Assembly (NCBI GenBank): GCA_021292105.1
Contig: CM037874.1
Span: 56,367,539-56,431,538, forward strand
DNA from: Anadara kagoshimensis
Taxonomy: Eukaryota > Mollusca > Bivalvia > Arcoida > Arcidae
Direction: 5' to 3'
DNA length: 64,000 nucleotides
Shown here one piece after another: positions 1 through 64,000 of the stretch (position 1 is the first letter of the stretch; the number at the start of each line of letters is the position of its first letter). Made by a program: the position numbers and the translations under genes. The notes beneath the pieces were generated by a model. It did no database searches and was not told the DNA's origin. It saw nothing but the letters and a program-made list of their open reading frames with translations.

Positions 1-318
1 ACCTTTATTCAAATCTTAAGTTATTTAAAACCTCTATTTTAAATTCATGAGAGTAAGAAGTAACATGTTTCTTTTGTTTTTCTAATATCTGTGGTATAAT
101 CAGTTTAAATTTTAAAAATTCGTTATAATACAGTGCATCAAGGTAGATAACTCTTCATTATCCACGAACTGTTAAGGAGGTTTATATTATTTCGTACAAT
201 ATTAATCATTGGACGATAATAATATCAAAATATCACAAATTCAGCCAATGGCACAAGTTTCCATTGCTACAACGTATAGGATTTGGATTTATTATCCATT
301 GTATATACATAAAAAACT

Positions 319-527
319 TCTAATGGGGCTCGCTACCGCGCCACGTGAAACCCCTTAACGTTTGTGTGGAACTTTTATTTACATTGGATATTGCATCATA
401 TCATCAGTTCACGTTTTCTCGAAAAAACGGCGTTTTTCTGGGAATTCCAAGCGAGGCGTTTTCCAAAAAAGTGCCGCACAAACGGTAAGGGGTGTTGATC
501 ACGTGGTAAAGCGGCGAACCCCATTAA
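319..527. mobile_element. Short TIR element (MITE-like)
   Basis: The two ends are imperfect inverted copies: TAATGGGGCTCGC followed by CCACGTGA on the left, and TCACGTGG followed by GCGAACCCCATTA on the right. The interior holds short inverted segments rich in GGCGTTTT and has no believable coding capacity. A single matching end (GATCACG, GCGGCGAACCCCATT) recurs near 31475-31516. The flanks suggest a TTAA-like target but the duplication is not clean. It is a non-autonomous DNA element of unassigned superfamily. Confidence 0.5.
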
Positions 528-540
528 CATGTAGAAATGA

Positions 541-1330
541 AAATGAAATCCATCAAACACTCTGAAAGATAAGAAGATCAATAAGGTCATTGACCGATAG
601 AACCGCGCAATTCTGTATGAAATACATTAACCAAAATCTAATTTTCTTTTTTATCCCCCTATAATTCACGCCATTTGTAATTGTTATACGTGACATGAAA
701 CCTAAAAGTTTATGCGACCTCTTTATGTCATAATTTGCAGCACGGTCTCGGTGCAGTAAGGTCTTGATTGTATTTATAATAAAGGATGTATCCAAATGCA
801 AAATCATTCTCTTATTTCCGATTTAGAGCCAAGATTATACTTTTAATCAACATGTTAGAAATGTAACAATATAACACCAAGCGTTGTATCTGATGGATTT
901 TGTTGCTGCAAACATTCTGCTGATCAAGACTGGTCGTGACTAAGAAGTGTATCTAATGAAGCACAAGGACTTCAATGCTTCCTAATCATGAGAATTCTGA
1001 TAGATTTTACTACCAATTACAACTCGTAGCTATCTGGTATGTTTATATTAAAGAATTTCCCACAGTCTGTGTCAGCATGCTGTAACAAAAATCGATATCT
1101 CTGCGAGTAAAATATTCAGAAATCCCTGCGGCAGACTAGATTTTTTGATATTATTTTGTCGTCGTCTTTTTAGCGTAAACAATAACAATCATTACTATCA
1201 TACTATCAAAGTGTGTGTGTGTGTGTGTTTTAACAAACATTCAGTAATAAGTGTGTCTTCGTTACATGTATACAATGCAATGCAATTTCTGTCATCGGCA
1301 CGAATCCATTTTAGTGAGTGCATTTGTATG
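541..1330. other. Intergenic, nothing supported
   Basis: AT-rich sequence with a short TG run near 1210-1227. I see no exon, RNA gene or repeat family that recurs elsewhere in the window. Confidence 0.5.
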
Positions 1331-1333
1331 TGT

Positions 1334-1336
<3 letters not shown>

Positions 1337-1380
<44 letters not shown>
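1337..1380. repeat. (GA)n microsatellite
   Basis: About 22 uninterrupted AG dinucleotides. It makes arginine/glutamate and serine/leucine repeat frames that are not genes. Confidence 0.95.
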
Positions 1381-1384
<4 letters not shown>

Positions 1385-1514
1385 ATTTTCATTTCAACAT
1401 GCCAAATTCCAATAAATATTTTTTTGATTTTCAAAAATTACATCAAAACCACTTTGATTTTTACAATAAATATTTGTTCTTCACAGCACCAAAACGAGAC
1501 AATATCAAAATGAA

Positions 1515-1542
1515 TGACGTCATATCAAACAGGATGACGTCA
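1515..1542. promoter_or_regulatory. Two perfect CRE palindromes 20 bp apart
   Basis: TGACGTCA occurs at 1515-1522 and 1535-1542, two helical turns apart centre to centre. TGACGTCA is the consensus site for CREB/ATF bZIP factors. No transcription start can be tied to it from sequence alone; the nearest host gene is the receptor ending at 3471 on the other strand. Confidence 0.3.
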
Positions 1543-1560
1543 TTGTAACACAGGTCGATA

Positions 1561-3429
1561 ATTAAAATGTAAGGAATACTTCGACATACACAAACAAACA
1601 AACAACATTTTAATAATACAATTCTATCAATATAAATATCTGTAAAGTGTTAACATCAAAATCACAATTTTTAAAACGGAAGATGATATTAAAATTCAAT
1701 TTATGTAAAACAATTATAATATTTTTAACGAAATAAAACGAGTAAAGACAAAAATACACAACGATAACAAGTCTCACTCTAATAAATAGGAAAGCACCAT
1801 TCAATGAATAAATCTGAAAAAAAAAACCAATTGGGAATTTGAACGCCATTTTCTGTCAGGGCCGCTTAGCTCTGCAGAACTGTCTCTATTACTTCCGGGT
1901 TTCGATGCAAGTGACGTCGCAATATGGTAATTTACATCAAAGGACTAAGAGCGAATTTCTAGAAAATATAAAAAGGTTTTCATGACAATAAGATACATTT
2001 TGTGCGGGACATTTACGGAAGTGGAACCGGATAATTCAATTGCCAAGGATATAAACAACATTTAGCTGCAAAAACTGTTTCTACAGAAATTTTGACGTAA
2101 AGACGCCATCGTTTCTAAGGATCCAGTAGTTTTTTTCGGGAGGCTGAACCCTGTTGCATGTTGTTCTGTTCCTGAGTTTGATTCGAGCCAAATGTCTCTC
2201 ATTGGTAGTTAAGTAGTTCTGTGAAGGAAGCGGCCCTGATATAATGTTTCCCATTAACATTGTTTTAACAAAGTAGATTTCAATAAATCCACTGCAGAGT
2301 TCGCAGTTCGGACAGCAACAAGTTTTGCAGAATTTTACTTTGACAATGGCGTCGTCTTAAGTGAAAAATATCAACGATTACTCAGGTAAAACACTAGAAT
2401 ATTTAATATTAAATTGAATTGTTGCATCAATTACTTACAGTCAAAATACAGTTGTCACATTAATGGACAGTAATTGTTTTTATACGCATTTTTTTTTATC
2501 TTTAAGTTCTCTATAAAACCGCTAGGTTTGTAGCGCTAGAAATGTCTAATCAATTGTGGCGACAAGAAGCACCTAGTATCACATTGAATACAATATTATG
2601 ACTAACTAGATGCACATCTCCAATCAAACCGGAGAGGATAAAAGTTTGGTGTGGAGTTCATTTTTCAGCATATTATTTTCATCTTTCAGTGCTCAACAAA
2701 TGTAACTTGAAATTTTGTTTAAACTATTTTTTTTAACAAAGAATAATTTCCCTGGATAGAATATACATTCAATCAATTTTTTATCAAAATCTACCCCTTT
2801 TTTAATTTGTTTCTAAAAAATTCTCAAACCAAATTTTTTAATATTTTAAAAAGATTAATCTATTAAACAATGATAATCTGTCCAACGAACAAGTATGAAA
2901 TTGCCAAATACAAAGTGTGTTCACTGAGGCTTTAAATTAACCTTGTTGTTTTTTAATAAATAACCTTTAACCATGAAAATTAATCATCATAAAAATTGCA
3001 TAATTGTTTCTCCGGTCACTGACTTAATTCAAGGTCTCGTTAGATTTAATAGATACAATTTTCAAAACATTTTAGCTCAATCTTAAACTAGAATGTTCAT
3101 TAGGGATTCAAACTTTAAATTCCCAAGAAAATTGCAAAATATAAAAATTTCTTTTCAAATTTGAAAGTCTTTTGAAAAATACTTAAAAGAAAAATTATTC
3201 TATGGAAAATTATCATTGTGCGTCAATAGTTCAATATGCATCACTTACGGAACTAAAACATGAATTGGCCTTACAACAAAAGAAAGAATTTTTCATAATT
3301 TCTATATTTTTGGATATGAATGCGATTTTATAAAATACAATGACTTATTCTTAAAATTGTACAAATTATCAAAACTTTCCAGATCAGTACATGAAATTAG
3401 GCAGGTAATACACAATGACAAATATTTAG
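1561..3429. other. Intergenic, 3' side of the receptor
   Basis: Very AT-rich with no ORF of note. A short ATG with an immediate stop near 2346 is followed by CAGGTAAAA near 2384, which could be a noncoding exon and splice donor but has no other support. I see no AATAAA signal on the minus strand within about 250 bases of the receptor stop codon. Confidence 0.4.
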
Positions 3430-3470
3430 TTGGAATGTGTTTTGAAAAGTACCTACACTGTTCTCTTTGG

Positions 3471-4771
3471 TCATGAACGCAGTGAAGCTGTGCTGGGTAC
3501 AGGAACCAATGACGTCAACGTGGTAGTTGTCGACGACACGTGGAGGATTTTTTCTGGAATTCCAATAGTTACGTCGGATTCTGTGCTGCTCTGTCGATTG
3601 ACACCTTCTCTGAGAGACCCAACGAGTCCCTCTCTTCTAGAAATAAGCAAGTCCTCTCTTGATTGGATCCTAAGTATAACTCTTAGTTCCTGTCTCGCTA
3701 ATTTGTTCCGGAATACGTAAACTAACGGATTGCACGCACAACTAGACATTGCTAATAAAATGGAAATAGTTTCTATAGAAGGATCAACACTTGCTGGGTT
3801 GTGTAAAAGAGATTCTAATATAATAATGATGAAATACGGTAACCAGCACACACAAAGGTCGAAACGACTATCAAACTAGTCAATGCTGCTTTCCACTCGT
3901 CCCTGTGCCACAAAAGTGAGCCCGATCGACTAGAAGAGCTTAACCTACGGGCAAGAATTGGGGCCGAACTGCTCCTCCGCCTTCCAAACCTTAATGGCGT
4001 TTGAGCACTTTCGTCCGTTATGCTATTTGGTAAAACACTATTTCGTCGAGTTCTTTCACTGTTCGTCCTTGCTGCCTTAAATATGACTATGTATGCCCAT
4101 AACACAACAATTAAGGGCAATATAAATGATAGTGTCACTATAAATAATGTATAATATTTATCACTCATTGACTGACTAGCCCAAAATACAGTACATGATG
4201 CTTTGTCCGCTTGGTACACATACTGGTTCCATCCTAAGAGCGGTGGTACCGATGACGCACCGGCTACTACCCACACTGCTAAAATCATGAAGACAGACCG
4301 CTTTGGTGTTATACGCATTGTGTAGTGTAATGGCGTTACAACCGCCGAGTATCTGTCTATACAAATAGCTACCAGTGTTAAAGTGCTGGCGGCAAATATC
4401 GTGTTCATTAAAAACCCAGTGGCTTTACACCAAAAATCTCCAAAAACCCAGTCCTGTGATATGAGAACTGTGAACATGAACGGCATTACAAATAATGTGT
4501 TCAGAAAATTACAAACTGTTAAGTTAACTATAAAACGGTTTGATATCGTCAACATTGATGGTCTTTTATAAAATACCAAACAAACAAACAAGTTCCCTGC
4601 GAGGCTTGCAAAGAAAATGCAAAATAACAAAGATGACATTGTCACCAGTGGCAATAGTCCAGACGGATTGGTTTCAACCTGGTCGCCATTATTTGCCATG
4701 GTTTCAACCGCGACTTTTGTTGATGGTGTCGTTGTATTTGTTATATACTCTAAAACCATGTTGGATGACAT
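3471..4771 (-). CDS. Class A G-protein-coupled receptor, GPR161-like, with one frameshift
   Basis: Single-exon seven-helix receptor for the plasma or ciliary membrane. The first 318-residue frame (from 4771) holds the N-terminus with an NTT glycosylation site at residue 12, helix 1 with GN at 59-60, helix 3 Cys115, IDRY at 138-141, helix 4 Trp167, an extracellular loop 2 Cys near 193, and helix 5 Pro219. The second frame (3471-3851) holds CWLPY of helix 6, NPLVY of helix 7 and a short C-tail. The frames join at 3847/3848, where one missing T would restore FVCCWLPYF and place Phe at 6.44. Position 2.50 is Asn (residue 88) instead of Asp, as I recall for vertebrate GPR161, and 3.32 is not Asp, which argues against an amine receptor. 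Intracellular loop 3 carries three basic RRxS-type sites (242-280) suiting protein kinase A. GPCR identity is near certain; the GPR161 assignment is inferred from motifs. The break may be a sequence error or recent loss. Confidence 0.85.
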
Positions 4772-5340
4772 TTAATTTTTTAGATTTTATGAAACATTTA
4801 TACAAATTAATTTTCTGTTTTATGACTGTGTTCGTCCAATTTTATCGTCTGCTTTGGCGCGTGGTATCCATGGTGAAATCAAACATGGAGAACGGATCTA
4901 TGTTATGTCCAAATTCAAAATACTCATTTTACATATACATATGAATCAGATTCTTCCTCCCACAATAATACTCATTCCTCCTTTAATATCCATTAAATGA
5001 CATCGTTAATCCTACTAAGACAGACTGATCGTTAATCCGCCTAAGACAGACTGGTCCAGATTCTAGTAATGTCGAATGATAAGGGTGATGAATGAGTCAA
5101 CCTTTTTCTCCGCAAACTAGATTACTTGTTTCTACAAGAATTCAATGCCGTCTTATCTCATGTGATCTAAAAGTATAAAATAAAAATAAATTTTGAAAAA
5201 AATCTAATATATACACATGTTTAGGATTTAGATATCAAATATCCTCGTATAGATGCTAGAAAGAAAAATCTAATATATACAAGATATCAAATATCATCGT
5301 AAAGATGCTAGAAAGAAAAATATAATCGATCAACATTCTA
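4772..5340. repeat. Receptor upstream region with small tandem duplications
   Basis: Two short duplications are visible. A unit of about 27 bases containing TCGTTAATCC and AAGACAGACTG occurs twice in 5000-5055. A unit of about 65 bases containing ATCTAATATATACA and GATGCTAGAAAGAAAAAT occurs twice in 5200-5325. This is the 5' flank of the receptor, so any promoter would sit here; no clear TATA box or initiator stands out. Confidence 0.55.
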
Positions 5341-5825
5341 TACATCTAATCTCATTATCTATATAAAAATATTGACAATATTCAAAATATATATGCATAT
5401 AACAAAAATAATATATAAAATATATATAATAGAGTCATTTTTTCGCTATCTTCTAAAAATAAAAGCATATACTAGAAATATATTCGTACATGTATATAAA
5501 ATACAAATTGGGACATATTTACTTTTTATTTGAAATATTCGTTTTTGAGTTCCCTATGTACACGGATCATCTCCTTGATCATCGTGTATTTATCATATAA
5601 GTTCGGTATTTTGTACTCTTCAATTAAATTCGCGTCATTTTCTATAAATATCGTATTTTTTATGAATTTGTCAGTCTGGTTATCCTCTTAATAAAATATT
5701 AACTATGCCATGAACCATTTTTAAAATTTTTATATTAAAATATAATAAAACAGAACGGTTTATTAGTAGTATCCGACATGATAATTCAAAAGAAGTAATT
5801 GACACCTGATTTCACTATTTCCCCT

Positions 5826-5940
5826 ACTATACTGTCTTGGCTACTTTTGAATTTTATGAAATAATATAATTCAAAAGTAGCACATGTTGAATTATATTAT
5901 TTCATAAAAATTCAAAAGTAGCACATGACAATACAGTAAA
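5826..5940. mobile_element. Palindromic MITE with GTAGCACATGACA end
   Basis: An arm reading CTACTTTTGAATT, then ATGAAATAATATAATTCAA, is repeated in inverted order, ending in TTCAAAAGTAGCACATGACA. The same end recurs at 18046-18096 between GTCATGTGCTAC and GTAGCACATGAC. Structure and recurrence support a small non-autonomous element. Confidence 0.5.
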
Positions 5941-5980
5941 TCCTATATATGTTTCGAGAATAAATCAAGAAAAAAATTAA

Positions 5981-5996
5981 CAAATAAATAAATACA

Positions 5997-6055
<59 letters not shown>

Positions 6056-6070
6056 ATATTAAATAAATAA
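5981..6070. repeat. (AAAT)n microsatellite
   Basis: About twenty tetranucleotides AAAT with minor interruptions at the 5' end. Confidence 0.95.
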
Positions 6071-6980
6071 ATTTTCAAATAATTAGAAAAAGAATCAAGT
6101 TTTACCTTGAATGTATGTATATGAAAATTCCTTTAAGATTCCTATACTAAAAACCAAATACAACACGCATACACACATATGTGGAGGTTTTACTACCATG
6201 TATTGATGACTCGCCTAGTCAGCTAACGTAGTTCTGTCAAACACAATAGTACTACTCCAGCTTTATATTCTGTCGTACAGAATCGATCACAACTGTTTAT
6301 GTTAATAGATGATACGGCGCACTAAGAAACAGAGGGTGAATCTCGATTCTACAACCAGTATTCAACAGCCAGCGAGAGATACACACGGTCCACCTACTGT
6401 ACTACAGCCAGCGACAGTTACTACATCTTTTCACTATCTATATACGATTCTGGTGCTTTTTCATCACTTGTCTGTGTGTCAGAGAGATTCAATTAATAGC
6501 TCAAGACGTGTAAAGCGAAAGTTGATATTTATTTTAGAGCTATCTGATAGGGTATATCGGAGAGGGGTGTGTTTAAAATTCGTTTGGTCCTTAATCTCTT
6601 TAATTCCTCTTTGGTGGATTAAGCTTTAGTTGTTGCGTGGTTTACACATTATGGTCAAATTTTAATTTTTTGCGTGTTTCTGTGCTCGGTATTTGTATTT
6701 TTGAAATTTTTCATTTTTTTTTAATTTATAACCTACACACTGTATTTATATATTATTTATTTATTTTTATTTAAGCATACATGTTTTTCTTTCTGTGGCA
6801 CGAAAAATAGTAAAATTGTAATTTTTAAAATAATTGTTGAGGAAACTGGTTAATATTATATTGGGGTATACTCTTCTTCCTGGATCCTCTGTATATATCA
6901 TACGAGAATGGTTTTTGTAAATAAAACTAATAACTATGAATTCGTATACGGAAATGCGCCTTATTACAAAACCTAGATTA
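6071..6980. other. Intergenic, nothing supported
   Basis: The open frame at 6309-6629 (106 residues) has no recognizable domain, no recurrence elsewhere and no bounding splice signals, so I do not annotate it as a gene. The rest is AT-rich. Confidence 0.45.
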
Positions 6981-6984
6981 ATCC

Positions 6985-7265
6985 CTAGTTAAGTTAAAGT
7001 CTGTCCCGAGCCATTAGGCCCATCAAGCCGGAGCTTATCCCGGTTTCGGTGGCGTTAAGCGACTGAGAGTACAAGACCTCCCTGAATGGGACGCCGGTCC
7101 ATCGCAGGGTTAACCCCCAGCATTTTGCTGAGTGAACTGGAACAACGTGAAATTAAGTGTCTTGCTCAAGGACACAACACATCGCCCGGTCCAGAGATCG
7201 AACCACGACCTTCGAATCATGAGTCCAACGCCTTAACCACTAGGCCACGCGCTTCCACCCTTAAT
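6985..7265 (-). mobile_element. tRNA-derived SINE
   Basis: Read on the minus strand, the 5' end gives TGGCCTAGTGGTTAAGG (RNA polymerase III A box) and then GTGGTTCGATCTC (B box), so a tRNA-like head starts near 7265. The body contains the GACGCCGGTCCATCGCAGGG block that I recall from metazoan SINEs. It has no coding capacity and would depend on a LINE partner. Confidence 0.8.
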
Positions 7266-7425
7266 TCCTAGAATGTAGTATTAAATTTTGTACAATTATA
7301 TACATGTATATGTATATGTCTTGTAAAATTGTCCTTTTGTAACCCGGCAAGTGAACCAAATGGTCCCAACCCTGGCACTTGACCTTCCCTATTTAATGTC
7401 TGGGACAACAAAAAACATACATTAC

Positions 7426-7426
<1 letters not shown>

Positions 7427-7460
<34 letters not shown>
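7427..7460. repeat. Poly-A tract
   Basis: 34 consecutive A residues. The preceding 130 bases are less AT-rich than the surroundings, which could be the tail of a retrotransposed transcript, but no matching source or duplication is visible. Confidence 0.85.
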
Positions 7461-7461
<1 letters not shown>

Positions 7462-7731
7462 AATAAATAAAAAAAAAATGAATTCGGAACCGTGTGCTTG
7501 TTAACTAATTGTTATTTTAAAACAAAAGTTAATTTTATTGTGGGACCAAAATGTATCAGTCAAAGCTAATTACTGTAGAGAGTGTGACGGAAGAACAATT
7601 ATGATGGACCACACATATACATTGATGTAGACTCATTTCGAAATCATGGAAACTTTTGATTGTATCGATCGGTCACTATGAAATCGACAATGATTATGAG
7701 GGTATTCCTGTAGAAAGTAACGGTTTTTGAT

Positions 7732-7747
7732 TATAAATAAATAATAA

Positions 7748-7778
<31 letters not shown>

Positions 7779-7810
7779 ATTAATTAATTAATTAACTAAT
7801 TAATTAATAA
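7732..7810. repeat. AAAT/TTAA microsatellite
   Basis: A run of AAAT units grading into TTAA units. Confidence 0.9.
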
Positions 7811-8030
7811 GTATAGATCTTATGACACTCTTCGCTTAATCTATAAAGAATATGGAAAAAGTTTCAGAATTTATTTAAAATCTTCAAATTATTTATTTAT
7901 TGTTTTGGGGTTTTTGAAACTCCCGTTCGTGTATTTTTTACCTTATTTGCCATCTTCCAAATTTTTACTTTCCTTAAGGATTGTGGTTCGGACATGGATT
8001 GGAATGTTTGTTTTTGATTTGATAACGCTA

Positions 8031-8121
8031 GTGTCATATACCATTCTTTAAAATTTAATCATAAAATACAATTTTTTTATGTATTTTATGATTAAATTTA
8101 AAAAAAAAAAGTATATGACAC
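8031..8121. mobile_element. Palindromic MITE, GTCATATACCATT family
   Basis: Starts GTGTCATATACCATT and ends in the inverse GTATATGACAC, with inner arms ATTTAATCATAAAATACA and its complement. The whole forms one long hairpin of about 90 bases. At least six relatives occur in this window (18809, 21599, 21695, 24029, 39284 and 42178), which establishes it as a repeat family. Confidence 0.7.
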
Positions 8122-8167
8122 TGGGCATGTACACACTTCAAGATGTAATACTCTTATCCAAAAGGGC

Positions 8168-8168
<1 letters not shown>

Positions 8169-8202
<34 letters not shown>

Positions 8203-8203
8203 T
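8169..8203. repeat. (TTTA)n microsatellite
   Basis: About nine TTTA units. Confidence 0.9.
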
Positions 8204-8539
8204 AGTTTTGCTTACTCTGTGCCCGTGTTTCGTTAGCTAAAAGTGCACGTGGATGAGGTTAATTTGCTGTGACAGGTAACGTGACAGCAACTCATGTGCA
8301 CATATTAATTCAAGGTTGCTAAATCAGCCGTTGTAAGAGTAAGAAAAGTAAACAATAAAAGTTCACAAAAAGTATGCCTTCATTGGTCGTATTGGACTGG
8401 TAGATTTTCCTCCGACAAAAGCATTTACCGATATTTTCTAACCTTTAGTTTTGACTAATCAGATTACACATACAACTTTTCATTTTCGAAAGCACCAAAC
8501 AGACTGTCACACTAAGACGCGTTGATCTGATAAAAAAAA

Positions 8540-8563
<24 letters not shown>
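8540..8563. repeat. Poly-G tract
   Basis: 24 consecutive G residues after a run of A. It could form a G-quadruplex in single-stranded DNA; length in the assembly may be unreliable. Confidence 0.9.
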
Positions 8564-8570
<7 letters not shown>

Positions 8571-8922
8571 AACAGCTTCTTATTCTAGACATCAAACTAA
8601 TTACTTTTCGAAACTAAATTTTGTTCTGATTTAACTAGATTTTCGTGATATTTGCATGTGCATTTGTTATAATTAGTTTGGTTGTATAAGTTAAATTTAG
8701 TAAAAGTTTTTTCACCTTTCTTTATTTGATTATAATTTACTTACGAACAATGGCAGACAGAAATCGATGTCACAATCGGTAAGTGAAGTGAGTAACGGTG
8801 TTTTACATCTCCAATCAAATTGTTTCACTTATATCGAATCGGGCAGTTCAGAGGTGGTGAAGGAAATGGGGTGCTCGAATAAAATTTACAGAACCTCAGA
8901 AAGTGACTGAATAACTACCTCG

Positions 8923-9119
8923 CAGTGGCGGCGCCCCCCCACCCCCTTTGAAAAATTTAAAAGCTATTGACTGATGTGACCCCCATATGTTAATATAAAA
9001 ACCCATCGTGGCTCTGCCCTAGACCCCTCGTCTCTGGAAACTCGCGCCTTTGGCGCGTGCACCTAGTATTGATATAATTCTAACCCCCCCTTTCAAAAAA
9101 AATCCTGGATCCGCCCCTT
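8923..9119. mobile_element. 197-bp hAT-like MITE with 5-bp target duplication
   Basis: The left end is CAGTGGCGGCGCC and the right end is the inverse of AAGGGGCGGATCCAGG, bounded by the direct repeat CCTCG at 8918-8922 and 9120-9124. The ends match the larger element at 38283-40064, which also has a 5-bp duplication. Termini of CAGnGGCG type fit the hAT superfamily, where a 5-bp duplication would be the hAT5 group. There is no coding capacity. Confidence 0.7.
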
Positions 9120-9124
9120 CCTCG

Positions 9125-9215
9125 CACTAGGATCTTCTTTGAAGCAAGGTGGTTAGATGCGCTGTCATCCTTAAGTCGGTTTGCTTTAGACCACTCGGCC
9201 ACCAAGATTTACTAC
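9125..9215 (-). mobile_element. tRNA-like SINE head fragment (A box only)
   Basis: On the minus strand TTGGTGGCCGAGTGGTCTAA resembles the D-arm and A box of a leucine or serine tRNA. No B box follows before the MITE that interrupts the sequence at 9119, so this is a broken SINE head or tRNA relic, not a functional tRNA gene. Confidence 0.35.
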
Positions 9216-9315
9216 AGTCACCGAGATTGAAACGGACTGAAGGACATATGTTGACAGAATAGAGACCGATAAAAACTAGGTAAATGAATTTCACTGGTGG
9301 CGTAAGCTCTCCACT

Positions 9316-9895
9316 TAAGCCTTGGTCACAACCCGCCGTACGTGCAAGTGCGTGCTGTCTACGTGTAAAAACGTGGGGGAAATTTGGCGATCCGTACGTG
9401 GCAAGTACGGCCTCCGTGCGTTTTGGTGAATACGCAGGAGAACGCAGACACGACGTAGCACTTTTAGTGCATGCAGAACTTTCTCTGCGTGCAAGCTGCG
9501 TTCGCATTACAGATTCACGGCAGTACGTGTGACGTGCGTGCCCTGCACAGCCAACGACCCCACAACGCACTGACGCCGTGAGTCACGTTCATTGTACTTG
9601 CACGCACTTACAACGTACGAGTGAGTAAGGAAAGCGTGCGTCAGCTGCATGTGTACGTACGGCCTCCGTACGACAACGTGGCAATCGCACGGAGATTGTA
9701 CGTGGTAAGCACGATACACGCACGCACAACTCACTTACCACGTGCGCAACGTATGCTGAAAGCCGCCGCCCACGGCGTACGTCCTCCCTGCGCTTGCCAC
9801 TCCCTACTCACGTTTTCAGAAAAACGTGGTGCCCGTGGCGTCCGCAGAAAACGTACGAACAATAAACACGCACGGCGGGTTGTGACCATAGCTTA
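9316..9895. mobile_element. CpG-rich TIR element of about 575 bp
   Basis: The ends are inverted copies: TAAGCCTTGGTCACAACCCG on the left and the inverse of TAAGCTATGGTCACAACCCG on the right, continuing into CCGTACGTGC. The interior is packed with CGTACG, ACGTGC and GTGCGT words and is far richer in G+C and CpG than its surroundings. ORFs of 75-147 residues across it on both strands are by-products of low AT content. It is a non-autonomous DNA element; the target duplication is not clear. Confidence 0.7.
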
Positions 9896-10132
9896 GGAGA
9901 CCAAAAACATAACGACAAAGCAAAAAGAATGTCAATGAAATGATGTTTTTATTCAATACAAAATTACTACATTGAGTGTATCACAAAAACTGAATTTTTA
10001 TGATTACTTTAGGCAAAAGTTCGACAAAATCCTAGAAACTCAACTGGACAAGACGGGATGTATGATGCCCGACGAAAATCGTGATTATATGTGCCAAATG
10101 GTTTTGGGGGCTTCAAAAACGTATATGGTCTA

Positions 10133-10240
10133 TAGCGCAAGCTTGCTGCAATCGTCGCCTTGGTCCAATGTGTCGCTGGTGTGGATCTCCAATGCTGCCG
10201 TTTCTTCCACCATCCCAGAACTGACCGCCTTGACACAAGT
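10133..10240 (-). CDS. Possible terminal exon of an unrecognized gene
   Basis: Reading the minus strand from about 10230 there is a pyrimidine-rich stretch ending in CAAG, then an open frame containing SSGMVEETAALEIHTSD and DDCSKLAL before a TAG stop near 10133. An AATAAA signal on the same strand lies near 9948, after about 180 bases of possible 3' UTR. The composition looks protein-like but I recognize no family, and other frames across the same stretch are also open. Speculative. Confidence 0.2.
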
Positions 10241-10334
10241 GAAAGAATAAGTACTGATTTCGCTCCGCAAAATTGGTGTTTTTTCTAAGTCTCCAAGTAG
10301 TAAAGCGTTGTTTTAATAGCACATTAATGTGAAA

Positions 10335-10640
10335 CCAGCAAATTTGAGCGTGATGCGTATCCTATCATAATAATGACCATCTCGATCGTGAGTTCGAATC
10401 CCGGCTTAATTTAAAAAAATAATTGAGATACTGCTTTCTCGCCTTGCGCTCGGTTTCGAGAGGACAAAGCATCGATTGGTTAACCCGATGTCAGGATAAT
10501 GTGGTTGGGAATGTATTATGCTTGCCTGTGGCTCTGTGAGTACCATAAGACCACCTTGAGTGCGCGCTAGTACAATGAAGACCATAAAACACATTTGCAC
10601 ATCTCACGCATACACGAACTTGTTCCGAGAGAAATAAACT
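10335..10640 (+). mobile_element. SINE-like repeat with B box
   Basis: GATCGTGAGTTCGAATCCCG near 10385-10404 is a good polymerase III B box and tRNA T-arm. An expected A box upstream is degraded. The following 240 bases have no coding potential and would be the SINE body. Confidence 0.5.
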
Positions 10641-11090
10641 TGCTCTCATCGCGAATAGCAGGAAAATTGCTAAACCTACGTTCAATAATATTACAACCAT
10701 TTAACCATCACTAAAATGGGATATTCTGACCCAGTACCCGCTTCGTATTTTCCGTTAAAATGGCAGCCGCGATGATATTTTTCGATCCGATGTGGGCTCA
10801 AAATTATAATCTCTTGTTTTAAACCCCTTCCCCATCCCGTGGAAACAACTTTGAAACGTGGCACACTGACCTAATTTTCTTATTAAAGGAGATTACCAGC
10901 ATTGAATTTCCTAAAAACATTTCTCAAGATTTAATTGTCAAAAAGTGCGACCTTATTTAAAATAAAGCAATTGAAAAGTCTTATTTGCGATTAATTTTTA
11001 AAAATGATACAATGTTAATCTTATAAGTTAAAATCTACTTATTGAAGCACGTGTAAACCGTTAATCTGAACTCGACCTAAATCTACACTA
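10641..11090. other. Intergenic, nothing supported
   Basis: AT-rich sequence without ORFs or recurrent motifs. Confidence 0.5.
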
Positions 11091-11225
11091 CAGTACAGAC
11101 CTATCGAAAGTTTAACGCCGAGGTAACGAAAAAAGTCAAAGCTCGGCTGCTGATTGGCCGAGATATGGAAAACAAGCGACCAAAAAAGCTGCCGAAGGAT
11201 AGATTTCAGTGCGCTATAAACGTTA
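11091..11225. mobile_element. TIR-MITE, ACAGACCTGTCGAAAG family, left end only
   Basis: After a TA dinucleotide the sequence runs CAGTACAGACCTATCGAAAG and then the internal CGGC and GAGATATGG motifs of this family. The right end is eroded: a TTCAGTG remnant near 11206 is where the inverse end should begin. Confidence 0.55.
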
Positions 11226-12120
11226 TGTCATAAATGGAATATTTATGATGATCACACCTGGAAAAAACCCGAACAACAATGACCTACCTGACCCTAAATG
11301 CCCTGATGTAACTTTGAATGAGACCCAATTGGTGTATAAACTTGATCAAACCAAAATTTTAGCAAAATTTCTTCATGTACAGGAGAACTGAACAATAATG
11401 TTTTTAATTAAAAATATAATTTAGTTAGGTCAGTGCATTTTAAATGCATAGTTTAATGGAAACATTTTCAATAAAAATAAATAAATAATAAAAACCATTT
11501 GCACTTAATTTATGGAAATACAGTAGCACAACTTGGTCACAGGTTAGGTCAAGACCAGCAACAGCTCCGGTTAGTTCTAATATTAAAATTGGAAACCGTC
11601 TTGGTGTTAAAACACGTTAACAGTTCTAGAACTAATACTCTAGGTAACGTATCATCTTGTTTATCTGTAATTGCTCAGTTTCCAATGGTTTAAAACACGC
11701 TAAGTGCTCACAGTGATGGGTCCGGATAATCGGACACAATCCAAAAATCGTCCAAAGTGCGCTTTTACGGATTGCAGTTTTAGATCTAGTCAAATTCAAA
11801 TACAAACTTACAAACCCATCTCCAAACTAATATCCAGAAGCAAAGTAAACCTCTAAAACTGACAAAAAATAAAAGAGAAGTTTCAGCGCCTGTAAAGTAC
11901 GTGCATGAAAGGAAATGCGAATGTTGCTTTTTTTCTTTGGCCCAGTTATTCCACACTCAATGGACTTAAGAGATTAAGCAGATCAACCTAAACCTTTTGA
12001 CCAATAACGGCAATAATCTCTTTTAATCCACACTTTTGAAACCCCAGGTGTGAAATATTGTATAATTGAACAATGTTAGTGCTGGGGGTGTTATATGACG
12101 AAAATCCATGATCACGTGTG

Positions 12121-12121
<1 letters not shown>
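11226..12121. other. Intergenic with one PLE-tail scrap
   Basis: Mostly unassigned AT-rich DNA. At 11800-11870 a fragment reading ATCCAGAAGCAAAGTAAA matches the 3' tail of the Penelope-like family common after 30 kb. Confidence 0.45.

Positions 12122-12151
<30 letters not shown>
12122..12151. repeat. (GA)n microsatellite
   Basis: About fifteen GA dinucleotides. Confidence 0.95.
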
Positions 12152-12155
<4 letters not shown>

Positions 12156-12336
12156 CTAATTTATAAAAATGACATAATGTACAAAAAACCATATAGTAAT
12201 CGTATAAACTGATTGTCCAATGTCAAGGACATTTGCACTATAGAAGCAACAACAACGTTAACACTATCTGAAGCAATTCTTCAGGAGAGATCGTCTGTAA
12301 ATCTGTATGATCAAGAGATTATATGACTCATCATTA

Positions 12337-12535
12337 CAGTAAAGGTCTGTCGAAAGTTTAATCTCCAGCTGACGAATTAATGCCGAAGCGGCAGCCATCT
12401 CGGTCCCTCGTTAGCTATATCTCGATAGCTTTCGACAGCCGCGACATGTCTTTCGACAGCTTTTCGGTTCCTCGCGATCACGACGTCGAGAGATTCGACA
12501 CTTTTTTGTGTTAATATTGTGACAAGCCTGTTCTG
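12337..12535. mobile_element. TIR-MITE, ACAGACCTGTCGAAAG family
   Basis: Flanked by TA on both sides. The left end is CAGTAAAGGTCTGTCGAAAG and the right end is a diverged inverse reading GTGTTAATATTGTGACAAGC then CTGTTCTG. The interior has several TTTCGACAGC and TCGGCAGC words typical of the family. Confidence 0.65.
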
Positions 12536-12539
12536 TAGC

Positions 12540-13225
12540 TTGTAATGAGTTATACACACTTCCGGTTTGTCACGTGGTATAACCTCTGTAGCAGACGACT
12601 GCAATAACCATTAGTACCCGAAGGATTTTGGTAAAATAAAACAAACGCTTCAGATGAATAAAAACCGAAACAGACTGAATTAACAAAATTCAAAATTAAT
12701 TAATTAATTACACCGGTACTTTGTATAATACAGCCATTCAACGTTAATTAACGACTGGCTCCAATAACAATTTAACACTGCTCCAGAAAACATACAACAA
12801 ACACTGAAGTAAAAGATTTGTATCATCAAGCAAGTTGTGATATTTTGTCAGAATTTTTCATTAAGAAAGTATATAAGGATTATTTGTAATGTTTGTATAA
12901 TCTGCCATGCCAAATTAGTTGTATTTTATAGTTGGTCCCTATAGAATTCTATACATCAACTGACTGACCAGTAATTACAGCACTGATTGACAGTCTAACA
13001 ATCCATGGCCAAAACCAACAATGAAACATCGTAGTTTCTAGTAATGAGGTATATAGTATCTTGTATTGCAAGTAATTCCGTAACAATCAAAACGACAAGG
13101 GTTGTTTAAAAGCGTAACGCACCTTTTGTGATACCCTATCCACTACCCGCAAACAAATCACAAAGTAAAATAATTTTTCCTGTTCATTTCAACGCTGCCT
13201 AAATATAAGCCTTATTTTACAAATA
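12540..13225. other. Intergenic, nothing supported
   Basis: AT-rich, with short TTAATTAA runs and no recurrent element detected. Confidence 0.45.
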
Positions 13226-13470
13226 CAGTAAAAAACTGCCTTAGCGGTCACCTGGAATTAACGGTCACCTGCCGATAGCGGCCAGGTTGCATCCCGCCCA
13301 ATGAATTTTACTATATATTTCACCTGAAATAAGCAATAACCTGTGAACGCTGTCAGCGGCCACTAATTTTGTGACCGGCAGCAAGGAAGAGCCTGGATTA
13401 GACGGCCATTTTGTAGTGCAAAAATATGTTATGGTCAAACCTGCTAAGAAAGATACTGTCAGATACAAAA
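13226..13470. mobile_element. Decayed mariner/pogo-like MITE
   Basis: Starts TACAGTAAAAAACTGCC and then repeats GCGGTCACCTG and GCGGCCA words, like the TACAGTC..AACCTGCCTTAAAG family at 16047, 44677 and 45921. No clear right end remains. Confidence 0.45.
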
Positions 13471-13689
13471 CCGGAATACAAACAAGAAGTTGTAGATAAT
13501 ATAAGTGAATCTGACGTCTTATCTTGATGGATGGAGCAACATGGTGTTATGGACAATCAACAGTGATTGATTATGATTGGGGCTTGTTATTGTCTATCAT
13601 CCAATATCAGCATGGAGAGTTTAGCTGTTGTATTGTGTGGAATACTAGTTATCTGGCTAATTCAGTATACCTTAGCAATAAGATACAGT

Positions 13690-13920
13690 TTTGAACAAAA
13701 GTACCCACCTGTCAAAGATGTAGCCTGAACAAAACTTTAGATACAGATACAGTTCTGAACAAGAGTGTCCATCTGTTAAAAGTCTACAAGGAATAAAACC
13801 TAAGTTACAGTTGTACTTTAACAAAAATATCCACCTGTCAGAGTCTACAGCTAAAGATCCAGTCTGAACAAAACATAACAATACGGGCCTCAACATAAGT
13901 GTTCTCCCATCAAAAATATA
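13690..13920. repeat. Degenerate tandem repeat, about 60-70 bp unit
   Basis: Blocks containing CACCTGTCA(A/G)AG, CTACAG and CTGAACAAAA recur about three times with heavy divergence. No coding potential. Confidence 0.4.
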
Positions 13921-14104
13921 CAGTTTACCTCGCTAAAAAGGTCGAACATTAAAATCCGCGAAAATTTGAACCCGTGAAATTAAGTACATTTACAGTATTC
14001 GATTATAGATTTAGTACTCGATGTTATTTTCACATCTTTGTATTTTGTAGTAAATAGGATAAACATATGTGTTCTGTATATAAAAGCGACCTTTAAATAA
14101 TTCT

Positions 14105-14268
14105 CGATGTACAGTTTTGATATACAGTGCACCCTTGAGATTGCCTGAAATTCGAGAGGTACAGCATGCATACGAATTGTCTGTAATCGAGAGGTTTTGA
14201 TATAAAGTTGCCCAAAATCGAGAGGTTTTGACATAAAGTTGCCCAAAATCGAGAGGTTTTGTGCCATA
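14105..14268. repeat. Pogo-like end with tandem CGAGAGGTTTTG repeats
   Basis: TACAGTGCACCCTTGAGATT resembles a mariner/pogo terminus at a TA target. It is followed by tandem copies of a unit of about 32-35 bases ending AAAATCGAGAGGTTTTG, the last two nearly identical. Confidence 0.5.
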
Positions 14269-14649
14269 AACGTGCTTCTACAACACGTTAAAACATAATG
14301 AGGTTTTTACACACTAACACGTTGTAAAAAACTAATTTTATAAAAGGACAGACGTAAGACGATGATGACTCTCTGGATATGATAATAAAATGAAAATAAC
14401 AGATTATAAAAAATTATTACGCGCAATAGACAGAGCTATATTTAAAGCAATTTTGTACATTTTGTTAAAACAGCATTTTATTCGTCTCGGTGAATTAATG
14501 AGTTAGGTTGGTTGATTAAATGTGTTTTATGTCACATCAGCATTTTTCGGCTATTCGTGAATTAATCTCAAGAATAAATCTAAAATGGCGATTGAGTGTT
14601 GCGCATGTGTTTCCGATATGCCTTTATTTTGTCTTTTCATTACATTTGA

Positions 14650-14878
14650 TATATTTGACGTCCTATATTTCTATGTTCCTTTATACAATTTTGATAACAC
14701 ACGTGACGGGAGTATCTAGCTAAACAGGAGGTGCTTATTACCCTTTTCGAAACACTCGGCCTCACTTCCCTGATGGAAGTTCACTTGTTAAACCTGACTT
14801 GTCAATTCCAACGTTTTACTTTGCTTTTGGATTGTGATTCGGACAGGGATTAAAATATGTTTGGTTTTTATTTATAGT
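14650..14878 (+). mobile_element. Penelope-like element (PLE) 3' fragment
   Basis: Contains AACAGGAGGTGCTTA, CACTCGGCCTCACTTCCCTG and TTGGATTGTGATTCGGACA, which match the 3' portion of the PLE copies at 51513 and 55311 in inverse orientation. No coding part is included. Confidence 0.65.
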
Positions 14879-16046
14879 TTCCCCTGGGGAAAATTGCTCA
14901 CAATTACCAATTTAACCATTAAAATTTCCAAAACAACAGTGCCGTACTCACAGATCAATTAAGTTGACCATGCCACATAATCTCAAATATTGTCACAGTA
15001 TGACATCTTTGCCATGAGGAGTCTAGCTATTTTTAACAAGCATGTCATAATGCAGTTGACCATATATCAGGTTGACTATATATCAGAACTTCAGGTTTCC
15101 AAATCTAAAACACGGAGGACAGTTAAAAAAGGCATAATAAAATCATTGCTTGTGGTCAGTTCTTTGATAGTTAATGAAACGACATTGCAGCAAGCGAACT
15201 GACAAACTTTCTCAAACTAGGACCTACACAAACGGGATTCGTGGTGATAAATGCCATATACGCTATGATCTCTGATCTGGCGGTTTGGGAAATCCAGTCT
15301 CCGATGTCCAGACCACATCCTGACATATGAAGGCTGGAGCGAACTCATTAATGTACATAAATGTAATAAACAGTTCATATGAAAACTTAAAATAAATTTA
15401 CATAATTGTATAAAAAAAAGTCTGCATGAAAAAGTGTTTGACTTAAATAAATTATTGTCTTATTATATAAGGAAGGAGAACTAATTCCGGATGTGTTTCG
15501 TCTGTTCCGTTTCCTGCCAATGGCGGATTCTCTCAGTTGCAGATAAGAAAGTATAATATACACTGGTCTGAGTACTTACACTGACAACCCTAAGATTTTA
15601 AGATTTGGGATCATTTAAAATTTAAATAGAAATTTGTGTGGTTAGTCTGAATAAGTATCTTACTAACAATAATTGTAAAATTTTACATTCAATAAGATGA
15701 AAGGTATCCAAGTGTTAATGTGCACATTTTGGATTAAACCTTGACAACATTGTGAAAGAAGTACAGATATACAATTGAACTATTGAACCTAATGGTGGCT
15801 TTAGCGAGGGTGTAGGGTGCGTACGTCCAAATCTATATCGCTGACTATAAATTTTTGTGCATTTATTTATGGTTCAGGTAATCTGAATGAAAAATCTCTA
15901 TACTGTAGCTACACTTACATCAGAATGCACGATTTAGCCATATACCGGTAATCCGCCACCCCAACCAAAACCCAGAACCCATCTCAGGAACCTGTATATA
16001 AAGACTGTGTGTATAGAAAGGTAAACGAGTTTAATGGTTAAATATA
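14879..16046. other. Intergenic, nothing supported
   Basis: The small open frame at 14990-15202 has no recognizable features. The rest is AT-rich and unassigned. Confidence 0.45.
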
Positions 16047-16225
16047 CAGTCCAACCTGCCTTGAAGGCCACCTCTATATAAGGACCACCTAATTATAAAG
16101 ACCAGTAGAATTGTATCCCATTGGTTCTTTATCCATATTAATTAAATCTGTATATAAAGGTCACCTGCCCATAAAGGCTACTTTTACTGGTTCCCTTAGG
16201 TGGCCTTTACAGACAGGTTTTACTG
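16047..16225. mobile_element. TIR-MITE, CAGTCCAACCTGCCTTAAAG family
   Basis: The left end CAGTCCAACCTGCCTTGAAG follows TA. The right end is the inverse, GGCCTTTACAGACAGGTTTT then ACTG. Internal TATAAAGGNCACCTG words are repeated in both orientations. TA targets and CAGT termini fit mariner/pogo elements. Copies also lie at 44677-44855 and 45921-46098. Confidence 0.75.
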
Positions 16226-16229
16226 TTTA

Positions 16230-17035
16230 CTAATTAATATAGATAGGTTGCAATTAGCAACGTTTTAGTCTCAATGATAAATTTTTATTTCGTGTGGTTT
16301 TTGCGAGGTTTGTGCAACTACATGCATTTCTGTCAAGTTTTTTTTTTTACTATAGTGCTGCATGGTGATATTTAGAGTGTTAGTATATTGTCACACAATG
16401 CTGCAGATAACTTCGCAGAGCACGCAGTCTATTTTACCAATACGGAGCCAACCAGTGACCTGCTTTTAGCTAGTACTGATGTTCGGTAACCATTGGCATA
16501 CTAGTTGTGCTCGCAATGCCACAAATAAACTTTGCAGTGCAGTGCACTCGGTCCATAATCTTGGCATCAATTACCGGCGCGAACTCGCAATGATAAGGTG
16601 CCATGGATTTGAAGTCTATCACCTCAATCACACAGAGACAATTTCCTATAAATGTGTGCAAAATTGACAAAAACAGACATGTCTGTTTGCCATTTTAATC
16701 ATAATCCGATACGATCATAACAAAAATTATTAAAACAATTTTGAAATAATTTAATGAATTACTTCCCGCCCGTGAACCTGAAACTTTTGTTACAGATGAA
16801 AGAAGCTTCGTCCAACTTTACTTTCTGTAACTTTACTGACATCAATTTCAAAAGAAATTTTCTGAAATGTTAAAGAATCTTGACATTTATATTATAATTC
16901 AAAATGTCAAAAGTCTCTTCCGGGTTACGCCTTTGTCTTTACGATCGTTAGTATGTCTGTTATATGAAACGCCCACTGAATTCCATAGAAGTACGCCTCC
17001 ATATCACACACCGCGGAGTACATAAAACAGTAAGA
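16230..17035. other. Intergenic, nothing supported
   Basis: Open frames on both strands at 16470-16670 overlap one another and show no family resemblance, so none is called. Confidence 0.4.
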
Positions 17036-17037
17036 AA

Positions 17038-17366
17038 TGAGTTAACGTCCCAGTCAAAATCATTTCACTTACATCGAGACGTCGCCAGCTATAGGCGAAG
17101 GTACAGAATTTTGCCTGTGTGTTGCACTGATGACATTATACAGCAGGGTTCTTTATCGTGCCAAGCCCACCGTGACACGGGGCCTCGTTTATTTTAAGTC
17201 CCCATCGGAAAGAACCGTGACTTTCATTTCGTGCTTGGCAAACGAACAATCACTACCCACTTTCAAATCTTGGGTCAGATCCTATCGGGCCTCGACCCAC
17301 TCACGACCTCCCACTTACGGAGCGAGCACTCTATCAAATGAGCAACCGTCGTGGTATCAGTACGTA
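17038..17366 (-). mobile_element. tRNA-derived SINE, TTAACGTCCCAGTCA family
   Basis: Carries GTTAACGTCCCAGTCAAA, TTTCACTTACATCGAGACGT, CCGTGACACGGGGCCT and a tRNA-like head near 17366 on the minus strand (TCATTTGATAGAGTGCTCGC). Other copies are at 38848, 48873 and, inverted, 19945. The ORFs of 77 and 129 residues across it are artefacts of the SINE. Confidence 0.75.
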
Positions 17367-17369
17367 AGA

Positions 17370-18045
17370 GAGTTATGGATCCGGATCTTTGTGCTTCTCT
17401 TCTCATTGCCTAAATTAAAATGTCAATTGGGACGACCCTTGTCTGAGAACTTTTTTTTCAGTTCGCTTACCGAAGGGGGATGGTTATCTCCAGACACTCA
17501 AACTTCCGTTGAAATCTGAGCACCCTGATATAAGTGAAAGTGTAAAAAACATTACCCCAATATAATCCACTAACTCCGATGTACTTGACTCCAAACTAAG
17601 TCCCCAAACTTTGAATTTGTAAGAAATTACGTTGTTTACACCATAATAGAATAATTTCTTAAAGGGGTTTTACTAAATACACCTCATACTAAAGGTTATA
17701 TTTACTCCTCAACTGAAACGACAATTTGTCCATGGCCAACAATAATGTTCATAGTTACAAGCGTAAGCAAAGGGTTTTTACGTAAACTGCATTGCGTGAA
17801 TTGCGTGGTGTGTGTGTTGAAGTTTTGCAAGTAATTTTGACAACGATACTCCTGTAGATGTCAGTTACAGAGTAGGCCGATTCAAATTCACACAAACACA
17901 CGGAATATATGGTCCAATCAAGAAGAGAGAAAAACAACATGCGCGCCATGCATTGGCGCACCCTGATACAGAGCAGACCAATTCAAAATGACACAATCAC
18001 GCGAGATATACGGTCGAATCGCGTGAACAGAGACAAACAACAGCA
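17370..18045. other. Intergenic, nothing supported
   Basis: Two similar segments (near 17880 and 17980) share CCAATTCAAA and GAGATATACGGTC-like words, suggesting an old duplication. Confidence 0.35.
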
Positions 18046-18096
18046 TTGTCATGTGCTACGTTTGACATAATCATTCAAAAGTAGCACATGACAGCA
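18046..18096. mobile_element. Short palindromic MITE, GTCATGTGCTAC ends
   Basis: TTGTCATGTGCTAC is followed within 50 bases by its inverse GTAGCACATGACAG. The same terminal motif bounds the element at 5826-5940. Confidence 0.5.
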
Positions 18097-18808
18097 ATAG
18101 TTACCCATCATGGTTTTAATCAATCGAAACCATATTGATAACACTGCAATTGGAAGATATTTTTTCGTGAAGATATCTATTTTCATTTCAAGAATACCAT
18201 CCTTTTATCGATTATAGCCGGTGTCCATAAACAGTTTCGGTAAAATCACTGAGTTTCACAATTGATTGACAATGCATCACGTTTCTCCGTCTGTGGCGTA
18301 CATGCCGATGAACCTGCTGTTTGGGAACTTTAAGCTTTTCTTGATGTTTAAATTTATGTTCATTTTTAATTGAAACCCTTTTAAATCATTTAAGATCACT
18401 GTTTCTCGTTCAGTTGAAACATGATTTATTATAATGTATCATTTGTTTGTAAAATCGCCCAAAATTTACTGTCTAATATCAAAACTATCTCTTACACCGC
18501 TGGACGGCAGGTTCTCTCGGCCTTCGCCAAACCTTCCAATCAATGGTGGTTGGTAATTGAACAGTTAGGCGATTAATATTGAAGTTAGGTGTTAAATTTA
18601 CGATAAGCTATACATAATTAAAGAAGCGGGCCGTTAATCTGGATAAAAACCGGCAGTAAAAGTTACCGATATATCATTGTTTATTCATTATCCTATCCTC
18701 CGCTTTTCTACAATAGATTTTTGTCCCTATATTCCCCAGTAGATTATTGTATTTTGTCTTGGTGCATCAGTAATGAGGTTTGACAGTATACCATGTGCCC
18801 AATACTAC

Positions 18809-18914
18809 TGTCATATACATGTACCATTTTTTTCAATTTAACCATAAAAATGGTATATGACAATACCATTTTTGAATGTATTTTATGATTAAATTCCAAA
18901 AATGGTACATGACA
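18809..18914. mobile_element. Palindromic MITE, GTCATATACCATT family
   Basis: Two partial hairpins in tandem: TGTCATATAC ... ATGGTATATGACA, then TACCATTTTTGAATGTATTT ... AATGGTACATGACAC. Shares the ATTTTATGATTAAAT core with the copy at 8031. Confidence 0.65.
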
Positions 18915-18980
18915 CTACAATACGTTTGTATGTAACGCTTTTGGGATAAATTTCACGTCACAAATTCCAAGAATCTAGAA

Positions 18981-19040
<60 letters not shown>
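18981..19040. repeat. (CA)n then (TA)n microsatellite
   Basis: About 21 CA units grading into TA units. Confidence 0.95.
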
Positions 19041-19944
19041 GTATTTCCAATGAATATGATAATCCCATGCTTACTGACTCCTGTCTTAGATGTAGGTATA
19101 TATCAACTTTCAGAATATTTAAAGCAAAAACAATTATCCGCATTTAGGCGTTTTCTTCCAAATCGGGAAATTTAAAACTAATGAAGATTGTTCTTAATCT
19201 TTGTTTTCCTGACAACATGGCGGAACAGTAAGCAAATTATGTGGGCAAAATACAATAAATTCTACTTTGCTGGCACTCGAGCTCCTGGAGTTTATGGTGG
19301 GTTTTAAGTGACCCTTCGATCTTATGAGTATTTATATGTATTACTTGTACATTTTTTCTTTCTGAAAATCAATTGTTCATGACTTCTCTAATTTATCTGG
19401 TGTTGATTACTTTATCTATAAACCTCCTAAGCCAGATTAATTTAAATTAGCACTGTGACGTATTTTCAGAGATGAAACATTGTACGCTATTGGACGCATG
19501 AACACAGCTAAAGCCAGTTGAGGTAAAATAAGAAAAAAGGCGTGTATGTATAAACCTATTTGGGCATGACAAGCAGTAAACGTCACATGATTTTAAACAC
19601 CAATGCCCCGTGTAACAATAGGAAAGGTGGTCTTAAGCAATAGGCAATGCATGTAAAAAAAATCCTCAATGAACGTTACATGGTCCTAGCACCAATGTTC
19701 CATGTAAAAATAGCACCGTTGAAAACTGAAATTCAATGCATGTTGTCGATATATATATAGTGTATCTTAAATGAAATTGCAAATTATAGCTGGCGATGTA
19801 TCGTTATAGATTGAATTATCAAGACTCAGTTTCGCACCTACTGCTCATTATGATATTCTATAAAACTGGATTGTTTTAATAATTTATCGCATTGCTTCTT
19901 GGTATAGAACAAATAAACTGATACTGACTGGCCGGTTAATTTCG
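19041..19944. other. Intergenic, nothing supported
   Basis: Between 19560 and 19720 two similar blocks (CACCAATGCCCCGTGTAA and CACCAATGTTCCATGTAA) suggest a local duplication of about 90 bases. Confidence 0.4.
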
Positions 19945-20220
19945 CTATTTACTCAGTTCCAGTAGTTGGTAGAGTGCTCGCTCCGTATGTGGGAGCTCGT
20001 TGGGGGGGGGGGGGGGGGGGGGGGGGGGGTAGTGACTGTCCTTTCGCAAAACACTCGGCATTTAGAAATAAACCCACGGATCCTTTAAGAGACCTTTACG
20101 CTGATGCACATTGATCTGAGCGAACTGCAACGGTTAAGATGTCTGTCACTTCACCTAAGGCTGGTGACGTCTGACGTCTGGATATACAGAAATATTCTTG
20201 ACTGGGATGCAAGCCCAATT
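19945..20220 (+). mobile_element. tRNA-derived SINE with B box replaced by poly-G
   Basis: GTTGGTAGAGTGCTCGCTCC is the tRNA-like head (A box). The B-box region present in the sister copy at 48873-49192 is missing and a run of 28 G (20002-20029) stands there. The body then resumes with TAGTGACTGTCCTTTCGC, GGATCC and GTGACGTCTG in the order expected from the other copies. Confidence 0.65.
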
Positions 20221-20554
20221 CAATGAATCAATCTATCTTCATATATAAATAGAATAAAATAATATTGACTGGTTTCTTCGCTCAGGTCTTGTAGTGTTCT
20301 GAAACAAACGCTGTGGTCAAGTTCATAACCTATCGGGATAAATATTACACCGGATGACCACTGCAGACCAGGTCGTGACCTTAAATGCTTATTTATTCTT
20401 TCTTAATGCAATCAACGTAATTGATAAAGACGATGGTGTAACAATAACGGTAGAATCATACTGGTTACGACAGATGCCAGATGTGACCTTACTATATATA
20501 CACACAGGATCCTGTTATATAGATATAATTAGATCTATCTCTTATAAATAAATA

Positions 20555-21312
20555 CAGTACAGACCTGTCTAAAGTTTAACACATGGCTAATGAATCGGCA
20601 GCTCATCTCGGCCCGTCGTTAGCGGTATCTCTAGATCTACATCTTATTAGCAGCCGCTATCTATATCTTGGTAGTTTTACTGCCACTAGGTGCCGCTATC
20701 TATATCTTGGTAGTTTTACTGCCACTAGGTGCCGCTATCTATATCTTGGTAGTTTTACTGCCACTAGGTGCCGCTATCTATATCTTGGTAGTTTTTCTGC
20801 CACTAGGTGCCGCTATCTATATCTTGGTAGTTTTTCTGCCACTAGGTGCCGCTATCTATATCTTGGTAGTTTTTCTGCCACTAGGTGCCGCTATCTATAT
20901 CTTGGTAGTTTTTCTGCCATTAGGTGCCGCTATCTATATCTTGGTAGTTTTTCTGCCACTAGGTGCCGCTATCTATATCTTGGTAGTTTTTCTGCCACTA
21001 GGTGCCGCTATCTATATCTTGGTAGTTTTTCTGTCACTAGGTGCCGCTATCTATATCTTGGTAGTTTTTCTGCCACTAGGTGCCGCTATCTATATCTTGG
21101 TAGTTTTTCTGCCATTAGGTGCCGCTATCTATATCTTGGTAGTTTTTCTGCCACTAGGTGCCGCTATCTATATCTTGGTAGTTTTTCAGCCACTAGGTGC
21201 CGCTATCTATATCTTGGTAGTTTTTCTGCCACTAGATATCCATATCTCGGCCACTTGTTATCCGAGCTTTGACTCGTTATTTCAGTGTTAAACTTTGGAC
21301 AGGTCTGTACTG
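20555..21312. mobile_element. TIR-MITE expanded by a 39-bp minisatellite
   Basis: Flanked by TA on each side, the ends are CAGTACAGACCTGTCTAAAG and its inverse CTTTGGACAGGTCTGTACTG. The core is about fifteen head-to-tail copies of a 39-bp unit containing CTATCTATATCTTGGTAG and CTGCCACTAGGTGCCG, from roughly 20657 to 21235, with few differences between units. Because 39 is divisible by three, frames of 229 and 207 residues stay open; they are not genes. Other family members are only about 200 bp long. Confidence 0.85.
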
Positions 21313-21598
21313 TACATGTATAACAATACATAATGGATTAATGAACTATGATTGACTTATGATTATGATATTCTGAAGGTAAAACTTGGCATAAACCTCT
21401 ATATCTTCTGTATCTAATGATATAAACATTTCCGTTTTCTTCTAAATAATTCTTGTTTTTCTTTTTTTGTGCTACTAGCAGGTATAGAACCGATCATTTC
21501 TTTTACTTATTCCTTTATATTAATTTAAAGGTACAAAAAAGAAACTCCCTAATGGGTCTGACTCCACCACCACAACCACCACCATCATCATCATCATT

Positions 21599-21655
21599 AT
21601 CATATACCATTTTTTAAATGTATTTTATGATTAAATTTAAAAAATGGTATATGAC
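21599..21655. mobile_element. Palindromic MITE, GTCATATACCATT family, minimal copy
   Basis: TCATATACCATTTTTTAAAT, then TTTTATGATTAAATTT, then AAAATGGTATATGACA. It sits directly inside the ATC repeat. Confidence 0.7.
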
Positions 21656-21694
21656 ATCATCATCATCATCATCATCATCCTCATCATCATCATT

Positions 21695-21751
21695 GTCATA
21701 TGCAATTTTTTAAATGTATTTTATGATTAAATTAAAAAAATGGTATATGTC
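21695..21751. mobile_element. Palindromic MITE, GTCATATACCATT family, second copy
   Basis: GTCATATGCAATTTTTTAAA through AAATGGTATATGTCAT, nearly identical to the copy 40 bases upstream and again bounded by ATC repeat. Confidence 0.7.
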
Positions 21752-21827
21752 ATCATCATCATCATCATCATCATCGATATCATCGTCATCATCATCATCA
21801 TCGATATCATCATCATCATCTATAATA

Positions 21828-21930
21828 ACTGGCCCCAGTTTCATCCCTTACCTAAGAGTTTCCTTAACTTAAATTTCGCAATTTTTGGCATTCCCTCTTG
21901 GAGTTATACATGTGTATTTTTTGACGAAAC
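21828..21930. mobile_element. One end of a CCTTAACTTAAATTT MITE
   Basis: GGCCCCAGTTTCATCCCTTA and TTCCTTAACTTAAATTTCG resemble the left end of the element at 23750-24000. A convincing right end is not visible. Confidence 0.4.
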
Positions 21931-22437
21931 TAAATGCAGCTGGTATAAACTTGAAATGAAAATAGCAATACTCGAAAACTACTCATCCGTGTGTATAGTT
22001 TTTACACAGCATAATGGGACCATAAGTATTGATATATCCATTAACAATTTCGACTCGTTTTACATATTTTGGAATTTATTTTTAAACGAGATTTCAACGA
22101 TACTAGAACACCATATCTGAAACCCGAATACAGGAATTGTGGGAAATATTCGGCACTTTCAATTTCCATCCAAATGTAGGACACCATCTTTTATAGATGA
22201 TAGATATGACAATGTTGTAAATAATACGGTTCAAACTTTAAAGATGTTCAGCTGGTTACAGCCAAAAGCCTTGTCATTAGCTCTCGTTTATATAATATCC
22301 GGATATGAAATCATTACCATAAATTTGACGTTAGTAAACAGACGTGGTTACTTATAAATTTTTGTGACGTCATTGACGCGTTTCTAATCACGCGCAAATA
22401 TATCACTAATACTCATTAAATAAATGCGAGCGTGCGC

Positions 22438-22589
22438 GTGTGTGCATGCGCACCAGTGTCTACGTAGGAATGTGCGTGCGTGTGTGTGCATATAATTATG
22501 TATATTCGGGTGTGTGTGTGTGTGCACCAGTGTCTACGTGGGAATGTGCGTGCGTGTGTGTGTGTGTGCATATATAATTATGTATATTC

Positions 22590-22630
<41 letters not shown>
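22438..22630. repeat. (TG)n array with duplicated unit
   Basis: A unit of about 80 bases (CACCAGTGTCTACGTRGGAA, TG run, CATATAATTATGTATATTCG) occurs twice before a pure TG run at about 22590-22630. Alternating purine-pyrimidine sequence of this length can adopt Z-DNA. Confidence 0.85.
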
Positions 22631-22632
<2 letters not shown>

Positions 22633-22830
22633 ATACATAAATATTCAGTGTGTGTGCTGACTGAAAATAATGATATACTCACCATTTGTATTTTATAAAT
22701 CCGGGATAGATTACTTGATGTAACAATTCACTGGGCCACTGAGCAGGAAGCTTGTTGAGTTGCCTGAACTAAATCCGGTCGGGTTTATCTGAAGGAAAAA
22801 AAACAGAAAATAATAGAAACCATTAAACAC

Positions 22831-22833
<3 letters not shown>

Positions 22834-22879
<46 letters not shown>
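22834..22879. repeat. (GA)n microsatellite
   Basis: About 23 GA units. Confidence 0.95.
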
Positions 22880-22882
<3 letters not shown>

Positions 22883-22998
22883 AACCAAGCCTAAACTTTC
22901 GACTTTTCCGAGGTAAATTCTATTTTACCATGTTTTCTTGTCAAAGTGTCTGCTAAATACCAACGTACTTTGAAATTTCATTGAAACGATCAATTTTG

Positions 22999-23070
22999 CA
23001 ATAATAATAATAATAATAATAATGATAAGAAGAAAAGAAGAAGAAGAGAAGAAGAAGAAGAAGAAAAAAA
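22999..23070. repeat. (AAT)n and (GAA)n microsatellite
   Basis: AAT units followed by GAAGAA purine-rich repeats. Confidence 0.9.
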
Positions 23071-23749
23071 TGAATAAATAAAATAATAAAATAAAAAGAA
23101 AATTGTGATAAGTCAAAAGCAATCTTAAGAAATAATTAAAAGCACTGACCAGTATGACGAGTCATTCTGACGACGAAAATGATAAAAACTATTAAATAAC
23201 TAAAGGCATGGATGTATATAGAACGCAGAAAGTCATCAGATATTTACTACAGGAAAAACAGGTAGAAATAAAGCTTAATTATTTGTAGACTTCTATTGGT
23301 TAATTAAAAAATCGGCATCCATCGAGTAAGTGTCGTTGTTTAAACGCGGTAGATAGATGAAAACCCGGAAAACGGACGGAAACCCGTATATATATTGATA
23401 TACAAAACTAGGGCAGTAACCTACGATTTGTTTAAAATTGTGTTATAAAAATTTAAATCAGAAGTTCTTTAAACATAAGTTTTACGTCATAAAATATTGA
23501 CATTTTAGCTACTTTAAATTTTAAGCGATAAACTAGTATTTAATTAACGTTGAGTAGGGGAGATAACCGCGTGTTTTCAACGATTGTCGGGACAGAAGAA
23601 GGATCGCTTAAAATATTTAGTGAATTATAAAGATTGTAATTATTATGATCATGGTGTTTGATACTGGTTTTATTGCATTGTTGGTGGGTTCAAATTTAGA
23701 AAAAGATATTTAAAACGCTAAGTTGCATGATAAGGAAGAGTAGTATAAT

Positions 23750-24000
23750 CACGATCATTCCTTAACCAAGATTTTCCTTTACTTAAATTTCGAAAATTTT
23801 GTCCATTTCTGTTGGAACTATGGAAGTACATTTTTACGAAACTTATGTAGATGTTATAAGCTTGAAGTGATCTTCGAAATGGCACCTAAAATTCCTAAAT
23901 ATTTACAATTAACAGAATAATTAAGATTTCAAATTCGCCGGATTTTTAAGCCAAGGAAAATTTTAGTTAGAGAATGATTATGAAAGGGGAGCCAGATGTA
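23750..24000. mobile_element. TIR MITE of about 250 bp
   Basis: The left end has CATTCCTTAACCAAGATTTT and CCTTTACTTAAATTT; the right end is the imperfect inverse with AGCCAAGGAAAATTTTAGTT and AGAGAATGATTATGAAAGGG. No coding capacity. Confidence 0.5.
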
Positions 24001-24028
24001 AAAGTAATCTTTTGACTTTTCGCGTGTG

Positions 24029-24109
24029 ATCATATACCATTTTATAAAATTGTCATATACATTTTTTTTTATTTAATCATAAAATACATTCAAAAACTGG
24101 TATACGACA
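24029..24109. mobile_element. Palindromic MITE, GTCATATACCATT family
   Basis: TGATCATATACCATTTT, an internal TTGTCATATACATTTTTT, ATTTAATCATAAAATACATT and the right arm AACTGGTATACGACA. Confidence 0.65.
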
Positions 24110-25340
24110 AAATGTATATACCGGTATTGGTTTTACTTTTAAATGGTAATCACCACACGCGCAAAAACACTCAGAAAATAGACATAAGATCGCTTCAAGA
24201 ATGTATCATTTTTAATGCTAAAACAATCTTCAACAATTCTGACATAATTATTATACTGTGCAAAGATTTGCACTGTAGCTACTGGCTCACGGGTGCGAAA
24301 ATGACCTGTCAAGCGATTGTCCTGTATTTAGTCGCGTGAAAATGTCGCGTTGATACCTTGCGCTCCGACATCAACTCACCTGATCACCTACCTCACCTTT
24401 CCTCTTCGTGCCCGCTGGCACGTACGGCCCCAGTACACCTTTTCCACGATGCTCCGACATCATCTATCATTTTAATGTTTTCATTACATTTCGTCTTTAA
24501 TTTCAAAATCAAAATTCTATGCATTTTAAAAACATAAAAAAAATATTTCAGGTATTAAACCTTGTTTTAAAAATATCGTCAAATTAATACATGTTACATG
24601 TATCTGATAACAAACAGTTGGGTGGTGGCACCACAAGAACCAAATGTGATTATGTATCAAATATTTATTTATTTGACAACTGAATTTTTAATTTGATACG
24701 ATACTGTAATTTAAATGCAAATTATAATGATTAAAATATTCATTTATTTTATTCAAAATGTAAATTTATAGACTTTGTAAAAAAAGCAGCAAGGAAATGT
24801 CGATATGTAATTACTTTATTTAGTAATCATTTTAAGTAATTCATAAACATTATTAATAAAAAAAATATTTTTTTTTTTTAAATTCTTAACAAAAATTGTG
24901 TCAGAAAATTTAATAACGAGGCCGAAAAAAAATAGAAGGATTACGAGGTCACATGATGACAAAAGAAGAAACAAATCGGCGATTAAAAATATTGACAAGT
25001 TGTCGTGACACATAGATATTGTGGGTGGTTTATGGCCTATAATCCACTATAAGAAAATCACGGCCCTCAACAATAGAAAGAACAGTCCCATCCCCAACAT
25101 CGACCTGGGGTTTGACCTCGTAACCTTGACCCTTGACTTACACACCCTAAGTTCGGTATGCGACACATCGTGGAATACATGTGTTCCAAATTAAATTAAA
25201 TATATCCATAAAAAGACCGTGTTTAGTGTAGTTTAGGTGGGTATTAAAATAATAAGAGTGAAAATAGGAATATTAAATGGAAGATTTATGTCAACAATTC
25301 TAGAATTCGAATGTATAACGTAAGAATTTCAACTTTAAAA

Positions 25341-25341
<1 letters not shown>
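24110..25341. other. Intergenic, nothing supported
   Basis: AT-rich. Small open frames at 24112-24339 and 24816-25013 have no recognizable domain. Confidence 0.45.
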
Positions 25342-25393
<52 letters not shown>

Positions 25394-25456
25394 CAAGCAA
25401 AATAAAAACAAAACTCAAATATAACTTGTTATAGTGGAGATATTATAATCAAGAAA

Positions 25457-25507
<51 letters not shown>

Positions 25508-25582
25508 GTTTGGTTAAATATAATCTTTTCAATGAATAAATATATTATCATTAAGTAAATAAATAAATAAATAAATAAATAA
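25342..25582. repeat. (CA)n, (AAAT)n and (AAAT)n microsatellite cluster
   Basis: CA units at 25342-25391, AAAT units at 25455-25506 and AAAT again at 25556-25582. Confidence 0.95.
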
Positions 25583-26690
25583 ACTGTAGTATATGTATTT
25601 GTCAGTTGTGGTAATCGTTTTTCGGAGTTTTACTGTATTACTGTAAATTCTTTATCTTGAGTCATTGGTGTTATATATCAATGTGCACGTGTACCGTGAA
25701 GACAGCATATGTCTTCCTATGGTCAGTAAGGACATTTTGGTGAAAATAAGAAAATAAACAAATTCTAATTATTTGTCAACAAAATAACAAAATTGAAATT
25801 CCTTTACATTGAATCATTATATAACCCAGTCTGGATATTTAATTTGTATGAAACCGAAGCATTTTTATGTTTTTGTCAACATTAATTTCTATAAAACATA
25901 TGACAACACATACCAACGTAACGTATTTACATTAATACAATACACCGCATTTTTCATAAATAATTGAAAATGTTGATAAAATCATCCTTGTAAAGTTCAT
26001 TTTGAATTCAAAAGTTCAAGATAAGATCATCCTTAATACAGGTTAAAACGTGTCATTTTTCTGAAAAAAATATAAACAACTTACCGCAATTTTTTGTCCT
26101 TTTCTAAAATTGACTTAATATATCACCTGGTTAGCAATAACGATATCCAGTGGTCATGATAATAACAGTAATTATTGACCGTTAATCTATGATATATCAT
26201 CAGATTATCGTCGGATTATCGACCGGTCCATTGACCACACATCGTAAATCTTTGATGAGCAGGATCTATTTCCATTCTCTTTGTTCTATTTTTAGAAACT
26301 CTATTCAATGATACGGCCTACCGACTGCACTTTTGAGCCTTAATTTGACTGCGTGTTACTATTTTTAGAAATTTAACAGCAAGGTATCATATTTCGCGTC
26401 TTCACCATATGTTCAGTGTTAAGTCGTGCAATGTTAATTCAGGTGTGACCAATCCATCATGCATCTAAACCGTTTCCATGAGGATTTAGGATTATTTACT
26501 GTATTTTAATCATGCGTATAACAATAACAATTTTAAGACTTTTATAAACTTTGCGTATATTTCTATGCCTTGCAATTAAAGCATATTCTTTTAACTGATC
26601 AAGAGCTGATTGCGATTATGGGATTAATGATAAAATTATTTGTAAACAACTCCGCAAATCACTCTAAATAACTAGAAGTTATATATAGGC
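25583..26690. other. Intergenic, nothing supported
   Basis: AT-rich unassigned sequence; no ORF above 60 residues. Confidence 0.5.
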
Positions 26691-26691
26691 A

Positions 26692-26942
26692 ATCAACATT
26701 GACCTGTCCACTTGACCTTTAATTTTAATTTTGATATTATTTATTGTGGACCAGTGCATTTAGGGTATAAGATTAGTCTAAAGCTAGGTGATGCAGTTTA
26801 ACTACGAATCCTAACACTCAATTCAATTATTTTTTCCCATACATAGGATTATACAACGAATGAGTATACACATGTGTTGGTTGGACCCTCCTAATATGCA
26901 TATTCTTACTTAAAGGTCAAACAGACAGGTCAATGTTGACGG
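26692..26942. mobile_element. TIR MITE, CAACATTGACCTGTC ends
   Basis: The left end CAACATTGACCTGTCCACTT then GACCTTTAA is mirrored on the right by TTAAAGGTCAAACAGACAGG then TCAATGTTG. A partial copy (CATGTCCACTTGACCTTTAA) lies at 57884-57960. No coding capacity. Confidence 0.65.
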
Positions 26943-26949
26943 TTAGCCT

Positions 26950-27616
26950 TAACAAAATAATTACCTATATTTTATTGTGGTATTTTTTTTTAAGTTTTAC
27001 AAATACTAGTATTATGAAATTTTCTTCACTTCAGTCAGACTTTTTGTGGTATTGTCCTTATTCAAACCTTTTAACAACCGAAAGTTTTATGCAAGAGGTA
27101 CTGTAATTTTTTTTTACTGAAGTTATTGTATAGCATGTTTATGCCGTCAAGAATCTTTTTTTAAAGAATAAAATTGACTTTTTATCAGCATGCTACCAGT
27201 AATTGTGTATATTGAGCGACTGTAAATTAAATGTATATATTACATTAAGGTGTCTTATAAGCCAATATATTGGATATTATCTGTGGGGTGGGCCATCTAG
27301 TACAGATAGCCAGGAAGACTTGGTTTTATGTACAAAAAAGGAAACTGCTTAGTTGACAACAAGAGTAATAATAATCGGAAAGTCCCTTCCAACAAAAATG
27401 CCACTCTCATAAACCGTATCCACTCTTCATAAATTGTCTATTAAATTATATATGTTTCTTAATATGTGACAAGACTAAAATCATGTGTAGTGTAATTGTT
27501 GTCTGTCTCTTTAAACGACGATAGAAAATTTTCATCAGAAAGACAAAAATTTTAAAAATCATTAGTATGCAATCTAACAACTAAAATATAAATACTCATA
27601 CTGGAATACCATATAT
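26950..27616. other. Intergenic, nothing supported
   Basis: AT-rich unassigned sequence. Confidence 0.45.
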
Positions 27617-27668
27617 AGTACAGGCCTGTCGAAAGTTTAACACTAAGCTAACAAACCTTACCTTAACC

Positions 27669-27965
27669 TTAATTCTCTCCGTGCCAGGAGGCACATAAGG
27701 CCTGAACATTCGCTCTCCACTTGTTGCGGTCTGCAGCTTCTCGACGCACTAGGCTCCAAGATTTCCATCCCGCCTCATTTCTCTCAACTTCCACCATCCT
27801 TCGCCACGTTGTCTTTGGCCGTCCCCGCTTTCTTCTTCCTTCTGGCGTCCACCCTAGTGCCACAGCACAGTCATTTGATATATCTTTTCTTAGGATATGG
27901 CCTATCCAGTTCCATCTCCTTCTTCTTATCTCTTTGCTGATGTTACACGTCTCTGCCATCTCCAA
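27669..27965 (-). pseudogene. LINE C-terminal domain
   Basis: 98-residue frame with RRRRWNWIGHILRKD, EGRRKRGRPKTTWRR and DRNKWRANVQALC, the conserved tail that follows RT in this group of LINEs. It ends in a proper stop only 13 bases before the 3' end of the element, so almost no 3' UTR is present. It belongs with the RT frame above. Confidence 0.85.
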
Positions 27966-28015
27966 TACAGTCTGGTTTGTTGTTCTTTGCTGCCAACTGA
28001 TCTTAAGGATCCTCC

Positions 28016-29107
28016 TTAGGCATTTTGTTTGGAAGGAGTCGATCTTCTTTTCCTCTGTCTTGGTGAGCTTCCATGTCTCGCATCCATATAGTAATACGGA
28101 GAGAACAAGGCTTTTGAAAAGAGAGACTTTACTTTTCTGCTAATGTTTGTAGCCTTCCAAATACTGTCTAGCCTTCGAAAGGATGTACCAGCCATCGCTA
28201 TCCTCTTCTTGATGTCGGCTGTGCCTCCGCCATCCTTGGTGACATTGGCTCCCAAATAGGTGAAGTTATCAACTTCTTCTACTTCACTATTTCCAACATG
28301 CAGGCTGGTGTCACTCTTGCTGTTAACCTTCAACACTTTACATTTCTTGGCATTCAGCTTCAGACCAACTTTAGCTGAGTTATCTTCAAGCTTTGTTGTT
28401 TTGCACTGTAGATGGCACATTGTGGATGAGAGCAGAGCAATGTCGTCCGCAAAGTCGAGGTCTTCTAGTATGGTGCTGAAGTGCCATCGAATTCCGGTGC
28501 GTTCTTCCTTTGTTGTCTGCTGCATCACCCAGTCTATAACTAGAAGGAATAGGAATCCTGACATGCAGCAGCCTTGTTTAACGCCAGTAAGAACGGGAAA
28601 AGGGGCTGTTGTGTCGTTTTCTTCTATTACTGAACACTGAAAGTCTTCGTAAAGTGCTTTTACCATTTGGATCAATTTCTCTGGTATGCCGTATTTTTTC
28701 ATAATGATCCAAAGACTGTCTCTGTGTACTGAGTCGAATGCCTTCTCGAAATCGACGAAATGGATATACATAGTAGCATTCCATTCGTTGGCTTGCTCCA
28801 AGATGTTCCTAAGAATGAATATTTGGTCAACAGTCCCTCTGCCTCTTCGGAAGCCTGCCTGTTCTTTCCTTAATATGCAGTCCACGCCCGTTTGTATTCG
28901 GTTTATGATGATGCGGCTGAGGACTTTACTGGCTAAAGGTAACAGTGTAACTCCTCTCCAATTGTTGCACTCTTGTAGGTTGCCTTTTTTGGGAATTTTA
29001 CAGATCAGTCCCTTGGTCCACTCCTTTGGTACTTTCTCCTCTCTCCATATTTGATCGAAGATAAGTTTGAGTTCTTGGCTGGACTGGACTATGTCAGATT
29101 TCAACAT
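28016..29107 (-). pseudogene. LINE reverse transcriptase domain
   Basis: 363-residue frame. Fingers and palm motifs are in order: RGVTLLPLASKVLSRI (51-66), QAGFRRGRGTVDQIF (83-97), motif A FVDFEKAFD (117-125), motif B GVKQGCCMSG (175-184), motif C LDFADD (217-222) and the thumb YLGANVTKDGG. The two catalytic aspartates of FADD are kept. The last 30 residues are out of frame; the true continuation (TEEKKIDSFQTKCLRR type) is in another frame. The frame is open upstream of 29107, so that Met is not the real start. It would copy RNA into DNA at the nicked target if intact. Confidence 0.88.
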
Positions 29108-29261
29108 TTCGGCAGTGATCTGATCTGCTCCAGGGCTTTTCCATTCTTGAGTGTCTTCAATGCATTTCTTACTTCTTGTAAGGAGGGTGTATCAACTGAG
29201 ATATTTAGTTCAACTCTCTCTTCCTGCTCATCTTGTGGTGTTGATTCCGGAGTCTCCCTGT

Positions 29262-29987
29262 TTAGGACCTCTTCAAAGTGTTCCTTCCACCTGGCAAGTC
29301 TTCCTTCTTGCTTTTTAACAGTTCTCCGTCTTTACTTTTTACTGCTGCTGTTTGTTTGCTTCCTTTTCCTGTTAGCTGCTTTACTATGTTATATAGTTCC
29401 TTTTGTCTCCCATTTTCAGCTGCTTTCTGTGCTATTTCAGCTTTCTCCGCCACCCATCTTCTCCTATCCTCCCTCACATTCTTCTTGACTTCTTTATCTT
29501 TCTCTCTATAAGCCTCCTTTAGTTTCGTCTTTAGCCTTTCAGATCTTGCGCCCTCCATCTTTGTTTTAATTTCCTTTCTTCCATCTATAAGTCTCCATGT
29601 GTCTTCACTTATCCAGGGTTTGCTCTTTCCCTTCCTGTAGCCTATGATTTCCTCTGCGGAGTTTACATATGCCATCTTTTGCTGTTCCCAGGTGTTTTCA
29701 ATATCCTCATACTCTTTTCTTTGGATTTCTCTCAGCTTCTTTCTGACACAGTCATTAAACTTTGTTCTTATTTCTGTATTTTGGAGGCGGTCGGTGTCCA
29801 ATCTTGGTCTTATCTTGCTGCTGTTCTTGTATGTGCTAAGATGTAGACGGATCTTAGTCTTCACCAAGTAGTGGTCGCTGTTGGCATCTGCTCCCCTCAT
29901 TGATCTGGTGTCTAAGACGGAGGATCTCCATTGTCCATTAATAAGGAGATGGTCAATCTGGTTTTTAACCCTTCCATTGGCTTCCAA
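29262..29987 (-). pseudogene. LINE fragment: endonuclease C-terminus and linker
   Basis: 241-residue frame. Residues 9-42 are the end of an APE-type endonuclease, with NQIDHLLING and the catalytic-loop motif SDHYLV at 37-42. A long basic, lysine/glutamate-rich linker follows. The start methionine is not native: the upstream part of the endonuclease is missing through 5' truncation. The frame is lost near 29305, after which the linker continues in the frame of the RT segment (ARWKEHFEEVLNR, then KAPGADQITAEM). Confidence 0.8.
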
Positions 29988-30345
29988 TGGAAGCTAACAA
30001 AGAACAGTCGAAATTCGGCTACGGAATGGCCGAGAAATGAATCATGGTCTAGTGGTCGAAAAGCTGTCGAGATATGGATAGCAGTTACCGAATATCTCGA
30101 TCAGCTGCCGAGAGATGGATAGCAGCTACTGAAATTTTCGATCAACTGCCGAGATATGGATAGAAGCCTCAACTGTCATTGGATGGATAGCCGCTACCGA
30201 AAATCTCGATCAACTGTCAAGAGATGGATAGCCGCTACCGAAAATCTATCGAAATCTAAAGTGACCGAGGGACCTAGACGAGCTGCACTAATTTGACTCT
30301 TTTTCGTTATAGCGCTAGTGTTAAACCTTTGACAGGTCTGTACGG

Positions 30346-30980
30346 TAGGTAAAATTACAAACTTGAAATACGGTTTTTGGAAAATGACGGATTACTAAAT
30401 AAAAAAGGGAAAATAAAATGATAACTTGTTAAATATAGGATAATAAACCTAAAAAAACTTAATTAAGATGTTACTAATTGCTATTATCTTAAAATAAAAT
30501 AAACCAGAATAGAAACAAAAAAGTTGACAGGCTGATGAAATAATTATTTATAGTGGAATGACTTAAATTTTTGGGATACAAAAAAGAGATTATGTAGGTT
30601 TATAAATATCATACAAAATAAAAAATTCTCATTACACGTAATTAAGTCTCGCCATATTAAGCAAAATTTAAACATACCACACAAAAAATGACATAAATTA
30701 TGTCAAAGTCATACCTTTTTTGAAGAGAAATTTATTTCACTTAGAAAATTAATGTGAATATGTATACAAAGCATAGTTCGCGCATTTTTCCGTCTTCTGG
30801 TCCAAACACTTAATAACTATTCGTAAATTTTATTCTGTAATTGTTTACAATATTTATGGCATTATAAATAAAAATATTTTGACAAAACTAGACAACAAAT
30901 GTGACACTTTAAAATCCGGTATAACCGGAAACTAAAGGTAATTAAAATTTAAAATGAGTGTTGGTTCGTGTTTTTGTAAA
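30346..30980. other. Intergenic, nothing supported
   Basis: AT-rich unassigned sequence. Confidence 0.45.
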
Positions 30981-30983
30981 TAA

Positions 30984-31262
30984 TCAAAAACAAACATACT
31001 AATCCATGTTCAAATCACAATCCAGAAGCAAAGTAAAGACTTTGGAACTGACAAGTTAGGTTAGACACGTGAACTTCCACCAGGAAAGTGAGACCGGGTG
31101 CTCCGGAAGGGTAAGCACCTCCTGTTTAGCTAGCTACACCCGCCACGTGTGTAGTCAAAATTGTGTGAAAGGAACATGGAACTATGAGACGTCAAATATA
31201 TCCAGGGCAATCCTAGACACAGAGACATCAAACTTATCAACAATACTGTGATGACGGCCATA
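30984..31262 (-). mobile_element. PLE 3' fragment
   Basis: AAAACAAACATACTAATCCA through GTGATGACGGCCATAAA, about 280 bases collinear with the 3' part of the PLE at 51513. It is truncated before the RT. Confidence 0.75.
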
Positions 31263-31274
31263 AATAATCATAAT

Positions 31275-31435
31275 AAAAAAACGAAACATACTAATCATGT
31301 CCATATCAATTGAAAACTTTCAAAATGACAAATTACATTTTGGTTAAACACGCGAACTTTCATCAGGGAATTGAGGCAGAGTGCTCCGGAAGGGTAAGCA
31401 CCTCCTCTGACACCCGCCTGATGTAAAATGGATTC
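31275..31435 (-). mobile_element. PLE 3' fragment, diverged
   Basis: Contains CATACTAATCATGTCC, GTGCTCCGGAAGGGTAAGCA and CACCTCCT, the tail region of the same PLE family, ending at a single copy of the MITE end described at 319-527. Confidence 0.6.
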
Positions 31436-31839
31436 ATATTTCCCTAACCGTAGCTGATCATTACTACATGCAAGAGGTATTGATCACGTAATAATGCGGC
31501 GAACCCCATTGCGGAGACCACTTTCATATTCGGGTTTTCAAATTATATATATACGTGCTTTTAAAGCTTTTCAGACCCTATTCTATTATACATAGAGTAT
31601 ACCTTTAACGCAAGGGGCATGCATATGTAATTGTATGTAATGACGTCATTTCCCGTTTTACATCAAGTTACGTCACTTTCCGTTTTATATCACGGCATAC
31701 CACATAAAAAAACCAAATAAATTGTTTTTATCACAAAATCTTTAATTACTTTTTCATATTTAAATTTTAAATTTAAAACAAAATGAAATTTCATGTGTTA
31801 GAGTTAGCTATAGTTTCACGTTTTTGTCTTTATATGTTT

Positions 31840-31969
31840 GAGCAATTATGTAAAAATGTGCAAATCAAAAATCGGTGCCAATCCTTTGCTAAATTATAAT
31901 CCCAAACCATATGAAAAACTTGAAAACAAATATGCAAATTTATGTCTAAACCATAATCTCAAAGCAAAA

Positions 31970-32025
<56 letters not shown>

Positions 32026-32365
32026 TGATGATAATAATAAAAACACAAATATGCCATGGCCAATCCATGTCCAAATCATAATCTCAAACCAAAAGGAAAA
32101 ACTTAAAAACAAACATACCATTCCATGCCCCGGAAAAATCATAATCCCAAACCAAAGCAGAACTTAAAAACAAACATGCAAATCTATGTCCAAATCATAA
32201 TCTCAAAACAAAGTACATGTAATAATAATACATACCAATATATGTCTACATCATAATCCAAAAGGAAAGTAAAAACTTTGAAAACTGGAAAATTTAGTTA
32301 AACACATGAGCTTCACCAGGGGAGAAAGGTCTTATGCTCCGGAAAAATAAACACCTCTTGTTCAG
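31840..32365 (-). repeat. Tandem array of PLE-tail units with (AAT)n
   Basis: Four to five degenerate units of about 55 bases (AAACATGCAAATCTATGTCC, AAATCATAATCTCAAACC) lead into a PLE tail proper (TTTAGTTAAACACATGAGCT, ATGCTCCGGAAAAATAAACA). An AAT microsatellite interrupts at 31968-32040. The unit equals the first 55 bases of the PLE tail. Confidence 0.6.
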
Positions 32366-32379
32366 CTAGCTAATTATAA

Positions 32380-33340
32380 ACAGGCCTCCTTATTGAATAA
32401 CACAAATTTCAAATATTCTATATTTTACAAGAATTTTAAAAATCAATTGTTTTTGGTAATGTTACAAATAATAGTTGCAATAATGATTGACATGGTCTCT
32501 TAATTGAAATTCAAAATTATTATCACCTTATTACAGTTAACATTGAATCGAACCAGAAAGTTACCACGTTAGACTTCAACACGTGGCTCTGGACAATTAT
32601 CCCCCCTTACAGAAGTGACAGAAATGACATAACTATGAACCGATTATGACATTAAGACACCAGAGTGAGAAGATTAACTGCTTAAGGTTTACCCAAGATT
32701 ATTAAGTGTTCCGAAAATCAAGGGAAAAGTGGTAAAAATAAGTAGCTTTGGATAACGGGTTTTGTAGTAACTGGCTTATTTTCAAAATTATCTTTAGCGT
32801 ATAAGTACATGTAATTATAATGTTCACGCGTTTGAAGTTTAAAATTGTGGCCTCACGCGTACGTTACTTTATGTTAAGGACATTCGGTTCAACGTAATTT
32901 CGTAACTTCAAAATTCATATTAAGAAAGAGTTCCAGAAACTAATGTCGTGAAAAAAGCAACTTCAAATCACATTCCCGTGATGCATTGTTTGCAATCGTC
33001 AAGTGGTTCACGTTTGCGGCAGAAAATGTCAAAACGTTTGTTTTTACTAATTAAAAGAGAAATACGGTAATCTTAAAACGTGTCAGCAAAAGAACATAAT
33101 TTAAGAAAATTGAAAGTTTGAATTTCAAATTAAACAAAGTTTAATCTCGATAATGAGCCCACTATTTAGTTTACAATTTGTTGTCTTCCAAAAACAAAGC
33201 TTTATTAATACGCTTATCAAAATATCTAGTCAGTGCGTGGAAATTAAGAACTCAATTTTCCCTTGATTAGTATTATACAAATACCAACTTGAAGTATTAT
33301 TATTGTTGTGTTCTTGTATTCTACCGCTACCATTGTAATA
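32380..33340. other. Intergenic, nothing supported
   Basis: AT-rich, with no recurrent motif or ORF. Confidence 0.45.
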
Positions 33341-33344
33341 AAAA

Positions 33345-33796
33345 ACTAACAAACATACTAATCCATGTCCGAATCACAATCCAGAAGCAAAGTAAAAGCT
33401 CTGGAACTGACAATTTAGGTTATACACGTGAACTTCCATCAGGAAAGTGAGGCCGGGTGATCCGGAAGGGTAAGCACCTCCGGTTTAGCTTCCTACACCC
33501 GTCACGTGTGTAATCAAAGTTGTGTGAAAGGAACATGAAACTATGAGACGTCAAATATATCCAGGTCAATCTTGGACACAGAGACATCAAACTTATCAAC
33601 AATACTGTGATGACGGCCATAAAACTTTTTGAGGGCCTTGATAAGCCTTGATAAGCCTAGGCTTACAATATTCCTGAATCAACAATTTATTTGCAAGCAG
33701 CCTACTTCGTTTTACAAAGTCCCCGTATTGGGAACAAGCTCTACCATAGCGTATCAATTTTGGAACAAATACACCATAAGCAGGAGAAGCAGGTAT
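33345..33796 (-). mobile_element. Penelope-like element, 3' part, interrupted by a DNA transposon
   Basis: Collinear with 51513-51955, from AACAAACATACTAATCCATG to AGCAGGAGAAGCAGGTAT. Open frames here include SRLLANKLLIQEYCKPRLI, the C-terminal region of the PLE protein. The copy continues at 41031 without loss, with TAT on both sides of the inserted element. Confidence 0.85.
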
Positions 33797-34240
33797 CACT
33801 AGAAGGGGTTTTACCGGAATAATTGCGAAATTCCGGAATAGTTAGACACTTTCCGTAATGTTTGGAAAAATCCGGAATCTTAAGACGAAAATCCGGAATA
33901 ATAAGTCAAAATCCGAAATATTTGGGCAAAATCCGGAATAATAAGACAAAATCCGTAATTATCGGTCAAAATCCGGAATAATTGGGCTATATTTTTTACG
34001 GTAAATTTTCCGGAATCTAAAGATTCCGGATTTTGTCTGATTATTCCGGATTTTGTCTAATTATTTCGGATTTTGCCTAATTATTTCGGATTTTGACTTA
34101 TTATTCCGGAAAATGTCCAATTATTACGGTAAAGTATTTTAAAAAATTTAAATTTTCAATTCGCGCCATTTTGTCTTATTTCGCCGACGTGCAAATAGTC
34201 ACACTTTCAATGAACATGTGTAAGGGGAAAAAATACCTTA
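33797..34240 (+). repeat. CACTA left terminal inverted repeat with 20-bp subterminal array
   Basis: About 440 bases matching the right end. TCCGGAAT-type cores recur in exact 20-bp register at 33811, 33831, 33851, 33871, 33891, 33911, 33931, 33951 and 33971. After a switch point near 33990-34020 the inverted core ATTCCGGA follows at 34021, 34041, 34061, 34081, 34101 and 34121. The linkers are mostly AATAAGACAAAA. In plant CACTA elements such subterminal motifs bind a TnpA-type protein that brings the ends together. Confidence 0.85.
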
Positions 34241-35576
34241 CAAATACTTGTAATAAATGTTCCGCCCTCGATCAGCCGCCATTTTTAATTTGCCTGTATG
34301 GTGTTCACCGTGCCGATGTATTTATTTCATCAATTTTTCTAAACTACGGTAAATAAAATATCAGAAATTTATTTATAAATTAATATGTCCTTTGTAAATA
34401 GGAAGAATTTAAATGTTTATTATACTTCCACGAACAAAAAATACAGTAGACTTATATCGAGTGTAGATGATATCAAAATAATGTACATTGAATGGGAAAA
34501 ACTGTAATGGTTTATTTTATCCATATCGAATATTTCGTAGGATAATATTTTCTTTGATCCATGGCTAATATTTTACAGGTAAATATTGTTCATATACAAT
34601 ATTTTAAGGATAAGCCATGACATTTATTTCGCCGGATAGATTTTGCCATGAAAGTATATCCTCGCGGACACATTTTCACCCAGATAAAATTATCGATTAC
34701 GTAACCACTTGGCTGTGATGACTGTATGAACCTTGAACGCTTGATTTACACTATCCCGCGGATACTCCAAACCCATATTTTCTGACTTGCTATGGTAGAT
34801 ATATATGCTGTATAATTAAATATAGTTATTATTTTACCATGTTTCACAGTTCAATTGTTATGCAATGTTTGTTCACGTGTCCTCTTATATAATTAGTTAA
34901 GATACATAATTATGTAACTACATGTATATCACATATAATGGGGATAACAATAAATGGTTATGATGACAGTAAAATACAGGTAAATTATAGGTAAAATTAC
35001 AGGTAAAACACCCTTGAATAGGCCCCTTAATCCCCATCTCTCATGAGGTTAGGCATTTGGGGACATGTGATTAATTATACTAATTACTTTTTTAAATTAT
35101 CACAGATCATGCAGCAGGCGTGTTCATCGTTAAATTTAGTTTCTTGCTTTCCAGAACGGATGCTTCGTCGGTTAGATCACAATTACTGGCACTAGTGGTT
35201 GACATTACATAACCATCTACTACTTTCCCGGTAAAAACGATAAATTACACATGTTGTTGCTAATATATAAACAAGGATTGCGCGTTGTCAAAAGATGAAA
35301 ATATGGTAACATATAACACTGTACACATCGTAGATGGGATCAACCTTGCTTTGAACGCCACTGTATTAAATATCGTGGATGGAACCGATATGATAATTGT
35401 TTTTTTTTCACACGAAAATCCAAAAGAGCGACCGGTCATAAATTAATGATTGTAAAGTAACGCTCCGACTGATGATTAAATGTGTTATGATCATGGCCCT
35501 CTTCTACGATTATAAAACCTTCCAGTATTGACAAATTTTATAAACGTTCGTTTGTGGAAAAAAAATTTCGATTGAC

Positions 35577-35629
<53 letters not shown>

Positions 35630-36018
35630 ATACTAAAATCAGGTCAGGAAATACATTTTTATTAGATCCAAGGATCTTCACATGAAGACGATAGTGCAGA
35701 AAGATTTACTAGTTTTACTTGATGAAATGGTGGTTTATTTATTTATTAATTTATTTAAATACAAATTTATTAACCGCGAAGTCATAAAATAAGATATATT
35801 AAATCATGACAGTTTAAAACTGATGTGTGTAATTTAAAGATGCTGTAGTCTTCTCTCCATCACTAACCCCCTCTCCCTCTATAATATTTATTTATTTATT
35901 TACTTGAATTCAAAGATACGGTAGTCTTCTCTCCGTCAATAACCCCCTCTCTATTTATTTATTTATTTGAATACACACGGGTATTTAATGGTAAAAGTTG
36001 TCATATCATGCATATTAC
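34241..36018. other. CACTA interior, left, no gene
   Basis: AT-rich with no ORF above 60 residues beyond the TIR. Contains a (TC)n run at 35580-35626, and two similar blocks near 35845 and 35915 (TAGTCTTCTCTCCNTCA, AACCCCCTCTC) that look like a local duplication. Confidence 0.5.
35580..35626. repeat. (TC)n microsatellite
   Basis: About 23 TC units. Confidence 0.95.
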
Positions 36019-36209
36019 CAGGTCTGGGATCAGCCCGAAACGGGGGATCTCCCGATCGGGGGACATTCAAAGGGAGGTAATTCTCCCGGATGTTAAACGC
36101 GAGTACACAGGAGAGTTCCACTGATCGCGAGTAATACTACCTTATGTAAACTTCCGGTAGATTATGCATATAAACTAGTGGTTGTCAATAAAGCTTGCTA
36201 CAAACAAAA

Positions 36210-36308
36210 ATGGCAGACGTATCGGCAGTGTTTTCCGATGATGGTATGGTCGATGCTATAATCGACGAATTATTAAATGAAGATAATGGACAAGTTTTTT
36301 TTAAATAA
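36210..36308 (+). pseudogene. Possible first exon of a lost transposase gene
   Basis: A 32-residue frame MADVSAVFSDDG ... IIDELLNEDNGQ with an AACAAAAATGG start context, about 190 bases inside the left TIR. TATAAAC lies about 40 bases upstream. Acidic start peptides like this occur on transposase first exons. A GT at 36294-36295, after the NGQ codons, could be a splice donor. No downstream exon is recognizable, so the coding part was probably deleted. Function is not assignable. Confidence 0.35.
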
Positions 36309-36825
36309 ACGCAAATTGATTTGTAATTTTAATTCAATTTAAATCATTTTAATACACTATTTTCTCTTGTTTTTCGATAGTTTAATTGGTAATTTTAATA
36401 CTTTATTTTCTTTTTAATTAGCAATTTTAACTCAATTTAAAACATTTTAATACATTATTTTATCTTGTTTTTCGATAGTTTTTGTAATTTTAAGACAATA
36501 TGTTCTCTTGTTTTCTGATGATTTAGTTGAACACAAATTTATTAGTAATTTTAACTCTGTTGTTTTTTATCCGAATTATCTGGCTTTATTTTACAGATTT
36601 TAACTTTTAACCCCCCCCCCCCATAATTAAACTTAAAAACCAATTCTTGTGGTTGCAAATGAACTGTTACAAACGTTTTTGTGCCTTTTTTAAATTCATA
36701 TAAAATCGGTTATGCCAATTGATTTTTTTATTCAATACACTAATGTGAATAGAGTAACACAATCAGAAGCCCTCGGCCAACCGCTAAAAATTAAAACAAT
36801 AGGTTCCTATTGTGTAACAATTACA

Positions 36826-36830
36826 TAATA

Positions 36831-36878
<48 letters not shown>

Positions 36879-36895
36879 TAATAATAATAATAAAA
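36826..36895. repeat. (AAT)n microsatellite
   Basis: About twenty AAT units with minor interruptions. Confidence 0.95.
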
Positions 36896-38087
36896 ATATT
36901 AATAAATTTTATTATAGTCTCATTATGATATATACAACATATAGAACATTATAAGCACACATAAAATATATAAATATGCCACTCTTAAAAGAGTTATAAG
37001 AGACTGTAATTATAGAAACTTTAAAACAAAAAACCTTATTAAAAGCATGTCATATACATGTAATTACAGGTGTGATGCCATGGGTTTAGCTTGGAGTGTC
37101 TCTGTTGTGTTTCCTAGGTCTACTTTCGTTGATGGCTTCTATGCGAAAGTTTTTTTTGACAACTGGCCAGCTGTTAAAACAACTACTCATTTCGGAGTCA
37201 TTATAAAGCATTTTGATGCGATAATTAAACCTGATTAACTTCCACTATTCTGTTGTTTCGTTATTGTTTGTGCTTACTGCAATTCTTTCAGTTCTTGATT
37301 TTTTAGATGGGCTAGCCATATTTTGTACATCATTCTCCAAATTTAAACATGTTTAAAAGTTCGTCCTATCATTTTGTAATATTTACGATAATTAACTTTG
37401 ATTGTACCTCCCTTTACACATCTGTACAAGGTAAAACAACAATCCTTTCAGTAATTCTGTACCCGTAACTACGGTTTAATTTTATCTGTAGTTTTTTAAC
37501 CGGAAGTACGTTTTTGAGAGTCTATAACTTTCGTTCCGCACGATAAATTTTTTTTCCGCACGACAGATCGTTAGAAAAATATGTTTACTATTACTCCACA
37601 AAATTTCAAGCCCCCGAACCTAGAAATGAAACCCCGCGGCCGTTTTTAAGAAAGGTATATCATTTTAGGTCGATTTTCAGCCCGTTTCTATGCAAACAAA
37701 TGTAATGCGCATGCGCGATGTTATAGTCACAGAAACGCTTAGACGCTTTATCCCCCGAACGGGCGATTTCAATTTATCCCCCGTTTCGGGCTGATCCCAG
37801 ACCTGATTACTACTATTGGGAACAGAGATTGGGAAGAAGATTACCTCGGTAAGTTTCCATTCAAATAAATCTAGGTAATTAATGAGATTAACACCATACC
37901 GGTAAATTTGTCACGTGGACTATACCATTCGTCTGCCACGGTTAAAGGGTTTTGAATTTGCTTCCGTTATCAATAGTTACGTAAGTTGTTGGTGAAGTAT
38001 GCCGATGGTAATTAATTAGTAACCGTGATATGTTTATTATACTTAATTTACACCTTCCTAATTTTAACGACTAGTAGTCAAACTGTC

Positions 38088-38138
38088 ACTATTGAAATAA
38101 TTAATTGTTTGAATCCCGGACCTGTGTTTGATTGATCA

Positions 38139-38141
<3 letters not shown>
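38088..38141. repeat. Short dispersed repeat GAATCCCGGACCTGTG
   Basis: TTTGAATCCCGGACCTGTG followed by TTGATTGATCATTAA occurs here and again at 38808-38846, just before a SINE. The GAATCCCGG is B-box like; probably two SINE scraps. Confidence 0.45.
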
Positions 38142-38226
<85 letters not shown>

Positions 38227-38230
38227 ATAT
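38138..38230. repeat. (AAAT)n microsatellite
   Basis: About 22 AAAT units. Confidence 0.95.
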
Positions 38231-38847
38231 TTGTTTGTTGTCTGAAAATATTATAATGAAAGAATTTTCAATTTAAACATATCAGGGGCGGATCCAGAGT
38301 CTTGTTGAAAGGGGGGGGCACAAGTTCGCACCGAAAACGCGAAGTCCTAGGAAGGTCTGGGGGCATGTTTCCCCTTAAAAATTTACTTTTCATTACATAT
38401 GATGCGATTTCCTGCATCTAGAACCCTGCCGTAACTCCTTCTTACCTTACATTCAAGGTGGATGTAAGCGAGTTAAAGAACTAATCAGCCTTTTTCAAAA
38501 AATTAACATTGACGGCAGACTGACAGGAGTCTATAGTGTCAATGAGTCAGAAACTGTACTGTCGAAATTCGTCGCTGTCGGTAACTTGCCGTGTCAGTCT
38601 CTTTATCTGTCGAGGTGTAGTCGTGCAACGCATTTCCAGAAGAAAGGTTGTTGGCCCCTTGGAAATGGTAGATCGATAAGTCGATCCTTCTGAGGGATAC
38701 CAGTGTTTTGATTTAAATTGGTCGATAATGGATGGACGTGATCTGGTGGTCAGGGTGATTCAGTCGGGTTGATAAACTTCACGCGGCTCATGAGTGGAAA
38801 AATATTTGTTTGAATCCCGGACCTGTGGCTGATTGATCATTAATTAA

Positions 38848-39155
38848 GGGGGTTTAACGTCCAAGTCAGGAATATTTCACTTTTATCGAGACGTCACCAG
38901 CTACAGGTGTAGGTGCAGAATAATTTACCTGTGCTTTGCGCTGGTGGCATTATGAGTAAGGATTTTTCACCGTGCCATACCTGCGGTGACAAGGGCCTCG
39001 GTTTTTAAGGTTTGTCCGAAAGACCCGCTTTCATTTCTAATGCCGAGCGAACAGTCACTACCATTTTTCAAGTCTTGGGTCAGACCGAGGGACAAAACCT
39101 GCGACCTCAAATTTACAGAGCGAGCACTCTACCAATTATGCTGGCTGCTACCGAA
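38848..39155 (-). mobile_element. tRNA-derived SINE, TTAACGTCCCAGTCA family
   Basis: GGTTTAACGTCCAAGTCAGG, TTCACTTTTATCGAGACGTC, ACAGTCACTACC and, on the minus strand, the tRNA head AATTGGTAGAGTGCTCGCTC. Nested inside the hAT-like element. Confidence 0.7.
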
Positions 39156-39283
39156 GTGGTAGGTCTCCTACCTCTCCTATACCTTCAAGTGAATGTTATT
39201 ATATTATTAGTTTTAAAATGAATAATTAGTCAGTTTCAGCATTGTGTATTAAAGGTGTGTCATGCGGATACCATACTACTTAT

Positions 39284-39400
39284 ATACTATTTTTTGAATT
39301 TGATATAAAAAATACATTCAAAAAATGTCATTCCATGACATGGACAATACCGTTTTTTGAATGTAGTTTTTGATTAAATTTAAAAAAATGGTATATCACA
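39284..39400. mobile_element. Palindromic MITE, GTCATATACCATT family, compound copy
   Basis: TATACTATTTTTTGAATTTG, AATACATTCAAAAAATGTCA, and then a second hairpin ACCGTTTTTTGAATGTAGTT to AAAAAAATGGTATATCAC. Confidence 0.6.
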
Positions 39401-39612
39401 GGTGCGACACACAAAAATTCCGTCATCAGAAAATAGCACTGATCATTTTAGATGGATTAGTTTCATATAACCGATAAACAGACGAATAGACTGAATTTTG
39501 TCATTTGAACCAATTTAATTTTTTAATGCATAAAATGTGGGGCTTTTATTAGCGCTATAAAAGTATACAAAAATGATAATCGTGTGCTAAAAAATGTAAT
39601 ATTCTGAATTAG

Positions 39613-39641
<29 letters not shown>
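39613..39641. repeat. (TC)n microsatellite
   Basis: About 14 CT units. Confidence 0.95.
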
Positions 39642-39643
<2 letters not shown>

Positions 39644-40064
39644 GGTCATGTCCTTTGGTTTGAACAGTCAAATTAAATAATTCACGTATGATTGATGAAA
39701 TCACATGCTTTATGGAATCTTTCCTCGAAGAAGAATTACGCTTGGAGTATTGATAACGATCATGTTTAAAATTCAGTCTTTTTGACAAGACCGAAGTCTC
39801 TTAATTAGTATTCCTAATTAACGTCATCTACTGATTTCTTTCATGCCTCAGCGATCAGGTAAATAACATTATCACTTAAGACTGGTCAGTACTACCTGAA
39901 TTCTTTCATGCCTCAGCGAACTGGCACATTACATCATCACCTGATAGCAATTTACTACCTGTACGCAGATAATTAACCAGTACCATTAATTAACTGGTCC
40001 ACTGGTTGAGTGACAATTTGCGGTGTGAGAGACAATCCCCCAACCCCCGCTGGATCCGCCACTG

Positions 40065-40587
40065 CATATTTGTTGAAATTAACTTTTTAAGTGATGCATG
40101 TGGATATAAATGGTAGGCATATGAATGAATGAAGCAGTTTATTTTATTTTATCCACATACCTGTATCAGTTTATCATAGGTATAATGTCATATTTTTACG
40201 TAAAAACCTGTTTTTTTTAATAAAAGTTAAATAGCCCCAAAATCTTATTAAATAATTTTTTTATATTACCCTCTTTATCTATATTGAAAATTTAAAAATT
40301 TCAAACGTAAAAAGTCCCAAAATCTCTAAAATTACTCAAAAACATCAAACTTATACTTTTTCATGATATGAGGAATAAATTATTGTTTTTAATATTTCAA
40401 AACTTTATTAAGAAATTAAAATTAATCCTTCATAAATCTTTGTTAGCTTCAGTCAGAGACATATATATGTCTCTGCTTCAGCATGGTATCAACACGATAC
40501 ATCCGCGCATGCGCACACGCGTTCGTACGGAAAGCCTCTGTATGAAAGGATGTCGACTGCTGTCGAGCTTAGTGATAGATAGTTTTA
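40065..40587. other. CACTA interior, right, no gene
   Basis: AT-rich. The 83-residue frame at 40368-40619 runs into the TIR and has no recognizable domain. Confidence 0.5.
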
Positions 40588-41030
40588 GGTATTTTTTTCC
40601 CCTTACACAGTTTTCTTGAAAGTGCGGCTATTTGCACGTTGGTGAAAAACGACAAAATGGCGCGAATTGAAAATTTAAATTTTTTAAAATACTTTACCGT
40701 AATAATTGGACATTTTCCGGAATAATAAGTCAAAATCCGAAATAATTAGGCAAAATCCGAAATAATTAGACAAAATCCGGAATAATCAGACAAAATCCGG
40801 AATCTTTAGATTCCGGAAAATTTACCGTAAAAAATATAGCCTTATTATTCCGGATTTTGACCGATTATTCCGGATTTTGTCTGATTATTCCGGATTTTGC
40901 CTAATTATTTCGGATTTTGACTTATTATTCCGGATTTTCGTCTTAAGATTCCGGATATTTCCAAACATTACGGAAAGTGTCTAACTATTCCGGAATTTCG
41001 CAATTATTCCGGTAAAACCCCCTTCTAGTG
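40588..41030 (-). repeat. CACTA right terminal inverted repeat with 20-bp subterminal array
   Basis: Inverse copy of 33797-34240, including the GCGCGAATTG block at the inner edge, the inverted half-array (AATCCGAAATAATTAGNCAA units) and nine outer units of ATTATTCCGGATTTTGNCTG type. Scattered single-base differences show that the two arms have aged since insertion. Confidence 0.85.
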
Positions 41031-41206
41031 TATATTGCTGCATAGGAAAGGAAAGATGGCAATAGAAAGTTATCACGTTTGTCGTAAGTTTCAACTGTAC
41101 CTTTTGTGGGCGTCATAATTGGGGTATACATTAAGTAAGTCTAAATATGATGCAGAACTTGAGGAGGAATCAGTCGTATTTTTTATTTCAAGCTCACTAG
41201 TAAAAT
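41031..41206 (-). mobile_element. PLE continuation after the CACTA insertion
   Basis: TATATTGCTGCATAGGAAAG through AAGCTCACTAG is collinear with 51957-52122. The PLE copy is then truncated at its own 5' side near 41206, before the RT core. Confidence 0.8.
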
Positions 41207-41470
41207 ATTTCATTGTTTTGTGTTACAAGCTACATATAGCGTTTTAGCAATAAAGGTAACGTTTTCTAGTTACCAATTATTCGAGACCAAAGAACATTTG
41301 TACTTCAGATTATATCCAATATGTTTATTTTACCCAGATTGTTTATTTTTATAACACTTTGTGTATCGGATGTGTAAACATCACCTTGAGATTGTTTATT
41401 TTTAGCTCTCTATTCTTTATATTTATCTTTACGAGTCATCTTTGTTTACTGCTTAAGTTCACAGTATATA

Positions 41471-41696
41471 CTGTACAGACCTGTCGAAAAGTTAAACACA
41501 GAACTAACGAAAAGAGAGTCAAATTTCTGCTACCTAGAGGCCGAGCTATGGATATCCTATGGTTTAAAAAACGGATAGTTACCAGCTGTCCTAAAGCTCT
41601 GTAGATACCGGTTAAGCTAACACTAGGTCGAAATGAGGTGCACAAATGGCTCAAATTCGTGAGCTTAGTGTTATAGTTTCGACATGTCTGTACTCT
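41471..41696. mobile_element. TIR-MITE, ACAGACCTGTCGAAAG family
   Basis: Ends CTGTACAGACCTGTCGAAAA and the inverse TAGTTTCGACATGTCTGTAC, TA-flanked on the left. No coding capacity. Confidence 0.7.
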
Positions 41697-41699
41697 GGC

Positions 41700-42177
41700 T
41701 TCTTGTTTATAACACATTGGCTTTGATGTTACTTAGATAAAACCCATCTTGAAGACGCCATTTGCTCTTTTTATAAACTTTAAAAACTATATATTTTTTT
41801 GAATATACCATTTTCGTGAAAATAGAATTGAATAATAATTATAAGTCGATCAGTTTATTTCGAGGAAAAGGTACATAACAACACTAAATGCATGAGGTTG
41901 TTTGTACTGACTCTATTTGCTAAATTGTAATTTGCATTGTTTATCAGAAATCATTAGAAATAAATAAATAAATAAATAAATAATCGAAACATTTACACGC
42001 CGCAACAGTTGTCGGGATTTAAAATTTGTTACAATATTGACTGTTAAAACATATACTTGGCAGCAACCATAACAACCAACAAGACCACAAAACATGCACA
42101 TTGTACGTTATTGATATAAACGACGAAACAAGAGAAAAAATTACAAACACATATTGGGAAAGTTGGATAAAATTTCA
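41700..42177. other. Intergenic, nothing supported
   Basis: AT-rich with a short AAAT run at 41960-41983. Confidence 0.45.
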
Positions 42178-42219
42178 CATACCATTTTTTGAATTTATCC
42201 AAAAAATGTTATATGACAA
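42178..42219. mobile_element. Palindromic MITE, GTCATATACCATT family, minimal copy
   Basis: CATACCATTTTTTGAATTTA then TCCAAAAAATGTTATATGAC: a 42-bp hairpin, the shortest form seen. Confidence 0.6.
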
Positions 42220-42861
42220 TTATATAAAATCCGATTCTTGAAGGACACTGGAATAAATTTCAAATGTTCTCGTAAGGGATTTTGGTTAAAGCATACAGTT
42301 ACATAATATTTCTGTAAATACAAATAAAATAAAATAATAAACTTACTTTAAAACCTTAAATAGCTTGTACATGTATTTATTCATCGGGGACATCCCAAGG
42401 TTTCTTAAAACCACAAGCGACTGATCACGGAACCACAACTTGACAAACATGTTTTCTTCAACGAAACAACTCCTTCTACATCTGAAATCAAATTGTGACT
42501 ATTTTAAGCCCAGTAGCGGTTATATTAATGTTCATTTTGAAAAATAATTTAATTTTATTTCACAGAAGGAATATAAAAGTTAATTTTGGATCGTATTTAT
42601 AATTATTTCCTTTTCAGCTTTCTAATATTAGATTAAATTGGAATTTTCTCGGGACATGTGTTATTTTTCCGTTTGAATCATGCACATAATTAATTACACA
42701 CAGGTAGTCCATAGTAAGGTTACAATGTCCTTATATTGGTATTATTACTATAATTAAATCTGGATTATTTATATCGAGATATTAACTAGTCCATAGACTG
42801 TCCCAGAATGGTGTTCTTGTTAGGAAATAATCCACATCTTTTTGGAGGCCAAAATCATCTA
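42220..42861. other. Intergenic, nothing supported
   Basis: AT-rich unassigned sequence. Confidence 0.45.
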
Positions 42862-43064
42862 ATTTACAGGCCTGTCGAACGTTTATCACTGAGCTAACGA
42901 ATAAGTGCCGAATTCGGCAGCTCATCTTGGCCCATCGTAAGCTATATTTTTCTAACATTTTAGCAGATGACATCTACCTCTCGGCAGCTTTTTTATCCAC
43001 TGGCTATCTATATCACGGCTACTGTACTTCGACACAGTGTTAAACTTTCGACATGTATATACTG
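42862..43064. mobile_element. TIR-MITE, ACAGACCTGTCGAAAG family
   Basis: Ends ACAGGCCTGTCGAACG and the inverse AACTTTCGACATGTATATAC. Internal GAATTCGGCAGCTCATCTTG and TCGGCAGC motifs match siblings at 20555 and 47020. Confidence 0.7.
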
Positions 43065-44235
43065 TATGTTATTCAAAGTCTATTTAGTTTTTAAGAGGCC
43101 AAATTAAATAATTAAACTAGTCCAAATAATTTTTGATGAATTCGATTTTCTGTAGTGATAAAAAGTCGGGTTTACTTATCAGATGTCTATAAGTACAGGC
43201 CAATCTTCCCTTTGACCTGACTCAGATTTTAATTAAAAGTAAATACATGTGACACGTGTGAAAATGAACATTTATTATGGCTTACATCTGTACATGTATG
43301 TTGTGTACACTTTGGTCATATTAATATGAATCCATTAGTTAGCTGTTTAATTTATTTGTAAAGAGAGAAAAATAATAAACTACACTTTTATTATAATAAT
43401 AATAATTGTAATTGATGACAAAAGCTCTTCCACAACCCGGACATTTTTAACTCTGCTTATGGCTACCAGGAAACATTTTACTAGGCGGAGGACTTAATAG
43501 TAGTAATAATAATAATAATAATAAAAAAGAACTGAGTGAGATTGCACATAATATGGAGCGATGTACTGCCAGAAATAAATCTCGTCACGGATTCATACTT
43601 GTACATGTAGCTAAATGATTGCTGATACGGCGTAAGACAATCATCCGGGCCATACCTATGACTCGGGTATATTTTTCCAATTTTTTGTTGCTTTTGTATT
43701 GTTAGTAGGGATCTTTGTCTGCGAATGATCTAAAGCACCGCCATACTTTCCGCGGTCTTTCTCATCCCCTAAGGACGAGTTGTTGGAAATTAATGTTTGC
43801 TTTGCTGAATGTCACAGGAATGGATTGGTGTATTCACTTTTCCCTTTTTCACATGTGGAATAAACTATTATTGGTATCATTATTTCTTTTATTTAAGAAT
43901 GGGGTAGAAAAGTTCTAAAACTGGACAGGTTGTGTATTGAGACTAAAAAAAAAGAATTTTCTGTTTCAAAATTTAGACTCAGTTGTTAGGTTCTAATAGT
44001 CACTAACCTGTGTTCAGTACATTTTATAACTCCACATTTTTACACCTAAATCCATTACCGTATTTTGCAATATTTTACGTTTATTAAAATGCCACAAATT
44101 GAAATCTTCAGCTCAATTTATTTAACCCAATAAAATGAATTAATTTATATCAGTGTTCATTATGTTTCAATTTTGTTAATTGTATTGAAACGAAGCAATT
44201 TAATCTCGTGATTTGGATTTTTTCTCATCTATGTT
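43065..44235. other. Intergenic, nothing supported
   Basis: AT-rich; short AAT runs near 43400 and 43505. The 67-residue frame at 43715-43918 has no recognizable domain. Confidence 0.45.
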
Positions 44236-44437
44236 CAGTACAGACCTGTCGAAAGTTTAACACTAAGCTTACGAATCATGAAGTGCTGAATCATCAGTTC
44301 ATCTCGATCCCACGTTAGCTGTGTTTCGACAGTTACTATCTCTAGTCCACTAGCTACCTACATCTCGGTAGCTCGGCAGCTAAACTTTCGTCTCATTTTC
44401 CTTGACTCATTGTTAAACTCTCAGTAGGTCTGTACTG
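44236..44437. mobile_element. TIR-MITE, ACAGACCTGTCGAAAG family
   Basis: Ends CAGTACAGACCTGTCGAAAG and the inverse AAACTCTCAGTAGGTCTGTA, with TA after the right end. Confidence 0.75.
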
Positions 44438-44676
44438 TATAGATGGCATACGTATCAGATTTGATATTATAATGAATTTTTGTCGGATTTCTTAAATGAC
44501 ATATTTGTTTATGTATATACAATTCGCTTGATATAATATTCCAATCATACCGAAGTAATCTATCTGTAACAAAAGGTTTATTTATAATTCTTAAACTTAA
44601 ACAGGAGGTATTTACCCTTTCAGAGCACCAAATATAAATGAAGTTTTTGATTTCGAAGATGATGCAAGTACGTTTA

Positions 44677-44855
44677 CAGTCCAACCTGCCTTAAAAGCCA
44701 CCTCTATATAAGGATCACCTGCTTATAAAGGCCAGTGAATTATCATTCGAATTGCTCTTTATTCATATTCTGTGAACCTGTATACAAAGACCATCTGTCC
44801 ATAAAAGCCACTTTTACTGGTATCCTTGGGTGGCCTTTATAGACAGGTTGGACTG
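44677..44855. mobile_element. TIR-MITE, CAGTCCAACCTGCCTTAAAG family
   Basis: TA-flanked; ends CAGTCCAACCTGCCTTAAAA and the inverse TAGACAGGTTGGACTG. Internal TATAAAGGCCA words. Confidence 0.78.
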
Positions 44856-45400
44856 TATGTATATCGCCTTCCTTAACAATGTAAATTACCGTTGTGTCGC
44901 ATTTATTTATTTACTTGTTTATTTTCTCATATGTCGTCGAATGAATTCATTTGGAAAATCAAAGTTTATATTGAAAACGTATTTTAAACTAGTATATAGT
45001 AAAATCTCTTTAAAGCACATGTTGGATCTAAAAGTTCCTTGAAATATACATATATATTAGACATTTGTCGGAAAAAGATTGTTTTATATTTTCTTTCCGA
45101 TATACATAAACAACATTATAAGACCCAGAAAAAGACTATAAAAATTAATTATGAAGTTATTTCTGATGTGTCTCATATAATTATATTATTTCCTTAAATA
45201 CGTAAACACGGTCACCTGCTTTAACTAACACACAAACAAGTGCTAAAAGGTGTTTCTTTACCTTACAATGTATGTGATGGGTCTTATAGAACGAGATATG
45301 CATCCTGATGAGTACATGTCCATTTATATTATGTATAAACTTAAAGTTTTAACATATGTTTCGCCCACTGAATTATAAAAATGTTAATTTTTAAGAGATT
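44856..45400. other. Intergenic, nothing supported
   Basis: AT-rich unassigned sequence. Confidence 0.45.
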
Positions 45401-45402
45401 AC

Positions 45403-45403
45403 A

Positions 45404-45456
<53 letters not shown>

Positions 45457-45521
45457 GAAAATCATTTGTTTGACAATATCTAAAAACAAGTAAGAACATA
45501 TCACGAGAAACGAATAAATGA

Positions 45522-45563
<42 letters not shown>

Positions 45564-45634
45564 TGAAAAATAGAAAATCATTTGTTTGACAATATCTAAA
45601 AACAAGTAAGAACATATCACGAGAAACGAATTAA

Positions 45635-45703
<69 letters not shown>

Positions 45704-45782
45704 TAATATGAAAAATAGAAAATCATTTGTTTGACAATATCTAAAAACAAGTAAGAACATATCACGAGAAACGAATTAATGA

Positions 45783-45823
<41 letters not shown>

Positions 45824-45842
45824 TAATAATAATAATAGTTAA
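45403..45842. repeat. Compound (AAT)n array with three copies of a unique unit
   Basis: A unit of about 75 bases (GAAAATCATTTGTTTGACAA, TATCTAAAAACAAGTAAGAA, CATATCACGAGAAACGAA) occurs at about 45457, 45564 and 45715, separated by AAT runs of different lengths. An inverted copy with its own ATT run lies at 46180-46275. Isoleucine-rich frames here are not genes. Confidence 0.9.
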
Positions 45843-45920
45843 GTATAGTGTCAGAAATCATTAAAGTAACACATTTAAATCAGACACAAACTTACCAGCC
45901 GATGTTCAAATTATTAAGTA

Positions 45921-46098
45921 CAGTCAAACCTGCCTTAAAGATCACCTCTATATAAGGATCAACTGTCTATAAAGGCCAGTAGAATTGTATCCCAACTGTT
46001 CTATATTCATATTATTTGAACCGGAATATAAAGGCCACCTGCCCATAAAGGCCACGTTACTAGGTCCCTTGTGTGGCCTTTATAGACAGGTTTGACTG
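45921..46098. mobile_element. TIR-MITE, CAGTCCAACCTGCCTTAAAG family
   Basis: TA-flanked on both sides; ends CAGTCAAACCTGCCTTAAAG and the inverse TATAGACAGGTTTGACTG. The cleanest copy of this family in the window. Confidence 0.8.
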
Positions 46099-46179
46099 TA
46101 TTGGCTTATGAGACACATTTTACAGTATATACATGCATGATTACTTTAAATTGTTGTTAAAAACATTCAAGACAAAATT

Positions 46180-46275
46180 TTATTATTATTATTATTATTA
46201 TTCAATAATTCGTTTCTCGTAATGTGTTCTTACTTGCTTTTAAATATTGTCAAATAAACGAATTTCTATTTTCCG
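46180..46275. repeat. Inverted copy of the 75-bp unit from 45403-45842
   Basis: ATT run followed by TTCGTTTCTCGTAATGTGTT and CTTACTTGC, the inverse of the array unit. Confidence 0.8.
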
Positions 46276-46279
46276 CTGT

Positions 46280-47019
46280 ACCGCGTGAGCAACACCCCTG
46301 TTAGTAAAAATCTTCGCTATATGTAGTAAGTGTTACATATAGTTATAGCGGTGTTATTACATATAGCGTAGTTACGACATTCAGGGGTTCGACAACCCCT
46401 TTAACGTATGTGTTTACTTCGCGAATTCCCGGAATACTTGTAACATCCGTTTTACAAGAAAACGTACACTGATACGATTCCATATCCAGCGGAAACCATT
46501 CTTCCGAATAAATGTTAGAGCAGCCGCGAACCTTATTGTTTCCAGTATTTCAATTGGCGTGATTAGAAACTGTGCCAAAGGATGTGGTTTTGACGTAACT
46601 GACAGTGACATTTGTTCTTTGATGTCACATTGCGGGGAACACTTTTATATCCGTCTAAAACAAACATTTCTACCCTTACCTTATGACTTGAAAACTTCTC
46701 TCTTAAACCTTACTAATACTATATAACTTTCCAGTGTTCTTCCTTGTCACACGATACCAATATCAAAACATGACCCTACAACTTTCAGTTATTATAGTCA
46801 GAATACATGATCAATGTCTCTTTAAAAACACAAGAATTTTGTGTGGGATTCGAGGATTTCGATTTCATTGTTTTTCCCGGATCGATTCTTGATATACAGG
46901 AAGAAACTCACAGTATCGGTATCTTAAATATTTGTGTGACATTTCGTCTAGTGATTACTATCCTGCACGTTCATAAAATGAAACACATTTTATTTGTTGG
47001 TGATTTCGCCTCACACATA
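46280..47019. other. Intergenic, nothing supported
   Basis: Small frames at 46414-46611 and 46807-47055 show no recognizable domain. A short inverted pair (CTATATGTAGTAAGTGTTAC / GTTATTACATATAGCG) lies at 46317-46370. Confidence 0.4.
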
Positions 47020-47225
47020 CAGCACGCACCTGTCGAAAATTTAACACTGAGCTAACGAATTGGTGCCGAATTTGCAACTAATTTCGGCCCATCGTTACTT
47101 ATATCGTGACAGCTTCTATTTAACACTCGGCAGTTTGTCGCCCAATAACTTTCGATATATTGGCTACTCGGCGCCGGAGCTTACACGTTTTTTCTAAGTG
47201 TTAAACGTTCGACAGGTCTGTACTG
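47020..47225. mobile_element. TIR-MITE, ACAGACCTGTCGAAAG family
   Basis: TA-flanked; ends CAGCACGCACCTGTCGAAAA and the inverse ACGTTCGACAGGTCTGTACT. Confidence 0.75.
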
Positions 47226-48079
47226 TAGTTCAATAGATGATATCATCTTATATAATTTGTGCTTAATTCGATTTATAATCCATTTTATCTATTCTTAGTT
47301 ACTTTGAATACGTTTTATGATGTGTGGTAAAACAGCTTTATGTGTGTACAAGCGTTCTTCTACGTTAACGTTGTTAGTCTTGGGAACAGGATTTGTCACA
47401 CATTGTTTTTGTTGCTAAAATTATGTTTTTATTGCCTTTATGGAAAAGCATGATGCATGGCGGACATGCACTTGTTATCATCCACATTGGTACAAAATGA
47501 TTGGTTTGATTTTGTGTTTTATGATGCACTTTAGTAGAAATCTCCAGATCGCTTGTAGGGGCCTCGATGGTCCAACTCCAGTTACGGATTACAGCGCATC
47601 TCACCGCCTAGACTCGTTACAGATTCCAGTTTTAAAATGTTGTCAGTTCGCTCGCCGTTTAAACTGTGTGGTTTCCCCAGGACACCAACACTGAACTGTC
47701 CGTCTAATAGTATTTGCCATTTGCCAACTATACTGGTTTCCTTCATCAGCGAAGCCTATCACCAGTGTGCGTCTAGATATAAGTGAAAGAACCTTGACTG
47801 GGGCGTTTAACTTCATGACTCCACTCAAAGTAGCTTGTTTAGGTCACTCGTCATACTTAAACATTTGTTGATTTTTTATTTCATTGGTTTTGTTGAAGCT
47901 TGTTTCACCGATTCGTTTGTTTTGTTGTGATTCTGGTTACGTTTTCTATTACCAATGGGGTTTTTCATACACAATTTCCCGTATTTGCATTTTTTTTTGA
48001 GATTTGACATTTTTAAAATTTAAGTAGTTGATTAACTACCTTTTATTGAACCTCTGTTTCTAAATTATAAAAAAAACAT

Positions 48080-48080
<1 letters not shown>
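47226..48080. other. Intergenic, nothing supported
   Basis: Frames of 60-84 residues on both strands at 47374-47828 overlap one another; none has recognizable features. Confidence 0.4.
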
Positions 48081-48116
<36 letters not shown>

Positions 48117-48160
48117 AAAATAATATTTAAATAGATAAATAAATAAATAAATAAATAAAA
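48081..48160. repeat. (AAT)n and (AAAT)n microsatellites
   Basis: AAT units at 48081-48113 and AAAT units at 48136-48160. Confidence 0.9.
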
Positions 48161-48429
48161 CAGTTGATATACATTTTAAAAACCAGGATTAAACATTTTC
48201 ACACGAGTTTGTGCTCAGTAATCACCAAGTATTTGTTATGATGCACATGTATACATAGGAATTATATGGTTTTATTTGCTGTGTATTTTGCATCATAATT
48301 GTTAAATATACTATGAATTACGGTTTTATGTATCTTGATGACATAAGACTGTATTTAATCCATTTTTTATTGTATATTTTATATTCTTAGCGTGCTGAAT
48401 AGTTTTATGATGTGTGGTAAAAGTACAGT

Positions 48430-48433
<4 letters not shown>

Positions 48434-48466
<33 letters not shown>
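48434..48466. repeat. (GA)n microsatellite
   Basis: About 16 GA units. The 160 bases before it resemble the stretch at 47280-47340 (TTTATGATGTGTGGTAAAA), an old duplication. Confidence 0.9.
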
Positions 48467-48469
<3 letters not shown>

Positions 48470-48872
48470 TAGCTCTAGTCGTTGATCCGTTGATGGGAAG
48501 ATATTCGCCGTCCTCGTAGAACACTGGAAAACATTACTAGTGACATCAACTTGATAGGCTAGCAAATCTCAAACTTATCCAATCACTGGTACTTGAATAA
48601 ATAGTAACAACAACGATTCATACGGTAGTTTCCCGCCACGTGACGTCACATAACAACCGCGGCACATATCGTCGCCATATTTGAGTTTGACGTTTTATGG
48701 AATCCAGATAAATCTGTTTGAATTTTGATTCAATATTTTTATACGATGTTTGTATTATACTTCATGATTGTGTAGCTATGGAGACTAATATTTGCTTGTG
48801 GTAGCGATGAAAAATAGCCATCTGGTGCAGAGTAACGTCATATTTCGTTTTTTAATTTAGGTGAGTAATAGT

Positions 48873-49192
48873 GTTTAACGTCCCAGTCAAGTATATTTCA
48901 CTTATATCGAGACGTCATCAGCTATAGCGAAGATGCATAAATTTTGCCTGTGCGTTGCGCTGATGGCATATTACAGCAGGAATCTTTATCGTGCCACGGC
49001 TTCCGTGACACGGGACCTAGTTTAATTCAAGTTCCAATCTAAAAGAACCGTGACTTTCATTTCGTAATGCCGGGTGCTTGGCGAAAGAACAGTCACTACC
49101 TGCTTTCCAATCTTGGGTCATACCCTGTCGGGGTTCGAACCCATGACCTCCCGATTACGAAGCGAGAACTCTACCAAGTGAGCTTCCGTGGT
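48873..49192 (-). mobile_element. tRNA-derived SINE, TTAACGTCCCAGTCA family, best copy
   Basis: On the minus strand the head reads AAGCTCACTTGGTAGAG (A box) and GGGTTCGAACCCC (B box), spaced as in a tRNA. The body has ACAGTCACTACC, CCGTGACACGGGACC, ATCGAGACGTCATC and GTTTAACGTCCCAGTC. Transcription would be by RNA polymerase III; mobility depends on a LINE. Confidence 0.85.
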
Positions 49193-49612
49193 GTTTTTTT
49201 CCGCTTTATTTTAGCATTGTGGTATCGAGCTTTTTTTTATACAATCAGAAGTCCTGGGTGACAATACATATAAATAGAATTTTATTGCCTATCAAAACCA
49301 GAGGCGATAACAAGAAGCTGATCGCCACCAACGACGTAGACAGAAACCTTGCGTCCTCATATTTACCTCAAAATTATTATTATTTTAAATGCTGTAACAC
49401 GCTATTTTCAATGGATGCTCAGGGTTAAAATGTCAAACATATTGTAAAGTATTTACACCTTACATTATAATTCTGATCGTAAATACAGTATATAAAAGTT
49501 ATTAATTCTATTTTTATATCACATGTATTGTCACCAGATATAGGTTCTGTAATGTCCAGAAATTTTATTAGTTTCAATTGATCAGTATTTTATTCCTTTC
49601 AATAACTAAATA

Positions 49613-49861
49613 CAGTACAGGCTTGTCGAAAGTTTAACACAGCGCTAACAAATTGATGCCGAATCAACTGCTTATCTTTGTATATTTCGACAGTTTTTCG
49701 GCAGCTGCTTTGACAACTTTTTCACAGCCGATCTGACAGCTTTTCGGAATCTGTTTTCTAGCTCTTGACATTTTTTCTGTCACTAGTACACCAGATCCAC
49801 TCGACAGCCGATCTTTGACTCCTCGATAAGTTCAGTGTTAAACTTTCCACAGTCTGTACCG
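49613..49861. mobile_element. TIR-MITE, ACAGACCTGTCGAAAG family
   Basis: TA on both sides; ends CAGTACAGGCTTGTCGAAAG and the inverse ACTTTCCACAGTCTGTACCG. Internal TTTCGGCAGCTGC and CACAGCCGATC motifs. Confidence 0.78.
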
Positions 49862-50339
49862 TATAATCATTACGTTTCTTTCTCACATGCTGATCTTGAA
49901 GTATTTCATTGACACAATCACGTCTTTTATTATATATAGATATAAGACCTCTTAACTTTTGGCACTACTGTGAACTTTTTAAACATATAACCTGTGCTAG
50001 AAACGCAATGCATTCCCTTTTTTATTTCTTCAAAACAGAATAAAGTCATTTTGGGATGAAATATATTTAATTTGAAATTTTAAAGTATTTTATTGGCATT
50101 ATCAACTCTTTTATAATAAAAACATATATGACCCCTTAACCTGCTGCCACCACTGTGAACTTTCTTTTAAAAAATAACTTAAGCTATAACCGCAACACAT
50201 TCGGTTTTAAATGCTTAAAACATATCAATAACAAAATAATATTGGGTCAAAACATGTTATTTAAAAAGCCAATGCAACCAAACCGCTAAACGGCAAGCTA
50301 AAGGCGTAAAAGCACATTTTCAGACCCCTTACTTCAAAC
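49862..50339. other. Intergenic, nothing supported
   Basis: Two similar blocks of about 150 bases (near 49950 and 50125, sharing CCTNTTAAC, ACTGTGAACTTT and CGCAA) suggest a local duplication. Confidence 0.4.
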
Positions 50340-50765
50340 AGACAAAAACACCAATCCAGGTCCAAATAACAATTTTAGACCAAGGTAAAAACTTTGAAGA
50401 TGGCAAATTAAGTAAAACACGTACACGTCTACTAGGGAAATTAGACCGGGTGCTCCGGAATATTAGGAACAATAGGGAATAAAGTATTTGGTCAAAACAT
50501 GTAATTTAAAAAAGCCAATGGAAGCAAGAACACTAAACACAAGAACTGGATATTAACTGGATCAAATAACACAACATTATAAAATCTGTGAAAGAGTGAA
50601 CAATTTTAAGTCTAAATCGGGAACATTTTTTTTATAATCAAACTCAAACCCAAACATAGCACTGCATGTTTAAATCACAATTTTAAAAGCAAAGTAAAAC
50701 AATGAAAACTTGAAAATTAAAAAGAATATGTGAAAACCCAATTGGGAAATGAGACCGAGAGCTTC
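50340..50765 (-). mobile_element. Two diverged PLE-tail fragments
   Basis: 50340-50462 (ACACCAATCCAGGTCC, GTAAAAACTTTGAAGATGGC, CGGGTGCTCCGGAA) and 50641-50765 (CACTGCATGTTTAAATCACA, AAGCAAAGTAAAAC, GAGACCGAGAGCTTCGG) both follow the PLE tail layout but are heavily diverged. Confidence 0.5.
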
Positions 50766-51084
50766 GGTTAAATTAGCAACATTCACGGCCTGTAAAATTA
50801 GAAATGAAAATGAAATGGACGTAGTACGTTGTACCCGCCTTTCATATTTTTTTTCTGCTTTATACTTAATATTTATATTTTATTTATTTGTAAAAGATTG
50901 GTTTATTTTAGTTTATCATTATATATTATTGCGGGATAATTGAGAGTTTTTGTTCTGAAGACAAGACAACACAGGAAAAGACCAACCGAGTCCGCTGATT
51001 ATAAAACTAACACTTTGGAGTAAATGTCTAGTGGTGTGGTAAAAGTACCACGGAAGGACCCAACCATTCCATTTATTTTACAAT

Positions 51085-51500
51085 CAATGATCCAAAAGTT
51101 TACATATTACATATTATACCAGTTTTAATTTTACAGCACTAGACGGCCGTTTCAGAATACAATTCCTCATCAGAAGTGCTTGAACAAAAATCAAATCTAT
51201 TTCAAGATACCCTATGAACCAATATATATTTACTTTAGCTAGGAAATACTTTGCATGAGGGAGTAGACCTTAGTTTTTGTGGATTTCAAATTTTAACTAG
51301 CAGCAAAGTTTGACATTAGTTTATTTCTTACAAAATTACACGATTATTGCAAACTAAGTTTGTGATATCCTCGGGGAAACATCCACCAGCAGAGATACCG
51401 GCTCAGTGGTTTTAATTACATATACAAAACAATGAATAAGGAAATGTCTTGTTTGTACAGTTAATATTAATTGACAATCCTTGTAGAAATATTAGGCATG
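51085..51500 (-). mobile_element. Hammerhead-bearing repeat, copy 1
   Basis: About 415 bases shared with 56700-57128 and, without the ribozyme, with 59300-59610. Shared blocks include CATATTATACCAGTTTTA, GATATCCTCGG, CCACCAGCAGAGATACCGGC and GGGAGTAGACCTTAG-like words. No ORF. It may be a non-autonomous retroelement or the pseudo-LTR of a PLE. Confidence 0.7.
51135..51180 (-). ncRNA. Type I hammerhead ribozyme
   Basis: Minus-strand order: stem I strand AGCACT, core CTGATGA, stem II GGAAT with loop TGT and ATTCT, core GAAA, a very short stem III around CGGCCG, the cleavage triplet GTC, then stem I partner AGTGCT, fully complementary. All conserved core positions are present. Self-cleavage would occur 3' of GTC. 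Small type I hammerheads with short stem III are known from Penelope-like elements and metazoan retrozymes. Confidence 0.8.
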
Positions 51501-51713
51501 TTGTGATTGGGTTAATCAAAAACAAACATACTAATCCATTTCCGAATCACAATCCAGAAGCGAAGTAAAAACTTTGGAACCGACAAGTTAGGTTAGACAC
51601 GTAAACTTCCTCCAGGGAGGTGAGGCCGGGTGCTCCAGAAGGGTAAGCACATCCTGTTTAGCTAGCTACACCCGCCACGTGTGTAATCAAAATTGTGTGA
51701 AAGGAACAAGGAA

Positions 51714-51899
51714 CTATGAGACGTCAAATATATCCAAGGCAATCCTGGACACAGAGACATCAAACTTATCAACAATACTGTGATGACGGCCATTAAACTT
51801 TTTGAGAGCCTTGATAAGCCTAGGCTTGGAATATTCCTGAATCGACAATTTATTTGCAAGAAGCCTACTTCGTTGTACAAGTCCCCGTAGTGGGAACAA
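51714..51899 (-). pseudogene. PLE protein C-terminal segment
   Basis: 61-residue frame containing VQRSRLLANKLSIQEYSKPR, LKKFNGRHH and VDKFDVSVSRIALDIFDVS then a stop. It is the conserved end of the same protein as the RT core at 51916-52512, placed in a different frame by small deletions. The alternative frame at 51662-51880 is a shadow. Confidence 0.7.
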
Positions 51900-51915
51900 G
51901 CTCTACCATAGCGTA

Positions 51916-52512
51916 TTAATTGGGAACTAAATACACCATAAGCAGGAGAAGCAGGTATATTGCTGTATAAAAAGGAAAGTTGACAATAGAAAAATTGAAG
52001 TCATCATGTTTGTCATAAAGTTTCAAATGTAGCCTTTCCTGTGCGTCATAATTAAGGTATAAGTCTAAATATGAAGCAAAACATGAGGAATCAGTCGTGT
52101 CGTTTATTTCAAGCTCACTAGGATAGATGATATTTACATAGTCTCCAAATTTAGGATTGTTAAGAGACAGAGCGTCATCTATATATCTGTATGTTAAGTT
52201 GAATGATTTGGCGACAGTTTTCTCTCCAGATTTAACAAGGTTCTGTATAAATTCTGCTTCATAAGAATAAGGAAACAAATCAGCAAGCAATGGTGCACAG
52301 TTTGTACCCATTGGTATACCGATTGTTTGCTGAAAAACTATATTACCAAACACAACAAATATGTTATCTATCAAAAACTCCAATATTTTGTTGATGGTCT
52401 CTTCAGTATAATTTTGTTTGGAATCCGTATGGTACTTGACAAAATAACCAGAATCCCTGTTCAGCACCAGATATTTGTATCTTGGCTTTCCGTTTTTGTA
52501 GAAGAAAGACAA
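51916..52512 (-). pseudogene. Penelope-like reverse transcriptase core
   Basis: 198-residue frame. It carries an RNA-dependent polymerase core with TIGIPMGTNCAPLLADLF (63-80), SYEAEFI, YRYIDDALSLNNPKF (108-122) with the YIDD catalytic pair at 110-113, and YLDLYLNYD. This arrangement matches RT proteins I associate with Penelope-like elements of bivalves and other invertebrates. The last 14 residues are out of frame, and the fingers domain upstream is lost. No GIY-YIG endonuclease is visible downstream. Clade assignment within RT elements is from memory of motif style and moderately sure. Confidence 0.75.
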
Positions 52513-52839
52513 GTGAATAATTTCTTTAAGACGTTAAATCAGCCAATAGGAACCAATCATATATTATTTACAAGGCAAACATGAAAACGTTGCTTTGAAT
52601 CATGAGTTAGATGAATTTTTAACACCATTGCATGTTTGAATTACGTTTTTAGAATTTAACTGTTTGGAATGGATTTTAAATAATATATCAAGGTATTAAA
52701 GTGTTTAACATTTAATGGTAAAAGTCAATGTCCTTTATGTATAATGCCTGTCCTTTTTTCCTCTCACGAATCTAATTTCCACATAGACTGAAAGTTGTAT
52801 GGTGAATAAAAGCTGAAAATGTCAGATAAATTAAGTTTT
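52513..52839. other. Intergenic, nothing supported
   Basis: AT-rich unassigned sequence upstream of the truncated PLE. Confidence 0.45.
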
Positions 52840-53740
52840 AAAAAATATATTTTATTTGCAAAAAGTCTTAATAAAAAACCAATAGCTGTTAATGACGAAC
52901 CGTTTAGTTTTGAAAATAATGCTTTATGAGCAAAAAGTCCACATAAAAAAAAACAAAAACAAAAAAAAAATCAAAAGCTGAAATTGACAGTAAAAACATA
53001 CCAATCATTCCAAAATCAAAATCCCAAAACGTGTTTTTTTGGAACATTTCTAATGAAAAAAATCAAAGTTGAAATTGACAGGGCATTTGAACTATTTAAA
53101 AATGATTTATTTGCAAAAAATCCAGATAAAAATCTCCTGATTTGACAGTAAAAACACAAAACATACCAAACCATGTCAAAATCAAAATCCTAAAACACAT
53201 TTTATTTGCAAGACGTCCTAATAAAAAATAAAAGCTGAAGCTATTTGATAAAAAAACATACTAATTCATACTAAAAACCCCAAACATACCCTTCCGTGTA
53301 GAAATTTAAAAAATGACTTATTTTCAATCAAAAAAGAACTGAAATTGCAAATTTTATTTGATTCATTTTGAAATTTATGTTTTATTTGCAAAAAAAAAAA
53401 AATTAAATCGAAATAAAAAAAGCTGAAATTGACAGTTAGAAACCAAGCATTTCCATGTCTAAATCAAAATCCCCAAAACATGTGTTATTTCCGAAAAGTT
53501 CTAATGAAAAACATCAAAAGTTGAAATTGCCATGTTATTTGAATTAGTTTTTAAAAATATATTTTATTTGCAAAAATCCAAATAAAAAACAAAACCTGAA
53601 ATTGACAGTAAAAAAACAAACCATACCAATCCATGTCCAAATCAAAATTCCAAAAACATGTACATGTTTTATTTGCAAAAAAAGTCATAATAAAAAATAA
53701 AAAGCTGAAATTGACATTTTGAGTCATTTTTGTAGAAAGT
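52840..53740 (-). repeat. Degenerate tandem array related to the PLE tail
   Basis: About seven or eight diverged units of 100-120 bases. Each has TTTATTTGCAAAAAGTCC, AATAAAAAACAAAAGCTGAA, ATTGACAGTAAAAAC and CATACCAATCCATGTCCAAA followed by TCAAAATCC. The last block resembles the start of the PLE tail (CATACTAATCCATGTCCGAA). No coding potential. Confidence 0.7.
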
Positions 53741-53792
53741 CCAAATACGTAAGTAAAATGTCAAATATCATAATTTCATCGATACATGTGCA

Positions 53793-53872
53793 TTACAGGA
53801 CTGTGGAAAGTTTAAAACAAGACCGAGATCAGTCACCGATTCGTCACTTAAACATTCGACATGCCTGTGCTG
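53793..53872. mobile_element. TIR-MITE, ACAGACCTGTCGAAAG family, minimal 80-bp copy
   Basis: Ends ACAGGACTGTGGAAAGTTTA and the inverse TAAACATTCGACATGCCTGT then GCTG, TA-flanked on the right. Almost nothing lies between the TIRs. Confidence 0.6.
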
Positions 53873-54599
53873 TAAGTACATGTATAATTTACTTCCACAA
53901 ATAAGTCAAAACCTAAAATAAACCCACGCAAAAACTTTGGTCTTACTTAAAACGATTAATGTTTTATGGATTCATGTTCCGTTTCATTATTCTTAGAATT
54001 TGTCATTTTACTTTTCTGTGTAGCAAAAATATTTGTTATATGCATGTATATTTCATAATCTTAGAGTATTAAATTATGAATAAAATTCAGTAAAATCAGT
54101 CGTTTCAAGATGAACTAATCCTCCAGGAATCACCAATTTAGTTTTCATTGGTTTAAATCATTTTTATGTTTTCAAAACATCTATTATTCAGAAAAAGCAC
54201 AAGGTATTTGTTATTATACTTGTAGATAATCGGTCTTTCAATTCTTTAAAAATGTATAACTGTCTCACGATTTAGGAAACAGAATGTTGAGTCATTCTTT
54301 ATGGTTACTGATTTTGAAACAAGTGCGATGGTTTGTGTTCAACTATAGTACAGTAAGCACGTTTTTAACAAACGTAATAGTTTTATTTTTTCTATTGTCA
54401 TCTTTTCTCTTCTTGCTTTGTGCTGCACTTGGACATTATAAAGATTACTCTATGGTTACCGACTGTATACTTGCTAGTACTTACTTAGCCTATTCATCCC
54501 CGCTGGGACGTAAGGTACATACAAGTTTCCTCAATCTGTGACCTTAAAAGTTTTTATAGTCGTCACCACAATGTTGTTAATAAGTATAATGTTTCTGCA
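53873..54599. other. Intergenic, nothing supported
   Basis: AT-rich. The 85-residue hydrophobic frame at 54284-54541 has no homology that I recognize. Confidence 0.4.
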
Positions 54600-54755
54600 G
54601 CCAAAATATTTGACGTCCCATAGTTCTATGCTCCTGTCATTCTTAATTTTTATTTAAACGCGACAGATGTAGGTAGATAAACGGGAGGTGCTTACCCTTC
54701 CGGGGCACTCAACCTCACTTCTCTTGTAAAAGTTCACGTTCTGTGAACCTTTTTT
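54600..54755 (+). mobile_element. PLE 3' fragment
   Basis: TTTGACGTCCCATAGTTCTA, AACGGGAGGTGCTTACCCTT and CCGGGGCACTCAACCTCACT match the PLE tail in inverse orientation to 51513. Confidence 0.65.
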
Positions 54756-54759
54756 GTTG

Positions 54760-55305
54760 TAATTGGAATTAACCTGTATGTATGTGTTTTGTGTAAGCCC
54801 TTATTTAAAATCATGCCAGATTATCTATGTCATAACTGCAATGCGAAATCTCTCCCAATCCATTAGAATAATGTAGGTCATTTGATTGTTATATAAGACG
54901 GAAATTATTAATACATTTATATTGTACTAGTTTTTGTTTTAAGTAAATTATTGCAATAAATTTTAACGAACATAAATTTTCATTTTTAGACTAACTTATT
55001 ATAAATACGTGCTGCAAATAATAAATGAGAACGAATGAGGAATATAAAATCATTTGATGCAATGTAAATTATAGAATGCCTTTGATCCTTTGAATAATTA
55101 GAGATATTCTGTCTGTTCTCCATGACTCAATATCGATCTTTTTACTAGTAACATCTTTGTTTAACAGGTAAGCGGAAATTTATTTTTAATCTGAAAACAT
55201 ATGGTTTTTAAAAAATTTATCACAGAATTTTTGGAATGCTAAGTATCACATACATAAACATATCCGTCCCAGTATGAGCTTTTGTCTTGTCTTTACGTTT
55301 CTCTT
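54760..55305. other. Intergenic, nothing supported
   Basis: AT-rich unassigned sequence. Confidence 0.45.
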
Positions 55306-55307
55306 AC

Positions 55308-55858
55308 AATCAAAAACAAACATGCTAATCCATGTCCGAATCACAATCCAGAAGCAAAGTAAAAACTTTAGAACTGACAAGTTAGGTTAGACACGTGAAC
55401 TTCCACCAGAGAAGTGAGGCCGGAAGGGTAAGCACCTCCTGTTTAGCTAGCTACACCCGCCACGTGTGTAATCAAAGCTGTGTGAAAGGAACATGGAACT
55501 ATGGGACGTCAAATATATCCAGGACAATCCTGGACACAGAGACTTCAAACTTATCAACACTACTGTGATCATGGCCATAAAACTTTTTGAGGGCCTTGAT
55601 AAGCCTAGGCTTGCAATATCCTTGAGTCAACTATTTATTCGCAAGCAGCCTACTTCGTTGTACAAAGTCTCCGTAGTGGGAACAAGCTCTACCATAGCTC
55701 ATTAACTGGGAAACAAACACACCATAAGCAGGAGAAGTAGGTATATTGCTTCATAAAAAGGAAAGTTGACAATAGAAAAATTGGAGTCATCACGTTTGTC
55801 ATAAAGTTTCAAATGTAGCCTTTCGTGTGCGTCATAATTCAGGTATAAGTCTAAATGT
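55308..55858 (-). mobile_element. Penelope-like element, 3' half
   Basis: Collinear with 51513-52070 from AAACATGCTAATCCATGTCC to GTCATAATTCAGGTATAAGT. It retains codons for LDLYLNYDAHERLHLKLYDK and IVNFPFY but not the RT core, so it is truncated closer to its 3' end than the copy at 51513. Relative to that copy about ten bases (CGGGTGCTCC region) are missing near 55420. Confidence 0.8.
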
Positions 55859-55859
55859 T

Positions 55860-56699
55860 TGTTATTTATGCTTGTCTTGGATACATGGGTTATTGCCAAG
55901 AATCGTATTTCATTCTTATATCTAAAAGTAAATTAAAATGAAAAAAACAAATTGAGGATTTTTTAAAATATAAATGTTGTTGTACACACATCTCTAATGT
56001 TTGTTTTACCATGACAATACTATTGAACCAAATACTTTTGAGACTGTTAGGAATTCCATTATTTTCTCAGCCCATTGTTCGAAACCAGTGTTTTTTCGTT
56101 CATTGACTTGTATTATTAATTACGTGTCTTTAACATAAAACGTTTTTATTTCTAATTTTAAACTTCATTCAAATAAAAACGAATAACATTCCTTAACCCA
56201 CTTAATGAACAATTTTAAAAGTTCAATTTCTAGGGTAACCGTTGTTTCAATGCGTTATTTAGTGAATACAGTATGTAAAATATACTTTTCATTGTTCTTG
56301 TCATTTTTAAAATTTAATTTGACAGGTAAACTTTTTATCACGGTATATCGACCTACGATGACTTCATGTCGCAAAGACGTTCGAAAAGATGCATTGTTGC
56401 AGTCGAGAAAAATTGCTTTTTGTGTATTAAAGTTATGTATCGATATACGATCTAAGCAGACAGCTGGTAATTGACTTGTATTTTAATTATATGTCACATG
56501 TAAATGCCACGGATGGCAAAAGTCACTGACAATATACATTGTTTGAAGTTATTCAAATGATATAACCTTTTGAAGTAAAATTTTGCATTTTTTAATGTTA
56601 TACGATGTATATCTTGCATGAATCATGGTTCATTCTGTAGTTCTAACCTTAGTAACTTTCATTTGTGCAAACGTGTTAAAGAATCTATGATACACAAAC
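55860..56699. other. Intergenic, nothing supported
   Basis: AT-rich. The 89-residue frame at 56205-56474 has no recognizable features. Confidence 0.4.
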
Positions 56700-57128
56700 T
56701 TTATGTTCAATTACATATTATACCAGTTTTATTTTTACAGCACTAGACGGCCGTTTCGGAATACAATTCCTCATCAGTAGTTCTTGGACCAAAATTATGA
56801 AACCAAAATTATTTTGAAGATGTAGAAAAGCTACCCAAAGGACCAAAATATATTTTACCAAATTAAGCTAAGGACCTACTTTGCATAAGGGAGTATACCT
56901 TAGTTTTTGAAAAATTTTAAATTTTTACTTGCAGAAAATTTAGACATTTACAGTATATTTCTGACAATAATACGAAATTATTGCCTACTGAGTTGGTGAT
57001 ATCCTCGGAGCTCCAGCCACCAGCAGAGATATCGGCTCAGGGGTTTAAATTAAACAATATAATTACGTCATTAACATAGAAGACCAAAGTATGTATTATA
57101 ATTATAATTACATGAATATTAGGACATG
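56700..57128 (-). mobile_element. Hammerhead-bearing repeat, copy 2
   Basis: Collinear with 51085-51500: CATATTATACCAGTTTTA, the ribozyme, GGGAGTATACCTTAGTTTTT, GATATCCTCGGAGCTCC, CCACCAGCAGAGATATCGGC and ATGAATATTAGGACATG. Confidence 0.7.
56739..56784 (-). ncRNA. Type I hammerhead ribozyme, copy 2
   Basis: Stem I AGAACTA pairs with TAGTGCT with one mismatch. Core CTGATGA, stem II GGAAT/ATTCC perfect with loop TGT, core GAAA, short stem III around CGGCCG and the GTC cleavage triplet are all intact. Compared with copy 1, the differences fall in stem positions and not in the core. Confidence 0.8.
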
Positions 57129-57296
57129 GTTTACAATAAATATTTACAAGGTTATGACAGCTTTAGTTCGATTTTGTTGTTTTTGTCTCTCTGTTTTGTT
57201 ATTCACGTTTTCTATTTGTATATCATAAATTATTACTGACGACAATGATACTAGAGTTCAGAGTTTGAGCTTTATATACATTTGTGCATAGATATA

Positions 57297-57499
57297 CATT
57301 ACAGACCTGTTAAACGTTTAGCGAGGCGGTGAAGAAGTCAAGTCAAATTGCTAATGCGAATAGACAAGATATAGTTAGCTAAGCAGACGAGATAAAGATA
57401 GTAGCTAACAAAAAGCCGCAGACATAAAGCTAACGAGGGACCGAAATGGACTGCCGATTCGGCACTAAATCGTGATAAACTTTCGACAGATCTGTACCG
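57297..57499. mobile_element. TIR-MITE, ACAGACCTGTCGAAAG family, inverted orientation
   Basis: Ends ACAGACCTGTTAAACG and the inverse AAACTTTCGACAGATCTGTA then CCG before TA. Internal GACTGCCGATTCGGCAC lies near the right end, so the copy is flipped relative to the one at 42862. Confidence 0.7.
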
Positions 57500-57797
57500 T
57501 ATATAACACCTGTTTGCGAAAAAAACCCACGCTTTTATTGTTGGCACCAATAAAACATCACACTATCCCAAGACTCGTATCAAGACTACATGCATCTGAT
57601 ATCAGTATATTTTACAGATTTGTATCAGGGCTATTTGTTCGTATGTTTGACACCAATGGGGATTTGTAAGTCATAAATCCAGAATAATTTATATACTTAC
57701 TTTTACTACTGTTTACTGTTTTGCACGACCTTAAACTTAGGATGACTCCTAATAACCATCTGACCGATTACAGGATGTGATTTCATATTTTATTATC

Positions 57798-57836
<39 letters not shown>

Positions 57837-58190
57837 AGTGGATAAACAAATAAAAAATCATTACATTATAGGGAAACAAAATTGGCATGTCCACTTGACC
57901 TTTAATTTAATCATTTATTACCAATGAGTACAACTATGTTAAGGGGACACATGTGTTTATTTCGTCTACATATGGAGAACAACATATACATTTCTGAAGG
58001 AATTTTAACAGGAATGCCAAATGCTGCATTTTCATACATGAATTATTATGATTAGCATGTATAAACTTATACGATGCAGTGGTTTTGAAAATATGACATA
58101 GTTATAGTCTTTACCAATACGATATGGTTACCAAATTCTTCGTTATACCCACACTCTTAAATGTATTCATCAGTGTTTTCAGTATCTTTT
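57500..58190. other. Intergenic with an (AAAT)n at 57797-57838 and a MITE scrap
   Basis: The AAAT run has about ten units. A partial copy of the CAACATTGACCTGTC MITE lies at 57884-57960. Confidence 0.6.
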
Positions 58191-58194
58191 CCTC

Positions 58195-58385
58195 AGGCTT
58201 ATTGCAAGCCCAGGCTTACCAAGGCACTTAAAAATTATATTACCTATATCACAATATTGTTGATAAGATTGATGTCTTTGTATCAAACATGATTCTGGAT
58301 ATATTTCTTTCATTCTCAAATTTGATTTCAGATGTGGCTGGTATAACTAGCTCAACAGGAGGTGCTTACACTTCCTGATTACAAG
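58195..58385 (+). mobile_element. PLE 3' fragment, diverged
   Basis: AAGCCCAGGCTTACCAAGGC, ATATTGTTGATAAGATTGAT, GTCTTTGTATC and CAACAGGAGGTGCTTACAC follow the order of the PLE C-terminal codons and tail. Confidence 0.6.
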
Positions 58386-58575
58386 CCCCAATTTCCAATT
58401 ACTTATTATTCCAGTTTTAAAGTTTTCACTCTACTTTAGAGATTATAATTTAGACATTGGTAGGATGGATATGTTAGTACTTGCTTAATTATTAGTGGTA
58501 TTAGCATTTGCTTCACTTGTTTAGTATTTTCTCCTTTAAATCAATAAGAGATAGTTGTCTAACAACACTACTACT

Positions 58576-58790
58576 CAAAACATACGTTCCATAGTTCCAT
58601 GTTCCTTTCACACAATTTTGATTACACACAGGGCGGGTGTAGCTAACAAAACAGGAGGTGCATAGCTTACCCTTCCGGAGCACCCGGCCTCACTTTCCTG
58701 ATGGAAGTTCACGTGTCTAACCTGACTTGTCAGTTCCAAAGTTACTTTGCTTCTGGACTGAGATTCGGACATGGATTAGTATATTTGTTT
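58576..58790 (+). mobile_element. PLE 3' fragment
   Basis: TACGTTCCATAGTTCCATGT, GGCGGGTGTAGC, CTTACCCTTCCGGAGCACCC and GGACATGGATTAGTATATTT: the tail of the family, complete at its 3' end. Confidence 0.75.
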
Positions 58791-59059
58791 TATACTAATG
58801 TAGATCCAAATTAAAATGACTAATAATATAATGGCAATCAATTTATTGCAGGACTCGTCCTAAGTAAGGAGTTGAATTTGTGGTCCTTATATATGATTGT
58901 CTTTTTTGTCTTGTTTTGTTGTTTCTTTTGTAAAAAATAAGGTGATACAAAGTTTTATAGTTCTAGTGAAGTCGTATCATTAGTTTGGATTAGCGGCTGT
59001 AGCTAAACAAGATTCAACTTTTTTTGGTGATTGTCATTTAAACAAGGACCTGTATGCTT

Positions 59060-59235
59060 GTGTTTTATACACAATTGGCGGGTGTAGCTGGCTAAAAAGG
59101 AGGTGCTTACCCTTCAAGAGCATGCTACCTCACTTCCTTTGTGGAAGTTCACGTGTTTTACATAACGTGTCAGTTTTTTTACTTTGCTTCTGGATTATGA
59201 TTCGAACATGGATTAGTGTGTTTGTTTTTGCCACT
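59060..59235 (+). mobile_element. PLE 3' fragment
   Basis: GGCGGGTGTAGCTGGCTAAA, AAGGAGGTGCTTACCCTTCA, GTGGAAGTTCACGTG and GAACATGGATTAGTGTGTTT. The 124-residue frame at 59122-59496 begins in this tail and is not a gene. Confidence 0.7.
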
Positions 59236-59299
59236 AACTTGTGCACGAATCAAATATTTATTGTGTCGGAAAATTATGTTTCACATAATGTCACTAATT

Positions 59300-59612
59300 A
59301 CACAATTTTGTTGAAGGCAAGTGAATTGCAAACTACACCAACATCAACTTCACAGAACCAGATTGCCGCTTATGAACACAACAGCGCTTGGATTCCAATT
59401 GTTAAAACAACAATCAACAAAAATACCCAAAGGACCATAATATATTTAACCAAATTTACCCAAGGTAAATTTTATGATATCCTCGGAGATGCTTAGTCAA
59501 CAAGCAGATATACCGGATTAGTGGTTTGAATCACACCAGAGTCAACCACACATAAATATCAATAAATGTCAATGTCTTATTTGGTCTTATTTGGTTGATT
59601 GACAATTAATGA
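59300..59612 (-). mobile_element. Hammerhead-type repeat, copy 3 without the ribozyme
   Basis: Shares ACCCAAAGGACCATAATATA, GATATCCTCGGAGATGC and CAGATATACCGG, GTGGTTTGAATCACAC, and the GATTGACAATTAATGAAATA end with copies 1 and 2. The portion that would hold the hammerhead is not recognizable. Confidence 0.5.
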
Positions 59613-60554
59613 AATATTAATTACCTTTAATGAAAATTCTATTTAAAACGATTGTTAAAATGATAAAAACAGTTATACTGTCTTGTTGCCATTGACTGTG
59701 AATTTGCTGATGCGACATGAAACGTTTTAACAAACAAAATATTCGTTCCCTTGGGGGTAGTTTCTGCTAAATCATACTTGAACTGCTGAAAGGTTAAATA
59801 ATGGTACCTATATGCTTTCTTAGCGCTACAAGAATAACTATTATACAATTTTTCCTTTTACTCAGAATAAATGTCATGATTTATTCATCATCAAAAATAA
59901 TGGTTATTCTATTTTTAGCTCACTACATGTTTAAAGTTTTGAAATATTAATGAAAACCGACTGGTGAATGGAGTTTTATTGTGCATGAAATGTCAGCATT
60001 TCCCAATGCACTGTTTCACAAATCTGATAATACCAAGGAGTAACAACACAGGCTTCAAATAAAATAACATTATTGCTGTTTTGAGATGTCAAATATAGAA
60101 CAATTGTATTTAATATCGGTTCATGTTCGGTACAGTTGAATGTTCGTTTAAAAAAATTCAGAAGTGTAATGGAACACTCAGTTAAAATAAAATTGGAAAA
60201 AATAAAATAAAATTGAAAATATTTTAATAACCGTGCACTCAATCATTTATAACACTTCGGGAATTATTTTAAATGCCCATTTAAATTAAAAACTGCAATC
60301 CCGCATATTAAAAGACTCAATGCCCCCAAATATTGCATGATAATCAATACTGATAGAGAAAGAATAGCATAACTGTGCATGTACATGTTTTAAAACTCTT
60401 TAATTGCAAGAAAAATGCAACATTCAACACCCGATGCACTAACACTGGTGAAATGTACAGTTTAAATAAAAAAAACTGTTGATTTGGTATTAAAATGACA
60501 GATAAAACAGCATGAATTTTACCAAGAACACAAGTCACAATACAAGTAATCATA
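59613..60554. other. Intergenic, nothing supported
   Basis: AT-rich unassigned sequence; small frames on the minus strand show no recognizable domain. Confidence 0.45.
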
Positions 60555-60968
60555 GACAAACATACTGGTTATTGTTTAAATGGCAATCACCAAAACAAAA
60601 TTGAATCTCTCAAAACTAGTGCAAATGAGGTTAAGCACGTTATCTTCAACAAAGGTAGCAAGGCCGATTTTTCCAGAAGGGTAAGCAGCTCCTGTTTAGC
60701 TAGCTTTACTCACCACTTGAAAAAACAAAATTGAAAATAAAAGGTCTATGAGATTATTGAAAGTGAAATATATCCAGGGTATTTTTAAATATAGAGACAT
60801 CATGCTTATCAACAATAATATGAAGACGGATATAACACTTTTTGATTGCTCTGACAAGCCTAGGATTGCAGTATGCATGCGTTAAAAATTTATTTTGTTT
60901 CTGAAGTTTGCTTCATTGTATAAAGTTTCCATGGTGGGAAAAAGATCTACCATAGCGTATCAATTGTG
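60555..60968 (-). mobile_element. PLE 3' fragment, diverged
   Basis: AAACATACTGGTTATTG, CCAGAAGGGTAAGCAGCTCC, GTTTAGCTAGCTTTACTCAC, ATCAACAATAATATGAAGAC and GACAAGCCTAGGATTGCAGT run collinear with 51513-51930 at lower identity, representing an older insertion. Confidence 0.65.
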
Positions 60969-62489
60969 AAAAAATGACAGAAGAAAATCAAGATTGAGAG
61001 TGATATATAGCGTTATCTGTTTTTGATGGTAAAAAGTTCCAATTTTAATAAACGGAACCAAAATTATTTTTTACTAAGAACTGATCTGAACTGATGATAT
61101 AACCTTTTTGTTTCTGAAAACACGTTAAATAGTTGAATTCCTCGTAATTCAGTGGATTTGATAGCTCATTGCTTAACAAATTGATACCTTCCAAAACAAT
61201 TTTAAAGAACTTTATTCACAAAGAAGGTCTTGAAATATGTCATAGATCAGATTTATAACTGATAATGTAAACCAAATAACTTACTTTCTTCAATTTTAAT
61301 TGATTGAAGATTTTAATCTAGTCGGTAACTTTAGAACTATAGAATTCTAAATACACCAAGGTGCATTATTTAATATTAGCCTCTATTCAAATAGTAACAC
61401 AATCCTTTACTAAATCATTTGCTTACCCACATCTGTTTGTCTTCTGCAACAAAACACGCGTTTCAGATGCCATTTGTAACAGGTTTAGAATACCACTCTT
61501 TATCTAATGTATTACTTTGTAACAAAATATTTTAATCAAATTGATTTAATCTGTTTATATATTAATACTTTTTGTTTTATCCGAGACAGTCACACGTGTT
61601 TCTACTATTTTTAACAACAATTGATATTGATAGTAAACACTCGTGTTTAATAACACGTTGCTTTCCTCACGTTTCGTTTCTCGTCTTAAAACTTATTTAT
61701 CCCTGTTAACTCATCAGCGGTGACTACAATCACATTAAAAAAGAAGAATCTCTTTTTGTATTTCGAACTTACTTGTCTACACAAACATGAACATTTGTTT
61801 AAAATACTAAAAACCTCAGGTATATTCACCCAAGCAGAGTATTTCCTTAATACATTTGTTAGATATGCCTTTTGGATAGTTTTAAACCCTTTGAAAAAAA
61901 AGGTTTAACAATTTTGGTCAAGACACTACTTATGAGGAATTTATTCCGAAACGGTGGTCAACTGCTGTAAAATTGAAATTAGAATTGGTATATGTAAACT
62001 ACTTATTCTAATTGAAATTTTTATTTTTTTTTTTTACTTTTATCATTTACATTACCGCTCCTTAAATAAAGAAATACAAACAAATTAAATCTTCAGTGCC
62101 TGCTCAGGATTTGGAGGTTTTAGAACCCTCTATTATTACCATAACCACATCACTTGAACTTACTATAATGACTATCCAAAGTCTGGTATTTTATAATTAG
62201 TGGTCTTAATATATGCCTTTATGTTTCCTTTGTATTATTTTGTATTGATTAAAGTTTCAAAGGTTTTGTGTCATGTTCTTGATAACGTTTTTTTTGTCGC
62301 CAAGTACATGTCTAAAGCTACAATTCTCTTTGCATTTCTATTTAGTCTTGTTTGTTTTTCTTATGAATTTTGTGCCTTGTGCTCTTGTATTTTCGTGTTC
62401 ATTTTGAATATTTTTCTTGTCCGTTGTTATATTTCATCTAATTTTAAGATTCATTGTAGCAAATATAATCCATCAAATCTTTTTGTATC
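60969..62489. other. Intergenic, nothing supported
   Basis: AT-rich; no ORF with recognizable features and no recurrent motif. Confidence 0.45.
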
Positions 62490-62650
62490 AAATCAAAAAC
62501 AAACATACCGGTCAATTTATCAAAATCATTTAATTAAAATCTAACTCTTCTATTCATATTCGTATTAGAATCATAAAAATAAAAACTTTGACACTTCAAA
62601 TTTAGTGAATCACGTGAATTGAAGCAAGGTAAAGCAGGTGTTCTAGATCG
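62490..62650 (-). mobile_element. Very diverged PLE-tail remnant
   Basis: ATCAAAAACAAACATACCGG, ATAAAAACTTTGACACTTCA and GTGAATCACGTGAATTGAAG keep the order of the PLE tail only weakly. Confidence 0.4.
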
Positions 62651-64000
62651 TTTACTAGTATTGATAAAACTGATCTTTATATCTATTTTCGTTTCATGTG
62701 TCTGTCATCTTGACATCAGCGAATTACTAATCAACGTACGTCTCTGAACATGCTTATACAAAAGCATTTTTTCATTTTTTTTTTCATTTTATTCTATTTC
62801 TGTTCACAAAAGCTTCCACACCTTTATAGGAAAGTAATTCTGTTATGAATCTTTTCTTTCTTGCCTGAAGTTTATTATTTTTGGTTCACAAAAAGCTTCC
62901 ACACATATATAGTTATGTCTTGTTTGCAGTTTGTTAAACGGAGGTGCAAAGAGCCTTAAGATATTATGTAAGAAGAATTTTGTAATTGAGCAAATTCTGA
63001 TCTGTTTTCCTCTGGTGTTTTGTGTTGTGCACTTAAGGCGAACTTTTTAGTACTAGTTTACATTACTTAATACAGCAGACATTTATGATTGAGACAATTT
63101 AAATCTGATTGTAGAAACAAGCAAATACATTGGGAAATTGTCTTCATTAATATGACTAAAAAAGCGCAACAGACAAAAGTTCTTTGACAGACGTTTTTAT
63201 TCTAATATCATCATATTCCTTTCCATACTCTAATCTACTTTTCTATATTTCTGAGGATAAATCAAGATAATTGGAAAGTTTTAGTGACAGACAGTTTACG
63301 CATAATCTTTTTTCTTTCACTATTAACAGTGGTGGGCTAGAGAGTGGCGGGATCTCCGAAAAAAAACAATGATTTCGCGAGATCCCATTTCGTTCTTGTT
63401 TCAATATGATGACGTATTGCTGGAAAATTTACGTGAATTTGACACACATTTTTTAACTCACCAGATATAGGGATTGTTTTGTTGGATTAATGAACTTTGT
63501 GTACTCTGTTTTATTTAAAAATTATGTACACATGTTATCTAGTGAAAGGTTCGCCTTGAAAGTCATGCCTTTTGTGTTCCAACATTGGCCACCAAAACGG
63601 TACCAAAGCAGCATCACGGCAACTAATGACGTACAAGTGTCAATGACGTCATTAAATGCTACATTCATTCTTTTTGTGTGTAGTTCAAGCATGCAGGAAC
63701 ATTCTCGAAACATTTGGGGCGTGCCGGTGACCCGTCTATTGGCCGGTGTATTGAAAATGAAGATGAAAAGAGATTTTGTTTAATATACTAGCCAAACACG
63801 AGATCAAAATATAATACATTGACCGAAAGCTTATTAAGACGTGGCGTAAACACTCCCATATTTAAAACACTCTGAAAGAAGTCTTATCTATTTAAAATCA
63901 TAGATAAAACACAAAAATCACTACTAAATTAAGCTGATTTTCACTGTCGATATTGGTAGTAAACAGGGTATATATGTATTCATAAGAGCATCATTTAGAA
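62651..64000. other. Intergenic, nothing supported
   Basis: AT-rich. A perfect TGACGTCA lies near 63643. A short duplication (CACAAAAGCTTCCACAC) occurs at about 62805 and 62886. The frame at 63490-63783 (97 residues) has no recognizable domain. Confidence 0.4.

Follow-up and report, generated by a model that had tools for sequence, protein, structure and literature searches.

The element and the repeat that it interrupts

The window, which is the whole stretch of 64,000 nucleotides of Anadara kagoshimensis DNA analysed here, holds an element with CACTA at position 33797 and TAGTG ending at position 41030, inserted in a repeat of which two uninterrupted relatives are present in the same stretch. 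The features are the following, with the strand given wherever one was assigned.

33797..41030, whole element of 7,234 bp with CACTAG...CTAGTG ends (direct reading and empty sites)
33794..33796, target-site duplication TAT, left copy (direct reading and empty-site alignment)
41031..41033, target-site duplication TAT, right copy (direct reading and empty-site alignment)
33797..34246, + strand, left terminal inverted repeat, containing arrays of TCCGNAAT motifs with a 20-bp phase, first in direct and then in inverted orientation
40580..41030, - strand, right terminal inverted repeat (inverted-repeat comparison and motif arrays)
36019..37805, nested insertion, 1,787 bp long, bounded by perfect inverted ends of 30 bp (CAGGTCTGGGATC...) and by ATTAC on both sides
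38283..40064, hAT-like passenger segment (CAGGGGCGGATCC...GGATCCGCCACTG) with CATAT on both sides in the window copy
33348..33796, - strand, left piece of the interrupted Penelope-like element, a decayed reverse transcriptase (RT) coding region (alignment and a relative)
41034..41203, - strand, right piece of the same interrupted element (aligned with the uninterrupted repeat that stops at 52121)
51521..52121, - strand, uninterrupted related repeat, an empty site with a single TAT at 51956-51958 (alignment)
55315..55847, - strand, second uninterrupted related repeat, an empty site with a single TAT at 55742-55744 (alignment)

When the two flanks are joined with one TAT they align across the junction to both uninterrupted repeats at 85-86% identity, with small gaps away from the junction. 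The preliminary description had given exact boundaries and a TAT duplicated on both sides, and both stand, on the ends as read and on the two empty sites with one TAT each; its positions for the continuous copies (51955 and 55745) were off by a few bases only. What it overlooked is the nested insertion within the 7,234 bp. This insertion is missing from one relative (L053), in which one ATTAC remains, and was unmatched in two other long copies (L051 and L052); the window copy consists of the long form of the element and a private nested insertion of 1,787 bp, and since the latter carries a 5-bp duplication the unit that transposed is about 5.44 kb. The hAT-like segment is also found in these same three long copies and therefore predates their spread.

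The terminal inverted repeats, previously put at 440 bp with dense subterminal motif arrays, measure 442 nt (33805-34246 and 40580-41021, 95% complementary). The left one contains 15 TCCGNAAT/ATTNCGGA motifs, spaced mostly by 20 bp, whereas 2,000 mononucleotide shuffles contained 0.05 on average and never more than 2.

The interrupted host repeat had been called Penelope-like, and this is supported by comparison with a relative in the same genome (L087, 883 amino acids read), which combines a GIY-YIG domain at residues 19-108 (22.8 bits for a cut-off of 22.6; 25.5 for the N-terminal piece) with an RT at residues 630-733 (RVT_1, 23.2, under the cut-off of 29.6). The RT fragment of the window itself gave nothing credible in Pfam and PDB searches, and Rfam gave no match at gathering scores over the whole window, so that the Penelope-like call has no hammerhead support. 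The layout of L087 is that of Penelope-like elements with an N-terminal GIY-YIG, whereas the copies in the window are decayed; we take this layout to be Naiad-like. The name Naiad itself occurs in a class table of PMC10941475.

Copies, sizes and target-site duplications in the genome

The window element belongs to a large family with exact ends. A count over the 1.115-Gb source genome gave 788 exact ends (404 + 384), and the reversed control of the end pattern gave 0 + 0. The CACTAGAAGGGG start is kept, and with it the CACTA boundary, in all 29 other long-form ends fetched, these loci having been chosen by similarity to the inverted repeat of the window copy. Over the first 900 bp, 29 of 30 loci (L026 being left out of the count) are 95.6-100% identical, with a median of 98.0%, and the window copy shares 99.55% identity with its best match over this length. 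Copies are scattered over many contigs and some pairs are near-identical; the family is fairly young. Its members cluster at two sizes, about 0.64 kb and about 5-6 kb: among the first 100 ends listed there are 35 adjacent pairs, 28 at 602-684 bp, five at 5.2-6.1 kb and two above 10 kb, and of the 53 pairs of neighbours in the KAT and MTA listings 36 are shorter than 1.2 kb, 16 measure 3.5-7.9 kb and one measures 13.8 kb. The two forms have the terminal 35-47 bp in common in 19 of 20 short copies (13 bp in the remaining one, L073) and also the motif, so that one enzyme probably moves both. No description of the family was recognised in the accessible text of the open-licence literature searched, and the four-G form of its end had no occurrence in a scan of IMG/VR. 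We regard it as a new family within a well-known kind, not as a new kind.

That the duplication is always 3 bp across copies was implied by the preliminary description. It is so in most cases, i.e. in 24 of the 26 elements read at both ends, but the strict form does not hold, as the other two fit 4 bp. Neither check named in the preliminary description, a lack of CACTA at the boundary of other copies or a duplication length that departs from 3 bp, has refuted it. The first set of 24, composed of the window copy and 23 further elements chosen by an exact end pattern, has 22 duplications of 3 bp, and mismatched flank pairs give a rate of 0.069; two further elements at L086 have GTC and TAC. Flanks are in common between L021 and L022 and between L065 and L066, each pair being probably the duplication of one insertion, and the independent count of 3-bp cases is therefore 21 of 23. 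On the wider scale, neighbouring ends in the KAT and MTA listings form 53 pairs, of which 51 join KAT with MTA (43 are TAT/ATA by letters, and in eight the letters of the KAT end are not displayed), and none of the 17 CTA and four GAT ends is paired among the ends listed; a 3-bp rule predicts exactly this. The last 16 of the 90 KAT rows come without letters and were counted as KAT by pattern. Since 35 of the 90 KAT ends have no partner among the ends listed, including the 4-bp case L059, this wider test takes in a part of the ends, and many 4-bp cases would escape it.

Duplications also separate superfamilies: piggyBac duplicates TTAA, Harbinger TWA, Tc1 TA and hAT 8 bp. Neither TTAA nor an 8-bp duplication occurs in any of the 24 elements, most of which have 3 bp of varied sequence, and this makes it very improbable that a piggyBac, PIF/Harbinger, hAT or Tc1/mariner family has acquired CACTA-like ends by chance. 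Such ends are nevertheless insufficient to name a superfamily, because the piggyBac family Kenshin is reported to have CACTAGA ends (PMC4298943). An assignment to Chapaev or Chapaev3, sister lineages within the CMC group, instead of to EnSpm/CACTA proper would agree with PMC4079192, where Chapaev is given termini of CAC...GTG and duplications of 3 to 4 bp, and with the two of 24 elements here that fit 4 bp. The same text has Chapaev3 duplicating TWA, however, and TTA or TAA accounts for only five of the 22 duplications of three bases found here; moreover, CACTA elements are described as carrying subterminal arrays of 10-20 bp units in direct and inverted orientation (PMC8978399), and the 20-bp-phased TCCGNAAT units are of this type. 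We consider the Chapaev assignment improbable.

Coding capacity and the search for a transposase

As already reported from the letters of the window, the element encodes no recognisable transposase: no such domain is among the Pfam matches to the six frames of the window copy. The suggestion of a non-autonomous family is likewise upheld by the three other long copies, none of which has a convincing open reading frame; L051 and L052 lack frames of at least 100 amino acids, and L053 has three (147, 111 and 102 amino acids), two of them low-complexity. A 7.9-kb copy (L026/L088) belongs to the long form and is noncoding where read, about 3.2 kb lying outside the reading, and 2.8 kb of L088 gave no transposase domain. 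The elements of the family are thus apparently protein-less and probably moved by an enzyme encoded elsewhere. A search with variants of the end pattern returned two ends, L084/L086 and L085. The former was rejected as the driver: here an element of 332 bp adjoins one of 1,693 bp whose left part resembles the short form, and translation in six frames gave no Pfam match. At L085 the element is a short form, about 0.36 kb long.

The source genome has 88 matches to Transposase_21 (PF02992, profile search), of which 36 have open frames of at least 800 amino acids, and two of the copies examined bear motif arrays of their own downstream of the gene; these TRC-type elements might then be the driver. 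This is unlikely in our view. The end core CACTAGAAGG and the TCCGGAATAAT motif of the family are both absent from 20 Transposase_21 loci with 1.5-kb flanks and from seven wider loci of 8-10 kb (L074-L080), most of the 88 being outside this wide-flank set. In PMC1636069 the TRC elements of animals are given CCC termini and a duplication of 2 bp, in contrast to the CACTA ends and mostly 3-bp duplications found here. Distances from Transposase_21 are 52 kb to the nearest end in a list of 228 positions (covering some of the 788 ends, and made up of 100 and 89 of 100 from two end listings and 39 others, some being one end at slightly different coordinates), 120 kb to the nearest of 90 listed MTA ends (90 of 100 used, leaving out eight on C1, one on C2 and one on C3) and 92 kb to the nearest of 90 listed KAT ends. 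Two of the Transposase_21 loci, L077 and L078, have a candidate CCC-like right end, judged by eye, and a search of 2.9 kb gave no left partner for it. At L075, the 43-bp repeat that surrounds the open reading frame proved to be a simple repeat.

Classification and mode of movement

The family very likely consists of non-autonomous DNA transposons that move by cut-and-paste, with a CACTA (EnSpm)-type structure and a transposase encoded elsewhere. CACTA is present at both termini of the window copy and of the 23 further elements, and at the 29 long-form ends; the 3-bp duplication is documented both by the copies and listed pairs and by the empty site of the window; and the subterminal arrays are in place. 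The CACTA-type label of the preliminary description stands on these three features, the superfamily assignment being a structural one because no transposase is linked to the family.

The non-autonomous CACTA members, by the definition in PMC8978399, are alike in termini, 3-bp duplications and subterminal direct and inverted arrays. The present family differs in its animal host, in having no linked transposase, in that the 442-nt inverted repeat itself holds the arrays, and in that a noncoding form of 5-6 kb exists beside one of 0.64 kb. Animal DNA transposons filed in the CACTA superfamily are exemplified by the TRC element SmTRC1, with Transposase_21 (PMC1636069). Comparable annotations in bivalve genomes are EnSpm, given as 0.13-0.15% of the Mercenaria mercenaria assemblies (PMC8905726), and two CMC transposons curated in a survey of bivalves (PMC10294476).

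As to mechanism, a transposase made elsewhere would bind the TCCGGAAT arrays, phased at 20 bp, that lie close to the two ends, cut at CACTA/TAGTG and insert the element at a site with a stagger of 3 bp or, in some cases, 4 bp. It is a tentative and rather doubtful extension of this that a transposase lineage of the CMC group, other than the TRC-type Transposase_21 reported from animals, mobilises CACTA-ended 3-bp elements through these arrays. Noncoding copies would then have been spread by it in their hundreds and in two sizes, its own autonomous source being now rare, diverged or gone.

For specialists the element is a good annotation case and no surprise. It provides a CACTA-type family from an animal, with boundaries known exactly and with the empty sites close at hand in the window; and, as the animal TRC elements of PMC1636069 differ from it in both ends and duplications, the question of which transposase moves the family is a clear one. 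Near-identical copies are numerous enough for recent movement to be tested.

The inserted element and its host repeat

The element opens with CACTAGAAGGGG and closes with its reverse complement CCCCTTCTAGTG, as read directly from the sequence, and TAT stands on either side as target-site duplication. With the insertion and one of its TATs taken out, the flanking sequence aligns through the junction with two related repeats of the window, each having a single TAT, so that the 7,234-bp boundaries of the preliminary description, with their CACTA ends and TAT duplication, are exact. The inverted repeats, described there as about 440 bp with dense motif arrays, were recovered at 442 nt. In both, the motif TCCGNAAT recurs at intervals of 20 bp, first in direct and later in inverted orientation. 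The left repeat contains it 15 times, against an average of 0.05 over 2,000 mononucleotide shuffles.

Features of the insertion and of its empty sites (window coordinates)
33797-41030: whole insertion, 7,234 bp, read directly from the sequence
33805-34246 and 40580-41021: inverted repeats, 442 nt, 95% complementary
36019-37805: nested insert, 30-bp perfect inverted ends, ATTAC twice in the window
38283-40064: segment with hAT-like ends, CATAT on either side, also in L051, L052 and L053
51956-51958 and 55742-55744: single-TAT empty sites in related repeats

The segment 36019-37805 is missing from L053, where one ATTAC replaces the two of the window; it is a later insertion, lacking in all three long copies compared (L051, L052, L053). 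Subtracting this insert and the 5 duplicated bases leaves an element of 5,442 bp, inside the long class. The segment 38283-40064, being present in L051-L053, was therefore carried along during the spread of the long form; duplications of 5 bp have been described in hAT5 families (excerpt of PMC12730594).

The reverse transcriptase (RT)-like fragment of the window itself had no Pfam match and nothing credible among solved structures, and an Rfam search of the window for a ribozyme gave no match. A search of the source genome for relatives of the host repeat gave 31,688 first-look candidates, of which 150 were scored; the interrupted repeat belongs to a hugely abundant Penelope-like element (window 51916-52533 and its relative at genome locus L087). 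The 883 aa read from L087 come from a frame still open where the stretch starts at its 5' end. They include a GIY-YIG domain at residues 19-108, scoring 22.8 bits against a cut-off of 22.6 (25.5 bits when the N-terminal piece is taken alone), and an RT domain at residues 630-733 (23.2 bits, under the cut-off of 29.6). The two domains together support the Penelope-like host noted earlier, and a layout with GIY-YIG ahead of RT is that of Naiad elements. Once joined, the flanks give ...FPFLCSNIPASPAYGVF... at the insertion site, the same as L087, and the transposon therefore inserted within the region of a decayed copy that codes for RT.

Three further features of the window lie outside the element. 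On the minus strand at 3815-4771, a 318-aa open frame matches rhodopsin-family GPCRs (7tm_1, E 1.4e-46). Also on the minus strand, 28016-29993 contains two adjacent long frames of 391 and 243 aa, of which one has a reverse transcriptase domain (RVT_1, E 5.1e-36); this is probably a LINE. At 20653-21235 there is a minisatellite with a 39-bp unit in 14.9 copies (98% matches), which is open in two frames.

Copies, duplications and size forms in the source genome

The source genome (1,115,223,567 bases in 36 contigs, with the window at C18:56367539-56431538) contains 404 + 384 exact matches to the end pattern and none to the reversed control. Searching the genome for DNA similar to the left repeat gave 1,051 first-look candidates; all 40 that were scored match along its entire 450 bases with 97-100% identity. 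Of thirty loci retrieved from this set, L001 is the window itself, and all 29 others begin with CACTAGAAGGGG, so the CACTA boundary that the preliminary description required of further copies was found throughout. Over the first 900 bp these 29 long-form loci, which are the best-scoring ones and under-sample older copies, are 95.6-100% identical (median 98.0%), the nearest to the window copy at 99.55%; the two inverted repeats of the same element are 95.0-96.6% identical (n=4 elements). The high identity among long copies suggests a recent spread.

The two-ended set comprised 24 elements: the window copy, together with three long and 20 short copies picked by end pattern. In 22 of them the two flanks share 3 bp, and the remaining 2 fit 4 bp; the rate of 3-bp agreement between mismatched flank pairs is 0.069. 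With two more elements, both in locus L086 (duplications GTC and TAC), the expected 3-bp duplication holds in 24/26 elements read at both ends, the exceptions being the two 4-bp cases. Since the duplicated triplets vary, the target word is not fixed.

The duplication length was also tested more widely, since an element that duplicated TAT must have one CACTA end preceded by TAT and its other CACTA end by ATA. Among the listed ends preceded by KAT (TAT or GAT; all 90) and MTA (ATA or CTA; 100 of 108), 53 adjacent forward/reverse pairs lie at most 30 kb apart, 51 of them joining KAT with MTA (43 TAT/ATA by letters, 8 with ATA on one side and the other side's letters not displayed). In the other 2 both ends are preceded by TAT, the pattern that a 4-bp duplication of ATAT would leave. 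None of 17 CTA ends and none of 4 known GAT ends is paired, which would fit partners preceded by TAG and ATC. The test covers part of the ends: 35/90 KAT ends have no listed partner, including the 4-bp case L059, and for others the partner may be mutated or absent from the list.

The first 100 listed ends (of 788) form 35 adjacent pairs, leaving 30 ends unpaired: 28 pairs measure 602-684 bp, 5 measure 5.2-6.1 kb and 2 exceed 10 kb. In the TAT/ATA sample of 53 pairs, 36 measure less than 1.2 kb, 16 fall at 3.5-7.9 kb and 1 reaches 13.8 kb; the largest sizes are uncertain because adjacent pairing may join ends of different elements. Twenty short copies share 78-99.8% mutual identity. The strongest listed matches of two of them (L054 and L055) to the inverted repeats of the window are 71-82% identical, and exact terminal sharing with its right repeat is 35-47 bp in 19/20 copies and 13 in L073. 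The short form is a sister form and not a simple deletion of the long form. Two short copies with identical flanks, L065 and L066 (C1:37361510 and 37363438), lie 1.9 kb apart, which suggests local duplication after insertion; L021 and L022 on C18 resemble each other in the same way.

Coding capacity and the search for a driver

Six-frame translation of the window copy contains no transposase domain, two weak matches being well under their cut-offs. L051 and L052 have no frame of at least 100 aa, L053 has three (147, 111 and 102 aa, two of low complexity), and one 7.9-kb copy shows, in its left 2.8 kb, a single weak match under cut-off and no transposase. For the copies read, the lack of transposase and the non-autonomous character proposed earlier thus stand.

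Transposase_21 (PF02992), the domain of animal TRC-type elements, has 88 matches in the genome, 36 with open frames of at least 800 aa. The nearest to any of 228 listed end positions lies 52 kb away, and the nearest to the 90 KAT ends 92 kb away. As these ends are part of the 788 and wide flanks were read for a minority of the Transposase_21 copies, a linked driver may still exist. One such gene (L076, C12:14880700-14890600; 815-aa frame) lies between the arms of a 2.67-kb inverted repeat, 99.7% identical. Downstream of two others are dense CCATGG-containing arrays (L077 6387-6740, L078 6278-6566), whose motif is unlike TCCGNAAT.

Affinities and proposed mechanism

The target of piggyBac elements is TTAA, which is absent here. 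Ends alone prove little, because one piggyBac family ends in CACTAGA (PMC4298943, in excerpt). CACTA elements are defined by their CACTA termini, by subterminal repeats built from 10-20 bp units and by duplicating 3 bp of target (PMC8978399), and the window family has all three features. Published descriptions give CCC ends and 2-bp duplications for animal TRC elements (PMC1636069) and a duplicated TWA for Chapaev3 (PMC4079192), whereas here the ends are CACTA, the duplications mostly 3 bp and the triplets variable. EnSpm is annotated in a clam genome (excerpt of PMC8905726), so that CACTA-type elements have a precedent in such animals, and the window family may already be in Repbase.

For a family with such ends and duplications, dispersed and with no detectable coding capacity, a transposase made elsewhere most likely recognises the CACTA ends together with the phased subterminal motif; it would then excise the element, which would insert with a 3-bp, sometimes 4-bp, stagger. 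We infer this recognition and cutting, and one enzyme shared by both size forms. The element was correctly identified in the preliminary description and belongs to a well-delimited family, most likely a CACTA one moved by a transposase made elsewhere.
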